Below are positions 1 to 64,000 of a stretch of 64,000 bases of DNA, one piece after another. Below the pieces are notes generated by a model, which searched no databases, had not been told where the DNA came from, and saw only the letters and a list, made by a program, of their open reading frames with translations. Numbering within the stretch: position 1 is the stretch's first letter; each line of letters starts with the position of its first letter. The position numbers and the translations under genes were made by a program. The stretch comes from an uncultured Prevotella sp. (GTDB lineage: Bacteria > Bacteroidota > Bacteroidia > Bacteroidales > Bacteroidaceae), in assembly GCA_905234265.1 (NCBI GenBank), contig CAJOHJ010000013.1:1-64000 (forward strand). Reading direction: 5' to 3'.

Positions 1-87
1 TTAAAGGAAAAAGGTGTCATTAGACGTGTTGGTGAAGATAAAAATGGCTATTGGGAAGTGCTATTAGACATTAAAATTGTTGATTAG
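1..87 (+). CDS. C-terminal fragment of a protein (probable ATP-binding/RecG-like transcriptional regulator), truncated by window start
   Basis: Open frame from base 1: LKEKGVIRRVGEDKNGYWEVLLDIKIVD*, resembling the winged-helix C-terminus of AlbA_2/RecG-like ATP-binding proteins. Confidence 0.5.
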   Translation, partial: LKEKGVIRRVGEDKNGYWEVLLDIKIVD

Positions 88-132
88 TGGGCCTTATTTA
101 GTGGTGCAAATGTGGTGCATTATGCAAACTGA

Positions 133-173
133 AAAATCCGCAAGAAACTAAATATCTGTTTCTTGCGGATTTT
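133..173. terminator. Perfect 16-bp inverted repeat (aaaatccgcaagaaac / gtttcttgcggatttt)
   Basis: Hairpin with A/T-rich flanks between the truncated CDS and the tRNA. Confidence 0.7.
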
Positions 174-180
174 CTAAAGT

Positions 181-253
181 GATTCCGTTGGGACTCGAAC
201 CCAAGACCCACAGCTTAGAAGGCTGTTGCTCTATCCAGCTGAGCTACGGAACC
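181..253 (-). tRNA. tRNA-Arg (anticodon TCT)
   Basis: Reverse complement GGTTCCGTAGCTCAGCTGGATAGAGCAACAGCCTTCTAAGCTGTGGGTCTTGGGTTCGAGTCCCAACGGAATC folds as a cloverleaf; anticodon loop CTTCTAA. Confidence 0.95.
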
Positions 254-342
254 GACTTTCGGGGCGCAAAGGTACAAATAAAATATAAAAAATGAAAAAT
301 ATGTCGTAAAAATTATAGATTATTTATATTTTTGTTCCCCAG

Positions 343-1146
343 ATGCGAACGATTACAGAAATTTCTTCCCTTACTCAGGATGGGATAGGGGTGTTTAGCA
401 CACTAACCGAGGCGCAGCTTCGTGCCGGTTGGGAGTCGGCAGAAGGCTTGTTCATTGCCGAGAGTCCGAAGGTCATCCGCGTGGCTCTCGACAATGGCTG
501 GGAACCTACCGCCCTGCTGTGTGAGCACCGCCATGTGGAGGGTGATGCCAAGGACATAATAGAGCGGCTTCCAGACATTGTTCCAGTGTATACTGGTAGC
601 CGTGAACTGCTGGCCACGCTGACAGGCTACACCCTGACGCGCGGTGTGCTTTGTGCAATGCGCCGCAAGCCCCTGCCGACAGTGGCCGACGTGGTCAGGG
701 ATGCCAGTCGTATAGTGGTTATAGAGGCAGTCACCGATACGACGAACATTGGTGCTATATTCCGTTCTGCGGCGGCGCTTGGCATCGATAGCGTCTTGCT
801 GACGCGTGACACTTGCGACCCTCTGAACCGGCGTGCCGTGCGAGTATCTATGGGCAGTGTGTTCCTCGTGCCGTGGACATGGATTGACGGTCCTGTAAGT
901 TCGCTCCACGACTATGGCTTCAAGACTGCTGCCATGGCTCTTTCCGACGACTCTGTTCCGCTCAGCGATGCCAGTCTCATGCAAGAGCCGCGGCTGGCAA
1001 TAGTCATGGGTACTGAGGGCGACGGACTGCCGCAGACTACAATCTCTGCCGCCGACTACACCGTGCGCATTCCGATGGCCCATGGAGTTGACTCGCTGAA
1101 CGTAGCTGCCGCCGCTGCTGTGGCTTTCTGGCAGTTGCGCAGGTGA
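343..1146 (+). CDS. TrmH/SpoU-family RNA methyltransferase
   Basis: SPOUT motifs: TNIGAIFRSAAALGIDSVLL, IVMGTEGDGL, IPMAHGVDSLNVAAAAAVAFW. Confidence 0.85.
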   Translation: MRTITEISSLTQDGIGVFSTLTEAQLRAGWESAEGLFIAESPKVIRVALDNGWEPTALLCEHRHVEGDAKDIIERLPDIVPVYTGSRELLATLTGYTLTRGVLCAMRRKPLPTVADVVRDASRIVVIEAVTDTTNIGAIFRSAAALGIDSVLLTRDTCDPLNRRAVRVSMGSVFLVPWTWIDGPVSSLHDYGFKTAAMALSDDSVPLSDASLMQEPRLAIVMGTEGDGLPQTTISAADYTVRIPMAHGVDSLNVAAAAAVAFWQLRR

Positions 1147-1174
1147 GAGAAATTTTTTAGTAACAAAGCATCAG

Positions 1175-1918
1175 GTGAATATGATTAGCAGGAATACAGT
1201 AAAGTTTGTCAAGTCGTTGGAACTGAAGAAGAACAGGAAGCGCGAGCGGCTGTTTGTTGCCGAGGGGCCTAAGGTGGTCGGCGACTTGCTGAGTGCCGGT
1301 TTCCGGCCACGCGATGTGTTCAGTGTTACCGACAGGCCTGACGCGACGCTCGTCAGCGCAGAGGAACTGGCGCGCATCAGCTTCTTGCAGCACCCGCAGG
1401 AAGTGCTGGCATTGTTTGAGATTCCCGACAGCTCGCAGCAGCCCCTTGCCATCGAGAGCGTGCAGGGCAGGCTTCTGTTGGCACTTGACGGAGTGCAGGA
1501 CCCAGGCAATGTGGGTACAATCATTCGCATTGCCGACTGGTTTGGCATAGACACCATTGTCTGTTCGATGGAGACGGCCGATGCCTACAGTCCCAAGGTA
1601 GTACAGGCAACGATGGGGAGCATCGCACACGTTCATATTATATATAGTAGCCTGCTGGAGTTCCTGCAGAACCTTCCTGCCGGTTTCCCTGTCTATGGCA
1701 CGCTATTAGACGGCAGCGACATCTATCGGCAGCCGCTCAGTGCAGAGGGCGTGATAGTGATGGGCAACGAGGGCAACGGCATTTCAGAAGCGGTGCGCAG
1801 CATGGTTAGCCGCAGACTGCTGATACCAAACTTTAATTCCAGTGGAAATACGGCCGAGAGTCTGAACGTTGCAATAGCAACGGCCGTTGTCTGTTCAGAG
1901 TTCCGCCGCAGGGGTTAG
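1175..1918 (+). CDS. TrmH/SpoU-family RNA methyltransferase (second paralog)
   Basis: KKNRKRERLFVAEGPKVVGDLL, DPGNVGTIIRIADWFGID, GNEGNGIS, IPNFNSSGNTAESLNVAIA; start GTG 1175 or ATG 1181. Confidence 0.9.
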   Translation: MNMISRNTVKFVKSLELKKNRKRERLFVAEGPKVVGDLLSAGFRPRDVFSVTDRPDATLVSAEELARISFLQHPQEVLALFEIPDSSQQPLAIESVQGRLLLALDGVQDPGNVGTIIRIADWFGIDTIVCSMETADAYSPKVVQATMGSIAHVHIIYSSLLEFLQNLPAGFPVYGTLLDGSDIYRQPLSAEGVIVMGNEGNGISEAVRSMVSRRLLIPNFNSSGNTAESLNVAIATAVVCSEFRRRG

Positions 1919-2550
1919 AAAGCCTTCAATGCGTCGCAGATGCGCTGTATTGGCAGTCCCATGACGTTAAAATAGCTGCCTTTTATGTCGGTCACGCCTA
2001 TGTATCCAATCCATTCTTGAATGCCATAGGCACCAGCCTTGTCGAAAGGCTTATAGCGGTCTATGTAGTAGTCGATTTCTTCGTCAGAAAGCTGCTTGAA
2101 GGTGACGTCGGTAGCTACGGAGAAGCTTTTCTGCCTGTCTTTTGTGGTCAGCGTTACGCCTGTGATTACCTGGTGTGTGCAGCCGCTGAGCAGTCTTAGC
2201 ATGCGCCTGGCGTCGTCGGCATCGGCAGGCTTGCCTAATATCATGTCTTTTCCTGCTTCCGTCTTTTCTTTGCCAACATCTGTCTTTTCTTTGCCAACAT
2301 CTGTCTTTTCTTTGGCCACAACCACGGTGTCTGCGGTGACTATCAGCTCGTTGTCAGCCATGGAGGCGATGTAGGCTGCTGCTTTCTTCTTGGAGATGAA
2401 TTCAGCTATCCTCCCAGCCGGCATGTCGTCAGGGTAGCTTTCGTCGATGCCGTTTATTATGCGCACTTCGAATGCCAAGTCAGCGCCAGCCATCAGCTGC
2501 TTGCGCCGTGGCGAATTGCTTGCAAGTACTATTTTATATTTCATAGTCAT
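1915..2550 (-). CDS. maf: Maf-family nucleotide pyrophosphatase
   Basis: ASNSPRRKQLM, ITADTVV, LSGCTHQVITGV, YKPFDKAGAYGIQEW; start placed at MTMKYKIVLASNSPRR. Confidence 0.9.
   Translation of the reverse strand: MTMKYKIVLASNSPRRKQLMAGADLAFEVRIINGIDESYPDDMPAGRIAEFISKKKAAAYIASMADNELIVTADTVVVAKEKTDVGKEKTDVGKEKTEAGKDMILGKPADADDARRMLRLLSGCTHQVITGVTLTTKDRQKSFSVATDVTFKQLSDEEIDYYIDRYKPFDKAGAYGIQEWIGYIGVTDIKGSYFNVMGLPIQRICDALKAF
2245..2313 (-). repeat. In-frame 21-bp tandem repeat inside maf
   Basis: gtcttttctttgccaacatct at 2261-2281 and 2282-2302 plus partial units; encodes KEKTDVG-KEKTDVG-KEKTEAG. Confidence 0.95.
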
Positions 2551-2554
2551 TGTG

Positions 2555-3073
2555 TTACCATCCGAAGGCCTTGCTGTCAGAAAGCCATTTGCCCTGTGCC
2601 TTGAGAGTCTGTTCAATGACGTCGCGTGCGCATCCGCTGCCGCCGTTGGCATGGCTTACGTATATGCTTGCCTCGCGCACTTCGTTGCAGGCGTCGGCAG
2701 GGCATACGGGACAGCCAACGCGGTGCATGACCTCAAGATCGGGAATGTCGTCGCCCATAAACATTACCTCGTCGTCGGCAAGTCCGTTGTAGCTCAAGTA
2801 TTCTTCATAGACCTTTATCTTTACGGCACTGCCGAGGAAGATGTCCTTCATGCCGAGTCCCTCATATCGTTTGCGCACGCTTTCTATCTTGCATCCGCTG
2901 ATGATGGCAACATGCAGGCCCATTTTTATTGCCAGCTGTATAGCGTAGCCGTCCTTGATGTTTACCGTGCGCAGCGGTGTCCCGTCGTTGCCAAGCGATA
3001 TTGTCGATGCCGACAGCACTCCATCCATGTCGAAGATGATGGCGCGTATTTTTTTCAGGTCGTAGTTTATCAT
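2555..3073 (-). CDS. kdsC: HAD-family KdsC-like phosphatase
   Basis: IFDMDGVLSAS, GYAIQLAIKMGLHVAIISG, FMGDDIPDLEVMHRVGCPVCPADA. Confidence 0.85.
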   Translation of the reverse strand: MINYDLKKIRAIIFDMDGVLSASTISLGNDGTPLRTVNIKDGYAIQLAIKMGLHVAIISGCKIESVRKRYEGLGMKDIFLGSAVKIKVYEEYLSYNGLADDEVMFMGDDIPDLEVMHRVGCPVCPADACNEVREASIYVSHANGGSGCARDVIEQTLKAQGKWLSDSKAFGW

Positions 3074-3840
3074 TTGCTCAGTTTATGAATGCTTTGTGAC
3101 ATTTGCAGATAGATGTCTCTCATTTCCGGATGCTCCTCCAGCAGCCTTGCCTGCATGTCAATGACGTTCTCGTCGTAGCGCACTGCAGGTCCGGTCTGGG
3201 CTTTGCGCGGTGAGAGTACGTGGACCTTGCGTGCCGTCTCGTCCGTCAGCGGCAGCATGACGTCGAACGGCAGTCCGTGTTCGGCCAGAATCTGTTCTGC
3301 AAGTGCATAGCAGTGGTTGGCGAAGTTGCATGCAAATACTGCTGCCAGATGCAGATACTTTCTGTCTGCCGTTGACAGGCGGCGAACATTGCCGGAAATG
3401 CTTGACGCCAGCAGTTCGACACTCGTCATTACGGCATTGTCAGAGGCTTCGATAAATACAGGTATTTCGCTGAAGTCCACGATGCGCTCTTTTGAGAACG
3501 TCTGCATGGGGTAGAGGACGCCGTATTTTTCGGCATGGTCTTCAAATACCGCCATCGGCATTGAGCCTGCCGTGTGCAGGAATGTCTGCTGCCGGCGCCC
3601 CTTGGTGACACCTGCCACCACGTCGGCCAGTGCGGCGTCGCTGACAGAGATGATGCTTACGTCGGCCTCGCTGCAGACTTCGGCAAGGTCGGTAGTGGCA
3701 ACGGCCCCCAGGCGCTGTGCCAAAGCGTCTGCCGATGCCAGCGTGCGGCTGTAGACAGTCTCAATCTTGTGGCCTGCACCCATGAGTGCCATGCCAAGAT
3801 TGGTTGCCAGCCTGCCGGCACCTATCAGGTTGATGCGCAT
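3070..3840 (-). CDS. DUF2520 / Rossmann-fold oxidoreductase-like protein
   Basis: MRINLIGAGRLATNLGMAL, YPMQTFSK, ACNFANHCYALAE. Confidence 0.8.
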   Translation of the reverse strand: MRINLIGAGRLATNLGMALMGAGHKIETVYSRTLASADALAQRLGAVATTDLAEVCSEADVSIISVSDAALADVVAGVTKGRRQQTFLHTAGSMPMAVFEDHAEKYGVLYPMQTFSKERIVDFSEIPVFIEASDNAVMTSVELLASSISGNVRRLSTADRKYLHLAAVFACNFANHCYALAEQILAEHGLPFDVMLPLTDETARKVHVLSPRKAQTGPAVRYDENVIDMQARLLEEHPEMRDIYLQMSQSIHKLSK

Positions 3841-3873
3841 GGTTAGAGCTATTTTGTGTTCAGAAAGAAATGT

Positions 3874-4398
3874 TCAGAAAGCATTCAGGTGAACGTTTTC
3901 CCATTTCAGCTTGTCTTCGTTCTGCGGCTTGCGCTCGTCAGCCTTGTAGCCAACAGCGACAATGCACAGGCACGACATATTCTCTGGAATTTGCAGGATG
4001 CCACTTATGACGGTGTCGGCGGTAGTGCCGTCGGCCAGTCCTCGGCCGCGCATCTGCACCCAGCAAGAGCCTAAGCCCAGAGCCTCTGCCTGATATTGCA
4101 TGGAAATGGCTGCTATGGAGCCGTCCTCTATCCAGCAGTCGTTCTGCAGAGGGTCGCCCAGTACGGCAATAGCCAGAGGGGCGTCCTTGAGGAACTGTCC
4201 GCCCATGTCCTTGGCGTCGGCCAGTTTTTCCAGGCTTGCCTTGTCGTCGACAACCACGAACTGCCAGTTGCGCTGTCCCTTGGATGTCGGAGCCATCAGC
4301 GCGGCACGCATGATGAGCCTGACGGCCTCGCCGTCAACTTCCTGTGCCGTGAACTTGCGGTGTGAGCGGCGCAGTTGCACTAATTCGTTGAAATCCAT
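3874..4398 (-). CDS. Nitroreductase family protein
   Basis: RRSHRKFTAQEVD, AALMAPTSKGQRNWQFVVVDD, EALGLGSCWVQMRGR. Confidence 0.9.
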   Translation of the reverse strand: MDFNELVQLRRSHRKFTAQEVDGEAVRLIMRAALMAPTSKGQRNWQFVVVDDKASLEKLADAKDMGGQFLKDAPLAIAVLGDPLQNDCWIEDGSIAAISMQYQAEALGLGSCWVQMRGRGLADGTTADTVISGILQIPENMSCLCIVAVGYKADERKPQNEDKLKWENVHLNAF

Positions 4399-4402
4399 TG
4401 TG

Positions 4403-4747
4403 TTATAGTCTGTTGTTTTCTTTTGGGAACACCACTATTGGAGTGAAGTGCTTAGCCTCTTCAAAATCCATCAGCGCGTAGGAAATGATAATCACCGTGT
4501 CGCCCACCTGCACGCGCCGTGCGGCAGCTCCGTTCAGGCAGATGCAGCCAGAGCCTCGTTCGCCCTTGATGATGTATGTTTCAAATCGCTCGCCGTTATT
4601 GTTGTCCAGGACCTGCACTTTCTCGCCGGCAATCATGTTGGCGGCGTCCATGAGGTCTTCATCAATAGTTATACTGCCCATATAGTTCAGATTGGCTTCT
4701 GTCACCGTTACGCAGTGTAACTTTGATTTCATCACTTCTATAAACAT
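4403..4747 (-). CDS. panD: Aspartate 1-decarboxylase
   Basis: [24 protein letters not shown] with GS processing site; [20 protein letters not shown]. Confidence 0.95.
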
Positions 4748-4787
4748 GGTCTGTTTCTGAAAAGATATTAGTGGGTTTCCCCTTACG

Positions 4788-5642
4788 TTACGATTTGTAT
4801 TTTATGTGGTCGATGAGCCTTATTGGCGTCTTTCCGCAGTAGACCGTTATACAGCCTACGACGTATGGCGAGTCCTCCCAGCTGTCAACGTCCTGCAGGG
4901 TGTTGCCGTCGACGATGGAGAAATATTCCACCTCCAGGCCGTCGGTGCTGTTGATGTCGGCCACCACCTTGTCGTGTGTCTCCTTGACGCTGTGCGTCTT
5001 GGCGTAGCCGACGCTCTCTTTCAGTGCCTTGTAGATGGCAGGTGCAATGGCGCGCTCGCCGGCTGTCAGCAGGGTGTTGCGCGAACTCTTTGCCAGTCCG
5101 TCGTCCTCGCGGACGATGTCGCACTCCACGATGTCCACCTTCAGTCCGAGGTGCCTGACCATAGCCTTTACGACGGCTATCTGCTGCCAGTCTTTCTCGC
5201 CGAAGTAGGCGCGCTGTGGCTTTACGATGTAGAACAGCCTGCTCACCACCTGGCAGACGCCGTTGAAGTGGCCTGGCCTGTGGGCGCCCTCCATTACTGT
5301 GGAGACTGGCGGATATTCAAAATGGCGGGTGTCGGGGGTGGGGTACATTTCGTCAACGGCCGGAGCCAGCACATAGTCGGCACCGCACTGTTCCAGCAAC
5401 GTGCAGTCGGCATCGAGAGTGCGCGGATAGCGTTCCAGATCGCCTTTGTCGTTGAACTGTGTCGGGTTGACGAATACCGACACCACTGTTATGTCGTTTT
5501 CCTTGACGCTGCGGCGTACGAGCGAAGCGTGTCCCTCGTGCAGCGCGCCCATTGTCGGAACTAATCCGACAGATTTTCCTTGCTTACGGTCTTCAAAAAG
5601 CTGGTTTTGAAGTTCAACAATCTTGTCAAATACCTTAATCAT
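4788..5642 (-). CDS. panC: Pantoate--beta-alanine ligase
   Basis: [49 protein letters not shown]; start at MIKVFDKI. Confidence 0.95.
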
Positions 5643-5852
5643 CTTCTCTTTTCCTTTCGCAGGAGTTATTTTTGCGGTGCAAAATAACAACATTTTTATA
5701 AAATAATAAAGAAAAACATTAAAAATAAGGCAAAAAGGGGGCTAAAAATCCTTAAATTAAAACGCAAATGCCACAATTCTTAATTGTTTTTCTTAACTTT
5801 GCAATCGGAATGCAGTTGCATGTTGCACTTTGCTACAACAAAATCTGTTTTT

Positions 5853-6650
5853 ATGTCTAAGAAAATATTATTTATAAACCAAGAAATCGTCCCATATGTT
5901 GACGACAGCGCGTTGTCGTTGATGGGCAAGCAGGTTCCACAGACTATACAGGACAAAGGCTTTGAAATCAGGACATTTATGCCTAAGTGGGGTTCGATTA
6001 ACGAGCGTCGCGGACAGTTGCATCCGGTAATCAGGCTTTCGGGAATCAATCTGATAATCAACGAAACCGACTATCCGCTGATCATCAAGGTTGCTACTAT
6101 TGTCCAGACGCATGTTCAGGTATATTTCATAGACAACGACGATTACTTCTCCAAGCATCAGCAGGCTCCCGCCACCGAGGCCGACGAGAAGAGCCTGTTG
6201 GGCGAGCGCGCCATCTTCTTTGCCCGTGGTGTCCTGGAGACGGTTAAGAAGCTCCGCTGGACGCCCGACATCATCCACGTGCAGGGCTGGATGGGTTCGG
6301 TAGTTCCTTTGTACATAAAGACAGCCTATCGCGATGAGCCGTCGTTTGCCAACACCAAGGTTGTTACGTCTCTCTTCGAAGACACGCTGAAGAAGAAGCT
6401 CAGCGACAACTTCAAGCACTGTGTGGAGTTCCGCGACGCCAAGGCCGAGCTGCTGGCAAAGTATAAGGATACCTTCGACTTCAACGAGCTGCAGAAACTC
6501 GCCATCGACTATAGCGACGGCATTGTCGTCGCCCAGCAGAACGTCGGCAAGACGCTTCAGAAGTATGCCGCCGACAGTGGCAAGCCTATGCTGGCATGGC
6601 CCGGCGAGGATTTTGTCGATGCATACACAGACTTTTACGAAAATCTTTAA
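5853..6650 (+). CDS. Short glycogen/starch synthase-like (GT5 N-terminal domain) protein
   Basis: MSKKILFINQEIVPYVDD, FEIRTFMPKWGSINERR, WTPDIIHVQGWMGSVVPLYI; about 265 aa, no GT-B C-terminal half. Confidence 0.8.
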   Translation: MSKKILFINQEIVPYVDDSALSLMGKQVPQTIQDKGFEIRTFMPKWGSINERRGQLHPVIRLSGINLIINETDYPLIIKVATIVQTHVQVYFIDNDDYFSKHQQAPATEADEKSLLGERAIFFARGVLETVKKLRWTPDIIHVQGWMGSVVPLYIKTAYRDEPSFANTKVVTSLFEDTLKKKLSDNFKHCVEFRDAKAELLAKYKDTFDFNELQKLAIDYSDGIVVAQQNVGKTLQKYAADSGKPMLAWPGEDFVDAYTDFYENL

Positions 6651-6690
6651 CACTTTTGTTCCGGTCATTTAGGTTAATTACAGAATTCTG

Positions 6691-8163
6691 ATGATGAGAA
6701 AATTGCTGATAGTAGGGATTGCAGCTCTCACGGCCGCAATCTCTTCGTGTGATGAGGACACTGCGACGCTGGGATATTCGCTTACCGACAACGTCGACAA
6801 GTTTGGCATAACCACTGACACCTTTACCGTTGACACACGCTCCTTGAAGGTTGACTCGGTGCTGTCGCGCAGCTCCTACAGCTACTTAGGCTGCATCCGC
6901 GACCCGGAGACGGGAGCCTACGTGACAATAGACTATATGACCCAGTTCAACATTCTTGAGAACGAGACGGAGCATTTCCCTGCTGCCGACCTTGTGCTGG
7001 GCCGCGACGCCGATGGCCTGCCGGTCTGCGACTCCTGCTATCTTGACATTGTCGTCAACAAGTTCCTGGGCGACTCGCTGGCAGCCATGAAGCTCATGAT
7101 ATGCGAGCTGGCAGTGCCTATAACAGACAATCAGCAGTATTACACAAGTTTCGACCCGGAGGCCGAAGGCTACCTGCGCACCGATGCCGGAGCATTGCGG
7201 CAGGGCAGAGTCTACTCCATCAGCGACCTCATGCAGAGCGACAGCGTGCGCGCTGTGAGACGCCAGTCAAACTACAACGATTACATTGCCATTCCGCTGA
7301 ACAAGCCGTATACAGACAAAGACGGCAACCAGTACAACAACTACGGCACCTACCTCATGCGCCAGTACTATCAGCATCCGGAGTACTACCGCAACTCCAT
7401 TACCTTTGCCAACAAAGTGTGTCCCGGACTCTACATAGCCTCTGTCGACGGCAATGGCGTCATCTCGCAGATTTTCAACACGCGCCTGCTGGCATTCTTC
7501 CACTTCAAGTATAACGATCAGACTTATTCCGACGCAAAAATCTTTACGTCAACCGAGGAAGTGCTGCAGACAACCCACATCAGTAACGACGCCGACAAGA
7601 TTGCCCAGCTGGTGGCCGACAACAGCTGCACTTACCTGAAGACGCCTGCAGGAGTCTTCACCGAGGTTACGCTGCCCGTTGACAGCATTAAGATGGGCAA
7701 GCTGAACGACGGCGCACACCTGAACGACACCATTGCACAGGCAAAGATAGTCTTCCAGCGCATGAAGTCGAGCAGCGACGACAGCGAACTCGTACTCGAA
7801 GAGCCGACAAGCCTGCTCATGATAGAGCGCGACAGCCTGTTCTCGTTCTTCGAGAACCGCAGCCTGCCAGACTACACGACATCATTCATAGCCTCCTACA
7901 ACAAGACCAACAGCACGTATACGTTCAACAACATATCCACGCTGGTTAACGCCATGTGGAGCAAGCGTAACACGTCGGCAAATTGGAACAAGGTGGTGCT
8001 GGTACCCGTCGAGCTGGTGACGGCATCGGCATCCTCTTCCTCGTCGTCCACCGTCGTAGGAGTGAACAACGCTATGTCCATGTCAAGCGTGCGTCTCGTC
8101 GGAGGCAGTGCCAACCAGCATGCGCCGGTGAGCATCAGTGTCATCTATAACACCAACCAGTAG
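6691..8163 (+). CDS. DUF4270 family lipoprotein
   Basis: Lipoprotein signal (ALTAAISSCDED), YSLTDNVDKFGITTDTFTVDTRSLKVDSVLSRSSYSYLG; position after the GT5-like gene. Confidence 0.8.
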   Translation: MMRKLLIVGIAALTAAISSCDEDTATLGYSLTDNVDKFGITTDTFTVDTRSLKVDSVLSRSSYSYLGCIRDPETGAYVTIDYMTQFNILENETEHFPAADLVLGRDADGLPVCDSCYLDIVVNKFLGDSLAAMKLMICELAVPITDNQQYYTSFDPEAEGYLRTDAGALRQGRVYSISDLMQSDSVRAVRRQSNYNDYIAIPLNKPYTDKDGNQYNNYGTYLMRQYYQHPEYYRNSITFANKVCPGLYIASVDGNGVISQIFNTRLLAFFHFKYNDQTYSDAKIFTSTEEVLQTTHISNDADKIAQLVADNSCTYLKTPAGVFTEVTLPVDSIKMGKLNDGAHLNDTIAQAKIVFQRMKSSSDDSELVLEEPTSLLMIERDSLFSFFENRSLPDYTTSFIASYNKTNSTYTFNNISTLVNAMWSKRNTSANWNKVVLVPVELVTASASSSSSSTVVGVNNAMSMSSVRLVGGSANQHAPVSISVIYNTNQ

Positions 8164-8199
8164 GCCAGCAGCCTGTGGTTGCAACATTCGTAGTTGTTG

Positions 8200-8331
8200 A
8201 TGGCAGACAATTTCCTTGAGAAACACTATGAAGAGTATGAAGCCCGCAAGGCCGCGTGGCTTCAGAAGAAGAAACTCCGCACAAAGGCAAAGCCTCGTCG
8301 TCCGCAAAGACCGGACGACGAGGCTTTGTAG
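8200..8331 (+). CDS. Small conserved Bacteroidales protein (43 aa)
   Basis: MADNFLEKHYEEYEARKAAWLQKKKLRTKAKPRRPQRPDDEAL*, not in the supplied ORF track. Confidence 0.65.
   Translation: MADNFLEKHYEEYEARKAAWLQKKKLRTKAKPRRPQRPDDEAL
8289..8327. terminator. Perfect 16-bp inverted repeat overlapping the 3' end of the 43-aa ORF; bidirectional terminator candidate
   Basis: aaagcctcgtcgtccg / cggacgacgaggcttt with 7-nt loop, between convergent genes. Confidence 0.85.
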
Positions 8332-8352
8332 CTATGTGCCGTTTTAGATGGC

Positions 8353-10704
8353 TTAGCGCACTATCGTGTATTTGGCAAATTTCAGCAGCAGCTGCTTGGT
8401 GCCTGCATTCCTGAATTCCACGGTAGCCTTTGCATTCTCACCCTTTCCTTCAAGCCTTGTAACGACGCCGATGCCGAAGCGCTGATGCTCAATGGTGTCG
8501 CCTTCCTTTAGCCCGATGTCGCCGATTGACGACTGGGGCAGGGGAGTCTCGTTGCGGACGGGGACGAGGCGGGGCTTTCTGTCGGCCATGAACTGCGAGG
8601 CTACGGGGCGCGGATTCTGGTATGACGACGCCGGACGCTGACTGGCAAAATTATCTTGCGGAGATAATTTCGTAACATGCGGAGATAATTTTTTATCTCC
8701 GTAAGATAATTTCGTATCATGCGGAGATAGGTTGCTGTCTATATGCAGCAGTCGCGGGTCAATGTCGCGGATGAAGCGCGACGGCGTGTCGTATTCCATC
8801 TTTCCATAGCGGAAGCGGTTCTGCGCACACGTCAGTATGCAGTGCTTCTCGGCGCGCGTGATGGCAACGTAGAGCAGCCGGCGCTCTTCTTCCAATTCGC
8901 GCTGCGAGCCACAGCTCATTGGCGAGGGGAAGATGTTCTCCTCAAGGCCAACGACGAAGACCGTCGGGAATTCCAGACCCTTCGACGAGTGTATGGTCAT
9001 CAGCGTCACCTTTGCCTCGTCGGCATTGTCGTCGCTGTCAAGGTCGGTCAGCAGAGCCACCTCCTGCAGGAAGTCGCTCAGCGACACCTCGTCCTCGCGG
9101 CCCTCCTCGCGGCGCAGCTCCACGAAGTCCTGCATGCCTGACAGGAATTCCTCCAGATTTTCCTGCCGCGAAATGTCTTCAGGGTTTGTCGAGCCGTAGA
9201 TGTCGCGGCTGATGCCGCTCTCCATGACTATCGAGTGTCCCAGAGTGTAGGCGTCCTCCGTCTGCATGCGCTGGCTCCAGCCGGCAATCATCTGGCGGAA
9301 GCTTTCTATCTTGCCTGCCGTGCCGGAGGGCAGCTTCAGCCCGAAGACTATCGGCTGCTCGATGACGTTCCAGAGGCTTACGCCGTGGGTGTTGGCCGTG
9401 GCAATGATTTTGCCAACGGTAGTGTCGCCGATGCCGCGGGTAGGGTAGTTGATGATGCGGCGCAGGGCTTCCTCGTCGTTAGGGTTAGACACCAGTCGGA
9501 AGTATGCCAGCACGTCCTTTATCTCTTTGCGCTGGTAGAACGACATTCCGCCGTATATCCGGTAGGGAATGCCGTCTTTGCGCATCTGTTCCTCGAACGA
9601 GCGGCTCTGTGAGTTTGTCCGGTACAGGATTGCGAAGTCGGAATACTGGCAATGGTCGGCTCGCTTTATGCGCTTGATGTCGTTGCAGACTATCATGGCC
9701 TCCTCCTTGTCGCTGTAGGCGGGTTTAAGCTGCAGGCGCTCGCCTTGCTCGTTGCGGCTGAAGACGTCCTTGTCTATCTGCCGCTGGTTTTTCTTTATCA
9801 GGCTGTTGGCAGCCTGCACGATGAGCTGTGTGGAGCGGTAGTTCTGCTCCAGCTTGAACAGTCTGGCCGACGAATACTTCTGCTGGAAGTCAAGGATGTT
9901 GTCGATGTTTGCCCCGCGGAAGCTGTAGATGCTCTGGGCATCGTCGCCGACAACGCAGATCCTGCCATGGTCGCGGGTCAGCTGCAGAACAATTTCCTGC
10001 TGGGCGTAGTTGGTGTCCTGATACTCGTCGACCAGCACGTATTGAAACCTGTTGACGTACTTCTGCCTGATGTCCTCATGGTTTTTCAGCAGCAGCCAGG
10101 TCTGCACCAGCAGGTCGTCGAAGTCCATGGCGTTGGCCTGCCGGCAGCGTTCCACATAGCGGCTGTAGATGGCGCCGGTCTGTGGCTGCTTGCGCTTGGC
10201 GTCGTCGTCGGCCCATGCACTCACCTGGTATTGTGTGGGCATAAGCAGATGGTTCTTGGCCATAGAGATGCGGTCGGCAATGTTGGCAGGCTTGTAGACC
10301 TTGTCGTCGAGCTGCATCTCCTTGATGATGTTCTTCACCAGCGACCGCGAGTCAGCCTGGTCGTAGACGGTGAAGTTGGAGTTGAAGCCTATCGTGCTGC
10401 ACTCTGCATGCAGTATTCGCAGGAACACGGAATGGAACGTTCCCATCTGCAGGCTGCGGGCGCGTTCAGGCCCCACAAGTGCGCCGATGCGCTCTTTCAT
10501 CTCGCGGGCGGCCTTGTTGGTGAACGTAAGGGCCAGCAGGTTCCACGGATTGTAGCCCTGCTCAAGCAGATAGGCTATCTTGTAGGTCAGCACGCGCGTC
10601 TTGCCGGAACCGGCACCCGCAATAATCAGTTGTGGGCCGTCACAATAAGTAACGGCCTCACACTGACTCGGATTTAATCCGCGTAAAAGCTCTTCTTTGT
10701 TCAT
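8353..10704 (-). CDS. uvrD: UvrD/PcrA-type ATP-dependent DNA helicase
   Basis: LNPSQCEAVTY, AGAGSGKTRVLTYKIAYLL, VDEYQDTN, VGDDAQSIYSFRGA, TIHSSKGLEF, LLYVAITRA. Confidence 0.95.
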   Translation of the reverse strand: MNKEELLRGLNPSQCEAVTYCDGPQLIIAGAGSGKTRVLTYKIAYLLEQGYNPWNLLALTFTNKAAREMKERIGALVGPERARSLQMGTFHSVFLRILHAECSTIGFNSNFTVYDQADSRSLVKNIIKEMQLDDKVYKPANIADRISMAKNHLLMPTQYQVSAWADDDAKRKQPQTGAIYSRYVERCRQANAMDFDDLLVQTWLLLKNHEDIRQKYVNRFQYVLVDEYQDTNYAQQEIVLQLTRDHGRICVVGDDAQSIYSFRGANIDNILDFQQKYSSARLFKLEQNYRSTQLIVQAANSLIKKNQRQIDKDVFSRNEQGERLQLKPAYSDKEEAMIVCNDIKRIKRADHCQYSDFAILYRTNSQSRSFEEQMRKDGIPYRIYGGMSFYQRKEIKDVLAYFRLVSNPNDEEALRRIINYPTRGIGDTTVGKIIATANTHGVSLWNVIEQPIVFGLKLPSGTAGKIESFRQMIAGWSQRMQTEDAYTLGHSIVMESGISRDIYGSTNPEDISRQENLEEFLSGMQDFVELRREEGREDEVSLSDFLQEVALLTDLDSDDNADEAKVTLMTIHSSKGLEFPTVFVVGLEENIFPSPMSCGSQRELEEERRLLYVAITRAEKHCILTCAQNRFRYGKMEYDTPSRFIRDIDPRLLHIDSNLSPHDTKLSYGDKKLSPHVTKLSPQDNFASQRPASSYQNPRPVASQFMADRKPRLVPVRNETPLPQSSIGDIGLKEGDTIEHQRFGIGVVTRLEGKGENAKATVEFRNAGTKQLLLKFAKYTIVR
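8646..8730 (-). repeat. 21-bp tandem repeat array in the uvrD C-terminal linker (locus A)
   Basis: ggagataatttcgtaacatgc (8660-8680), ggagataattttttatctccg (8681-8701), taagataatttcgtatcatgc (8702-8722), partial flanks; encodes LSPHDTK-LSYGDKK-LSPHVTK-LSPQDN. Confidence 0.95.
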
Positions 10705-10710
10705 CGCTGA

Positions 10711-10893
10711 TTACTCGCTTTCGAAGTAACTGTCAAGCTCGACGTCTAAGGCATCGCCAATCTCGAAGATGTCTTCCATTTCCGGTGAGTTGGCTTCTCC
10801 GCCGCGGTAGATGTCGCCGCTGGTGACCAGCAGGTGCTGCCCGGGGGCAGTCCTGACGGTCAGAGTTTCGGGTTGGATATATTGCTTTTTCAT
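10711..10893 (-). CDS. Small protein of the MKKxYxxP...LLxTSG type (60 aa)
   Basis: MKKQYIQPETLTVRTAPGQHLLVTSGDIYRGGEANSPEMEDIFEIGDALDVELDSYFESE; start overlaps the upstream stop (AATGA). Confidence 0.6.
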   Translation of the reverse strand: MKKQYIQPETLTVRTAPGQHLLVTSGDIYRGGEANSPEMEDIFEIGDALDVELDSYFESE

Positions 10894-13800
10894 TTTACGA
10901 TAGTCTTTTTGCCGTTGTGAATGTAAAGTCCTTTCTTTGCCGGAGTGCCGACAATTCTCATGCCGTTGACGGTGAACCACACGTCGGTGGCCGTTGCCTT
11001 GCGGTCGCTCTCCACGGTCTCAATGGCTGTGGCCTCGGCGTCGATGAAGTTGATGTCAAGGGTGGGAGCGGTGGCTGCCTCGCTGACCATGTAGGCTCTG
11101 AATGGCGGAACCCACGAGCCGGCACCCATGCGAGCGAACATGCCTATCTCGAAGCCGTCCTTGGCCTCGCCGACGAAGCAGTAGACGCTGCTCTGGTCGG
11201 CAGCCCACATAATCTGGCTGTAAGTGCCGCGGAACGATGCGCCGGACAGGGCGGCGGTCCTGACAATGACATTGTTGGCAGAAATGCCCGTTGCTGCCGC
11301 TGCGGCAGGCACGAATATGTAGGGGGTGTTGGCCTGCAGGCCGGTGGTTACCTTAGTCATGTTCACCGTGGTGCCTTCGATGCTGACGAACTGATAGAAC
11401 GTGCCGAGGGCATCGGCCTCTGCCTGTGGCATTGCAAAGGGCAGGTAGACGGTAGAGCGCTTGTCGGCGGTGAACGCTCTGTTCAGCTTGGCCTTGGCGG
11501 CAGTGAACAGTTTGGCAGCCTGGAAGCTGTGGGCGTCGCTGAGCTGCATGTCGGCGCAGTTGCTGCCGATGACTACGTTTGGCTCGCCGCCGTCATTGTT
11601 GCCAGACGGCAGATAGATGAATGTGTTCGGGTCGACACCGGCAAATGCTCCCGACGAGCGGCTGACGGTTACGCCGCTGATGGTTGTGGCGCTGAGGTCG
11701 ATGTAGTTGAGCAATGGCGATGCGTCGGCGAAGGCGTTGTCGGCCAGGCTCGACACTTTCAGGTCTTTCACCACGATGGCGTTGCCGGCGGTGTAGCTGT
11801 CGGCAAGCAGTGCTGTCAGCGTGGTGGCAGCTGCCGGCGGTACGCTGATGCTGCTGGCAGAGATGGTGATGCCACCCATGCCGCTTGACACGCCTGCCTT
11901 GGGGCCGATGCGGCGTGGGCCTTTTGACATGGCCAGTGCTGGAGCAGAGCCGCTGACGGCTATAGTATATATATATACATAGGTGTCGGCGTCAACATCG
12001 TATGGAATGGTTGTGGTCTCTACATAGATGCCGTTGGTCTTGATGGTCGTGACAAGAGTGCTGCCGATAACGACGTGGATTTCGTGGCTGTCGTCGGTGA
12101 TGGCGTTCTTGATGAAGATGTTGCCCTCGCCCTTCGGCAGCTTGAAGGTAAGACCCTTGAAGGCCTCGGCGTAGGCGTCGGTGCCGGGCTGCTTGTCGTC
12201 GGCAGCTATCAGGCTTTGCACGTCGGTGTCGGTCATTTCGGAGTTCAGCACGACGATGCTGTTCTTGTTGCCTTCTTCGTCGGTGAAGACATCTACGAAG
12301 CCGTCGTCGGCAGCACCTGCTGTCTGCGTGTCCTCCAGAGTGTAGAGAATGCCGTCGATGATGGTGTTCACCAGCGTCTCGGTGGTAACCTCATTGTCTT
12401 CATCGCTGTAGTCAATCACCGTGCCGGCATCTTCTTCGGTAGCGTTGTCCGTTGTCTCGACAACAACGGGCTGCATCGGCGAGAAGACAGTCATAACCTT
12501 GGCGGTGACTGTTTCATTCTCATCGGTGATAGTGGAGAGGTCTTCCACCAGACCGCCCTTGTAGACCACGCTGGTGAAGCCGGAGAAGCAGTCCTTGGCA
12601 GTAGTCAGCGAGAGACTCTCGTTGTAGTATACGAAGCGGCCGGCCTCGTTGGCATTGGTGGTGATGGTAAGGGTTGGAATGGTGGTGTTCTCAGCGGCAA
12701 TGGCCGTAATGCCGGAAGAGTTCCTGACAATGTTGTCGCCCTTCAGGAAGATGGTAAGGCCAGAGGCGAACTGGCTGCCGTCGACGACAATCTTGTTCAG
12801 CTCAGCTCCGCTGAGGGTAAGCGTCTGCTGGCCGTCGAAGCTGACGGTGCCGTTGCCGAAGACGTCGTTCATGTTCTCTGCCGTCACGCTGATGCTCTCG
12901 TCAGCAGTGGTGAACAGGGAGATGCCGTAGCCGAAGGCTGTCTTGCTGATGAAGAACTGGTTGTTGTATTCTTCTCTGCTCAGTATCTGCATGTTCAGGC
13001 CGTCCTCGTAGATGGTCTCTGCAAAGCCGTAGGCGAAAGTCTCGCTCATGCTGTTCATGTGCAGTGTGCCTGCAGCAGCGGCCGACTCCTTGAATGTCAG
13101 CACGGCCGTGCTGACGGTAGATGCAAACAGCGGATTGCTCTCGTTGGAGATAGTGTTGTCGCCTGCCAGCACAACGGTCAGGTTGTCGAGGCCGCTTTCC
13201 ACGAACGATGAGCCGCCTGCCCAGTTGATGCCGCTGATGGTCAGTGTGTTGCTGGCGGCATCGAAGCTGGCGGTGCCTTCGTAGTCGTTGCCGAGAATGT
13301 TGCCGTCGTTAATGCTGGTCACCTGTTCGCCTGCTACTGACAGGTTGTAGTTGGTATACACATTTACGGTGAATGTCGTCTCCGCCTCGTTGAAGGTTCC
13401 ATGGCCTTTCGGACCCGTGACCGTAATCGTGGCTTCGCCGACGCCCTCGGCCTTCAGCTGCACGCCGTTTTCTATTCTTACCACACTGTTGTCGGAACTG
13501 GCAAAGGTGAAGCTGAAGTCGCCGTCAACCTCTTCGCCGTCGAACAGCACCGTTACGGCGTTTGTCACTGTCGATGAGGCTTCTGACAGGTTGAGACTGA
13601 TAAGCTCCTCGGCGACAGTCAGCGTAGGCGTGGCCTTGCTGATGGCGAACTCGGCAGTTGCCTCGCCGGCGGAATACATGCCTGAGGCGGATATGGTGGC
13701 CTTTACAACGTAAGTGCCAACTTCGGTGGGTACGTCGCCAGTGAAGTCGGTGCTGCCCTTGGCGGCGTAGGTGAAGTAAACCTCGCCGTTGCCTGGGTTG

Positions 13801-14246
13801 CCCTCCACTTCAGGCGTGTTGGCATCGCTGCCGTATGCCCAGCCCTCAAGTGTTACTGTCGGCGTGATAGCTTGAAGCGTCTGGAAATCTACGGTAACCT
13901 CTACGTCGTAGCCGTCGCCGGGCATGTCGAACGTATAGGTTGTCACGCCGCTTGGGTCAGCGTCGGGATTGGTTGCAGTCACCGCGATTGCCGTATTGTC
14001 AATGCCCGGCGAGCGGCGCGGAGCCTGTGCAATATTGCCGCTGACTATCTTGACGGCAGTGATGTTGTCGGCGGTGGCATACTCGCCGGCGGCTGGCGTC
14101 ACCGTAAGAGTGCAAACGCTGTTGCTGATTGCCGACGTTGCTGTGCCGCTGCCGTTAGTAACTATTGTCACATTGTCGGCAGCCCACAGTCCGGTCGCTG
14201 TCAGGAGCAGGACTACCGTCATTATTTGCTTAATATATTGTCTCAT
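10890..14246 (-). CDS. Large secreted/surface protein with repeated beta modules and C-terminal sorting-like tail
   Basis: Signal peptide, modules YNLSVAGEQVTSIND..., YGISLFTTADESISVTAENMNDVFGNGTVSFDGQQTLTLSG, tail VWFTVNGMRIVGTPAKKGLYIHNGKKTIVK. Confidence 0.8.
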   Translation of the reverse strand: MRQYIKQIMTVVLLLTATGLWAADNVTIVTNGSGTATSAISNSVCTLTVTPAAGEYATADNITAVKIVSGNIAQAPRRSPGIDNTAIAVTATNPDADPSGVTTYTFDMPGDGYDVEVTVDFQTLQAITPTVTLEGWAYGSDANTPEVEGNPGNGEVYFTYAAKGSTDFTGDVPTEVGTYVVKATISASGMYSAGEATAEFAISKATPTLTVAEELISLNLSEASSTVTNAVTVLFDGEEVDGDFSFTFASSDNSVVRIENGVQLKAEGVGEATITVTGPKGHGTFNEAETTFTVNVYTNYNLSVAGEQVTSINDGNILGNDYEGTASFDAASNTLTISGINWAGGSSFVESGLDNLTVVLAGDNTISNESNPLFASTVSTAVLTFKESAAAAGTLHMNSMSETFAYGFAETIYEDGLNMQILSREEYNNQFFISKTAFGYGISLFTTADESISVTAENMNDVFGNGTVSFDGQQTLTLSGAELNKIVVDGSQFASGLTIFLKGDNIVRNSSGITAIAAENTTIPTLTITTNANEAGRFVYYNESLSLTTAKDCFSGFTSVVYKGGLVEDLSTITDENETVTAKVMTVFSPMQPVVVETTDNATEEDAGTVIDYSDEDNEVTTETLVNTIIDGILYTLEDTQTAGAADDGFVDVFTDEEGNKNSIVVLNSEMTDTDVQSLIAADDKQPGTDAYAEAFKGLTFKLPKGEGNIFIKNAITDDSHEIHVVIGSTLVTTIKTNGIYVETTTIPYDVDADTYVYIYTIAVSGSAPALAMSKGPRRIGPKAGVSSGMGGITISASSISVPPAAATTLTALLADSYTAGNAIVVKDLKVSSLADNAFADASPLLNYIDLSATTISGVTVSRSSGAFAGVDPNTFIYLPSGNNDGGEPNVVIGSNCADMQLSDAHSFQAAKLFTAAKAKLNRAFTADKRSTVYLPFAMPQAEADALGTFYQFVSIEGTTVNMTKVTTGLQANTPYIFVPAAAAATGISANNVIVRTAALSGASFRGTYSQIMWAADQSSVYCFVGEAKDGFEIGMFARMGAGSWVPPFRAYMVSEAATAPTLDINFIDAEATAIETVESDRKATATDVWFTVNGMRIVGTPAKKGLYIHNGKKTIVK

Positions 14247-14261
14247 ATCTGTATCTTTCTA

Positions 14262-16616
14262 TTACTTTACAACTGTTGTCTTGCCATTCACGATATAAAG
14301 TCCTTTCTTGGCAGGCTTGCCAGAGATCTTGCGGCCGTTGAGGTCGTAGAGTGCATCGCTTGCCGACCACACTCCGCCGTCTATTGCCTTTATGCCTGTG
14401 GCTCCGAAGCTGAACAGCAGCATCATGGGGGCATTGCCTGCACTCACGCCGTCAAGCACCAGATAGGCCTTTCCGGCAGGAATGGTGCCTGACGTAGACT
14501 TCACGAACGCACCGTTGTATAACACGTATACCGTGCCGTCGGTGATGGTGCTGACGTCCGTGCGGTCAGCGGTGCCGACAAGCTCGTTGTCAAGTCCCGT
14601 AAGGCTTTCAGCTATTTCGCCAGACACGGTTTCGTTCTTCTCCAGCAGCACTGGTACGTCCTGCGGAACGTTGCTGATGGCCTGCAGTGTGACAATAGAG
14701 CCGCTGATGCCGGTTACTATGTATGCATTGATGCCTGTTGGCAGGACAATGTCGTCGTCGCCAGTATTATAGTATGTTGCCCATGTCTGGTTTGTGGCAA
14801 AGGCGCTGGTCAGCGGATTGCTGCCGACGGAAACTTCTATGCTTGCTTCCTCGATGCCTGCAAAGTTGTCGTTGCCTTCCACCTTATAATATATAATATA
14901 TGTGTCAGCATCGGTGGCTGTAGGAATTTCTGTGCTGTACGTGCCGTTGATGCCCAGCTTGTACTGCACGTCGCCGAAGGCTGCTACGCCGGCAGTCACC
15001 AGTTCAAGAGGCGTGCCGGTATAGATGAGACCCTCAATGGCAGCAGGTGCTGTCGTCAGTTCGTTGCCGGCCTTGGTGACTGTGAATTCTCGTGTTACGG
15101 TCTTTTTGCCGCCCCATGTGCTGCTGGTTCCTGTGATGGTGATGACGTAAGTGCCTGCGTCGACGATTGCCTCGACATCCTCAGTCTGCTCACCCACTTT
15201 CTGGTAGCTTACCGTGTAGTTCTCTGCGTCAAGCACCACTTGGGTCTTCTCAGACTCTTGCACCATGAACTCAGGTGTGATGGCCTCGCCGGTATAAGTC
15301 GCTGATGTGGTGAAATCAGGCACAGATGCCTGACTGATGTCCGACTTCACGTTGAACACCTGCGAAGTCCTTGCGCTATAGACGGCATCGTCAATAGTCG
15401 CGCCATCGTATCTCACCCAGGCATACAGCGTGCCGGTGCCGGCAGTCAGCACCACCTGCGTGTCCTCGTCATAGTTGGTGCCATTGCCGTCAGCGCAGTC
15501 CTCCACCCAGCTATACATGATGCGGGCGTTCTCATACTCTGCCAAGGCTTCGGGCATTGTGATGCTAACCTTGTCGGTGTTCAGATAGTCTTTCGTGTTG
15601 TCGAAGACAATCGTAGGAACAGGAGGCAGCACAGCCATTTGGAAAACGATGGTATCGGAGATGACAGTATAATCTGCATCTTCATGGGATACGTTAGCCC
15701 ATACGGTTCCTTTGCCCATTCCGCTGATGGTCATCACGCCTTCTGATATGCTTCCGATATTCTGCGAAACAGAAGTTGGGGTCAGTGTCACGCCTTCCAC
15801 GTTGGGAGATAGCGTTGCGGCAAAAGTGGGTGGAGTTGTACCCTCGTAGGATAGCTGTACCGAATTGGGCAGAACGCCGAAATAGTAGGCCGTAGCCGCA
15901 GAACTCTCTGTGCCGTCTACGGTCACCGTGGCTGTAATGGTAGCTGGTCCAAGCAGTGTGAACGCTTCCGTATATTCCTCGTCGGTTTTGTTGTTTTCCG
16001 CTAAGTTCTCATCAGCATAGGTAAGCGAGTATTTTATTGTTCCCTCTTGCCCACTGCCGATTTCCACTCGCCATTGGTTTGTAAAGCCATTCAACATACC
16101 ATAGATGTTTGGAGCAGCAAGGGGGGAGATACAGCTCCAGTCACTATTCTGGCTGTAAATCAGACTATTTTCGTATACTGGTGCAGTAAAACCGCTGTAC
16201 AGTGTGACGTTATTGTTGATATACAGTTCGCCGCCATTGGTAGACTTGAATGTCAGCGTGGCATTCTCGACCATGCTTACGAACACGGCTGTTGGTGCTG
16301 ACGGCACATTGTTCCACCAGACATCGCTGCGTCCGCCAGACAGCACGATGGTAAGATTTTCCAAAGAGCTTTGCACCAACGGCGCGGCTGATGTCATCGT
16401 GATAGTAGCTTTATTGAGCGTCAGCGTCTTAGTGTCGTAGTCATACGCCACAGTGCCGTCGCCAAAGATGTCGGCAGCATTCTCTCTGGTTACTGACTCA
16501 TTGCCGATGGTCAGTCCATAGTCTTGCGCCCATGCCCCTGCAGGTATGAGGAGCGTGATGGCGAGAAGCATGAGGCTTCTCAGCATTCTAATGGTTAGTT
16601 GGTCTTGTTTCCTCAT
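14262..16616 (-). CDS. Secreted/surface protein sharing module and tail with the downstream neighbour
   Basis: YGLTIGNESVTRENAADIFGDGTVAYDYDTKTLTLNKATITM...ENLTIVLSGG; tail LYDLNGRKISGKPAKKGLYIVNGKTTVVK. Confidence 0.8.
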   Translation of the reverse strand: MRKQDQLTIRMLRSLMLLAITLLIPAGAWAQDYGLTIGNESVTRENAADIFGDGTVAYDYDTKTLTLNKATITMTSAAPLVQSSLENLTIVLSGGRSDVWWNNVPSAPTAVFVSMVENATLTFKSTNGGELYINNNVTLYSGFTAPVYENSLIYSQNSDWSCISPLAAPNIYGMLNGFTNQWRVEIGSGQEGTIKYSLTYADENLAENNKTDEEYTEAFTLLGPATITATVTVDGTESSAATAYYFGVLPNSVQLSYEGTTPPTFAATLSPNVEGVTLTPTSVSQNIGSISEGVMTISGMGKGTVWANVSHEDADYTVISDTIVFQMAVLPPVPTIVFDNTKDYLNTDKVSITMPEALAEYENARIMYSWVEDCADGNGTNYDEDTQVVLTAGTGTLYAWVRYDGATIDDAVYSARTSQVFNVKSDISQASVPDFTTSATYTGEAITPEFMVQESEKTQVVLDAENYTVSYQKVGEQTEDVEAIVDAGTYVITITGTSSTWGGKKTVTREFTVTKAGNELTTAPAAIEGLIYTGTPLELVTAGVAAFGDVQYKLGINGTYSTEIPTATDADTYIIYYKVEGNDNFAGIEEASIEVSVGSNPLTSAFATNQTWATYYNTGDDDIVLPTGINAYIVTGISGSIVTLQAISNVPQDVPVLLEKNETVSGEIAESLTGLDNELVGTADRTDVSTITDGTVYVLYNGAFVKSTSGTIPAGKAYLVLDGVSAGNAPMMLLFSFGATGIKAIDGGVWSASDALYDLNGRKISGKPAKKGLYIVNGKTTVVK

Positions 16617-16619
16617 GTC

Positions 16620-16652
16620 ATTGTTGGTTTATTGTTGTTGTATTGTTGATGT
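16620..16652. repeat. 11-bp tandem repeat x3 just after the GH10-like gene stop
   Basis: attgttggttt-attgttgttgt-attgttgatgt. Confidence 0.85.
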
Positions 16653-18196
16653 CATCTCTTTGTCTTGACTTTCTTTTTCTCTGCTGCACTTTCCCTTCCC
16701 ACTCTGTTAAGCGCAGTCACGTAGTAGACGGCTTTGGTCTTTTTGGCTGTTGGAGGAATTTCGTAGAAAGTGTCGTCGGTGATGGCAACGATGTTGGCAG
16801 CACTCTCGAGGTCGATGCGCTCCTTGCTGTCGAAGCGGTAGACGACGTATCTTTCGGCAATGGTCTCCGGATGCTTGCTCTTGGGGGCGGTCCAGAAGAG
16901 GATGTTCTTGCCGTCGACGTTGATGCACTTCAGCTTCCGCGGCTTTCCGGGGACGCTGATAGACTCCAGTCGCGGCACCACAGGGGCAAGGGCCTTGTGC
17001 TTCCAGTATTTCTCGCGCAGCAGTGTGCCGTAGTTGCCGACGTTGTCGACGGCAGCCTTGGCATACCACAGCACGGTGCCTCTGACGTTGTCCATCTGGT
17101 CGTGCATGGCCCTTTTCTGGCCCAGTTGGTGCTGGCCGGGCTGCATGGTGTCGGCAAACTTGACAGTTCGCTCCACGTCCTCGCCGATGTACAGGTCGGA
17201 GTTCTGGATGTTGTCGTTCCACCATCCAATAAGCTCAGCATAGTCGGCAGCGCGGTTGCCGATTTCCCAGTATAGCTGCGGCACGCAGTAGTCCATCCAT
17301 CCCTCGCGGTCCCACAGCAGCACGTCGGCATACAGCTGGTCGTAGTTCTGCAGTCCGTTGGTGTTGCTGCCGTTGGGGTCGCTCTTCTTGTTGCGGTAGA
17401 TGCCGAAGGGCGAGATGCCCAGCTTCACCCACGGCTTAGTGGTGAAGACGGTCTCTGCCAGCTGCCTGATGAACAGGTTGACGTTGTTGCGCCGCCAGTC
17501 GTCCTGGCTGTCGAAGCCCTGCGGGTCGGCCAGGAACTGCTCGTCGTCGGGGATGCTGACGCCTGCGACAGGGTAGGGGTAGAAATAGTCGTCGATGTGG
17601 AGTCCGTCGACGTCGTAGCGTTCGAGAATGTCCTTGACGACAGAGCAGATGTAGTCGCGGCACTCCTTGAGTGCAGGGTTGAGCAGTGTCAGTCCGTCAT
17701 ACTCCATCGTCCATTCGGGATGCAGGCTGATGACATGGCTTGCTGTCGTCTGGTGTGCTACTTTCGTCTTTGCGCGGTAGGGGTTGATCCATGCGTGCAG
17801 TTCCATTCCTCGGCGGTGGCACTGTTCGGTCATCCACTGCAGCGGGTCCCAGTAAGGCTGTGGCCTTTCGCCCTGGGCGCCTGTGAGATAGTAGCTCCAG
17901 GGTTCTATGCTGCTTTCGTAGAGTGCGTCGCATTCCGGCCGCACCTGGAAGATGATGGCATTGACGCCGTCTTTCTGCAGTTCGTCCAGCTGGTAGGCCA
18001 GCGTCTGCTGCATCGTAACGGTGCCTATGCCCTTGAACTGTCCGTTGACACACTGTATCCACGCTCCGCGGAACTCACGCTTCGGCTGGGCAGCCGCCGT
18101 GGCGGCAGTGGTCAGCACAATAGCTGCCGCCAGCAGTGGCAGCAGGCGTCTGACGGCCGCAGAGCATCGGCTGTAGAGGCTTGTCGTTGTGAGCAT
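16652..18196 (-). CDS. Family 10 glycosylhydrolase-like (GHL10/DUF187) secreted protein
   Basis: REFRGAWIQCVNGQ, NAIIFQVRPECDALYESSIEPWSYYLTG, GMELHAWINPYRA, VDGLHIDDYFYPYP. Confidence 0.9.
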   Translation of the reverse strand: MLTTTSLYSRCSAAVRRLLPLLAAAIVLTTAATAAAQPKREFRGAWIQCVNGQFKGIGTVTMQQTLAYQLDELQKDGVNAIIFQVRPECDALYESSIEPWSYYLTGAQGERPQPYWDPLQWMTEQCHRRGMELHAWINPYRAKTKVAHQTTASHVISLHPEWTMEYDGLTLLNPALKECRDYICSVVKDILERYDVDGLHIDDYFYPYPVAGVSIPDDEQFLADPQGFDSQDDWRRNNVNLFIRQLAETVFTTKPWVKLGISPFGIYRNKKSDPNGSNTNGLQNYDQLYADVLLWDREGWMDYCVPQLYWEIGNRAADYAELIGWWNDNIQNSDLYIGEDVERTVKFADTMQPGQHQLGQKRAMHDQMDNVRGTVLWYAKAAVDNVGNYGTLLREKYWKHKALAPVVPRLESISVPGKPRKLKCINVDGKNILFWTAPKSKHPETIAERYVVYRFDSKERIDLESAANIVAITDDTFYEIPPTAKKTKAVYYVTALNRVGRESAAEKKKVKTKR

Positions 18197-18206
18197 TCAG
18201 CAGTTG

Positions 18207-18689
18207 CTATTTATAAGATTTCATTATTCTGTCCATTTCGCGGCGGTCTTCCTTTTCCTTCAGAGTCTGCCGCTTGTCGTATTCCTTCTTGCCCTTGCAG
18301 AGGGCGATGTCCATCTTGGCGCGTCCGTTTTGGTCGATGAATATCAGCAGTGGGACGATGGTATATCCCGTCTGCTTGGTGGCTGCTGCCAGCCGCGCTA
18401 TCTCGCGCCGTGTGAGCAGTAGTTTCCGGTCGCGCTTCATTTCGTGGTTGTTGTAGGAGCCGTAGAAATATGGCGACACGCTCATGCCTTTCACCCACAG
18501 CTCGCCGCCGGTGATGATGCAGTAGGTGTCGACGAGGCTTGCCTTGCCCATGCGTATCGACTTTATCTCCGTTCCCGTAAGCACAATGCCGGCAGTGAAT
18601 GTCTCGATGAAGAAATATTCGAACGAAGCCTTGCGGTTGCGTATGCTGACAGGGCTTTTCTTCCTAATGAGTTCTTCTTCTTTGTTCAT
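18207..18689 (-). CDS. smpB: SsrA-binding protein
   Basis: [62 protein letters not shown]. Confidence 0.97.
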
Positions 18690-18722
18690 GGCGTGGCTGT
18701 TGGCTTTGTTGCTGGTTGTCGT

Positions 18723-20183
18723 TTACTTCTCCTCATGGCAGTATGACGTGCCGTCGAAGCAGTGCGTGCATACGCGCTCCTTGGGCATGCCGATGCTGGC
18801 AATGAGGTCCTCGATGGTGGCGAACTTCACGCTGTTCAGTCCCAGGCGGCGTGCTATCTCGTTCACCATGCGCTTGTATTCCGGCGAGTCTGTCTTGGCG
18901 TACTGCTCCAGGTTCTTGTTCTCGTCGCCCTCGAGGTCTTTTATTATGCGGCGTGTGATGAGTTCCAGGTCGCTCTTCGACGATGTGAAGCCTATGAACG
19001 GACATCCGTAGACCAGTGGAGGACATGAGATGCGTACGTGTACCTCTTTCGCTCCGCAGTCGAAGAAAGTGCGGACGTTGTCGCGCAGCTGTGTGCCGCG
19101 GACTATAGAGTCGTCGCAGAACACTATGCGCTGGTCTTTCAGTATTGCCGGGTTGGGGATGAGCTTCATCTTGGCAACCAAGGCACGCCGGTTCTGGTTG
19201 CCGGGAGTGAACGACCTGGGCCATGTAGGCGTGTATTTCAGCACGGCACGCTTGTAAGGCACTCCGCTGCCATGCGAATATCCGAGTGCCATGCCTACGC
19301 CGGAGTCGGGAATTCCGCACACCAGGTCGGCCTTGGTCTCTGTGTCCTTCTCGCCCATCAGCCGGCCGTTGGTTTCGCGCACCAGCTCGGTGTTTATTCC
19401 CTCGTAGTCGCTGGCAGGGAAGCCGTAGTAGACCCAGAGGAACGAGCATATCTGGCAGCGCGAGAAGGGCTTCTGCAGCACTTCTATGCCGTCGGCGCGC
19501 AGGCGCACAATCTCGCCGGGGCCGATGTCGCGCACGACTTTGTAGTCGAGGTTGGGAAAGCTGGTGGTCTCGCTGCTGACGGCGTAGGCCTGTATGAACT
19601 CGTCGGTACCGATGGGCGAAAGGCGGTGCACCTCTTTCTTGCCGATGACTATCGGCGTGCGGCCCAGGAAGTCGCGTGCGGCAATGATGCCGTCCTCGGT
19701 GAGGATGAGCATCGAGCATGAGCCTTCAATCTTGCGGTATACGTTGTTGATGCCTTCCACAAAGCTGTCGCCCATGTTTATCAGCAGGGCCACGAGTTCC
19801 GTCTGGTTGATGTTGTTTGCCGACATCTCGCTGAGGTGCATGCGCTGCTGCAGCAGTTCGTCGGCTATCTGGCGAAGGTTGTTGATTTTGGCAACGGTGA
19901 CAACCGCATAGCGTCCCAGATGTGAGTTGACGATGATGGGCTGCGGGTCGGTGTCGCTGATGACGCCAAGCCCCTGGTGTCCCTTGAACTGGTCAAGCTC
20001 GTCCTCGAAGCGCGAGCGGAAGTAGTTGCGCTCCAGAGAGTGGATGCTGCGGTGGAAGCCGCTTTCCTCGTCGTATGTTACCAAGCCGGCGCGTTTAGTG
20101 CCTAAGTGTGAGTTGTAGTCGGTGCCGTAAAACAGGTCGTTTACGCAGTCACGTTTAGAGATAGTGCCAAAAAAGCCACCCAT
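18723..20183 (-). CDS. purF: Amidophosphoribosyltransferase family protein
   Basis: GTDYNSHLGTKRAGLVTYD, RDFLGRTPIVIGK, VCGIPDSGVGMALGYSHGSGVPYKRAVLKYTP, IVFCDDSIVRGTQLRDNV. Confidence 0.85.
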   Translation of the reverse strand: MGGFFGTISKRDCVNDLFYGTDYNSHLGTKRAGLVTYDEESGFHRSIHSLERNYFRSRFEDELDQFKGHQGLGVISDTDPQPIIVNSHLGRYAVVTVAKINNLRQIADELLQQRMHLSEMSANNINQTELVALLINMGDSFVEGINNVYRKIEGSCSMLILTEDGIIAARDFLGRTPIVIGKKEVHRLSPIGTDEFIQAYAVSSETTSFPNLDYKVVRDIGPGEIVRLRADGIEVLQKPFSRCQICSFLWVYYGFPASDYEGINTELVRETNGRLMGEKDTETKADLVCGIPDSGVGMALGYSHGSGVPYKRAVLKYTPTWPRSFTPGNQNRRALVAKMKLIPNPAILKDQRIVFCDDSIVRGTQLRDNVRTFFDCGAKEVHVRISCPPLVYGCPFIGFTSSKSDLELITRRIIKDLEGDENKNLEQYAKTDSPEYKRMVNEIARRLGLNSVKFATIEDLIASIGMPKERVCTHCFDGTSYCHEEK

Positions 20184-20466
20184 AGTTCTTTTTACCTGAA
20201 AGTGTTTTATAAGTTTATGCTTGCAAAGGTAGTGATTTCTTTGCTATTTAACGAATGTTGAAGGAAATATCATTGAAAAAAATCGTTAAACGTGACATTT
20301 GTCAAAAAGGCTGAAAATGGCGGCAGTAGTTGCCGCGGACGGAAAATGTGAAAACTTTTTACCTCAGAAGAGCATCGCACCAGCGACGGCAAATAGCGCG
20401 AAAACTGTAGCGACGGGCGGTGTGACAGGTTGTGATGTTGAAGAAATGTCAACAAAAGAGGGCGAA

Positions 20467-20725
20467 TTTTGTGCACATGATGTGGGGTTCTGTGCAAAAA
20501 TGGCACCGCTGAGTGTTTCTGATTTCCGATTTTTGTATGATTTTGCTGTCGGCAGAAGGCCACTTACGAAATTCTCTCCGTAAGATAATTGCGTAACATG
20601 CAGAGATAATTCTGCGAGTGGCCTTCAGAAATTCCCGACTTGGCTGCAAGTGCCTGTCAGTCAGCATAAAACGAGGATGAGTGAAAAAGTGGCATTTTTC
20701 AGTCAAAATGTCGCTTTGCTGCGGA
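20467..20725. repeat. Composite intergenic element copy B
   Basis: Three motifs also present, same order, at 51812-52093 on the opposite strand; includes palindrome gaaggccact...agtggccttc (20555-20626) and CGTAACATGCAGAGATAATT units. Confidence 0.7.
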
Positions 20726-20790
20726 AATGGCTGCTCTTGGAGATGCAAAAGCACAATTTTGTCAACAATTTTTACGCCATGCGCAGTGTC

Positions 20791-21549
20791 TCAGAATTCA
20801 ATCCGCTGACCGTCGTAGGCCAGCTGGATGTCGGGGGGGAGAGACTGGTTGACGTCGGCATGGCGGCCAATGTCGTGGCTGCTGTGGATAAGCCATGTCT
20901 GGCTGGCACCAACGGCGCGCGCAAAGCGGACAGCCTCGTCGACAGTCTGGTGAGAGTGGTGCGGAGTGTAGCGCAATGCGTTGACGATAAGCGTCTGACA
21001 CCCAGTGATGTACTGCATTTCGCTTTCGGCAATGGTTTTCATGTCGGTGATGTATGCCAGCGAGCCAATGCGGAAGCCCAGGATGGGCAAGTCGTGGTGC
21101 ATCACCTGGAAGGGCATGATGTCTATGTCGCCGATGGTGAGCATGTGGTGAGGCTCTATCTGGTGCAGCTGTATGGCCGGCACACCAGGGTATCTGTTTT
21201 CCGCGAAGCAGTAGGGCAGCATTTCCCTGAGTCCCTTGTAGGCAATGGCGTCGGCATAGACGTTTATTTCTCCGAACTGGCAGAAGGGGCGGATGTCGTC
21301 CATGCCGCCCATGTGGTCGTAGTGTGCGTGGGTGATGAGAATGCCGTCGATGGCCTTGAAGGGCAGCGGCAGCACCTGCTGGCGGAAGTCGGGGCCGCAG
21401 TCGATGAGCAGGCGCGTAGCGTCAGACTCGATGAGCGCCGAGCAGCGCAGCCGCTTGTCGTGAGGGTCGGGGCTTGTGCATGTTGCGCACTGGCAGCCTA
21501 TGGTAGGTACTCCGCAGGATGTCCCTGTGCCGAGGAAGGTCAGTTTCAT
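20791..21549 (-). CDS. MBL-fold metallo-hydrolase (PhnP-like)
   Basis: MKLTFLGTGTSCGVPTIGCQCATC, ITHAHYDHMGGMDDIRPF, WLIHSSHDIGRH. Confidence 0.85.
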   Translation of the reverse strand: MKLTFLGTGTSCGVPTIGCQCATCTSPDPHDKRLRCSALIESDATRLLIDCGPDFRQQVLPLPFKAIDGILITHAHYDHMGGMDDIRPFCQFGEINVYADAIAYKGLREMLPYCFAENRYPGVPAIQLHQIEPHHMLTIGDIDIMPFQVMHHDLPILGFRIGSLAYITDMKTIAESEMQYITGCQTLIVNALRYTPHHSHQTVDEAVRFARAVGASQTWLIHSSHDIGRHADVNQSLPPDIQLAYDGQRIEF

Positions 21550-21577
21550 TGTCGGGAATGCTTTTGGTGGCTGTTGG

Positions 21578-22585
21578 CTAAATGATGTTCACTTCGGGAG
21601 TCAGCAGTATGCTGAACTTGCTGCTGACGTCGGACTGTACGGCGTGGCAAAGCTCTACGATTTCGCGGCCGGTGGCACCGCCAAGGTTGACGAGTATCAG
21701 AGCCTGCTTGTCGTGGACTCCTGCGCGGCCGAGGCTCTTGCCCTTCCAGCCGCACTGCTCGATGAGCCAGCCGGCAGGTATCTTCTCCTGGCTGTCGCTG
21801 ACGGTGTAGTGGGGCATGTCTGGATATTGGCGGCGCAAGTCGAGGTATTTGTCGGTGCTGACAACGGGATTCATGAAGAAACTGCCTGCATTGCCCTTTT
21901 CGTGATAGTCGGGAAGCTTGCGGTTCCTTATGTTGATGATGGCGTCGCGCAGCTGGCGTGCGCTGGGAGTGCCTGTCCCCTGGGCGCGCAGCTCGTCGCG
22001 GATGTTGCCGTAGTCGAGCAGCGGACGGAATGTCGTCGACAGGCGGAAGGTGACGCCGGTGATGAGATATTTGCCATGCCACTCGTGCTTGAAGCGGCTG
22101 CTGCGGTAGCCATAGCTGCACTCGGCGGCAGTCAGCCGGCACAGGCGGCTGCTGCTGATGTCGACGGCTTCGACATGGCTGATAATGTTGCACACCTCGG
22201 CGCCGTAGGCTCCTATGTTCTGCACGGCTGCAGCACCGACGTCGCCGGGAATGAGCGAAAGGTTCTCGGCGCCATAGAGGCCGTGGCTGATGAGCCAGTC
22301 GACCAGCCCGTCCCAGCACTCGCCGCTGCCGCTCTCGACGGTGTCGGCACCAGTCTGGCGGATGCCCTTGATGCCGGAGCGTATCACCAGGCCGTCGAAG
22401 TCGGCAGTGAGCAGCAGGTTGCTGCCGCCACCTATTATTATATACTTACTGTCGCCGCCGTCGCGGAGCAGTGAGGCCACGCGCAGCGCGTCGTCTACGG
22501 TTTCATACTCCATGAAGTGGCTGCAGCGGGCGTCGATGCCGAAGGTGTTGTGGGGCAGCAGGCTATAGTCGTGGAATTCTTTCAT
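21578..22585 (-). CDS. murB: UDP-N-acetylmuramate dehydrogenase
   Basis: HNTFGIDARCSHFMEY, IIGGGSNLLLTADFDGLVI, PGDVGAAAVQNIGAYGAEV, GNAGSFFMNPVV. Confidence 0.95.
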   Translation of the reverse strand: MKEFHDYSLLPHNTFGIDARCSHFMEYETVDDALRVASLLRDGGDSKYIIIGGGSNLLLTADFDGLVIRSGIKGIRQTGADTVESGSGECWDGLVDWLISHGLYGAENLSLIPGDVGAAAVQNIGAYGAEVCNIISHVEAVDISSSRLCRLTAAECSYGYRSSRFKHEWHGKYLITGVTFRLSTTFRPLLDYGNIRDELRAQGTGTPSARQLRDAIINIRNRKLPDYHEKGNAGSFFMNPVVSTDKYLDLRRQYPDMPHYTVSDSQEKIPAGWLIEQCGWKGKSLGRAGVHDKQALILVNLGGATGREIVELCHAVQSDVSSKFSILLTPEVNII

Positions 22586-22593
22586 ATATTTTC

Positions 22594-22671
22594 AATGCAT
22601 AATGCATAATGCTTAATGCATAATTCTCAATTTTCAATTCTAAATTCTAAATTTTCAATTCTCACTCTTGG
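22594..22671. repeat. 7-bp tandem repeat (aatgcat x4) followed by 21-bp tandem repeat
   Basis: aatgcat/aatgctt at 22594, 22601, 22608, 22615; attttcaattctaaattctaa (22630-22650) / attttcaattctcactcttgg (22651-22671). Confidence 0.85.
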
Positions 22672-22684
22672 CAGCCTCTGTGCC

Positions 22685-23530
22685 TCAGGTGGTAAGCTTG
22701 GTGAGCTTCCACTGGCCGTCGATGCGCCTGAAGACCATGTTCAGCTCCAGGCCGTTGGCAATGCCGCGCAGCAGGAAGACCTTCTGGCTGCCCTCCTTGC
22801 CGGGCTTGCCGTAGATGATGTTGTAAATCATCTTCTGCGGAAGGGTGGGGGCGAAGGCCTCCCAGGTGTCGGGGGTGATGAGACCTTCCATCTGCGAGAA
22901 GTCGTCGTCGGGGTCGGGGCCTACGAAGGTTACCGTCTCGTTGAGGCTTGCCGTCTGGAACTCGGGGTCGGTGGCAAACTGGTGGAAGAACGGCAGGAAC
23001 GACGCGTTCGACGACTGGCTGAAGGGTATGGTGTTTATTCTGGTGAGCATCCAGAGGCCGTGCTGACGCTCGAAGAAATACTGTATGACGGACGTCGTGT
23101 TGAAGTATATCTTTTCCAGGATGACGCTGTTGACGGTGGTGTCGTTGGTCATGTTGATGCTCTTCTCGCTGTCAAGGAGCATCGTGTAGTACCCCTGCCG
23201 CATGAAGAAGTAGTCCATCTGCCACTGTTGCTTTTCTATTGTCTCCGTGCGCTGGCCGTTGACCGACGGCAGCGGAAACTGGATGCGCTCAAGCTGCAGC
23301 TTCTTGTTGGCAGAGAAGTTGAAGATGAAATCGTCGAACAGCTCGTCGGCAGCCTTGGGCATGTCGGCGGCTTCCTCGTCGGCGGACAGCGAGTCGGCGT
23401 CGGCCGTTGCGGCGGTGCTGTCAGCAGCTGTGTCGGCGCTGGCGGTGTTGGTCTTCTGTCCGCTGCACGACACCATGCCGATGGCGGCTGACATCAGGAA
23501 TGTTAGGAGAATGACGATGCTTGGCCTCAT
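22685..23530 (-). CDS. DUF4348 family lipoprotein
   Basis: Lipoprotein signal (MSAAIGMVSCSGQ), FDDFIFNFSANKKLQLERIQFPL, QWQMDYFFMRQGYYTMLLDSE. Confidence 0.8.
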   Translation of the reverse strand: MRPSIVILLTFLMSAAIGMVSCSGQKTNTASADTAADSTAATADADSLSADEEAADMPKAADELFDDFIFNFSANKKLQLERIQFPLPSVNGQRTETIEKQQWQMDYFFMRQGYYTMLLDSEKSINMTNDTTVNSVILEKIYFNTTSVIQYFFERQHGLWMLTRINTIPFSQSSNASFLPFFHQFATDPEFQTASLNETVTFVGPDPDDDFSQMEGLITPDTWEAFAPTLPQKMIYNIIYGKPGKEGSQKVFLLRGIANGLELNMVFRRIDGQWKLTKLTT

Positions 23531-23548
23531 TGTATATGTGTATCTGAT

Positions 23549-23605
23549 AATTCTTATTTTTTATTTCTCAATTCTTATTTTTTACCTCTCATTTCTTATT
23601 CTTAA
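23549..23605. repeat. 21-bp tandem repeat x3 spanning the TPR gene stop codon
   Basis: aattcttattttttatttctc / aattcttattttttacctctc / atttcttattcttaatc at 23549, 23570, 23591. Confidence 0.9.
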
Positions 23606-25583
23606 TCAGGCTGTAGGCATCATAAAGCCCCAGCTCGCCAGCCTTGCTGAGGTCGGCAACGGCTTCCTGGTCGCGCTTCTGCTGCAGGAGGGCTATGCCA
23701 CGGTTGTAATAGGCTGCGGCCAGATGGGGGTCGATGGCGATGGCGCGGCTATAGTCGGCAATGGCGTGGGAAACGTCGTTGCGCTGGATGTAGGCATTGG
23801 CGCGGTTGTAGTAGAGATAGGGGTTGTCGTTGTCGTGCTTGATGGCTTCCGACATGTCGGACAGCACGTTGGCGGTAAGCATGCGCACGTCGGTGCCTTG
23901 TGCGGAATGGTAGGTGTTAAGCCTGGACTGGCACACGGCACGCAGCCACCAGGCAATGGCTGAGCAGGAGTCGGCCTGGAGAATGGTGGTAAGGTCGTCG
24001 ATGGCTCCTTCATAGTTCTGGGTGACGCTGTAGGCTACGGCCCTCTTCAGCAGAAGGGCAAGGCGCTGGCTGATGCCAGGAGCCTGCGAAATGGCTGTGG
24101 AGAGCGTGTCGATGCGGACGAAGTAGTTCTGCGTCTGTCGCTCGTCGAGGGTCGTGTGCCTGTTGGTGATGTAAAGCTTGTCGCCGTCGGGCAGGGCGTT
24201 GTTCAGCGAGTCTATGCTGCGGTCGTAGGCTATGTAGTTGCCCACCGGGTTGACTGTCTGCTCGGTAGAAACCGCATACATTGGCTGATAGTCCATCGAG
24301 ACGCGGCGGTTCTGGACGCGGCCGCGATACTCGCTCTGGTATTCCTGCTGCGACTCTTGCTCGTCGGCGACGGCAATCTGGTTATATTTCTCGATGTCCT
24401 CGTCGCTGCGCTTGCGCATGTGCTTTCTCGACAGCCGTGGCTGGCGGCCGAGGCGCTTGTCGAGCTGGGCCTTGAGAATGCGGAATTCGTCAAGCTCTGC
24501 CTGGCGCGTCATGCCAAGCTTGCGGTAGCATGCTGCACGCTGGTGCAGCCCGGTCCAGAAGTTGGGATATTCTTCGATGACCTTGCTGTAGTCATCTATC
24601 GCTGCCCGCGGATTGCCTGTGTTTTCCAGCAGAAGCGCTCTGTTGAAGAGGGCCATCATGTTGTCGGGTTCTTGCTGCAACACGAAGTTGAAGTCTTCTA
24701 TCGCACGGTTGTCGTCGCCCACTTGTGCGCGAAGAAGTCCGCGATTGTAGTGTCCGAGGAAGTTTTGTGGGTTCAGGTCGAGGGCAGTGTCGTAGTCGGC
24801 CATGGCTCCGCGCAGGTTGTTGCGGTTGAAGCGTGCAAGGGCGCGGTTGATGTAAAGGTCGGAACTGTGGGGCGACAGGTGGATGGCCTTGTCGAGGAAC
24901 TTCTCGCCGTCTTCCCACTGCTGGCGCTCAAGACTGATGATGGCATGCTGTGTCCATGTGCGGAAATTGTAGGGGTCGATGGCCGTGCTGCGGTCTAACT
25001 CTACGATGGCCTGCGCAGTGTCTTTCTCGTGCAGCAGGACTTCGGCCTTCATGGCGTAGATGCGTGCATTGCTGCTCCATTTCTGCTCCATGCTGTCAAG
25101 GTCGGCCATTGCGGCGGGGTAGTCCTTCTGCTGGATGCGGCAGAGCGTGCGGTTGTTCCAGAAACTGATATTCTCCGGCTCGTGGCGCAGGGCTTCGTTG
25201 TAGTCGGCAATGGCCTCGGCGAATTTCTCCTGCTGGATGTAGCAGAGGCCGCGCAGCTCGTAGATGCCTGTGACGTAGGGATTGCGCCCGATGGCTGACG
25301 TGCAGTCGGCAGTGGCGCCGCTGTAGTCGTCGAGGTAGTACTTGGCGATGGCCCGGTAGTACCACGGCTCGTAGAGATAGGGACGCAGGGAAATAACCTG
25401 GTTGAAATACTGGATGCTCAGCACATAGTCTTCAAAATAAAGCGCTGAGCGGCCGACGGTGAGCAGACGGTCGGTCTTGTACTGTGCGCTGGCGCCAAGA
25501 AATGGAAAACAAAATATTGACAGCCGCAGCATTCCGACAAGGAGTCTTGTCTGAAAGTCTTTCTTCATCATCATTGCTGTCAA
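23589..25583 (-). CDS. Tetratricopeptide-repeat protein
   Basis: Many TPR units, e.g. ALRHEPENISFWNNRTLCRIQQKDYPAAMADLD, ALDLNPQNFLGHYNRGLLRAQVGD. Confidence 0.9.
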   Translation of the reverse strand: MTAMMMKKDFQTRLLVGMLRLSIFCFPFLGASAQYKTDRLLTVGRSALYFEDYVLSIQYFNQVISLRPYLYEPWYYRAIAKYYLDDYSGATADCTSAIGRNPYVTGIYELRGLCYIQQEKFAEAIADYNEALRHEPENISFWNNRTLCRIQQKDYPAAMADLDSMEQKWSSNARIYAMKAEVLLHEKDTAQAIVELDRSTAIDPYNFRTWTQHAIISLERQQWEDGEKFLDKAIHLSPHSSDLYINRALARFNRNNLRGAMADYDTALDLNPQNFLGHYNRGLLRAQVGDDNRAIEDFNFVLQQEPDNMMALFNRALLLENTGNPRAAIDDYSKVIEEYPNFWTGLHQRAACYRKLGMTRQAELDEFRILKAQLDKRLGRQPRLSRKHMRKRSDEDIEKYNQIAVADEQESQQEYQSEYRGRVQNRRVSMDYQPMYAVSTEQTVNPVGNYIAYDRSIDSLNNALPDGDKLYITNRHTTLDERQTQNYFVRIDTLSTAISQAPGISQRLALLLKRAVAYSVTQNYEGAIDDLTTILQADSCSAIAWWLRAVCQSRLNTYHSAQGTDVRMLTANVLSDMSEAIKHDNDNPYLYYNRANAYIQRNDVSHAIADYSRAIAIDPHLAAAYYNRGIALLQQKRDQEAVADLSKAGELGLYDAYSLIKNKK

Positions 25584-25599
25584 TATTTTGTTAACTAAC

Positions 25600-25664
25600 G
25601 CCTATTTGCGTGTGGCTTCTGCCTGTTTTCGTGTGGCTGTGGCCTATTTTCTGACGGCTTTCGT
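25600..25664. repeat. 21-bp tandem repeat x3 spanning the def stop codon
   Basis: gcctatttgcgtgtggcttct (25600-25620), gcctgttttcgtgtggctgtg (25621-25641), ctattttctgacggctttcgt (25644-25664 in unit frame). Confidence 0.85.
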
Positions 25665-26204
25665 CTTGTATGCGCAGCGATAGCGGCCCATCAGAAGGCT
25701 TTTCAGCTTGCTCTTTATGAGCTGCTTGCGCAACGGCGACACTCGGTCGACGAACATTACGCCGTCAAGATGGTCGAACTCATGCTGCATGACGCGGGCA
25801 AGATAGCCGTCGATCCATTCTTCATGCTCGTTGAACTCTTCGTCTTGCCAGCGGACGCGGATGCGCTTGGGGCGGACGACTTTCTCATGGATGCCGGGCA
25901 GTGAGAGGCATCCCTCCTCGCTGCTGTCGGTCGCGCTGTCGTCGCGCTCAAGGATGTGGGGGTTGATGAACACCTTGCGGAATCCTTTGTATTCCGGCAT
26001 GTCGTCGCTGAGCAAGTCGAGGTCGATGACCGACAGTCTTATCGGCTTGCCTATCTGAGGCGCTGCAAGGCCTATGCCGTCGCTGCTGGCAAGAGTCTCC
26101 CACATGTCGGCAATAAGCTGCGGAAGCTCCGGGTAGTAGGGTGTTATGTCTTCAGCGACCTTGCGCAAGACAGGATTGCCGTAAATGTAAATTGGTAAAA
26201 TCAT
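25644..26204 (-). CDS. def: Peptide deformylase
   Basis: [50 protein letters not shown]; start at MILPIYIYG. Confidence 0.95.
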
Positions 26205-26214
26205 TGTTGTGTGA

Positions 26215-26637
26215 TTAGTGTTTGGACTGCCGTGAGCGCATGTAGTCTTCAAGTAGGATGGTGGCGCTGATTTCGTCGACAAGTCCTTTGTTTTGTCGCT
26301 GCTTCTTTCTGAGCCCTCCGGCAATCATTGCCTGGTGGGCCAGAACAGACGTGAAGCGTTCGTCGTAATACTCTATGGGAACGGAAGGCATGGCCTTTTG
26401 CCACTGTTGTACGAAAGCCCTGACGCGTGCCATGTTTTCGCTTGGCGTACCGTCGGGCTGGCGCGGCTCTCCGATGACTATTCTCTCAACAGGCTCGGTG
26501 GCAATATAGTTTCTGAGAAAGTCGGTCAGCCGGTGTGTTTCTACTGTAGTCAGACCCCCTGCAATGATTTGCAGAGGGTCTGACACGGCTAAGCCAGTGC
26601 GCTTCTTTCCGTAGTCGATAGCAAGAATGCGTCCCAC
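26215..26637 (-). CDS. ruvX: YqgF/RuvX putative Holliday junction resolvase
   Basis: [58 protein letters not shown]. Confidence 0.93.
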
Positions 26638-26643
26638 GGACAG

Positions 26644-27168
26644 TTATTTAGCGTAAAGAAGCCAGGCACCGGGATATTTTCCTATGAGCTGGTTGCGGCT
26701 TGCAACAGCGTCGGCCTTGTTGTCGAACGTGGTAGCTATTACTCTGTATGTGGCAGGGCTGACAGCATTGTTGACAACCATCTGGGCGTCATATCCGGAA
26801 CTCTTAAGAGTCTCCTGCAGCGACTCTGCGTTGGCCTTCATGGAGAATGAGCCTACGACGACGCTGAAATTCTTAAGACCGTTGCCGTTGACGACAGACA
26901 CCTGCTCCTGGCGGACTGCAACATTGTCGCCATTGTCTACCACCTGCGTGTTGCCGGCAGAGCGCTCTTCCATAGGAGTGACGACAGCAGCCTCTGACTC
27001 TTGCTCCTGGACTACAACCTGAGCCTGCTCCTGTTGCTGCTGCTGTTGGATTTCTTCTTGCTGCTGGGCACGCTCGTAGGCCTGACGATAAGCTGTCTCG
27101 CCCGACTTACAACCTGTCAGAGCTATGGCTGCGCACATGCTGGCGCAAATTACTGCATACTTTTTCAT
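26644..27168 (-). CDS. SPOR-domain lipoprotein
   Basis: Lipobox ALTGCKSG; Gln-rich linker; FSVVVGSFSMKANAESLQETLKSSGYDAQMV. Confidence 0.85.
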   Translation of the reverse strand: MKKYAVICASMCAAIALTGCKSGETAYRQAYERAQQQEEIQQQQQQEQAQVVVQEQESEAAVVTPMEERSAGNTQVVDNGDNVAVRQEQVSVVNGNGLKNFSVVVGSFSMKANAESLQETLKSSGYDAQMVVNNAVSPATYRVIATTFDNKADAVASRNQLIGKYPGAWLLYAK

Positions 27169-27398
27169 AAAGCTAAGTTTTCCTGTTGTTTTGATTAAGC
27201 GAATAATGGATTTTAAATTTCCGCGAAGTTACGAAATCTGCGCCAAATGCTTCTAAAAAAGCTGACTAAAGTTTGTTAAATGCAAAAAATCTTAAGGTTT
27301 TAACAAATAATTATACTATTTTTAAGTCACTTTCCAGAAACTTTGCTATATTTGCTGACAGAAACTATTACCAACAAACAATTAAACACTTAGTTATT

Positions 27399-27617
27399 AT
27401 GAGAAGCATTGGTTATTTGGGCGCTTTCTTAGGTGGCGCCGTGGCAGGAGCCGTCATCGGATTGTTAGTGGCTCCGCAGAAGGGTTCTGACACTCGCGAC
27501 AAGATTACGGAAGCAGTAGACGAATTCATGAAGAAGCATAACATCAAGCTGAGCCGCAAGCAGGTCGACGACCTCGTTGACGATATTGCAGAAGCAGCTC
27601 CTGAGGTTGACGAATAA
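27399..27617 (+). CDS. YtxH domain-containing protein
   Basis: MRSIGYLGAFLGGAVAGAVIGLLVAPQKGSDTRDKI. Confidence 0.85.
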   Translation: MRSIGYLGAFLGGAVAGAVIGLLVAPQKGSDTRDKITEAVDEFMKKHNIKLSRKQVDDLVDDIAEAAPEVDE

Positions 27618-27649
27618 ACATTCCTGACGCCTGAAAAAGACTCTTTGAG

Positions 27650-27997
27650 ATGCTGTCAAGCGATAAGAACGTAGAGAACATTGCCCAGCTGGTGCAGCTG
27701 CTGAAGGACTATGCAGTGGCGCAGAAGGAGTATGTCAAGTTAGACATCGTAGAGAAGATTGTACGCTTGTCTACGGCACTGATTCTGGCAATAACGCTAC
27801 TGTTGCTGACGGTGGCCGTGCTCTTCTATCTTTCGTTTGCAGTGGTACACTGGCTGGCACCGCTGACAGGTCTGGCACTGGCGTACTTCCTGGTGTCGAT
27901 GACATTTCTGGTGCTGCTGGTGCTGGTCTACAGCTTCCGCAAGTCATGGATAGAACGCCCGCTGGTGCGCTTCCTGGCAGAAACGCTGCTGAGCTGA
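27650..27997 (+). CDS. Phage-holin-family-like membrane protein
   Basis: Two hydrophobic segments; position in YtxH cluster typical of Bacteroidales. Confidence 0.65.
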   Translation: MLSSDKNVENIAQLVQLLKDYAVAQKEYVKLDIVEKIVRLSTALILAITLLLLTVAVLFYLSFAVVHWLAPLTGLALAYFLVSMTFLVLLVLVYSFRKSWIERPLVRFLAETLLS

Positions 27998-28033
27998 GAA
28001 CGTGAGCTTGAGTAGAAACCGAAAGAGAAAGAG

Positions 28034-28288
28034 ATGGACACACCGACTTACACATCACTGGAGGAGATTGCACTGCGCAAGCAGGCCATCCGCACCGACA
28101 TCGATGCCGCTGGCGAGCAGATAGGGCTGCGGTGGCACGACCTGACAGCCCCCAACCAGGACACCAGCAAGGGTGAAATGGTGGCCAGTCTGGTTGGCAA
28201 TGCCATTACAGCCATCGACGGCTTCCTTCTGGTGCGCAAGCTCATGAAGAACTACGGCTTTCTGTTCCGCAGGAAAAAGAAGAAGTAG
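28034..28288 (+). CDS. Conserved hypothetical protein of the YtxH cluster
   Basis: MDTPTYTSLEEIALRKQAIRTDIDAAGEQIGLRWHDL...RKLMKNYGFLFRRKKKK*. Confidence 0.7.
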   Translation: MDTPTYTSLEEIALRKQAIRTDIDAAGEQIGLRWHDLTAPNQDTSKGEMVASLVGNAITAIDGFLLVRKLMKNYGFLFRRKKKK

Positions 28289-28411
28289 GCGCCCGTTTCC
28301 TTGAAGTCGGCGACTACAGAAACTAAATCAGCGCCGCCAGAAACGGCAGTGGCGTCGGCAGAAACGGCAAAGTCGCCGGCAGGGAAAAGCAAAAAAGGAA
28401 ACTTCCATTAA
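28289..28411 (+). repeat. 21-bp tandem repeats forming an in-frame extension past the TAG of the preceding gene
   Basis: Units start 28289, 28310, 28331, 28352, 28373: APVSLKS-ATTETKS-APPETAV-ASAETAK-SPAGKSK-KGNFH*. Confidence 0.85.
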
Positions 28412-28444
28412 CGTGCATCATGCGGATGCTGTTAATGGAAGTTT
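28399..28444. terminator. Perfect 14-bp inverted repeat terminator between convergent genes
   Basis: aaacttccattaac / gttaatggaagttt, T-rich flank. Confidence 0.85.
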
Positions 28445-28519
28445 TCTTTATCTTCTGCAGTTACAGTATTGCCTGTCTGCAAGTTGTTCTGCCGTATTGT
28501 CTGCGGCAGGTGACGAGTC

Positions 28520-29068
28520 TTACTCTGCGGCAGGAGCCTCGGGAGCCTCTGCAGGAGTTTCAGCAGCCTCTACGGGAGCATCGGCAACTTCAGCGGCAGC
28601 CTCCTCGGCCTTAGCCTCTTCCTTGGCGTTCTCTGCAATAACCTTTACGGGGATTTCGCAGTTGACGTCCTTGTGGAAGTGAACGACGGCAACGAAGTCG
28701 CCAATAGTCTTGGCTTCCTTCATGGTGATGATCTTGCGGTCAACGTCGTGGCCGAGCTTCTTCAGCTCTTCGGCAATCTGGTTGACGCCTACAGAACCGT
28801 ACAGCTGACCAGTGGCACTAACCTTGGCGGCAATCGTCAGGGCAACGTCCTTCAGAGCCTCGCCCTTCTTCTCAGCCTCAGCCTTGATGGCTGCCAGCTT
28901 GTGAGCCTGCTGCTTTAAGTTCTCGGCAAGAACCTTCTTGGCCGACGGCGAAGCGATAACGCCCTTGCCCTGAGGTATCAGGTAGTTGCGGCCGTAGCCA
29001 GACTTTACGTTTACGATGTCGTTCTTATATCCCAGGCCGATGATATCTTCTTTCAGTATAATTTCCAT
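28520..29068 (-). CDS. rplI: 50S ribosomal protein L9 with Ala/Glu/Pro C-terminal extension
   Basis: MEIILKEDIIGLGYKNDIVNVKSGYGRNYLIPQGKGVIAS. Confidence 0.97.
   Translation of the reverse strand: MEIILKEDIIGLGYKNDIVNVKSGYGRNYLIPQGKGVIASPSAKKVLAENLKQQAHKLAAIKAEAEKKGEALKDVALTIAAKVSATGQLYGSVGVNQIAEELKKLGHDVDRKIITMKEAKTIGDFVAVVHFHKDVNCEIPVKVIAENAKEEAKAEEAAAEVADAPVEAAETPAEAPEAPAAE
28530..28613 (-). repeat. 21-bp period tandem repeats encoding the L9 extension
   Basis: Units at 28530, 28551, 28572, 28593; peptide KAEEAAA-EVADAPV-EAAETPA-EAPEAPA-AE*. Confidence 0.8.
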
Positions 29069-29085
29069 AAATTCGTCCTCCTTAA

Positions 29086-29352
29086 TTATTTCATCATGTC
29101 AGTTACATAGGGTAACAAGGCAATCTGGCGGGCACGCTTTACGGCCTGAGCCACGCGGCGCTGAAACTTCAGAGAAGTGCCTGTTATGCGGCGGGGCAGA
29201 AGCTTGCCCTGCTCGTTTAAGAACTTCTTTAAGAACTCGGGGTCTTTGTAGTCGATGTACTTGATACCGCTCTTCTTGAAACGGCAATACTTCTTCTTCT
29301 TTGTGTCAATAGAAGGAGCGTTCAAATAACGAATTTCTGATTCCTGTGCCAT
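29086..29352 (-). CDS. rpsR: 30S ribosomal protein S18
   Basis: [62 protein letters not shown]. Confidence 0.98.
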
Positions 29353-29354
29353 GA

Positions 29355-29699
29355 TTAAGCCTCCTCTTTTTTTCCCATTTTGTTACGGCGCTTCTCAGCA
29401 TACTCGATAGCATACTTGTCAAGCTTCACAGTCTGGAAACGGATGACCTTCTCGTCGCGACGGAAAGCTGTCTCCAGCACCTTTACTACTGATGGCTCTG
29501 CCTTGAATTCTAAGAGGTAGTAGAAACCTGTAGACTTCTTCTCAATTGCATAAGCCATCTTCTTCAGTCCCCAGGCCTCTTCGTTCACAATCTCGGCGCC
29601 CTTTTCCTCAAGCACCTTCTTGAACTTAGCGACCGTTTCCTTTGTCTGTTCATCAGACAAAACGGGAGTCAAAATGAAAACGGTTTCGTATTGATTCAT
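29355..29699 (-). CDS. rpsF: 30S ribosomal protein S6
   Basis: [44 protein letters not shown]. Confidence 0.98.
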
Positions 29700-29745
29700 A
29701 ATACTGTTAAATAAAAAAATTGTTGTTTGTGCAAAATTGCGGCTG

Positions 29746-29776
29746 CAAAGGTATTAATTTTCTGCATGTTATCAAA
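29746..29776 (-). promoter_or_regulatory. Bacteroidetes-type promoter for rpsF
   Basis: Minus-strand TTTG (29773-29776) and TACCTTTG (29746-29753), 19-bp spacer; matches -33 TTTG / -7 TAnnTTTG. Confidence 0.7.
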
Positions 29777-29826
29777 ATATTATTTGCATTTTTTAAAGAA
29801 TAATTTGATTTTTGCATTACGCCAGC

Positions 29827-29868
29827 AAATTATCTCTGCGTGTTACGAAATTATCTCTGCGTGTTACG
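29827..29868. repeat. Two exact copies of 21-bp unit aaattatctctgcgtgttacg (locus C)
   Basis: 29827-29847 and 29848-29868. Confidence 0.97.
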
Positions 29869-29888
29869 GCAGCAGCTCTGAAAAGGAA

Positions 29889-29928
29889 GTCAGCCAAGCC
29901 CAGACTTCTCGGTCTTAGCTTGGCTGAC
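29889..29928. terminator. Hairpin downstream of thrS
   Basis: gtcagccaagc / gcttggctgac. Confidence 0.65.
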
Positions 29929-29962
29929 AGCTGAGTTTTATGGTCGGTGCTGATATTGCTTC

Positions 29963-30004
29963 ACATTATTATATATATAGTGTATGCAATTATATATATA
30001 ATGT
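29963..30004. repeat. 21-bp tandem TA-rich repeat just past the thrS stop
   Basis: Minus strand ACATTATATATATAATTGCAT / ACACTATATATATAATAATGT. Confidence 0.8.
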
Positions 30005-30015
30005 GTGTGGGCAGA

Positions 30016-31962
30016 TCAGAAATCCTTGGTCATTTCCTTCACTTGCTCATTGACGTGGTCGATGAACTGCTGGATGCTCATCACGGTCTGCTCGCCGCCG
30101 CCCTGCGGACGTACGGCAACGGTGCCGTCCTGCTGTTCCTTCTCGCCGACGATGACCATGAACGGAATGCGCTTCAGCTCGTTGTCGCGAATCTTGCGGC
30201 CCAGCTTCTCGTTGCGCAGGTCGATGGTGGGACGCACGCCCTGGGCTTCGAACTGCGTGGCAACTTCCTTGGCATAGTCGTTGTATTTCTCCGACAGCGG
30301 CAGGATGGCCACCTGTTCAGGAGTGAGCCAGAGGGGGAAGTGGCCGCTGGTGTGTTCGATGAGTACTGCGCAGAAGCGTTCCATGCTTCCGAAGGGCGCA
30401 CGGTGTATCATTACCGGCGTCTTCTTCTGGTTGTCCTCGTCGGTGTATTCCAGCTGGAAGCGCTTGGGCAGGTTGTAGTCCACCTGTATGGTTCCAAGCT
30501 GCCAGCGGCGGCCGATGGCGTCCTTGATCATGAAGTCGAGCTTCGGACCGTAGAAGGCAGCCTCGCCGTATTCAACCTTTGCGGGCAGTCCCTTCTCCTC
30601 GCAGGCTTCTACAATGGCACGTTCGGCGAGAGCCCAGTCTTCGTCGGTGCCTACGTACTTGTTGTGGTCGTTAGGGTCGCGGAGCGAAATCTGTGCCTCG
30701 AAGTTGAAGCCGAAGGCGGTAAGCACGATGCCGATGATGTCCATCACGTTGAGGAATTCCTGCTTCACCTGGTCGGGACGGCAGAAGAGGTGGGCGTCGT
30801 CCTGCGTGAACGAGCGGACGCGCGTCAGGCCGTGCAGCTCTCCCGACTGCTCGTAGCGGTAGACGGTGCCGAACTCTGCAATGCGCAGCGGCAGGTCGCG
30901 GTAAGAGCGTGGCTTCCATGCGAAAATCTCGCAGTGGTGGGGGCAGTTCATGGGCTTCAGCATGTATTCCTCATCCTCCTCAGGGGTATGTATGGGCTGG
31001 AAGGAGTCCTTGCCGTAGTGGGCATAGTGACCGCTGGTGACATAGAGGTTCTTTGAGCCGATATGCGGCGTGATGACCTCCTGGTATCCGAAACGCTTCT
31101 GGACTTTGCGCAGATGGTCCTGCAGGCGCAGGCGAAGCTCAGTGCCTTTTGGCAGCCAGATAGGCAGGCCCTTGCCGACCTTGTCGCTGAACATGAAAAG
31201 CTCCATCTCCTTGCCGATTTTGCGGTGGTCGCGCTTCTTGGCCTCTTCAAGCATTACAAGATAGTCGTCGAGCATCTTCTTCTTCGGGAAGGTAATGCCG
31301 TAGAGGCGCTGCATCTGCTCGCGGCTTGCGTCGCCACGCCAGAAAGCGCCGGCAACGCTGGTCAGCTTGATGGCCTTGATTTCGCCGGTGTTCATCAGGT
31401 GCGGGCCACGGCAGAGGTCGGTGAATGCACCTTGTGTATAAGTGGTGATAGAGCCGTCTTCAAGGTCTTGCTCTATGTGTTCGCACTTGTATGTCTGGCC
31501 GCCGGCGGCAAATTCCTTAAGGGCGTCGGCCTTGGCAACTTCGCGGCGCACGACAGGCTCCTTCTTGGAGGCCAGTTCGCGCATCTTCTGCTCGATAGTG
31601 GGGAAGTCGCTCTCCTTGATCATCTGGCCGTCGGGCAGCAGCACGTCGTAGAAGAAGCCATTCTCTACGGCAGGTCCGAAGCCGAACTGGACGCCGGGGT
31701 AAAGCTCTTGCAGGGCTTCGGCCAGCAAGTGTGCCGACGTGTGCCAGAATGTGTGCTTTCCCTCTGCGTCTTCCCATTTGTAGAGAGCAATAGTGGCATC
31801 TTCCGTAATGGGACGGTTCAGCTCCACGGTTTCGCCGTTAACTCCGCAGCTCAAGACGCTGCGTGCCAAAGCAGGCGAAATGCTTTCGGCAATCTCGAGT
31901 CCGGTAACGCCTTGTTCATACGAGCGAACAGAGCCGTCCGGAAAAGTGATTTTTATTTCCAT
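30016..31962 (-). CDS. thrS: Threonyl-tRNA synthetase
   Basis: [55 protein letters not shown]. Confidence 0.98.
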
Positions 31963-32088
31963 GTTGTTGTTATAGTGATAAATAGTAATCTTTTATGCCC
32001 AATGGAAAGGACGTGCAAAATTATCAATAATTTCAGACATAAACATATTAAATTGGTTAAATAATGTTGGTATGCTGCAAGAAATCAC

Positions 32089-32118
32089 TTGCCGTAAGCA
32101 GAGAATTATCTAACTTTG
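32089..32118 (+). promoter_or_regulatory. Bacteroidetes-type promoter for fmt
   Basis: TTG (32089-32091), 19-bp spacer, TAACTTTG (32111-32118). Confidence 0.7.
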
Positions 32119-32127
32119 CGGACAGTT

Positions 32128-33096
32128 ATGGAAAAAGCAGAATTGAGAATAGTTTTCATGGGCACTCCAGAGTTTGCCGTCGGCACGCTGAGCGCTCTTG
32201 TGGAGGGTGGCTACAATGTCGTGGCCGTTGTCACTCAGCCCGACAAGCCTGTGGGACGCCACGGCTCTGTGTTGCAGCCGTCGGCAGTGAAGCAGTATGC
32301 CATGCAGCACGGCATCGACGTCTTGCAGCCGGAGAAGATGAAGGACGAGCTGTTCCTCAGCGAGCTGCGCGCATATAAGGCAGACCTGCAGGTGGTGGTG
32401 GCTTTCCGCATGCTCCCGGAGGTGGTCTGGGCAATGCCTCGCTATGGCACATTCAACGTGCATGCATCGCTGTTGCCGCAGTATCGTGGCGCGGCACCCA
32501 TCAACTGGGCTATCATCAACGGCGAGACGGAGACGGGAGTGACTACGTTCTTCCTGGACCACGACATCGACACCGGACGCATAATCAGCCAGAAGCGGTT
32601 TGCCATTCCTGACGACGCCAATGTGGAATATGTATATGACGGCCTTATGAAGCTCGGCGCACAGCTGTGTCTGGAGACCGTCGACACGATTCTGTCAACC
32701 GGCGGCAATCCGCCGACGATGGAGCAGGCGGCTGTGGCCGTTGGTCAGCTGAAGCCTGCACCGAAGATTTTCAAGGACACATGCATGATTGACTGGCAGC
32801 AGCCGGCAAAGGCCGTCTGCGACTTCGTGCGAGGCCTCAGCCCGGTGCCTGGCGCATGGACTACGCTCGTCGACGAAAACGGCCGCGAGACGGTTCTGAA
32901 GATATTCTCCGCCCGCAAGACTCTGACGGCAGGGCAGGGCAGTGGCACTATTGTTGCCGAGGGCAAGCGGCTGCTGATTTCTGCCAGCGACAACTGTCTG
33001 GAAATCCTGGAGCTGCAGCTGGCAGGCAAGAAGCGCATGGCTGCGGCCGACTTCCTGAACGGCATGAAAGGCATCTGCGGCTGCAGCGTAAAGTAA
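32128..33096 (+). CDS. fmt: Methionyl-tRNA formyltransferase
   Basis: RIVFMGTPEFAVGTLSALVE, FNVHASLLPQYRGAAPINWAIINGETETGVTTFFLD; ATG 32128 preferred over TTG 32116. Confidence 0.96.
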   Translation: MEKAELRIVFMGTPEFAVGTLSALVEGGYNVVAVVTQPDKPVGRHGSVLQPSAVKQYAMQHGIDVLQPEKMKDELFLSELRAYKADLQVVVAFRMLPEVVWAMPRYGTFNVHASLLPQYRGAAPINWAIINGETETGVTTFFLDHDIDTGRIISQKRFAIPDDANVEYVYDGLMKLGAQLCLETVDTILSTGGNPPTMEQAAVAVGQLKPAPKIFKDTCMIDWQQPAKAVCDFVRGLSPVPGAWTTLVDENGRETVLKIFSARKTLTAGQGSGTIVAEGKRLLISASDNCLEILELQLAGKKRMAAADFLNGMKGICGCSVK

Positions 33097-33128
33097 ATCA
33101 GCTGCCGAGTAAAATAAATATTGTGGTG
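33088..33128. repeat. 21-bp tandem duplication containing the fmt stop codon
   Basis: gtaaagtaaat (33088) and gtaaaataaat (33109). Confidence 0.7.
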
Positions 33129-33188
33129 CAAATAATAAATTGGCAGTATGTTGCGTTTGATAAGAAACGACAGTTTCAAACACACCGT

Positions 33189-33332
33189 ATGCCTATGACG
33201 AATTTTACTCAAGAGGAACTTAGCCCCAGCCCTGCGACAATCCTTCTGATAAAGCAGTTTGCACGAATTTGTAACGAAAACAAGAAAACAAATCATGGCT
33301 ACAATCGTCTCCCCCTCATTGCTTGCTGCTGA
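33189..33332 (+). CDS. Possible small ORF overlapping the rpe start
   Basis: MPMTNFTQEELSPSPATILLIKQFARICNENKKTNHGYN...; low-complexity-free, ATG start. Confidence 0.35.
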   Translation: MPMTNFTQEELSPSPATILLIKQFARICNENKKTNHGYNRLPLIACC

Positions 33333-33948
33333 CTTTCTGCATCTTGACAAAGAGTTGGACATGATAAACCGCAGCGAGGCCGACTGGCTTCATCTGGACG
33401 TCATGGACGGCGTCTTTGTTCCAAACATATCCTTTGGCTTTCCCGTCTTGGAGGCTGTGGCACGCAAATGCAAGAAGCCGCTCGACGTTCACTACATGAT
33501 TGTCCACCCTGAGCAGTATATCTCGCAGACTGCCAAGCTGGGTGCAATGATGATGAACGTCCATGTTGAGGCATGCACTCACCTGAACCGCACCATACAG
33601 GAAATCCATGATGCAGGCATGAAGGCTGGCGTTACGCTAAATCCCTCCTCGCCGGTGTCGCTGCTGGAGGATGTCATCGGCGATGTCGACATGGTGCTGC
33701 TGATGAGCGTCAATCCCGGCTTCGGAGGGCAGAAGTTCATAGAGAACACCATCGAAAAGGTTAAGCGCCTGCGCCGTCTGATTGACGACAGCGGCTCACG
33801 GGCATTGATAGAGGTCGACGGCGGTGTGCATGCAGAGACGGCTCCACGGCTTGTGGCTGCCGGTGTCGATGTACTGGTCAGCGGCAGCTACATCTTCAAG
33901 AGCAGCACTCCTGAAGCTGTTATCAGCCAGCTGCGCAGCCTCTCCTAA
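33295..33948 (+). CDS. rpe: Ribulose-phosphate 3-epimerase
   Basis: SPSLLAADFLHLDKEL, LHLDVMDGVFVPNISFG, VDMVLLMSVNPGFGGQKFIENT, EVDGGV. Confidence 0.97.
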   Translation: MATIVSPSLLAADFLHLDKELDMINRSEADWLHLDVMDGVFVPNISFGFPVLEAVARKCKKPLDVHYMIVHPEQYISQTAKLGAMMMNVHVEACTHLNRTIQEIHDAGMKAGVTLNPSSPVSLLEDVIGDVDMVLLMSVNPGFGGQKFIENTIEKVKRLRRLIDDSGSRALIEVDGGVHAETAPRLVAAGVDVLVSGSYIFKSSTPEAVISQLRSLS

Positions 33949-34004
33949 ATTTTCAAGCGTATCTCCAGAAGTTTCAAGCGCAACATCTAAAGCTCCATGC
34001 GCAG
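33942..34004. repeat. 21-bp tandem repeat x3 spanning the sigma-factor stop codon
   Basis: ctcctaaattttcaagcgtat (33942), ctccagaagtttcaagcgcaa (33963), catctaaagctccatgcgcag (33984). Confidence 0.8.
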
Positions 34005-34586
34005 CTGGATGTTGTGCTGCTTAGCCATGCGGCGCATGTTTATCAGCGCGTAGCGCATGCGTCCCAGCGAAGTGTTTATGCTTACGCCGGTGATGTCTGC
34101 AATTTCCTTGAACGAAAGGTCCTGATAGAAGCGCATGTACACCACTTCCCTTTGTGGGGCAGGCAGAGTGTCCATGAGATTGCGCACATCGCTCATGATC
34201 TGTGTGTTCACAAACTCGTTTTCCCTGTTGATGTCCATCAGCCCGTCGCCGCTGAGCTTTGAAAGGTCGTTGGTCTTGTTGATGTCTACAAGCCCTTCGC
34301 TGCGCTGCTGGCGATAGTTGTCCATAATAATGTTATGAGCAATGCGCGTAAGCCAGAACGAGAACTTTCCGCAGTCGGTGTATTTCCCCTCCTGCAGGCG
34401 CGTGATGACCTTTACGAATGTGTCTTGGAAGACGTCGTTTGCCAACTCCGGGTCACGGACGACGAACAAGATGTATGAGTAAAGTTTCTGCTGCTGACGA
34501 GCAAGAAGCTCATCAAATGCGCTATTGTCTCCCCCTACGTAAAGCAAAGCCAACTCCTCGTCGGTCTTGCCGCTAAAATTCTTCAT
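33987..34586 (-). CDS. RNA polymerase sigma factor, ECF-like
   Basis: DVFQDTFVKVITRL, FSFWLTRIAHNIIMDNYR, LPAPQREVVYMRFYQDLSFKEIADITGVSINTSLGRMRYAL. Confidence 0.9.
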   Translation of the reverse strand: MKNFSGKTDEELALLYVGGDNSAFDELLARQQQKLYSYILFVVRDPELANDVFQDTFVKVITRLQEGKYTDCGKFSFWLTRIAHNIIMDNYRQQRSEGLVDINKTNDLSKLSGDGLMDINRENEFVNTQIMSDVRNLMDTLPAPQREVVYMRFYQDLSFKEIADITGVSINTSLGRMRYALINMRRMAKQHNIQLRMEL

Positions 34587-34781
34587 ATTTTTCTTTGATT
34601 AATTATGAAGTAGAGTTCCGTCAATAGGCAGTAGATTTTTAAAAAGTTAATAGTTTTGTCTTATTTCGTCCTGCAAAGGTATACATTATTATTCTTTTTC
34701 CAAATTTTTTTTTAATTTTTGATTGGAAAAACGTCTTTTTCCTTATAAAATGCATGTTTTTGCAGGCAAATGCCCGTAAAA

Positions 34782-34818
34782 GAAAACTGTTCCCTCACTT
34801 GCTGAGGAAACAGTTTTC
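34782..34818. terminator. Terminator downstream of rpsA
   Basis: gaaaactgttccctca / tgaggaaacagttttc, 16-bp stem with one wobble. Confidence 0.8.
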
Positions 34819-34848
34819 GATATTGTCTAATTTCAGAAAGAAACTTTC

Positions 34849-36630
34849 TTATTTGTCCTGCTCCATCTGAGCCTTCAGCTGTGCAAGCACGTCGATGTCG
34901 CCAAGAGTTGTTGAAGCGGCAACATTCTCAATCTTCGGAGTCTCTTCCTTCTTGGCAGCGCGGGTCTTCTTTGCGGCAGCCTTCTTCTCCTCGCGGACAG
35001 TGTCCTCGTAGGTGCGGCTGTGAGAGAGGATGATGCGCTTAGAGTCCTTGTTGAACTCGATAACCTTGAACTCAAGAGTCTCACCCTGCTGGGCCTGCGA
35101 ACCGTCTTCCTTGACGAGGTGCTTAGGAGTAGCGAAGCCTTCGACGCCCTCAGCGAGAGAAACGACAGCTCCCTTCTCAAGCAGTTCGGTAATCTTGCCC
35201 TCGTGGACAGAGCCGACGGTGTACTTCTCTTCGAAAGCATCCCAAGGATTGTCCTCAAGCTGCTTGTGGCCAAGAGACAGACGGCGGTTCTCCTTGTCGA
35301 TGTCAAGAACGATAACGTCAATCTGGTCGCCAACCTGTGTGAACTCAGAAGGATGCTTAACCTTCTTGGTCCAGGAAAGGTCGCTGATGTGGATCAGACC
35401 GTCGACACCTTCCTCGAGTTCTACGAATACGCCGAAGTTGGTGAAGTTGCGAACCTTTGCAGAGTGCTTTGAACCGACAGGATACTTGACCTCGATGGCC
35501 TCCCATGGGTCTTCCTTCAGCTGCTTGATGCCGAGAGACATCTTGCGCTCGTCGCGGTCGAGGGTAAGTATTACGGCCTCGATTTCGTCGCCCACCTTCA
35601 GGAATTCCTGAGCGCTGCGCAGGTGCTGGCTCCACGACATCTCGCTGACGTGGATGAGACCCTCGACGCCCGGCTGTATCTCGACGAATGCACCGTAGTC
35701 GGCAATGACGACAACCTTGCCCTTAACGTGGTCGCCAACCTTAAGCTCGCTGTCAAGAGCGTCCCAAGGATGCGGAGTGAGCTGCTTCAGGCCGAGGGCA
35801 ATGCGCTTCTTCTCCTCGTCGAAGTCGAGAATGACAACATTAATCTTCTGGTCGAGCTCAACAACCTTGTGCGGGTCGTCGACACGTCCCCAAGAGAGGT
35901 CTGTGATGTGGATGAGTCCGTCAACACCGCCCAGGTCGACGAATACGCCGTAGGTGGTGATGTTCTTGACAGTACCCTCGAGAATCTGTCCCTTCTCAAG
36001 CTTGCTGATAATCTCCTGCTTCTGAGCTTCCAGCTCTGCCTCGATGAGGGCCTTGTGGCTTACGACAACGTTGCGGAACTCCTGGTTGATCTTGACAATC
36101 TTGAATTCCATGGTCTTGCCGACGAACTGGTCGTAGTCGCGTATTGGGTGAACGTCGATCTGGCTGCCGGGCAGGAATGCCTCGATGCCGAAGACATCTA
36201 CAATCATGCCACCCTTTGTGCGGCACTTGATGTAGCCCTGAATAACCTCCTCGGCCTCAAGAGCTGCATTGACGCGCTCCCAGCTCTTGCTGAGGCGGGC
36301 CTTCTTGTGTGACAGCACGAGCTGTCCCTTCTTGTCTTCAGCATTCTCAACATACACCTCCACGGTGTCGCCGGCCTTCAGGTCCGGGTTGTAGCGGAAC
36401 TCGCTGGCAGGGATGATGCCGTCGCTCTTGTAGCCGATGTTGACTACAACTTCTTTCTTGTCAACGCTGATGACGGTACCGTCGACAACCTGATGCTCGC
36501 TGACCTTGTTCAGCGTCTCATCGTAGGCCTTGTCAAGTTCTTCCTTGCTGACATTTGCAGCCATGCCGTTTTCAAACTGCTCCCAGTCGAAATCCTGCAG
36601 TGGCTGGACGTTCTTTGTTAATTCTGACAT
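34849..36630 (-). CDS. rpsA: 30S ribosomal protein S1
   Basis: Multiple S1 domains (ITTYGVFVDLGGVDGLIHITDLSWGRV etc.); start MSELTKNVQPLQDF. Confidence 0.96.
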   Translation of the reverse strand: MSELTKNVQPLQDFDWEQFENGMAANVSKEELDKAYDETLNKVSEHQVVDGTVISVDKKEVVVNIGYKSDGIIPASEFRYNPDLKAGDTVEVYVENAEDKKGQLVLSHKKARLSKSWERVNAALEAEEVIQGYIKCRTKGGMIVDVFGIEAFLPGSQIDVHPIRDYDQFVGKTMEFKIVKINQEFRNVVVSHKALIEAELEAQKQEIISKLEKGQILEGTVKNITTYGVFVDLGGVDGLIHITDLSWGRVDDPHKVVELDQKINVVILDFDEEKKRIALGLKQLTPHPWDALDSELKVGDHVKGKVVVIADYGAFVEIQPGVEGLIHVSEMSWSQHLRSAQEFLKVGDEIEAVILTLDRDERKMSLGIKQLKEDPWEAIEVKYPVGSKHSAKVRNFTNFGVFVELEEGVDGLIHISDLSWTKKVKHPSEFTQVGDQIDVIVLDIDKENRRLSLGHKQLEDNPWDAFEEKYTVGSVHEGKITELLEKGAVVSLAEGVEGFATPKHLVKEDGSQAQQGETLEFKVIEFNKDSKRIILSHSRTYEDTVREEKKAAAKKTRAAKKEETPKIENVAASTTLGDIDVLAQLKAQMEQDK

Positions 36631-36774
36631 AATAAAAATTCTTTGCGGCTCTTTCTTTTCAGTCGGAGCCAGGCTCGGACAGGCGTTGCCAAGCCATGTT
36701 TTTAATGGGTTAATAATGATAGGAGTCGGCGCCTGTTCCTTCTCCTGCTTCCCCGTCCGGGGTAAAAGCGGCTG

Positions 36775-36806
36775 CAAAATTACGCCTTTTTTTGCTGACG
36801 GCCAAA
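36775..36806 (-). promoter_or_regulatory. Bacteroidetes-type promoter for rpsA
   Basis: Minus-strand TTTG (36803-36806), 20-bp spacer, TAATTTTG (36775-36782). Confidence 0.7.
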
Positions 36807-36841
36807 CTTTTACACATTTTTTATTATATATTTTTCTGATA

Positions 36842-36940
36842 AAATTATCTCTGCGAGTTACGAAATTATCTCTGCGAGTTACGAAATTATCTCTGCATGT
36901 TACGAAATTATCTCTGCATGTTACGAAATTATCTCTGCAT
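36842..36940. repeat. Array of about 4.7 copies of 21-bp unit aaattatctctgc(ga/at)gttacg (locus D)
   Basis: Units start 36842, 36863, 36884, 36905, 36926; near-identical. Confidence 0.98.
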
Positions 36941-36966
36941 GGCGGTGTGAGACACAGACAAAAAAA

Positions 36967-37001
36967 CACCCGCAACACATGACAATGACGTGTTGCGGGT
37001 G
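36967..37001 (-). terminator. Intrinsic terminator of the 37020-37799 gene
   Basis: cacccgcaacac / gtgttgcgggtg followed on the minus strand by T-run. Confidence 0.85.
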
Positions 37002-37019
37002 CTGCGGATGCAGTAATGC

Positions 37020-37799
37020 TTATTTTCTGCTAATCTTCTTGCCGCCCTTGATGATGATGCCCTTGCCGTTGGCCACTATGCGGCGGCCGTTGAGGTCGTA
37101 GGCTGTTGCGGCATTATCGGCAGAAGCAGCCACGGTGCTGATGGCGGTAGCTTCGCTGAGGCTGATGTGGCTGATTTCCAGCTCAGAGGCTGTGGCCGAC
37201 TGCTGTTCCCATGCGAAGCCGCAGCGTGTGGGCAGGAACGACTGCTCGCCATTGGTGCGCATCAGAATGCTTTCCAGCACTTCCTTGTCCTGCTTGGCAG
37301 GTATGCCGTAGAGTCCGTCCTTGGTGCGTGTCGTCCAGCTGCTGCCGAAGACGATGCGGTTGCCGTTGTCGTCGGTCTTTACGATTGCCGTCGGCTGGGC
37401 GGCGTCCTGTGCGTTGGTGTTCTTCACGCGCAGATACTGTGCCTTTGGCGAGAAGATGAGGTATGGCACTCCGGCCTCTATGCCGTTGTCGGTGCAGTCG
37501 GTGAAGAGCAGACTCAGTGTTGAGCCTTCCTGCCTGATGCCTACGAAGCGCTCTACGCGAACGCCTGCTGCGGCAGCCTGCAGCTGCTCGGCGTCGAGTG
37601 CCACGGGCAGGCAGAGGCTGTTGTAGCCTGCCATCAGGTAGCGGTTCAGCTGCACCGTCTGCTCTGTGTTGGCAATCTCGCTGACCTTAAGCGTCTGGTT
37701 TTCAGCATAGATGTTTTTCACTCTTGTTTGTGCTGCGGCATTGGTGCCTGCCATTGTGGCTACGGCTGCCATGATGAGTACAAGATGTTTCATAAGCAT
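37020..37799 (-). CDS. Secreted protein with C-terminal sorting-like tail
   Basis: Signal peptide; YNSLCLPVALDAEQL; AYDLNGRRIVANGKGIIIKGGKKISRK. Confidence 0.65.
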   Translation of the reverse strand: MLMKHLVLIMAAVATMAGTNAAAQTRVKNIYAENQTLKVSEIANTEQTVQLNRYLMAGYNSLCLPVALDAEQLQAAAAGVRVERFVGIRQEGSTLSLLFTDCTDNGIEAGVPYLIFSPKAQYLRVKNTNAQDAAQPTAIVKTDDNGNRIVFGSSWTTRTKDGLYGIPAKQDKEVLESILMRTNGEQSFLPTRCGFAWEQQSATASELEISHISLSEATAISTVAASADNAATAYDLNGRRIVANGKGIIIKGGKKISRK

Positions 37800-37871
37800 G
37801 TTTTTTGTTGGTTATTATAGTGTTCTGAGTGCAAATATACGCATAATGAATGTTTTTTGCAAGCAAAAGTT

Positions 37872-40800
37872 TTATTTTTTCTCAGCTTTCTTTCTGTTCT
37901 TGCCGATGCCGAACAAGTCGCGCAGTCCGCTGAAGTCTTTCTTCATGATTACTCCGATGCCCTGTGTGTTCAGTGTCGAGCGTGTGAAATAGCGGTCGTT
38001 GTTCTGGTTGTAGACTTTCAGTGCCAGGTTGCCGTTGGGCAGCAGCAGGTAGCGGATGTCGAAGTCGCCGATGAACGAGGGTGTGGTGGTTGTGGCGTTA
38101 TCGCGATAGCCGAACTGGCCGTTGATGAGCAGGCGGTTGTTCAGCAGCCTGCCGCTGACGAGTCCTTCGTATTCGGCATTGTTCCAGCCCTCGTCGCCGG
38201 TGGAAATGTTGGCGCCGAAGTTCCAGTCGCTGCTGTTGACGACGCTGCTCAGCACGGAGTTGATTTGTCCGCTGAGCGTTCCCGACAGCAGGCTCTGCAT
38301 GGCCAGCGACGTCTGGCTGCGGTCGTTCTCGTCGCTGGCGGAGTTGTTGGTCTGCTGCGGATAGAAGCGGCCTACGGCCAGCAGGTAGACGACTTGCTGG
38401 TTCAGCTCTTCCTGGCTGTTCAGCACAGAGCGCACCATCTGCTTCTCGTCGGTGCTGACGGTGGGCATGTCAAGGTCGAAGCTTACGGCAGGGCTCTTGG
38501 CCTGTCCGCCGATGTCCATCAGGCAGTCCACGCGCACGGTGTTGGAAAACGACCGCCCCACGTTGAGGTCGCTGAGGCTGACGCCGCTGACGGTGTACTT
38601 GGCCTGCAGGTTGAGGGCCGCGTCGTAGGGGTCGCCGCTGAACACCACTGTTCCGCCGTCGTTGAATACGAAGTTCTTGCGTATGATGTCCTGGATGGTT
38701 ATGTCGTAAGTGCCGTTGCTGACCCTGTAGGTGCCGAACATCTGGAAGCCACCTTTATTATAATATGACGTGCTGAGAACGCCGCTGCCGTGCAGCGTTA
38801 TGTAGTCGTTGGTCTTGGAGTCCATGAGCAGGCGTATCGTTGCGTCGGGCGTGGCGTTGATGCGCAGTGCAAGATGCATGTCAGAGCGGTAGTCGGGCGA
38901 CGGGTCGTCGGCAGTCGCTTGCCTGCTGTCGGCCCTCAGCTGCAGGGTGTCGGGCGTGTTGGCTTTTCCCCATTCAATGAATTCCTGGTTGGCCACGGCG
39001 TCGGGGTTGGCGGCATTGTAGACGAAGGTGCTGCCGGGCTGCGGTGTGAAGTCGCCCTCTATGCGTGTCTCGTTGGCAAGTCCGTGAATGCCAGCGCGGC
39101 CCGTGGCAAAGACGGTTCCGTAGAAGGTGTCGTCGCCGAAGTCCTTGAAGTCGTAGGCCAGCAGGTTGTCGGCGTCGACGTAGATGTCGTAGGTGAGCTT
39201 GGTGAGGTGCTTGTGGTGTATGCCTCCTGTCAGCACGCCGCGGTGGCCGTGCTTGTCGTAGATATTGCAGTCGGCGAATATCATCTCGTCGGGAATGCAG
39301 CGCAGCGTGTCGCTGACCATGTTGTATGTGCATCCGAGAGTCTTCACGTGTGCACTGCCGTTGAGCACCAGCTCGCCCTCGATGTTGATGGCGCTCAGCG
39401 GTCCTATCAGCCTTACAGCGCCGTTGGCATGCCCGTCGATGTGGCTTATGAAGCTTGACGTGAACGACTGTGCGAAGTCCAGATAAGTGCCTTCTGCCAC
39501 TATTTGCAGGTTTATGGAGTCGCGCTGTGGCGTGACGTATCCGTCGATGAGCGTCCTGGCCTCCGGCCCGTCGTTGCTGACGGCATGGATGTCTATCTGC
39601 TCGCGGTCGTTGTTCCATAGGGCTTCGGCCTGCAGCGTACCCATGCGCCCCTGCTGGAACAGGAAGTCGCTGACGGTCAGCGAGGCATTGGCCTGCAGGT
39701 TGCCGAAGGCTCCCTTGATGGTTGCGCTGCCCGAGGCAAGGCCGTCGAAGCTGACGGCGTCGAAGTCTACCAGGTCCAGTATGTATGCAATGTCGATGCC
39801 CTGCAGCTCTATGTTCAGCGAGTCGCTGGCCATGTCGGAGGCTGTGCCGCTGACGGTGATGAACTGCTGGTCGTGCTGGATGGCAAACTGCGGCACGTCG
39901 AGGCGGCTCTTGGAGTAGATGATGTATGCAGGGTCTACGTCCCACAGCTTGCCGCGCATGTTGATTACCGACGGATTGACGCTGATGTATGCCGTCTGCT
40001 GGCCGTCCAGTGTGGTGTCGAAGGTGGCAGCCGCGTTGAACTGTCCGCTGTAGCTTTCCCTGGCGTGGTTGTCCCAGTCGAGGAAGACCGTCAGCAGGTT
40101 GTCGTAGGCGCTGCCCTCGGCATGTATCTGTAGCGGAGAGTCACCGCTGTCCGACTCTTTGCATAGCCTGACGTCGTATTTCAGCGAGTCGCTTGGCGAA
40201 GAGATGGATAGCGAAGCGTTGCTGTAGCTGTTGTCGCCGATGGCAAACCGGGGGATGTCGCACTCCATGGCGAGCTGCCCCAGGGCATCGTTGATGGCGG
40301 CGTGAAGGGTCAGCGGACGGTCGAGGCGTAGCGGTACGCCAAACAGCCGCTGCAGCCAGTCCGACTTGCTGAGCGACAGCGAAATGGCAAAGTCGTTGTC
40401 AGTGGCCACGGTGCCTTTCGGCATTCCCGGCAGGGTGGGGAGTCGGTCGGCAATGATGTTTGTGAAGCTGCGCGTCAGGGTGGGATAGTCGAAGCTGCCG
40501 GTGATGGTGGCGTCGCAGAAGTCGCTGGTGACATCCATGAAGTGAATGCCCTCGTCGTTATAGCCGCTCTCGATGACCAGCTGGGCGAGGTCGTAGCTGC
40601 CGTCTGCCGAGAGCATGGAGAAGTCTGACAGCCTCACGGAGCCTATGATGTTGTCGAGCCTGCTGCCGCTGACGTTAATCTGCAGGTCGCCGATGAAGTT
40701 GGCGTCGCCCCACTGGCTGGTAAGGTTGAGGGCCTTGGGCTTGAGCGTCATAACGTTGGCGGTGAGCTGCAGGGTCTGGCTGCTGCCTTGGCGCAGGTAT

Positions 40801-42299
40801 TCGCCGTCGATGTTAAGCCCCAGGTTGTTGTCGTCGGCCTTCAGCGTGCCGCTGATGCTGTTGCCGGCGTATGTGGCATTGAGGTCGATGTTTTCGTAAC
40901 TGTAGCCTTTGATTTCCAGCAGTCCGACGGTTCCTGTGGCATTGACGGCCGGCGGCATGCCGGCAGGAATGCTGCCGTCGAAGGCAATGTCGGCTGTCAG
41001 CAGTCCGAGGTCTTTATTGGCGGTTAGCTGCTGCAAGTTGATGTCGGTGGCGGTAATGTTTCCCTTTATGTTCCGCCTGGGGTCGGATGCTGCCGAAAGG
41101 ACTATGTTGCCGGCCTTGCTGTCAATGCTGGCGGAGGCGGCCATGTCGCCTGCGGCCGAGCCGGACAGCGACCCCTTGCCCGTAAAGTTTTCAATGCGCT
41201 GCACAACTCCGGGAAGCTCTATGCCCAAGGCTTGCAGGCTGGTGGTCAGCGAGCTGGCGGCAGCGGTGGATGCCGACAATTCGTTGATGGAAGCTTCAAA
41301 CTGGGGGGTGGTTGCAATGTGGCTGACGCTGCCGTCGGCACTGAGCGAAAAGTCTCTGTTGTCGGTGCTGGCCAGCAGGTAGGCCCTGGAAATGTTGTCG
41401 CCGGTGCCGCTGACGGAAGACTCTAAATGCAGTTGCGTGCTGCTGTCTTTCAGCCTGGGCAGCAGAAAGGCCAGGTCGGCCAGCGACAGCACCGACGGGG
41501 CAAGACTGCCGCCGAAGCGCAATGACGGCAAGGACAGTGTGTCGGCATCGAAGCGGTAGGTGGCTGCAATGTCGCCGAAACGGATCTGCGTGGCTGGCAG
41601 CTCCACGGAGGCATCTTGCAGAAGGCTTTGGCACGTGCCGCCGGAAAACTTGAAGCCGAGCTTCTTGACATTCAGGCCCGACTGCTCCGTGAATGACAGT
41701 CGTTTGACGTTTATGTCTATGGAGTCGCTGCTGAGGTGCTTGAGGATGATGTGGCTGCTGATGTTGCTGAGCAGAATGTGGCTGGCATTGAACAGACCGG
41801 GAGTCTGCGGCGCGTCGAGACAGTTGTAGCTGACGCTTGAACGGCGAACAATCATTGAGTTGACGCGTATCTGCGGAAGCTCGCTGCTGGTGGTGTCTTT
41901 CGATGCCAGGGAGTCAAGGACGAACTGAATGTTCAGTGGGGAGGCCTTGGTGGCCCGGCTGAGACTGACATGCGTGCCAAACAGCTGGGCTGTCTGCACG
42001 GTGACCTTGCCTTCTAAAAGCGACGACAGGCTCATGCGGACCGACAAGCGCCCAGACTTGAGCATCTGACAGCCTTTCTGGTCAAGCATGCTGACATCGT
42101 AGAGCGTAAGATGGTTGGGCAGGTCTATCTGCGTAAGGCCTATGGTCACGCTGGTGCCAAGGCGATGGGAGAGAAAGCCGGAAATCTTGCGCGCCGTGAA
42201 CTCCTGAAACCAGGTGGTATTGAAAACCAGCATGGAGACAATGTATAGTCCGAGAACCGACCATACAATAAAGTTGAATATGTGCTTCAAAGGTTTCAA
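37872..42299 (-). CDS. tamB: Translocation/assembly module TamB-like protein
   Basis: 1475 aa, N-terminal membrane anchor, C-terminal DUF490-like region (NVGRSFSNTVRVDCLMDIGGQAKSPAVSFDLDMPTV). Confidence 0.85.
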   Translation of the reverse strand: MKPLKHIFNFIVWSVLGLYIVSMLVFNTTWFQEFTARKISGFLSHRLGTSVTIGLTQIDLPNHLTLYDVSMLDQKGCQMLKSGRLSVRMSLSSLLEGKVTVQTAQLFGTHVSLSRATKASPLNIQFVLDSLASKDTTSSELPQIRVNSMIVRRSSVSYNCLDAPQTPGLFNASHILLSNISSHIILKHLSSDSIDINVKRLSFTEQSGLNVKKLGFKFSGGTCQSLLQDASVELPATQIRFGDIAATYRFDADTLSLPSLRFGGSLAPSVLSLADLAFLLPRLKDSSTQLHLESSVSGTGDNISRAYLLASTDNRDFSLSADGSVSHIATTPQFEASINELSASTAAASSLTTSLQALGIELPGVVQRIENFTGKGSLSGSAAGDMAASASIDSKAGNIVLSAASDPRRNIKGNITATDINLQQLTANKDLGLLTADIAFDGSIPAGMPPAVNATGTVGLLEIKGYSYENIDLNATYAGNSISGTLKADDNNLGLNIDGEYLRQGSSQTLQLTANVMTLKPKALNLTSQWGDANFIGDLQINVSGSRLDNIIGSVRLSDFSMLSADGSYDLAQLVIESGYNDEGIHFMDVTSDFCDATITGSFDYPTLTRSFTNIIADRLPTLPGMPKGTVATDNDFAISLSLSKSDWLQRLFGVPLRLDRPLTLHAAINDALGQLAMECDIPRFAIGDNSYSNASLSISSPSDSLKYDVRLCKESDSGDSPLQIHAEGSAYDNLLTVFLDWDNHARESYSGQFNAAATFDTTLDGQQTAYISVNPSVINMRGKLWDVDPAYIIYSKSRLDVPQFAIQHDQQFITVSGTASDMASDSLNIELQGIDIAYILDLVDFDAVSFDGLASGSATIKGAFGNLQANASLTVSDFLFQQGRMGTLQAEALWNNDREQIDIHAVSNDGPEARTLIDGYVTPQRDSINLQIVAEGTYLDFAQSFTSSFISHIDGHANGAVRLIGPLSAINIEGELVLNGSAHVKTLGCTYNMVSDTLRCIPDEMIFADCNIYDKHGHRGVLTGGIHHKHLTKLTYDIYVDADNLLAYDFKDFGDDTFYGTVFATGRAGIHGLANETRIEGDFTPQPGSTFVYNAANPDAVANQEFIEWGKANTPDTLQLRADSRQATADDPSPDYRSDMHLALRINATPDATIRLLMDSKTNDYITLHGSGVLSTSYYNKGGFQMFGTYRVSNGTYDITIQDIIRKNFVFNDGGTVVFSGDPYDAALNLQAKYTVSGVSLSDLNVGRSFSNTVRVDCLMDIGGQAKSPAVSFDLDMPTVSTDEKQMVRSVLNSQEELNQQVVYLLAVGRFYPQQTNNSASDENDRSQTSLAMQSLLSGTLSGQINSVLSSVVNSSDWNFGANISTGDEGWNNAEYEGLVSGRLLNNRLLINGQFGYRDNATTTTPSFIGDFDIRYLLLPNGNLALKVYNQNNDRYFTRSTLNTQGIGVIMKKDFSGLRDLFGIGKNRKKAEKK

Positions 42300-42401
42300 T
42301 ACTGCTTTCTGGAGTTTGCAAATTGCAACAGAAATGAAATAAACAGCTACAAAATTACACTAAAAAGTTGGGAAGTTGGAATATTTTAAGTGATTTTTGT
42401 C

Positions 42402-42430
42402 TTGTCTATGTTCATTTTTTATTAATTTTG
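42402..42430 (+). promoter_or_regulatory. Promoter of the nqr operon
   Basis: TTG (42402-42404), TAATTTTG (42423-42430). Confidence 0.6.
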
Positions 42431-42480
42431 CACCATTATTCAGATAATTGTTAAAAAAAGTATAAATAAATTCCTGTTTC

Positions 42481-43842
42481 ATGACAAATGTAATTAAGTT
42501 ACGAAAGGGCTTGGACATTCGTCTTCAGGGGGCTGCTGCCGAAAAGCTGATAAAGCTGAAGTCTAACGGACAGTATGCTCTTGTTCCTGACGATTTCGAG
42601 GGAGTTGTTCCCAAAGTCGTCGTTAAGGAAGGCGACAGGGTCAAGGCCGGGGAAGCGTTGTTCGTCAACAAGCAGTTTCCAAATGTTAAGTTTGCATCGC
42701 CTGTCAGTGGCGTCGTCCGCGAAATAGCACGTGGCGACCGCCGTAAGGTAATGGCCATCAGGGTTGAGGCTGACAGCGAGCAGCAGTTCATTGACTATGG
42801 CAAGAAAAGCGTAGAGGGAATGGACGCCGGACAAGTGACGGACTCTCTTCTTGAGGCTGGCATCTTCGGCTATATCAATCAGTTGCCTTATGCTGTGTCT
42901 ACCAATGCCGACACGATGCCTAAGGCCATTTTTGTGTCTGCACTGAGGGACAAGCCGCTGGCATGCAAGTTTGAATACGAAGTGGAGGGACAGGAAAAGG
43001 ACTTCCTGACGGGCCTTGTCGCACTGTCGAAAATAGCAAAGACATACGTTGGCGTCGGAAAGGACTCTTCGCTCATCTCCACACTCTCGTCGCTCACGTC
43101 CGACAGCATTGAGGTGAATGTTTTCGACGGCAAATGTCCGGCAGGCAATGTAGGCGTACAGGTGAACAATGTATCGCCGGTCAATAAGGGTGAAGTCGTC
43201 TGGACAATAGGCGACCCGACTGTCGTGTTGTTCATCGGCCGCCTGTTCAATACCGGACGTGTGGACCTTACCCGTCGCGTGGCTCTCTGCGGCAGCGAGG
43301 TGTTGCAGCCTGCTCATGTGGACATGCTGGTAGGCGAGGAACTCTCGACGCTGCTTTCTAACAGCTACGACGCATCACACTCTGTGCGCATCATAAATGG
43401 TAATGTGCTTACGGGCAGGCCTACTACGAAGGACGGCTTCCTTGGGGCGCATGCCTCTGAGATTACGGTCATCCCTGAAGGCAATGACGCCGATGAAATG
43501 CTGGGATGGATAATGCCGCGCTTCGGACAGTTCTCTGTCAACCGCAGCTACTTCTCGTGGCTCCTGGGCAAGAAGGAGTATGCGCTGGATGCACGTGTGA
43601 AGGGCGGCGAGCGTCACATCATCATGAGTGGCGAATACGACCGCGTGCTGCCGATGGACATCTATGGCGAATATCTCATTAAGGCCATAATAACCGGCGA
43701 CATTGACCGCCAGGAGGCACTGGGCATCTACGAGGTGGCACCTGAAGACTTCGCTCTGGCGGAGTTTGTTGACTCTTCAAAGCTGGAACTGCAGCGCATC
43801 GTCCGCGAAGGTCTGAACATCCTACGCAAGGAGAATGCATAA
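42481..43842 (+). CDS. nqrA: Na+-translocating NADH:quinone reductase subunit A
   Basis: IKLRKGLDIRLQGAAA, VVKEGDRVKAGEALFVNK; first gene of complete nqr operon. Confidence 0.95.
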   Translation: MTNVIKLRKGLDIRLQGAAAEKLIKLKSNGQYALVPDDFEGVVPKVVVKEGDRVKAGEALFVNKQFPNVKFASPVSGVVREIARGDRRKVMAIRVEADSEQQFIDYGKKSVEGMDAGQVTDSLLEAGIFGYINQLPYAVSTNADTMPKAIFVSALRDKPLACKFEYEVEGQEKDFLTGLVALSKIAKTYVGVGKDSSLISTLSSLTSDSIEVNVFDGKCPAGNVGVQVNNVSPVNKGEVVWTIGDPTVVLFIGRLFNTGRVDLTRRVALCGSEVLQPAHVDMLVGEELSTLLSNSYDASHSVRIINGNVLTGRPTTKDGFLGAHASEITVIPEGNDADEMLGWIMPRFGQFSVNRSYFSWLLGKKEYALDARVKGGERHIIMSGEYDRVLPMDIYGEYLIKAIITGDIDRQEALGIYEVAPEDFALAEFVDSSKLELQRIVREGLNILRKENA

Positions 43843-43888
43843 ATCGTAAATTGTAAGATTGGAAATAGTTAAATTGTAAATTACATTT

Positions 43889-45043
43889 ATGAAAGCATTA
43901 AGAAATTATCTCAATAAAGTGAAACCAAACTTCGAGGAAGGAGGCAAGTTGCATGCCTTCCGCTCGATATTCGACGGTTTCGAGACGTTCCTCTACGTTC
44001 CCAACGAGACTTCTAAGACGGGTGTCAACATTCATGACGCCATCGACTCGAAGCGCATCATGAGTATGGTTGTCATCGCCCTGATGCCGGCAATGCTGTT
44101 TGGCATGTACAATGTTGGATATCAGAACTATCTTGCTGCTGGTACGCTCGAGACGGCATCATTCTTTGAAGTATTCTTCTACGGTTTTCTTGCCGTACTG
44201 CCTAAGATTCTCGTTTCTTACATCGTTGGCCTCGGCATCGAGTTCGCCTGGGCGCAGTGGAAGGGCGAGGAAATCCAGGAGGGCTATCTCGTCAGCGGAA
44301 TACTTATTCCGCTCATTGTGCCAATAGGCTGTCCGCTGTGGATGTTGGCATTGGCCTGCGCCTTCAGCGTAATCTTCTGCAAGGAAATATTTGGCGGCAC
44401 AGGCATGAACATGTTCAATCCGGCCATTGCTGCACGCATGTTCCTCTTCTTCGCATATCCGTCGAAGATGACGGGCGACACTGTGTGGGTGGCTCAGGAC
44501 AGCATCTTCGGTTTGGGTAACACGCTGCCAGACTCGTTTACGGCTGCAACGCCATTAGGCCAGATTGCTCAGGGCATGAAGCCCGATGCTTCCATCATGG
44601 ATGCAATTCTTGGCTTCATTCCAGGCAGCATTGGCGAGACTTCGATAATTGCAATAGCCTTAGGTGCTATCCTGCTGCTGTGGACGGGCATCGCATCAAT
44701 ACGCACCATGCTGAGCGTATTCATTGGCGGTGCTGCGATGGCTCTGCTGTTCCAGCAGACTGGCGCTTCTGACATGGTTTGGTGGCATCACTTCATTCTC
44801 GGCGGCTTTGCCTTTGGTGCGGTGTTCATGGCTACAGACCCAGTGACTTCTTGCCGGACGGCAAAGGGCCAGTGGATTTATGGCTTTATCATCGGTGCTA
44901 TGGCGGTCATCATTCGTGTAAAGAATGCCGGCTACCCTGAGGGCATGATGCTTGCCATATCCTTTGGCAACATGATTGCTCCTACGATAGACCACTTCAT
45001 CGTGGAGCGCAACATCTCTAAACGCTTAGCTCGTAAAAAGTAA
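43889..45043 (+). CDS. nqrB: Na+-translocating NADH:quinone reductase subunit B
   Basis: Membrane protein; FGGTGMNMFNPAIAARMFLFFAYPSKMTGD (FMN-Thr region). Confidence 0.96.
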   Translation: MKALRNYLNKVKPNFEEGGKLHAFRSIFDGFETFLYVPNETSKTGVNIHDAIDSKRIMSMVVIALMPAMLFGMYNVGYQNYLAAGTLETASFFEVFFYGFLAVLPKILVSYIVGLGIEFAWAQWKGEEIQEGYLVSGILIPLIVPIGCPLWMLALACAFSVIFCKEIFGGTGMNMFNPAIAARMFLFFAYPSKMTGDTVWVAQDSIFGLGNTLPDSFTAATPLGQIAQGMKPDASIMDAILGFIPGSIGETSIIAIALGAILLLWTGIASIRTMLSVFIGGAAMALLFQQTGASDMVWWHHFILGGFAFGAVFMATDPVTSCRTAKGQWIYGFIIGAMAVIIRVKNAGYPEGMMLAISFGNMIAPTIDHFIVERNISKRLARKK

Positions 45044-45073
45044 TTGGTTGAAATCTAAAAAGGTAATAGAATT

Positions 45074-45802
45074 ATGGCTAAGTTAAATACAAATAGTAAC
45101 GCGTACATTATTATATATAGTACGATACTCGTGGTCGTGGTAGCCTTCTTGCTGGCTTTTGTCTATCAGGCTCTGAAGCCAATGCAGGATGCTAACGTGG
45201 CCTTGGACGTGAAAAAGCAGATACTCTATTCGCTGAACATCCGCGACCTTGACGGCGCCGAGGCTGAAGCAAAATATGCTGAGGTGGTGAAAGAGGAAAA
45301 GGATGTGGACGGTCAGAAAGTCTACATCTGCAATATCGATCAGGAAGAAATCTGCGTTATCTCCCTGAAAGGCATGGGCCTTTGGGGCGGCATCAGTGGG
45401 TATATTGCCATTCACAATGAGGACGGCCCGACGGTCTATGGCGCCTATTTCAACCACGAGAGTGAGACGGCCGGCCTCGGTGCTGAGATAAAGGACTCGC
45501 AGGCTTGGCAGGAGAAATTCATCGGCAAGAAAGTCTTCAAGGGTGATGATTATGGACAGATAGCCCTGTCGGTTGTCAAGAAGGTAGAAGACCCGGAGAC
45601 GCAGGTCGACTGTGTCACCGGTGCCACTCTGACTTCCAATGGCGTGAACGACATGCTTCACGCCGGTTTGAAGTCGCTGATGCATGAGATACAGAGTGCA
45701 GCATCAGAAATCCAGAACTCAGCAGACTGCTGTGACGGAGACAAACCTGCCTGCTGTGCTGACGAGAAGAAAGACTCTTGCTGTACGGCTCAGGACAGGT
45801 AG
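45074..45802 (+). CDS. nqrC: Na+-translocating NADH:quinone reductase subunit C with Cys-rich C-terminal tail
   Basis: GLWGGISGYIAI, VDCVTGATLTSNGVNDML (FMN-Thr motif); tail DCCDGDKPACCADEKKDSCCTAQDR. Confidence 0.95.
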   Translation: MAKLNTNSNAYIIIYSTILVVVVAFLLAFVYQALKPMQDANVALDVKKQILYSLNIRDLDGAEAEAKYAEVVKEEKDVDGQKVYICNIDQEEICVISLKGMGLWGGISGYIAIHNEDGPTVYGAYFNHESETAGLGAEIKDSQAWQEKFIGKKVFKGDDYGQIALSVVKKVEDPETQVDCVTGATLTSNGVNDMLHAGLKSLMHEIQSAASEIQNSADCCDGDKPACCADEKKDSCCTAQDR

Positions 45803-45847
45803 ATGACAAATCGTAAATTGTAAATTAGTAAATCGTAAATTACAATT

Positions 45848-46471
45848 ATGGCATTATTCAGTAAACAAAATAAGGAGGTTTTCACAAACCCGTTAAATAT
45901 AGACCACCCGATTTTGGGCCAGGTCTTAGGTATTTGCTCGGCACTTGCTGTTACGTCGCAGCTGAAGCCGGCCATCGTCATGGGCTTGGCAGTGACGGTG
46001 ATTACCGCGTTCTCGAATGTTATCATATCCATCATCCGCAACACCATTCCAAACCGCATCCGCATTGTGGTGCAGCTGGTGGTTGTTGCCGCATTGGTTA
46101 CCATCGTCTCGCAGATTCTTAAGGCATTTGCCTACGATGTCAGCGTGCAACTGTCGGTATATGTCGGACTGATTATCACTAACTGTATCCTTATGGGCCG
46201 TCTTGAGGCGTTCGCCATGATGAACAAGCCCTGGCCGTCGTTTCTTGATGGTGTCGGCAACGGACTTGGCTATGCCATGATACTTGTGATTGTCGGCGCA
46301 TTCCGTGAGTTCTTCGGCCGCGGCTCACTGCTGGGCATACAGATTATCCCTGACAGTTTCTATGATTTCGGCTATGTCAACAACGGCATGATGACGATGC
46401 CTGCAATGGCTCTTATCCTGGTGGGTTGCGTCATCTGGATACACCGTGCATATTTTTATAAGGAGAAGTAA
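45848..46471 (+). CDS. nqrD: Na+-translocating NADH:quinone reductase subunit D
   Basis: PILGQVLGICSALAVTSQLKPAIVMG; operon context. Confidence 0.95.
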   Translation: MALFSKQNKEVFTNPLNIDHPILGQVLGICSALAVTSQLKPAIVMGLAVTVITAFSNVIISIIRNTIPNRIRIVVQLVVVAALVTIVSQILKAFAYDVSVQLSVYVGLIITNCILMGRLEAFAMMNKPWPSFLDGVGNGLGYAMILVIVGAFREFFGRGSLLGIQIIPDSFYDFGYVNNGMMTMPAMALILVGCVIWIHRAYFYKEK

Positions 46472-46474
46472 GTT

Positions 46475-47101
46475 ATGGAACATGTAATTAGTTTATTATT
46501 CCGGTCGATATTCGTCGACAATATGATTTTCGCCTTCTTCCTCGGCATGTGTTCGTACCTTGCCGTTTCGAAGACCGTGAAGACCTCGTTGGGCCTTGGC
46601 TTGGCGGTAACCTTTGTTCTTACCGTGACAGTCCCCGTCAACTATCTGTTGCAGACAAAGGTGCTGGGCGACGGCTGTCTTATAGAGGGCGTTGACCTGT
46701 CATACCTTTCGTTTATCCTTTTCATTGCCGTCATAGCCGGAATGGTGCAGCTTGTGGAAATGACCGTCGAGAAATATTCGCCGTCGCTCTACGCAGCCCT
46801 GGGCATCTTTCTGCCGCTGATTGCCGTCAACTGCGCCATCATGGGTGCCTCGCTCTTCATGCAGCAGCGCATATTGATGGATGCCAGCAACTCGCAGGCC
46901 ATCACCTCCGTGTGGGATGCCATCGTCTATGGCCTTGGCTCCGGTCTTGGCTGGACACTTGCCATCGTGGCCTTGGGTGCCATACGCGAGAAGATGCAGT
47001 ACTCCGATGTCCCCAAGCCCCTGCAGGGCCTCGGCATCGTGTTTATCACCGTCGGCCTTATGGCTATGGCAATGATGTGTTTCTCTGGCTTAAACATATA
47101 A
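46475..47101 (+). CDS. nqrE: Na+-translocating NADH:quinone reductase subunit E
   Basis: [42 protein letters not shown]. Confidence 0.96.
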
Positions 47102-47111
47102 GAGACGGAAA

Positions 47112-47262
47112 TCCACCCAAGCCCTCCCCAAAGAGGGACGTTTAGAATGTTAAGCACTGGTGGGTAATACGATAAGATAAGCATAATGTATAACAATTAA
47201 TAAAAAGGAGACCCCTGTAAGTAATCAACATCCCCTCCCTTGGGGAGGGGCTTGGGGTAGGC
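47112..47262. repeat. Inverted pair of cccaagccctcccc-type palindromic repeats between nqrE and nqrF
   Basis: tccacccaagccctccccaaagaggga (47112-47138) versus reverse complement of tcccctcccttggggaggggcttggggtaggc (47231-47262). Confidence 0.85.
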
Positions 47263-47267
47263 TTTCT

Positions 47268-48533
47268 ATGATACAATTTATTTCATATAGTATTGGAGTA
47301 TTCCTTCTGGTTATACTCCTGTTAGTGATTATCCTGCTGGTGGCGAAGAAGTATCTATCGCCCAGCGGAAACGTAAATATAGAAATCAACGGCGACCGTA
47401 CCATCTCGGTGGCACAGGGCAACAGCCTTATGTCTACACTCAACGAGAACGGCGTCTTCCTTCCCAGTGCCTGCGGTGGCAAGGCTTCGTGCGGCCAGTG
47501 CAAGGTTCAGGTTCTGGAGGGCGGTGGAGAAATCCTCGACTCCGAGAAGCCCCATTTCTCGCGCAAGGAGATTAAGCAGGGCTGGCGCCTGGGCTGCCAG
47601 TGCAAGGTGAAGGGCGACCTGAAGATACATGTCGACGAGTCTATCCTCGGTGTCAAGGAGTACGAATGCACCGTCATTTCGAACAAGAACGTGGCTACGT
47701 TCATCAAGGAGTTTAAGGTTCAGCTGCCTGCCGGCGAACACATGGACTTCATACCAGGCTCGTATGCGCAGATTAAGATTCCTGCCTTCACGATGGACTA
47801 CGACAAGGACATCGACAAGTCGCTCATCGGCGATGAGTATCTGCCGTCGTGGGAGAAGTTTGGCCTGTTCCCCCTGAAGTGTGTCAATCCCGAGCCAACC
47901 ATCCGCGCCTACTCAATGGCCAACTATCCGGCAGAGGGCGACGTATTCATGCTGACCGTGCGTATTGCCACGCCACCGTTCAAGGCCGACAAGAGCGGCT
48001 TCATGGATGTCAATCCCGGCATAGCATCGTCGTATATCTTCTCGCTGAAGCCCGGCGACAAGGTCATCATGTCTGGTCCGTTCGGCGACTTCCATCCTCA
48101 TTTCGACACTAAGAAGGAGATGATATGGGTTGGTGGCGGTGCCGGCATGGCTCCGCTGCGCGCGCAGATTATGCACATGACGAAGACCCTTCATACCACC
48201 GACCGCGAGATGCACTACTTCTACGGTGCACGTGCGCTGAATGAGGTCTTCTATCTCGACGATTTCCTCGGCTTGGAGAAAGAATTCCCGAATTTCCACT
48301 TCCACCTTGCCCTCGACCGTCCAGATCCTGCCGCCGATGCTGCAGGCGTGAAGTACACGCCGGGCTTCGTCCATCAGGTGATGCTGAACACATATCTTAA
48401 AGACCACGAGGCTCCGGAGGATGTGGAATACTACATGTGCGGCCCTGGCCCCATGTCGGCAGCCGTCGTCTCCATGCTCGACTCACTGGGCGTAGAGCCA
48501 GAGAGCATCATGTACGATAACTTTGGCGGATAA
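47268..48533 (+). CDS. nqrF: Na+-translocating NADH:quinone reductase subunit F
   Basis: 2Fe-2S ferredoxin motif PSACGGKASCGQCKVQV...LGCQCKV; FAD/NAD domain IWVGGGAGMAPLRAQI, YYMCGPGPM. Confidence 0.97.
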   Translation: MIQFISYSIGVFLLVILLLVIILLVAKKYLSPSGNVNIEINGDRTISVAQGNSLMSTLNENGVFLPSACGGKASCGQCKVQVLEGGGEILDSEKPHFSRKEIKQGWRLGCQCKVKGDLKIHVDESILGVKEYECTVISNKNVATFIKEFKVQLPAGEHMDFIPGSYAQIKIPAFTMDYDKDIDKSLIGDEYLPSWEKFGLFPLKCVNPEPTIRAYSMANYPAEGDVFMLTVRIATPPFKADKSGFMDVNPGIASSYIFSLKPGDKVIMSGPFGDFHPHFDTKKEMIWVGGGAGMAPLRAQIMHMTKTLHTTDREMHYFYGARALNEVFYLDDFLGLEKEFPNFHFHLALDRPDPAADAAGVKYTPGFVHQVMLNTYLKDHEAPEDVEYYMCGPGPMSAAVVSMLDSLGVEPESIMYDNFGG

Positions 48534-48618
48534 AAAGCACTTCCGGGTGCTTAACCTCCCAGACGTCATGCATTATAGAAAACAGTAAAAGATAAATTGG
48601 TAAACCGTAAGTAAAGTT

Positions 48619-50463
48619 ATGTGTGGAATAGTAGGTTATATAGGAAAGCGCGAAGCCTATCCAATATTGATAAAGGGTCTGCGCCGCCTGGAATATCGTG
48701 GCTACGACTCAGCAGGCGTGGCCCTGATAAACAGCAGTGAAGAACTGAACGTCTACAAGACAAAAGGCAAGGTGGACAACCTTACCGAATACTGTAGCGA
48801 CAAGGATGTCAGCGGAGCCATAGGCATAGCCCACACGCGTTGGGCAACGCATGGCGAGCCTTCGTCGCGCAATGCACACCCCCATTATTCACAGTCGCAC
48901 AACCTGGCCATCATCCACAACGGCATCATCGAGAATTATGCCGACATAAAGGCAAAGTTGCAGGCCAAGGGCGTCGAGTTCAAGAGCGACACCGACACCG
49001 AGGTTCTTGTGCAGCTGGTAGAATACATCATGCTGAAGAAGAACCTGTCGCTGTTGGAGGCAGTTCAGGTGGCCCTTTATCAAGTCATCGGCGCCTATGC
49101 CATAGCCATCATCGACAAGCGCGACCCGCAGCAGATAATTGCTGCCCGCAAGCAGAGTCCGCTGGTTGTCGGCATTGGCGACGGCGAGTTCTTCCTCGGC
49201 TCCGACGCCAGCCCGATTATCGAGTACACCGACAAGGTGGTCTATCTTGAAGACGGCAACATTGCAGTCATCCGCCTTGGCGAGGAACTGAAGGTTGTCA
49301 GCATTTTGGGCGAAGAGCAGGACCTGGCAGTGAAGACAGTCGACATAGACCTTGGACAGATAGAGAAGGGCGGCTATCCCCACTTCATGCTGAAGGAAAT
49401 CTTCGAGCAGCCGGAGTGCCTTACCAACTGCATGCGCGGCCGCATCAACGTAGAAGGCGACCACGTCACCCTGTCGGCCTTGATCGACCATCGCCGTCAG
49501 CTGCTGCAGGCCAAGCGCATTGTGATTGTTGCCTGCGGAACATCATGGCATGCCGGCCTCATTGGCAAGCAGATCATAGAGACTCTGTGCCGCATACCCG
49601 TAGAAGTGGAGTATGCCTCAGAGTTCCGCTATCGCAATCCGGTAGTCACCAAGGACGATGTCGTGATAGCCATTTCCCAGAGCGGCGAGACGGCCGATAC
49701 GCTGGCCGCCGTACAGCTTGCCAAGGAACACGGAGCTTTCATCTACGGCATCTGCAATGCCATAGGCTCGTCGATACCTCGTGCCACGGATACCGGCACA
49801 TACATTCACGTAGGCCCGGAAATCGGCGTCGCCTCCACCAAAGCCTTCACAGGCCAGGTGACCGTGCTGACTATGTTTGCACTGGCCTTGGGCGAGGCCA
49901 AGGGAACCATCGGCCGCGACGAGTATCTGCGTATTGTCAGGGGGCTGAACGAAATTCCTGCCACCATTCAGGAAGTCCTCAAGTCGAACGATGCCGTCAA
50001 GGACCTTGCACGCACGTTCACCTATGCCCACAATTTCCTCTACCTTGGCCGTGGCTTCTCTTACCCGGTGGCCCTCGAGGGCGCCCTGAAGCTTAAGGAG
50101 ATTTCCTACATTCATGCCGAAGGCTATCCTGCTGCCGAAATGAAACACGGGCCTATAGCACTCATCGACTCCGACATGCCCGTGGTGGTCATTGCCACCC
50201 ACAATGCGATGTATGAGAAAGTTCTTTCCAACATACAGGAAATCAAGGCCCGGCAGGGCAGGGTGATAGCCCTTGTCAGCAAAGGCGATGACACCATTGC
50301 CAAGATTGCCGACGAAGTCATAGAACTGCCCGACGTCCTTGAGTGCCTCGAGCCGCTGGTAGCCACCATCCCTCTGCAGCTGCTGGCATACCACGTAGCC
50401 GTCTGCAAAGGTAAGAATGTCGACCAGCCTCGCAATCTTGCCAAGAGCGTCACGGTAGAATAA
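48619..50463 (+). CDS. glmS: Glutamine--fructose-6-phosphate aminotransferase (isomerizing)
   Basis: MCGIVGYIGKREAYPILIKGLRRLEYRGYDSAG, two SIS domains, C-terminal AKSVTVE. Confidence 0.98.
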   Translation: MCGIVGYIGKREAYPILIKGLRRLEYRGYDSAGVALINSSEELNVYKTKGKVDNLTEYCSDKDVSGAIGIAHTRWATHGEPSSRNAHPHYSQSHNLAIIHNGIIENYADIKAKLQAKGVEFKSDTDTEVLVQLVEYIMLKKNLSLLEAVQVALYQVIGAYAIAIIDKRDPQQIIAARKQSPLVVGIGDGEFFLGSDASPIIEYTDKVVYLEDGNIAVIRLGEELKVVSILGEEQDLAVKTVDIDLGQIEKGGYPHFMLKEIFEQPECLTNCMRGRINVEGDHVTLSALIDHRRQLLQAKRIVIVACGTSWHAGLIGKQIIETLCRIPVEVEYASEFRYRNPVVTKDDVVIAISQSGETADTLAAVQLAKEHGAFIYGICNAIGSSIPRATDTGTYIHVGPEIGVASTKAFTGQVTVLTMFALALGEAKGTIGRDEYLRIVRGLNEIPATIQEVLKSNDAVKDLARTFTYAHNFLYLGRGFSYPVALEGALKLKEISYIHAEGYPAAEMKHGPIALIDSDMPVVVIATHNAMYEKVLSNIQEIKARQGRVIALVSKGDDTIAKIADEVIELPDVLECLEPLVATIPLQLLAYHVAVCKGKNVDQPRNLAKSVTVE

Positions 50464-50473
50464 AGAGTGAAAA

Positions 50474-50517
50474 AAAATAGCAAATATTTGGCCGCATGCC
50501 GAATATTTGCTATTTTT
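50474..50517. terminator. glmS terminator hairpin overlapping the next promoter
   Basis: aaaaatagcaaatatt / aatatttgctattttt perfect 16-bp arms. Confidence 0.8.
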
Positions 50518-50518
50518 G
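50487..50518 (+). promoter_or_regulatory. Promoter of the REC-histidine kinase, embedded in the terminator stem
   Basis: TTTG (50487-50490), 20-bp spacer, TATTTTTG (50511-50518). Confidence 0.65.
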
Positions 50519-50551
50519 CACGTCAAAAACAACTAAAAACCTTTCCATAGC

Positions 50552-51697
50552 ATGGAGTATAACGAAACCTTTGAGTCACAGATAAACCGCAGTGACTATA
50601 AGATATTAATCGTTGACGATGTTGTAAGTAATGTCTTGCTGTTGAAAATATTGCTTACAAATGAGAAATTCCAGGTGTGTACGGCCAACAACGGCAAGAT
50701 GTGTATCGAGCAGGCAAAGAAGGAGCATCCCGACCTCATACTGCTTGACGTCATGATGCCAGAGCTGAACGGTTTCGACACGGCAGTCATCTTGAAGAAA
50801 GACCCCGAAACCCTCGACATCCCCATCATTTTCCTTACCGCCCTTAACAATCCGCAGGACTTGGTGAAAGGCTTCCAGGTGGGAGCCAACGACTTCCTGA
50901 CGAAGCCATTCAACAAGGAAGAGCTTGTCATGCGCGTCATGCACCAGATACAGCTTGTTGCCGCCAAGCGCATCATCGTGCAGCAGAACGAAGAGCTGCG
51001 CCGCACCATCCAGAACCGCGATAAGATGTACTCCGTCATTGCCCACGACCTGCGCTCGCCGATGGCCAGCATCCGCATGGTGCTTAACCTGGCTGTCAAC
51101 GTGGTTACGCGCGACGTCGTAGGCGACGAAATCTTCGAACTCCTCGACAAGGCCAACCGCGAGTCGGAAGAAACCCACGACCTGCTGGACAACCTGCTGA
51201 AGTGGACCAAGAGCCAGACGGGCCGCCTGAACGTAGTCTATCAGGACCTCGACCTCGACGACATCGTGCCGGGCGTGGTGGACATCTTCACCATGATTGC
51301 CGAGATGAAGAAAATCGACCTCAAGTACGTACCTGCCGCCGAGAAGCTCACCGTCCATGCCGACAACGACATGATCAAGACCATCATCCGCAACTTCATT
51401 TCCAACGCTGTCAAGTTCACTCCCGAGGGCAAGGGCATAGAAGTGTTCTATACCCGGGAGGGCGACTTTGCACGCGTCAGCGTCCGCGACCATGGCGTAG
51501 GCATTGCCGCCGACCGCATCGGCAGCATCTTCCACAAGGGAGAGACCACCTACGGCACTGGCGGCGAAGAAGGCTCTGGCCTTGGCCTGCAGCTCTGTCA
51601 GGACTTTGCACGCAAGAATGGTGGCGATGCGCAGGTGGAGTCGGTACTTGGCGAAGGCTCTACGTTCAGCTTCACCGTTCCCATAAAGAAAGACTGA
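50552..51697 (+). CDS. Response-regulator/histidine-kinase fusion (REC-HisKA-HATPase)
   Basis: ILIVDDVVSNVLLLKILL, PDLILLDVMMPELNGFD, MYSVIAHDLRSPMASIRM, GSGLGLQLCQDFARKNGG. Confidence 0.95.
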   Translation: MEYNETFESQINRSDYKILIVDDVVSNVLLLKILLTNEKFQVCTANNGKMCIEQAKKEHPDLILLDVMMPELNGFDTAVILKKDPETLDIPIIFLTALNNPQDLVKGFQVGANDFLTKPFNKEELVMRVMHQIQLVAAKRIIVQQNEELRRTIQNRDKMYSVIAHDLRSPMASIRMVLNLAVNVVTRDVVGDEIFELLDKANRESEETHDLLDNLLKWTKSQTGRLNVVYQDLDLDDIVPGVVDIFTMIAEMKKIDLKYVPAAEKLTVHADNDMIKTIIRNFISNAVKFTPEGKGIEVFYTREGDFARVSVRDHGVGIAADRIGSIFHKGETTYGTGGEEGSGLGLQLCQDFARKNGGDAQVESVLGEGSTFSFTVPIKKD

Positions 51698-51811
51698 CTG
51701 CAGACAGCTTTTGGCAGACAGCCAGTGTGCATAGTCAGGCAAAGGCGTAGTGGCGCCCTGAAGTTAAAAATCTTTACAATTTTTGCTTTTTAAGCCCCTA
51801 AAGATTGTCTT

Positions 51812-52093
51812 GCCAGCAGCAAAACGCCATTTTGACTGGAAGAATGCCGAAAATCAAATATTTCCACATCTTGCTAATATAGAGTCACTTACGCGCAAGA
51901 GGCGGGATTTTCTGCGCAGCGTTGGAAAAATAACATAGCCACTTACGAATTTATCTCTGTGAGATAATTCCGTAAGTGGCCTTTTTATTCCGTAGACTCA
52001 ATGCAAAATTCGGCCCGAAGAGGGCGGAAAAATTTTGTTTCCCACTCAAAAATCCGTCATTTTCTGCACAAAATCATCGTTTTGTGCAGAAAA
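51812..52093. repeat. Composite intergenic element copy E (reverse orientation to copy B)
   Basis: gccagcagcaaaacgccattttgactggaagaatgcc (51812-51848); palindrome gccacttacgaatttatctc-tgt-gagataattccgtaagtggc (51938-51980); hairpin ttttctgcacaaaa/ttttgtgcagaaaa (52060-52093). Confidence 0.7.
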
Positions 52094-52419
52094 AGAAGTC
52101 TGCTTTGTCAAAAATCAGGCGTGAGATTTTGAAGAGCTGGCAGGTTTTTGATGCCTTTCCGTTCTCTTTCCACCAATTTTTTGTACACGATAATGGAGTA
52201 AAATAATTATACAAAATGAATGAAAGAAAGAAAACGATGTTATCCTAAATACGCGGTAATCAAACAAAGCCGTATGTTTCCAAAAACGGCGTCACAAAAA
52301 TACAACTTTTTCAGAATAGTATTCCATTGTGGGCCGAATTTTATGTTATTTTTATGAGTACTGCAGCATTTGCTCCACAATATTTCAAAAAAGTGGTTTT
52401 AAATTAAAACTGAAAAATG

Positions 52420-52450
52420 TTGGCGCAAAGATTTTTTTTTAGTAATTTTG
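52420..52450 (+). promoter_or_regulatory. Promoter of ileS
   Basis: TTG (52420-52422), 20-bp spacer, TAATTTTG (52443-52450). Confidence 0.65.
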
Positions 52451-52512
52451 CGCCAATTTATAATGGCATCATGATATGCCACGACGCGAAAAACTGAAAT
52501 TTTAAATATATT

Positions 52513-55500
52513 ATGACAAAGAGATTTGCCGAACATAACGGCTTGAACCTTACGCAGACGAATAACGACGTGCTGCAGATGTGGAAGGAAAAGAATGTCT
52601 TCTGGCGCTCTGTCGAAGAGCGCGAAGGCTGCCCACAGTTTGTATTTTTCGAAGGACCTCCATCGGCCAACGGCCATCCAGGCATTCACCATGTGCTGGC
52701 ACGCTCCATAAAAGACACATTCAACCGCTACAAGACCATGCGCGGCTTCCAGGTGAAGCGCAAGGCCGGCTGGGACACTCACGGGCTGCCTGTCGAACTT
52801 GGCGTTGAGAAAGAGCTGAACATCACCAAGGCCGACATCGACAACAAGGAGTCGGAAAAGTATATTTCCACCGAGGACTACAACCGCAAGTGCCGCGAGA
52901 ACGTGATGATGTACACCGCGGAGTGGCGCGAACTGACGGAGAAGATGGGATATTTCGTCGACCTTGACAATCCTTACATCACTTACGACAACAAATACAT
53001 TGAAACCCTGTGGTGGCTGCTGAAGCAGTTCTATCAGAAGGGCCTGCTCTATAAGGGCTACACCATTCAGCCGTATTCTCCAGCCGCCGGCACCGGGCTT
53101 TCCAGCCACGAGCTGAACCAGCCGGGCTGCTACCGCGACGTAAAGGACACTACATGTACGGCCCAGTTCCGCATAAAAAACCCCAAGCCGGAAATGGCAG
53201 AGTGGGGGACACCCTACTTCCTGGCCTGGACAACTACGCCATGGACGCTCGCTGCCAACTCGGCACTCTGCGTAGGTCCGAAGATTGACTACGTGGCCGT
53301 GCAGACGTATAATCCATATACGGCAGACAAAATCACCATCATCCTTGCCGAAGCCCGTCTTTCGGCATACTTCAAGGAAGAGGGCCGCGACGCCAGCCTC
53401 GACGACTACAAGGCTGGCGACAAGGTGATTCCATGGCGCATCGTCGGCCGCTACAAGGGCACAGACCTCGTGGGCATGGAGTATGAGCAGCTGATGCCTG
53501 CCATCAAGCCTATGGGCGATGCCTTCCGCGTCATTCCCGGTGACTACGTTACCACCGACGACGGTGCCGGCATAGTGCATATCGCACCAAACTTCGGTGC
53601 CGACGACGCCTTTGTGGCAAAGAAAGCCGGCATCTGCCCCATCGTACTCATCGACAAGAAGGGCCAGGAGCGTCCTGTCGTCGACCTGCAGGGAAAATAC
53701 TACCTGACGGAAGACCTTGACGCAGAGTTCGTCAAGAATTATGTCAATGTCGGCGAATGGCAGAAGTTTGCCGGCCGCTACGTCAAGAATGCCTACGACG
53801 ACGCCCTTACCGACAAGGACGAAACGCTTGACATCAGCATCTGCATGGACCTGAAAGCCCAGAACAAGGTGTTCAAGATAGAAAAGCACGTACACAACTA
53901 CCCGCACTGCTGGCGTACTGACAAGCCCGTGCTTTACTATCCGCTGGACTCTTGGTTCATAAAGTCGTCGGCATGCAAGGAACGCATGTCGGAACTCAAC
54001 CGCACAATCAACTGGCAGCCGGAGTCTACCGGCTCTGGCCGCTTCGGCAACTGGCTGGACAACCTGAACGACTGGAATCTCTCACGCAGCCGCTTTTGGG
54101 GAACGCCGCTGCCCATCTGGCGTTCGGAAGACGGCGAGGAGTTGTGCATCGGCAGCGTAGAGGAACTGTACAATGAGATAGAAAAAGCCGTCGAGGCCGG
54201 CGTAATGCAGAGCAACCCTCTGAAGGACAAAGGCTTTGAGCCGGGCAACATGTCGCAGGAAAACTACGACCGCATAGACCTGCACCGCCCATACGTGGAC
54301 AACATCGTCCTGGTGAGCGCTACTGGCAAGGCTATGAAGCGCGAGACCGACCTCATCGACGTCTGGTTCGACAGCGGTTCAATGCCGTATGCACAGGTGC
54401 ATTATCCGTTTGAGAACAAAGAGCTTATCGACGGACGCAAGGCATTCCCTGCCGACTTCATCAACGAGGGCGTCGACCAGACGCGCGGCTGGTTCTTCAC
54501 ACTGCATGCCATAGCCACCATGATCTTCGACAGCGTGGCATTCAAGAACGTCATTTCCTCGGGTCTTGTGCTTGACGCCAAGGGCAACAAGATGTCGAAG
54601 CACGTGGGCAATGTGGTCAATCCGTTCGACATGATTGAGAAGTACGGTTCCGATGCCGTTCGCTTCTACATGATGACCAATTCGGAGCCTTGGGACAATC
54701 TGAAGTTCGACCCAGAAGGCGTCGACGAGATACGCCGCAAGTTCTTCGGCACATTATATAATACGTATAGCTTCTTCGCTCTCTACGCCAACGTAGACGG
54801 CTTTGACCCCGCATCTGTCGGCGCAGCACTGCAGAATGGTGAGCGCCCGGAGATAGACCGCTGGATTCTGTCCAACTTGAACACTCTTGTGCTGCGCGTT
54901 ACAGAAGAGCTTGACGGCTACGACCCGACGCGTGCAGGCCGACTGATAGATGCCTTCGTCTGCGACGACCTGTCCAACTGGTATGTGCGTCTGAACCGCA
55001 AGCGCTTCTGGGGCAAGGAGATGTCTGCCGACAAGCAGTCTGCATTTGCCACGCTCTATACCTGCCTGATAACCGTCAGCAAGTTGCTGGCGCCGTTTGC
55101 ACCGTTCTTTGCCGACCAGCTCTACAAAGACCTGGGAGGCCAACTGGACAGTGTGCATCTGGAGACGTTCCCGGTAGCCGACGAGGCGCTGATAGACAAA
55201 GACCTCGAGACCCGCATGGCCATGTCGCAGAAGATAACATCAATGGTGCTGGCTCTGCGCCGCAAGGTTAACATAAAGGTGAAGCAGCCGCTGCAGTGCC
55301 TGATGATTCCTGCCGTTGACGAGGCTCAGAAGCAGGCCATCGAACAGGTGAAGAACATCATCCTGGACGAGGTGAACGTCAAGGAACTGAAATTTGTCGA
55401 AGGCTCTGGCATTCTGGTGAAGAAGGTGAAGTGCAACTTCCGCACTATGGGCAAGAAGTTTGGCAAGCTGATGAAGAGTGTTGCCGCCGCTGTCGATGCC

Positions 55501-55935
55501 CTCTCGCAGGAGCAGATAGCCCAGCTGGAGACGGAAGGCAAGCTCGCCTTGGCCGTTGAGGGCGCGGAAACCGTTGAGGTGGAAGCTGCCGACGTTGAAA
55601 TCATCAGCGAGGATATTCCTGGCTGGCTGGTGTCCAACGAAGGCTCGCTGACTGTTGCACTGGAGGTGGAACTGACCGACGAGCTGCGACAGGAGGGCAT
55701 GGCCCGCGAACTGGTGAAGCGCATCCAGAACATCCGCAAGGAGAGCGGCCTTGAAATCACCGACCGCATCAACGTCGTCGTCTCGCCAAATGCAGAGGTG
55801 GAAGCTGCCGTCAGCGGCTTTGGCGAATATGTCAAGTCGCAGGTGCTGGCCGACAGCATTGCCGTTGCCGACAATGACGGCACGGAGACTGACTTCGACG
55901 AATTCAAGTTGAACATTAAAATCAGCAAAGCATAA
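52513..55935 (+). CDS. ileS: Isoleucyl-tRNA synthetase
   Basis: FEGPPSANGHPGIHHVLARSIKD, GWDTHGLPVELGVEKEL, NKMSKHVGNVVNPFDMIEKYGSDAVRFYMM. Confidence 0.98.
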   Translation: MTKRFAEHNGLNLTQTNNDVLQMWKEKNVFWRSVEEREGCPQFVFFEGPPSANGHPGIHHVLARSIKDTFNRYKTMRGFQVKRKAGWDTHGLPVELGVEKELNITKADIDNKESEKYISTEDYNRKCRENVMMYTAEWRELTEKMGYFVDLDNPYITYDNKYIETLWWLLKQFYQKGLLYKGYTIQPYSPAAGTGLSSHELNQPGCYRDVKDTTCTAQFRIKNPKPEMAEWGTPYFLAWTTTPWTLAANSALCVGPKIDYVAVQTYNPYTADKITIILAEARLSAYFKEEGRDASLDDYKAGDKVIPWRIVGRYKGTDLVGMEYEQLMPAIKPMGDAFRVIPGDYVTTDDGAGIVHIAPNFGADDAFVAKKAGICPIVLIDKKGQERPVVDLQGKYYLTEDLDAEFVKNYVNVGEWQKFAGRYVKNAYDDALTDKDETLDISICMDLKAQNKVFKIEKHVHNYPHCWRTDKPVLYYPLDSWFIKSSACKERMSELNRTINWQPESTGSGRFGNWLDNLNDWNLSRSRFWGTPLPIWRSEDGEELCIGSVEELYNEIEKAVEAGVMQSNPLKDKGFEPGNMSQENYDRIDLHRPYVDNIVLVSATGKAMKRETDLIDVWFDSGSMPYAQVHYPFENKELIDGRKAFPADFINEGVDQTRGWFFTLHAIATMIFDSVAFKNVISSGLVLDAKGNKMSKHVGNVVNPFDMIEKYGSDAVRFYMMTNSEPWDNLKFDPEGVDEIRRKFFGTLYNTYSFFALYANVDGFDPASVGAALQNGERPEIDRWILSNLNTLVLRVTEELDGYDPTRAGRLIDAFVCDDLSNWYVRLNRKRFWGKEMSADKQSAFATLYTCLITVSKLLAPFAPFFADQLYKDLGGQLDSVHLETFPVADEALIDKDLETRMAMSQKITSMVLALRRKVNIKVKQPLQCLMIPAVDEAQKQAIEQVKNIILDEVNVKELKFVEGSGILVKKVKCNFRTMGKKFGKLMKSVAAAVDALSQEQIAQLETEGKLALAVEGAETVEVEAADVEIISEDIPGWLVSNEGSLTVALEVELTDELRQEGMARELVKRIQNIRKESGLEITDRINVVVSPNAEVEAAVSGFGEYVKSQVLADSIAVADNDGTETDFDEFKLNIKISKA

Positions 55936-55969
55936 TAACTAACCTAAAATCAGATAATTCCATTTTGCT

Positions 55970-56350
55970 ATGACAGAAAAAGTCCGCTATTCTGACGAGG
56001 AACTTGAAGAGTTCCGCCAGATAATAAACGAGAAGCTGGCTCTGGCCAGACGCGACTACGACCAGATGATGAGCGCCTTGATGAATAAGGACTCAAACGA
56101 CGTTGACGACACATCGCCTACATACAAGGCGCTGGAGGAAGGAAGCGTCACACAGTCCAAGGAGGAAATCATCTCGCTGGCCGCCCGTCAGCAGAAGTTC
56201 ATCCAAGGCTTGAAGGCTGCCTTGGTGCGTATAGAAAACAAGACATACGGCATAGACCGCATAACGGGAAAACTGATACCAAAGGAGCGACTTCGTGCCG
56301 TCCCACACGCTACGCTGAGCGTAGAGTCGAAGATGGCAGGTAAACAGTAA
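55970..56350 (+). CDS. DksA/TraR-family protein lacking zinc-finger cysteines
   Basis: SDEELEEFRQIINEKLALARRDYDQM, NKTYGIDRITGKLIPKERLRAVPHATLSVESK. Confidence 0.88.
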   Translation: MTEKVRYSDEELEEFRQIINEKLALARRDYDQMMSALMNKDSNDVDDTSPTYKALEEGSVTQSKEEIISLAARQQKFIQGLKAALVRIENKTYGIDRITGKLIPKERLRAVPHATLSVESKMAGKQ

Positions 56351-56992
56351 ATGAAACAGACTTCAACCACTAAGCAAAGTGTGGCAGCCATCTCCCTGGT
56401 TGCGCTGATAATCATTGTTGACCAAGTCATAAAGCTGTGGGTGAAGACTCACATGATGCTCCATGAGCAGATAGAAATACTGCCGTGGTTCAAGATAGTC
56501 TTCATAGAAAACAACGGCATGGCTTACGGAATGGAGATCGGCAGCAAGCTTGTGCTGTCTGTCTTCCGCATTGTTGCTGTGGGATTGCTGGGCTACTACT
56601 TGTCAAGAGTTATCAGGCGGCAGGCACGCTGGGGCTATGTCGTATGCCTGTCCATGATTTTGGCAGGCGCGGCGGGAAATATTCTCGACTCGATGTTTTA
56701 CGGCTTGGTGTTCAATGCATCCTCTGAATATTATGTCAGCTACTTCGTGCCATTTGGGACGGGCTATGCGCCATTCCTCATGGGAAAAGTGGTTGACATG
56801 TTCTATTTTCCGCTGATAGTCACCACATGGCCTGAATGGATGCCGTTCGTCGGTGGCGACCATTTTGTGTTCTTTAGTCCGATATTCAACTTTGCCGACA
56901 GTGCCATCTCGGTAGGTGTCGTACTGCTGCTGTTGTTCTATCGCAAGGAAATCAGCGAAATATCATTAGGTAGACATAAGGAAAGCGAATGA
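56351..56992 (+). CDS. lspA: Lipoprotein signal peptidase (SPase II)
   Basis: IIIVDQVIKLWVKTHM, FIENNGMAYGMEIGSKL, GAAGNILDSMFYGLVF, FNFADSAISVGV. Confidence 0.95.
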   Translation: MKQTSTTKQSVAAISLVALIIIVDQVIKLWVKTHMMLHEQIEILPWFKIVFIENNGMAYGMEIGSKLVLSVFRIVAVGLLGYYLSRVIRRQARWGYVVCLSMILAGAAGNILDSMFYGLVFNASSEYYVSYFVPFGTGYAPFLMGKVVDMFYFPLIVTTWPEWMPFVGGDHFVFFSPIFNFADSAISVGVVLLLLFYRKEISEISLGRHKESE

Positions 56993-57939
56993 GAAAGTTA
57001 GTGTCACTGACAGTTCTGTTAGCATTGCTCATGGCTTGCAAGCCAACGGTGCCTTCACGCTATGTACAGCCCGACGACATGGCTGACATTCTCTATGACT
57101 ATCATGTGGCACAGGCAATGACTTCTTATCAGGGTGACGAAAGTGTCGGCAGGCATGTCAACTTCGCAGCTGTACTTAGGAAGTACGACGTCAGTGAGGC
57201 CGATTTCGACTCGTCGCTGGTTTATTACTACTCGCATGCCGACAGGCTGAAAACCATCTATGAGCGTGTCAACGAGAGGCTGGACGCTGAGGCGGCAGCA
57301 CTCGGAGTTGCAATAGGTCCGATGAACCAGTTCTCGCAGTATTCTGCCAGCGGCGACACTGCTAATGTGTGGACGCTGCAGACGGATGTTCTGTTGGCTG
57401 CTGGGCCGGCTATGAACAGGTTCGACTTCACCGTTAAGGGCGACAGCACCTACAGGCGCGGCGACTCGTTCATGTTCCAGTTCGTCAGCGACTATATTTG
57501 GCAGGGAGGCACCAAGGATGTCGTCCTGTGCATGGTTGCCAGATACGAAGGCGACAGCATTGTGCAGACTTACAGCCATTATTCGTCGGCAGGTGCATGC
57601 CAGTTGCGCCTGCCTGCCAATGACAAGGCTGCGCTGAAGGAACTGAAGGGATACATCTACCTTCATGCCGGCGACGATGACGCCCGCATGCGCCGCCTGA
57701 TGTTTGTCAGTCAGATGCAGCTGATACGTTTCCACAATAAACTTATTGACAATGAGCCAGAACAGAAAGACACCGTTAAGACGGATAGCGTCCAACGAGC
57801 TGATGTTGCCGACAGGACTGTTGCTCAGCCAGCAGGTAGTAGAATTGTCGGCCGACGGGACAGTGGAAAGATTTTACCCCCTGCAGAACGAATTGCCATT
57901 CACAGAATGGAGACAAGGCCGCCTGTCGGTAAGAAGTGA
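56989..57939 (+). CDS. DUF4296 domain-containing lipoprotein
   Basis: LLALLMACKPTVPSRYVQPDDMADILYDYHVAQAM; follows lspA. Confidence 0.8.
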   Translation: MRKLVSLTVLLALLMACKPTVPSRYVQPDDMADILYDYHVAQAMTSYQGDESVGRHVNFAAVLRKYDVSEADFDSSLVYYYSHADRLKTIYERVNERLDAEAAALGVAIGPMNQFSQYSASGDTANVWTLQTDVLLAAGPAMNRFDFTVKGDSTYRRGDSFMFQFVSDYIWQGGTKDVVLCMVARYEGDSIVQTYSHYSSAGACQLRLPANDKAALKELKGYIYLHAGDDDARMRRLMFVSQMQLIRFHNKLIDNEPEQKDTVKTDSVQRADVADRTVAQPAGSRIVGRRDSGKILPPAERIAIHRMETRPPVGKK

Positions 57940-57988
57940 CGAAAACGGACGGCAGACTCTCTATTACAACGAACAACAAATAACCTGA
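57752..57988 (+). CDS. Small conserved protein overlapping the DUF4296 3' end in another frame
   Basis: MSQNRKTPLRRIASNELMLPTGLLLSQQVVELSADGTVERFYPLQNELPFTEWRQGRLSVRSDENGRQTLYYNEQQIT. Confidence 0.65.
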   Translation: MSQNRKTPLRRIASNELMLPTGLLLSQQVVELSADGTVERFYPLQNELPFTEWRQGRLSVRSDENGRQTLYYNEQQIT

Positions 57989-58011
57989 AACAATTATAAA
58001 CAGACACAGTT

Positions 58012-59319
58012 ATGAACATGAAAGTACGCTTGGCGGCAATGAACTTCCTGGAGTTTGCCGTCTGGGGAGCATACCTGACATGCATGGGAAACTATCTTGG
58101 AGTGGCAGGACTCGGCGATAAGATTTCGTGGTTCTATGCCATACAGGGAGTGGTGAGCATCTTCATGCCTACGCTGATGGGCATCATCGCCGACAAGTTC
58201 ATACAGCCACAGCGGCTGCTGGGCATCTGTCACCTGCTGGCAGGTGCATTCATGCTGGGATGCTGGTGGCTGGGCATGGAGGCAGGCTTCCGCACGGAAA
58301 TCGCCGACAAGTCGCTGTTTATAGGCTTGTATACTATGAGCGTGGCATTCTTCATGCCTACTATTGCATTGTCCAACACTACGGCTTTCAACATTCTGAA
58401 GAAGAACCGCATGGACACCGTTAAGGACTTTCCGCCGATACGCGTTCTGGGAACGGTAGGTTTCATTGTTACAATGTGGTTTGTCAACTGTGCAGTGTGG
58501 GAAGACGGACAGTTCAGCATGACACTGGCAGAAAACAGCCATAAGTTCCAGTACACATATATGCAGTTCTTTGTCTCTGGCGTGCTGAGCATTCTGCTGT
58601 TTGCCTACTGTTTTACCCTGCCGGAATGTCCCATAGAGAGTAAGGAGCGGAAAGTTTCGATAGCAGAAAGCCTTGGACTCAACGCATTCAAGCTCTTCCG
58701 CCGCAAGCAGATGGCCTTGTTCTTCATCTTCTCAGCCCTGCTGGGAATGTGCTTGCAGGTAACCAACGGATATGCAGGGCCTTTTATCACCAGCTTCAAG
58801 GGAACTCCAGAGTTCGCTGATACCTTTGCAGCCAACAATGCTACGCTGCTGACGTCAATATCGCAGGTCAGCGAAGCGCTGTGCATTCTCATGATACCAT
58901 TCTTCCTTAAGCGCTTTGGCATAAAGGTTGTGATGCTTATGTCGATGTTTGCCTGGGTGTTCCGCTTTGGCTTCTTCGGAATAGGCAATCCTGCCATGCC
59001 CGGTGTGATATTCTTCATCCTGTCGTGCATTGTCTACGGAGTGGCATTCGATTTCTTCAATGTCTCTGGAGGTATATTCGTAGACCAGCAGTGCGAGCCT
59101 TCCGTGAAGGCATCAGCGCAAGGTCTCTTCATGATGATGACAAACGGTCTTGGTGCTACCATCGGTACGCTGGCGGCTGGTGAAATCGTAAACGCATATT
59201 GCTCGTGGGAGGGAGACTATCTCGTGGGCGACTGGCAGACATGCTGGTATATCTTTGCATCTTTCGCATTGATAGTGGGCGTGTCGTTTGCATTAGTCTT
59301 CAAGCCGGAAAAGAAATAA
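58012..59319 (+). CDS. MFS transporter, nucleoside permease-like
   Basis: 12-TM pattern; FLEFAVWGAYLTCMGNYLG, FFNVSGGIFVDQQCEPSVKASAQGLFMMMTNGLGA. Confidence 0.85.
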   Translation: MNMKVRLAAMNFLEFAVWGAYLTCMGNYLGVAGLGDKISWFYAIQGVVSIFMPTLMGIIADKFIQPQRLLGICHLLAGAFMLGCWWLGMEAGFRTEIADKSLFIGLYTMSVAFFMPTIALSNTTAFNILKKNRMDTVKDFPPIRVLGTVGFIVTMWFVNCAVWEDGQFSMTLAENSHKFQYTYMQFFVSGVLSILLFAYCFTLPECPIESKERKVSIAESLGLNAFKLFRRKQMALFFIFSALLGMCLQVTNGYAGPFITSFKGTPEFADTFAANNATLLTSISQVSEALCILMIPFFLKRFGIKVVMLMSMFAWVFRFGFFGIGNPAMPGVIFFILSCIVYGVAFDFFNVSGGIFVDQQCEPSVKASAQGLFMMMTNGLGATIGTLAAGEIVNAYCSWEGDYLVGDWQTCWYIFASFALIVGVSFALVFKPEKK

Positions 59320-59328
59320 CAGCAGACA

Positions 59329-60048
59329 ATGAAGGAAACACGGTATTTCTATGCCCCAGAAGCACTGACGCAGCACGAACTGCCTGCGGAAGAGGCGGCT
59401 CATGCACTGCGCGTACTGCGGCTTGCAGCAGGCGATGAAATGATGCTGCTGGACGGACATGGGAATATCAGCAAGGCAGTGATAACGGCCACTAACGGCA
59501 AAAGATGTCTCTATGACATTGTCGAGACTGAGCGCCACGAGCAGCCCTGGGCAGGGCATGTTCATCTGGCTGTTGCTCCTACGAAGATGATGGAACGCAT
59601 GGAGTGGCTGACTGAGAAAGCCGTGGAAGTAGGCATCGACGAAATAACTCTGCTTGACTGCCGCTTCTCAGAACGCCGCACTGTTAAGACGGAGCGCCTG
59701 CAGAAAATAATGGTGGCAGCCATGAAGCAGAGCCGCAAGCCATTTGCCACAGAGATAAATGGCATGACTCCCTTTGGGCAGTTCATCAATTCGCCTCGCG
59801 AAGGGCATAAATTCATTGCTCACTGTTATGAAGAAGTAGAGCGCGTTGCCCTTTTCGACAGTCTTCGACAGCTTCCCGCCGATGAGCCAGTGACAGTGCT
59901 GGTCGGCCCTGAGGGAGACTTTTCCGTCGAAGAGGTCCGGCAGGCTGTCAGCAAGGGATACCAGTCTGTCCATCTTGGCAGCAGCCGTCTGCGCACGGAA
60001 ACGGCAGCCCTCATGGCAGTTGTAATGGCACAATTAAGCAAAAACTAA
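59329..60048 (+). CDS. rsmE: 16S rRNA (uracil(1498)-N(3))-methyltransferase
   Basis: HLAVAPTKMMERMEWLTEKAVEVGIDEI, MKQSRKPFATEI, LVGPEGDFSVEEV, HLGSSRLRTETAAL. Confidence 0.95.
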   Translation: MKETRYFYAPEALTQHELPAEEAAHALRVLRLAAGDEMMLLDGHGNISKAVITATNGKRCLYDIVETERHEQPWAGHVHLAVAPTKMMERMEWLTEKAVEVGIDEITLLDCRFSERRTVKTERLQKIMVAAMKQSRKPFATEINGMTPFGQFINSPREGHKFIAHCYEEVERVALFDSLRQLPADEPVTVLVGPEGDFSVEEVRQAVSKGYQSVHLGSSRLRTETAALMAVVMAQLSKN

Positions 60049-60056
60049 ATATCACT

Positions 60057-61370
60057 ATGTTAAACAAAGAAGAATACTGGCAACCAGAACTTGAAACCAT
60101 GCCTCGTGAGGCATTGGAAAAGCTACAAGTAGAGAAACTCCGCAAGAGCATAGCAATAGCTCTTAAGTCTCCGTTCTATGGCAAGCGTCTTGCTGAGGCA
60201 GGCATAACGCCTGAAAGCATACAGACGGTGGCGGACATCCGCAAGATACCGTTTACCACCAAGCAAGACCTGCGCGACAACTATCCTTTCGGACTTGTCG
60301 GCGGCGACATGAAAGACGCTATCCGCATCCACTCAACCAGCGGCACGACGGGCCATCCGACAGTGGTAACCTATTCGCGCCACGACATAGACTCATGGGC
60401 AAACATGATAGCCCGCGACATGTACATGGTGGGCTGCCGTGACACTGACGTGTTCCAGAACTCCAGCGGCTACGGTATGTTTACCGGCGGACTGGGCTTC
60501 CAGTATGGCGCCGAAAAGCTTGGTGCCACGACGGTGCCGGCAGCTGCCGGCAACTCCAAGCGCCAGATTATGTTCATCCGCGACTTTGGCACTACCTGCC
60601 TTCACGCAATACCTTCCTACGCCATCCGACTGGCAGAGGTGTTTCAGGAAGAGGGCGTCGACCCACGCTCAACCAAGCTGCGCACACTGTTCATTGGTGC
60701 CGAGCCACACACTGAGGAGCAGCGCCAGCGCATAGAGCGCCTGCTGAGTGTAAAGGCCTACAACTCTTTTGGCATGACGGAAATGAACGGTCCCGGCGTT
60801 GCTTTTGAATGTAAGGAACAGTGCGGCATGCACCTGTGGGAAGACAACTACATTCTTGAGATTGTCGACCCCGACACGCTTGAGCCAGTTCCCGACGGTG
60901 AGATGGGTGAGATGGTGCTGACAACTCTGGACCGCACCATGATGCCTATTCTGCGCTATCGCACACGCGACCTGACGAGAGTCATTCCCGGCGAGTGCAA
61001 GTGCGGACGTACGCACCGTCGCATCGACCGCATCAAAGGCCGCACGGACGATATGTTCATCATCAAGGGAGTTAATGTGTTCCCGATGCAGGTTGAGAAG
61101 ATATTGGTTCAGTATCCTGGCCTTGGCAGCAACTATCTGATTACCCTCGACACGGAAAACGACAACGACATTATGACTGTCGAGGTAGAGCTTGACGGTC
61201 TGAACACCGACGTTTATCCGGAACTGCAGAAGATGACCCGCGACATCCAGCATGCCTTGAAGGACGAAATCCTGCTGACACCTCGCGTGAAGCTTGTCAA
61301 GAAAGGCTCTCTTCCGCAAAGCGAAGGCAAGGCCGTTCGTGTTCACGACCTGCGTGTCGGTAGGGGATGA
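60057..61370 (+). CDS. paaK: Phenylacetate--CoA ligase family protein
   Basis: TKQDLRDNYPFGL, IHSTSGTTGHPTVVTY, YNSFGMTEMNGPGVAFEC, DRIKGRTDDMFIIKGVNVFP. Confidence 0.93.
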   Translation: MLNKEEYWQPELETMPREALEKLQVEKLRKSIAIALKSPFYGKRLAEAGITPESIQTVADIRKIPFTTKQDLRDNYPFGLVGGDMKDAIRIHSTSGTTGHPTVVTYSRHDIDSWANMIARDMYMVGCRDTDVFQNSSGYGMFTGGLGFQYGAEKLGATTVPAAAGNSKRQIMFIRDFGTTCLHAIPSYAIRLAEVFQEEGVDPRSTKLRTLFIGAEPHTEEQRQRIERLLSVKAYNSFGMTEMNGPGVAFECKEQCGMHLWEDNYILEIVDPDTLEPVPDGEMGEMVLTTLDRTMMPILRYRTRDLTRVIPGECKCGRTHRRIDRIKGRTDDMFIIKGVNVFPMQVEKILVQYPGLGSNYLITLDTENDNDIMTVEVELDGLNTDVYPELQKMTRDIQHALKDEILLTPRVKLVKKGSLPQSEGKAVRVHDLRVGRG

Positions 61371-61401
61371 CACATTAGCACAATACCAAATAGCAAATAT
61401 C

Positions 61402-61974
61402 ATGAAACGCTTGCTGACTGCTGTTGCTGTCTGTTTGCTGGGCCTGTCGGACGGAGTGGCCCAGACCACGGTGCGTGAGTTGTTCAAGAGCGTGCCTTTC
61501 GGCATGTTCCAGTTGCTTACGGACAATAACCGTCTTGACCTTCTGGATTACTGGGATTCAGGGCTGAAGTCGCCCGTTACCAACCAGTTGGACGGTGACA
61601 GCAAGATACTCCTGCTTAACGACAGCCTGTTGCAGTTGCAGCTGAGCGAGGCCTTGCAGGCAGACATCTGGTTGCTTGACGTGGCTGAGCCTGCCGACGG
61701 TAACAGTCAGGTGGTGTGCCTGCTGCGCACCTACGGCACAGATGTAAAGTCAACGACAATACAATTCTTCACTACCGACTGGCAGGAATTGCCTGCCAGC
61801 CGGTATTTCGCTGCCCCAGACTATGCATTCTCGGCAAAATGTCAGCTGGAAGCCAATTTATTGCAGCTGACTCCAGTCAACGTCGACAACACTCCTGCCA
61901 GCGAGGAACAGCACGAAATTGTGCAATCGTCAATATTATTTAAATGGGATGGAAATTCATTTAAAAAATATTAA
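61402..61974 (+). CDS. DUF3256 family protein
   Basis: Signal peptide; TVRELFKSVPFGMFQLLTDNNRLDLLDYWDSG. Confidence 0.75.
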   Translation: MKRLLTAVAVCLLGLSDGVAQTTVRELFKSVPFGMFQLLTDNNRLDLLDYWDSGLKSPVTNQLDGDSKILLLNDSLLQLQLSEALQADIWLLDVAEPADGNSQVVCLLRTYGTDVKSTTIQFFTTDWQELPASRYFAAPDYAFSAKCQLEANLLQLTPVNVDNTPASEEQHEIVQSSILFKWDGNSFKKY

Positions 61975-62077
61975 ATATCATAATAAGTTATGATATAGAT
62001 AATTCGATTGTCACAAGTATTGTATAAATTTGTAACGTGTTTTTCATGGTATTAGATTATTAAGGTTAATGCAAAGG

Positions 62078-62109
62078 CTGATTGTCGTGAGACAATTAGT
62101 CTTTTTTTG
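62078..62109 (+). terminator. Intrinsic terminator after DUF3256 gene
   Basis: ctgattgtc-gtga-gacaattag followed by tctttttttgg. Confidence 0.75.
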
Positions 62110-62139
62110 GTAGCATGGAGTCTTTTTTGGTAACATGAC
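62098..62139. repeat. 21-bp tandem duplication
   Basis: agtctttttttggtagcatgg (62098-62118) / agtcttttttggtaacatgac (62119-62139). Confidence 0.85.
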
Positions 62140-62165
62140 AAACAAATTCTAATAGAAATAACGAG

Positions 62166-63056
62166 ATGAGATACAATTCAGGCAGAGAAGGCGACTACGA
62201 TTATTATAGTGTCACGGCAGAACAGCCATTGCTGGAGTTCTTGCTGGAGAATGTCAAGGAGTCGCGCACCAAGATTAAGCAGATACTGCACGGGCAGGGC
62301 ATAAAGGTAGACAAGCGTACGGTGACGCAGTTCGACTACATGCTGCAGCCCGGCATGAAGATAGCCGTCTCCAAGACAAAGCGCAACCAGCAGGCATTCA
62401 AGAGCCGCTATCTGAAGATTGTCTATGAGGATCGCTGGCTGATAGTCATCGAGAAGCAGACGGGCATTCTGTCTATGGCTGCCGGCCATTCAACACTGAA
62501 TGTCAAGACTCTGCTTGACGGATATTTCAAGAAGAGCGGGCAGAAATGCACTGCCCATGTCGTTCATCGTCTTGACCGCGACACCAGCGGGCTGATGGTC
62601 TATGCAAAAGACATCGAAACGGAGCAGATTCTTGAGCATAACTGGCATCAGATAGTCTACGACCGCCGCTATTATGCCGTCCTTTCTGGCGAGATGGAGC
62701 AGGATGAAGGCACTATAGCCAACTGGCTTAAGGACAACAAGGCCTATGTCACCTATTCGTCCCCGGTAGACAATGGAGGCAAGTATGCCATCACCCATTT
62801 CCATGTGTTAGACCGCACCACGGAGCATTCTCTTGTGGAGTTCCGTCTGGAGACAGGCCGTAAGAATCAGATACGTGTGCATGCCGCCGACATGGGGCAT
62901 CCAGTCTGCGGCGATGTCAAGTATGGTAATGGCGACGACCCTCTGCATCGCTTGTGCCTGCATGCCTGGCTGCTGTGTTTCACCCATCCCGTGACAGGCC
63001 AGCCCATGGAATTTGAGACTCAGGTGCCTGCTGCATTCCGACACTTGTTCAAGTAA
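62166..63056 (+). CDS. RluA-family pseudouridine synthase
   Basis: S4-like N-terminus; VVHRLDRDTSGLMVYAKD, VEFRLETGRKNQIRVHAADMGHPVCGDVKYG. Confidence 0.93.
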   Translation: MRYNSGREGDYDYYSVTAEQPLLEFLLENVKESRTKIKQILHGQGIKVDKRTVTQFDYMLQPGMKIAVSKTKRNQQAFKSRYLKIVYEDRWLIVIEKQTGILSMAAGHSTLNVKTLLDGYFKKSGQKCTAHVVHRLDRDTSGLMVYAKDIETEQILEHNWHQIVYDRRYYAVLSGEMEQDEGTIANWLKDNKAYVTYSSPVDNGGKYAITHFHVLDRTTEHSLVEFRLETGRKNQIRVHAADMGHPVCGDVKYGNGDDPLHRLCLHAWLLCFTHPVTGQPMEFETQVPAAFRHLFK

Positions 63057-63097
63057 AGAAGTTCATAGTAAGCAATTCCAAGAAACATCCGCCATCC

Positions 63098-63256
63098 ATG
63101 ACAAACAACCTTACATACTACATAGCCCTTCTGGCTCTAATAATAATAGGTGTGCTGCTGATAAAGCGGGTAGCATCGTGCATGTTCCGCACGGTGATAA
63201 CCATTGTCCTGATAGCTGCAGCCGCTGCAATCTACTGGTTTGTCCTTGCTAAATGA
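63098..63256 (+). CDS. Small hydrophobic membrane protein (52 aa)
   Basis: MTNNLTYYIALLALIIIGVLLIKRVASCMFRTVITIVLIAAAAAIYWFVLAK*; not in supplied ORF track. Confidence 0.55.
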   Translation: MTNNLTYYIALLALIIIGVLLIKRVASCMFRTVITIVLIAAAAAIYWFVLAK

Positions 63257-64000
63257 GCAAGAGTCCTGCTGTTACGCAAATGCCGTAGACGAGAATGTTG
63301 CGTGCCGTCTGTCCCAGACACTCGTTGAGCTGTCTGCCGTGGTTGATGCGCTTCATGCGGAGCCATGTGTAGACGTGCAGGATGAGATAGACAGCCGGCA
63401 GGATGGCAGCCAGCGGATGGCCGTAGGCAATGAAGACCCCTCCAAGAGCTGTAGCCGTAATGCCTAATGCAAGGTAAAGATGTTCCGTGGCATTGGCCCC
63501 AATCATAACCACCAGAGTACGCTTGCCGTCGCGCCGGTCGTTGTCGCGGTCGCGATAGTTGTTGACCACCAGCAGCCCGTCGGTCACCAGTCCGCATGCA
63601 ACAGATGCTGCCAGCACTTGCCACGTGAAGGTGTGTAGCTGTACGTAGTAGGTTATGCACACAGGTATGATGCCGAAGCATACCACTACCAGCACGTCGC
63701 CCAGGCCTATGTATGAGAGGTGCGTGGTGTACAGGAAGCACAGCACTACGCAGACGAGGCCAACCAGCAGCATTTCCATTCCCCCGAACAATATCAGCGG
63801 CAGTCCTATGATGCAAGCGCCGACAGTAGTTGTTGCGATGGCATATTTCATGGCGTCTGCCGTAACCCATCCCTGCGAGCATGCCCTCAGCGGGCCGAGG
63901 CGTGTGCTGCTGTCGTCGTTGCCCTTGGCATAGTCGAAGAAGTCGTTGATAAAGTTGGCGTCAATCTGCATTACGAGAGCGAACAGCATGCACAGCACTG
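63249..64000 (-). CDS. menA: UbiA/MenA-family prenyltransferase (5' end beyond window)
   Basis: QIDANFINDFFDYAKGNDDSSTRLGPLRACSQGWVT, VVNNYRDRDNDRRDGKRTLVVMIG. Confidence 0.85.
   Translation of the reverse strand, partial: VLCMLFALVMQIDANFINDFFDYAKGNDDSSTRLGPLRACSQGWVTADAMKYAIATTTVGACIIGLPLILFGGMEMLLVGLVCVVLCFLYTTHLSYIGLGDVLVVVCFGIIPVCITYYVQLHTFTWQVLAASVACGLVTDGLLVVNNYRDRDNDRRDGKRTLVVMIGANATEHLYLALGITATALGGVFIAYGHPLAAILPAVYLILHVYTWLRMKRINHGRQLNECLGQTARNILVYGICVTAGLLLI

Follow-up and report, generated by a model that had tools for sequence, protein, structure and literature searches.

Evenly spaced arrays of a 21-bp repeat in an uncultured Prevotella genome, with a composite form beside a purF-family gene

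Introduction

The REP and BIME elements of enterobacteria and pseudomonads are short palindromic repeats that occur in hundreds of mostly extragenic copies, assemble into mosaics and are specific to lineages. These traits are shared by the family of 21-bp repeat arrays described here, which is represented in a 64,000-nucleotide stretch (the window) of an uncultured Prevotella genome; with 498 copies of its core, the family exceeds the figure of more than 100 mostly extragenic copies by which REP/BIME families are recognized. REP sequences, however, are hairpins with a GTRG head, whereas the present family forms a direct-repeat lattice with a 21-bp step, and inspection of the printed arrays revealed no GT(A/G)G head before an imperfect palindrome. 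The two also differ in distribution, the arrays being evenly spaced and the REP loci of E. coli random.

The STRR sequences of Cyanobacteria are likewise short direct repeats dispersed in numerous sets, intergenic and in some cases within ORFs. The TAACTGA direct repeats of Beggiatoaceae, Cyanobacteria and some Bacteroidetes also form many dispersed intergenic sets, some of them within ORFs, but they are based on a heptamer and lie mostly beside start codons in the main genome described (PMC4679880); the arrays differ from them in their 21-bp units, their even spacing and their lack of gene-orientation bias. Within the Bacteroidales, the BrickBuilt minisatellite-MITE of Porphyromonas gingivalis is, as outlined in its description (PMC4596501), intergenic and composed of tandem ~23-nt units with a leader and a tail. 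It has 19 copies, compared with ~200 loci here, and is described as having the inverted-repeat ends of a MITE; its abstract does not report the even spacing that characterizes the 21-bp arrays.

The DUS and USS of Neisseriaceae and Pasteurellaceae resemble the 21-bp family in their species dialects, inverted pairs and reported even spacing (PMC1939737). Uptake sequences number 1965 in one genome counted, and the evenness of DUS, once read as a role in replication, repair or compaction, was later judged insufficient for compaction and described as less than expected for chromosome-compacting sequences (PMC1939737). DUS and USS are nevertheless much denser single words, a DUS being one word of ~9–12 bp at about one per kb, whereas here we find arrays of 21-bp units at one per 12.7 kb.

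The division of bacterial chromosomes into domains of ~10 kb is mostly described as transcription-driven and stochastic, and we know of no sequence-defined boundary family of the 21-bp-array kind for the supercoil domains of E. coli. These domains number 400–500 per E. coli chromosome (PMC3820752). At ~10 kb, their size comes near the 12.7-kb spacing of the arrays, from which we infer a possible link.

Results

The element with which we are concerned, copy B, lies in an intergenic gap of 607 bp (20184–20790), the length given in an earlier note made from the window alone, and no conserved ORF was found in it, in agreement with that note. The note had placed the element upstream of purF; a gene of this kind does adjoin the gap, and we term it purF-family because its score of 172 bits lies below the NCBI purF cut-off of 350 bits. 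The motifs reported earlier were recovered: ttctgtgcaaaaatgg is present at 20488–20503, the arms aaggccact and agtggcctt delimit a palindrome one base inside the 20555–20626 first proposed, and the last motif matches the reverse complement of 51816–51848 at 88%. The 24-base core of this last block occurs only in copies B and E, both within the window (where shuffles expect 0) and in the whole genome. When the genome was searched with 20467–20725, almost all of the ~100 partial matches returned fell on the palindrome, which thus belongs to a very abundant family.

The description of copy B as a composite intergenic element proved sound, although its extent had been set too small, since the two outer dyads form its limits. 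Drawn in minus-strand orientation, with the 21-bp palindrome ahead of the TGCACA dyad, the element contains four dyads, namely two GTAAA-n5-TTTAC ends, the palindrome of 21-bp units and TGCACA(A)-n-TGTGCA (Table 1).

Table 1. Positions in the window of the composite elements, their dyads, neighbouring genes and further 21-bp arrays
Feature	Position	Strand	Remarks
In-frame 21-bp array in pcrA	8636–8745	-	pcrA at 8353–10704; variable linker before the C-terminal domain
purF-family gene	18723–20183	-	Flanks the gap with copy B
Composite element, copy B	20348–20775	-	~428 bp; from nine-copy alignment and fixed dyad distances
Outer dyad R, gtgaaaactttttac	20348–20362		GTAAA-n5-TTTAC type; conserved in 9 copies
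TGCACA...TGTGCA dyad	20472–20496		ttctgtgcaaaaatgg is its right half
Palindrome of inverted and tandem 21-bp units	20556–20625		Strict dyad centre 20570–20590
Conserved spacer block	20691–20722	+	Closest likeness to copy E
Outer dyad L, gtcaacaatttttac	20761–20775		
MBL-fold hydrolase gene	20791–21549	-	Other flank of the gap
Short 21-bp array	29828–29866	-	Between thrS and rpsF
Tandem 21-bp array	36843–36941	-	Upstream of rpsA, within an ORF call that is over-extended
Composite element, copy E	51763–52212	+	~450 bp; one 21-bp step longer than B
Dyads of copy E	51763–51777, 51949–51969, 52065–52088, 52198–52212		

Copies B and E had rightly been taken for one element, and the lack of further homologues, named in advance as grounds for rejection, did not materialize: at least nine diverged composites, B and E included, are found on six contigs of the genome. 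In a common orientation they share the order of an outer GTAAA-n5-TTTAC dyad, the 21-bp palindrome, a TGCACAAA-n-TTTGTGCA dyad and a second outer dyad. The left outer dyad is weak in several composites and barely there in one, and the stretches separating the dyads show only loose conservation. In the commonest class, successive dyad centres lie 185–189, 96–97 and 128–131 bp apart (about 188, 96 and 129), and the exceptions deviate by +20.1, +20.6, +21.1, −19.5 and −41.0 bp, each near a multiple of 21 bp. These shifts may reflect a phased protein assembly, or degenerate 21-bp units gained or lost whole. The GTAAA-n5-TTTAC motif has a density of 7.8 per Mb in the sampled genome, and no clear period of helical A/T phasing was detected through the composite spacers.

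The 21-bp unit itself, GAGATAATTTCGTAACATGCA, recurs genome-wide in short tandem or inverted arrays. As seen in the printed arrays, it consists of a direct repeat, GAGATAATTTCGTAA, and a six-base linker, with units arranged head to tail or inverted; the linkers counted were CATGCA (87), CTCGCA (27), GTCATT (21) and CACGCA (11). The core TTACGNAATTATCTC occurs in 2.69 Mb in 291 exact copies and 498 with at most one mismatch, compared with 0 for a reversed-pattern control, and the spacings between successive same-strand units are multiples of 21 bp in 173 of 174 cases. Twenty-one bases correspond to two turns of B-DNA, and the repeated sites therefore face the same side of the helix. Most arrays are intergenic, and they favour none of the tandem, divergent or convergent arrangements of gene pairs beyond the background. 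The array within pcrA encodes a repetitive peptide, LSPHDTKLSYGDKKLSPHVTKLSPQ, in the variable linker of the protein, and no clean insertion boundary could be resolved there because this linker varies in length. Searches of the open-access literature yielded no description of the family.

Spacing was analysed in 901 kb sampled from five contigs, roughly one third of the draft genome, with array loci called under one fixed detection rule and a simple ORF call as the gene map for the null models. The 70 array loci define 65 gaps with a mean of 12.7 kb and a coefficient of variation (CV) of 0.38, whereas random placement gives 0.94 and none of 20,000 trials was as low as the observed value, a non-random distribution of repeated sites as for matS- or parS-like organizing sites. 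The discovery contigs (C1, C3 and C13) gave a CV of 0.35 and the held-out contigs (C2 and C5), which were fetched after the pattern had been seen, 0.44, each lower than every random trial. On the discovery contigs the spacing also surpassed a simple exclusion model in regularity (P=0.001), and the result was unchanged when the null was limited to intergenic positions. For comparison, REP loci in 300 kb of E. coli K-12, with a mean spacing of 13.4 kb, have a CV of 1.02 and are indistinguishable from random. Two arrays 1.5 kb apart on C2 are probably one array and a chance coding hit. Extrapolation of the sampled density suggests ~210 arrays per genome. Copies B and E both fit the regular series of array positions, and it is this membership of copy B in a genome-wide, evenly spaced family that the earlier note missed. 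Even spacing by itself is no proof of a structural role.

The tandem pattern, with two mismatches allowed, matched 11 of 399 genomes of the genus, this one included, and several of these are single chance-like hits. With so few genomes carrying the family at the tested similarity, it is therefore not a general Prevotella requirement. A diverged Prevotella species carrying the RUG107 sequence (an uncultured Prevotellaceae genome; G216) shares the core and the 21-bp period, with another linker (GTCGTGAGATAATTTCGTAAC) and an extra CTAG palindrome. In 220 kb of this species we called 16 arrays, a few of them doubtful, with a mean gap of 11.0 kb and a CV of 0.54 (P=0.007). Array positions are not significantly conserved between the two dense species: 3 of 47 orthologues lie near an array in both (P=0.22). 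A shared site at thrS was rejected, as the arrays are found on opposite flanks of that gene, and no orthologous arrays were seen at thrS in the relatives. Thus, from this small sample, spacing looks conserved between the two species and positions do not. Two further genomes, G045 and G291, have few clear arrays, sparsely placed and without significant evenness, and in 100 kb from each of four other relatives no evenly dispersed dense repeat family stood out.

On contig C26 of G216 (for example, at 162751, 175007 and 189575) arrays are accompanied by a AAATTnTCTAGAnAATTT palindrome, in several of them at a constant distance from the 21-bp unit. The two genes flanking a single array at 131.5 kb of that contig each flank a different array in the present genome (C3, 53.6 and 84.9 kb), a pattern like that of a rearrangement breakpoint inside the array.

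Discussion

Our preferred reading, which we hold tentatively and at slightly less than an even chance, is that the arrays are putative sites of protein binding that serve to partition the chromosome or to anchor it. A spacing far more even than chance suggests a built-in ruler or anchoring system, not a local gene switch. Copy B would then be a large composite form of a site family met along the chromosome at intervals of about 12.7 kb. A sequence-specific protein would bind one unit per two helical turns, with neighbouring copies on one face of the DNA, and the composites would add phased sites for further proteins, giving rise to a larger nucleoprotein complex. Acting jointly, the ~210 arrays might serve as boundary or anchor points that define loops or supercoil domains of ~12.7 kb. 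On this reading copy B does not act as a switch for purF in particular. Local regulation of purF was rejected, as homologues at 80–82% identity have no such element in the flanks inspected.

A broader proposal, to which we give less credence, is that a Prevotella lineage keeps phased 21-bp site arrays every ~11–13 kb and rebuilds this spacing amid turnover of positions and dialects, so that domain boundaries would be written in the DNA. A family that is strongly even in one species and fairly even in a second is a testable candidate for such sequence-encoded boundaries.

A serious rival, although one we hold less likely than protein-binding arrays, is a mobile or self-spreading repeat of the BIME or MITE type that is moved by some enzyme, has no host function and is kept evenly apart because target immunity or selection acts against neighbouring copies. 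The apparent turnover of positions and dialects agrees well with this explanation, as do the high copy number, the lineage-specific dialects, the in-frame copy within pcrA and a tandem and inverted modular make-up like that of BIMEs (PMC2817692). Where a MITE would have terminal inverted repeats, the composites carry a GTAAA-n5-TTTAC dyad at each end, each palindromic in itself. Against a mobile repeat, PF01797 (the Y1 HUH transposase, RAYT) has no match in this genome (G000, 93.8% complete) and matches in 9 of 16 genomes searched; a RAYT-driven REP system is therefore not supported, allowing for a completeness of 94%. Target-site duplication at the composites is not above chance, the longest words shared between the flanks being 3–5 bp, as in shuffles. 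Spacing in the discovery set that is more regular than pure exclusion also argues against a mobile repeat, as does the random placement of REP loci of equal density. If the arrays are mobile instead, they would provide a compact natural case of target immunity shaping a whole genome.

We consider it improbable that the family is a species-dialect signal for DNA uptake or self/non-self discrimination, as DUS and USS are. Known uptake sequences number considerably more than a thousand in a ~2-Mb genome, far denser than about one site per 12.7 kb; the arrays are built on a 21-bp lattice and not on single ~10-bp words, and most relatives lack the family. Dialects specific to species on a shared core, frequent inverted pairs and wide coverage of the genome nonetheless speak for such a signal, and the part of PMC1939737 that cites Karlin reports even spacing for uptake sequences.

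There is equally little to recommend a structured RNA, attenuator or bidirectional terminator serving flanking genes such as purF, the first of which the earlier note had implied. Strong hairpins are present in both copies, with the palindrome of copy B folding far better than shuffles (z about −4.6) and that of copy E better still (z about −8.5), and a T run follows the stem in copy E and in copy C4:425k. The structured-RNA reading was not supported, however: the stems are invariant, the covariation term is unfavourable (+1.84) with a both-sided change in 1 of 24 pairs, the dyads keep a 21-bp phase, and an Rfam search of 20184–20790 gave no match up to E=1. Nor were terminator-like sites, in which a T run would follow a G+C-rich stem, or promoter-like sites found in the 607-bp gap at copy B; a tandem array showed no folding advantage over shuffles (z 0.5), and the gene orientation around arrays is that of the background. 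Invariant stems without covariation are as expected of protein sites, the reading we prefer. An origin in phage was dismissed, since the corrected tandem pattern had no match in viral contigs.

Two unrelated sequences were encountered along the way. In G045, seven loci within 300 kb (contig C1, 660–960 kb) carry another dispersed repeat, with the words CCTGGGCTAGGA and AAGGGCAAAAGC. In the window, the plus strand at 62037–62109 matches the Rfam family of Bacteroidetes FopS paralogous sRNAs at 65.6 bits.
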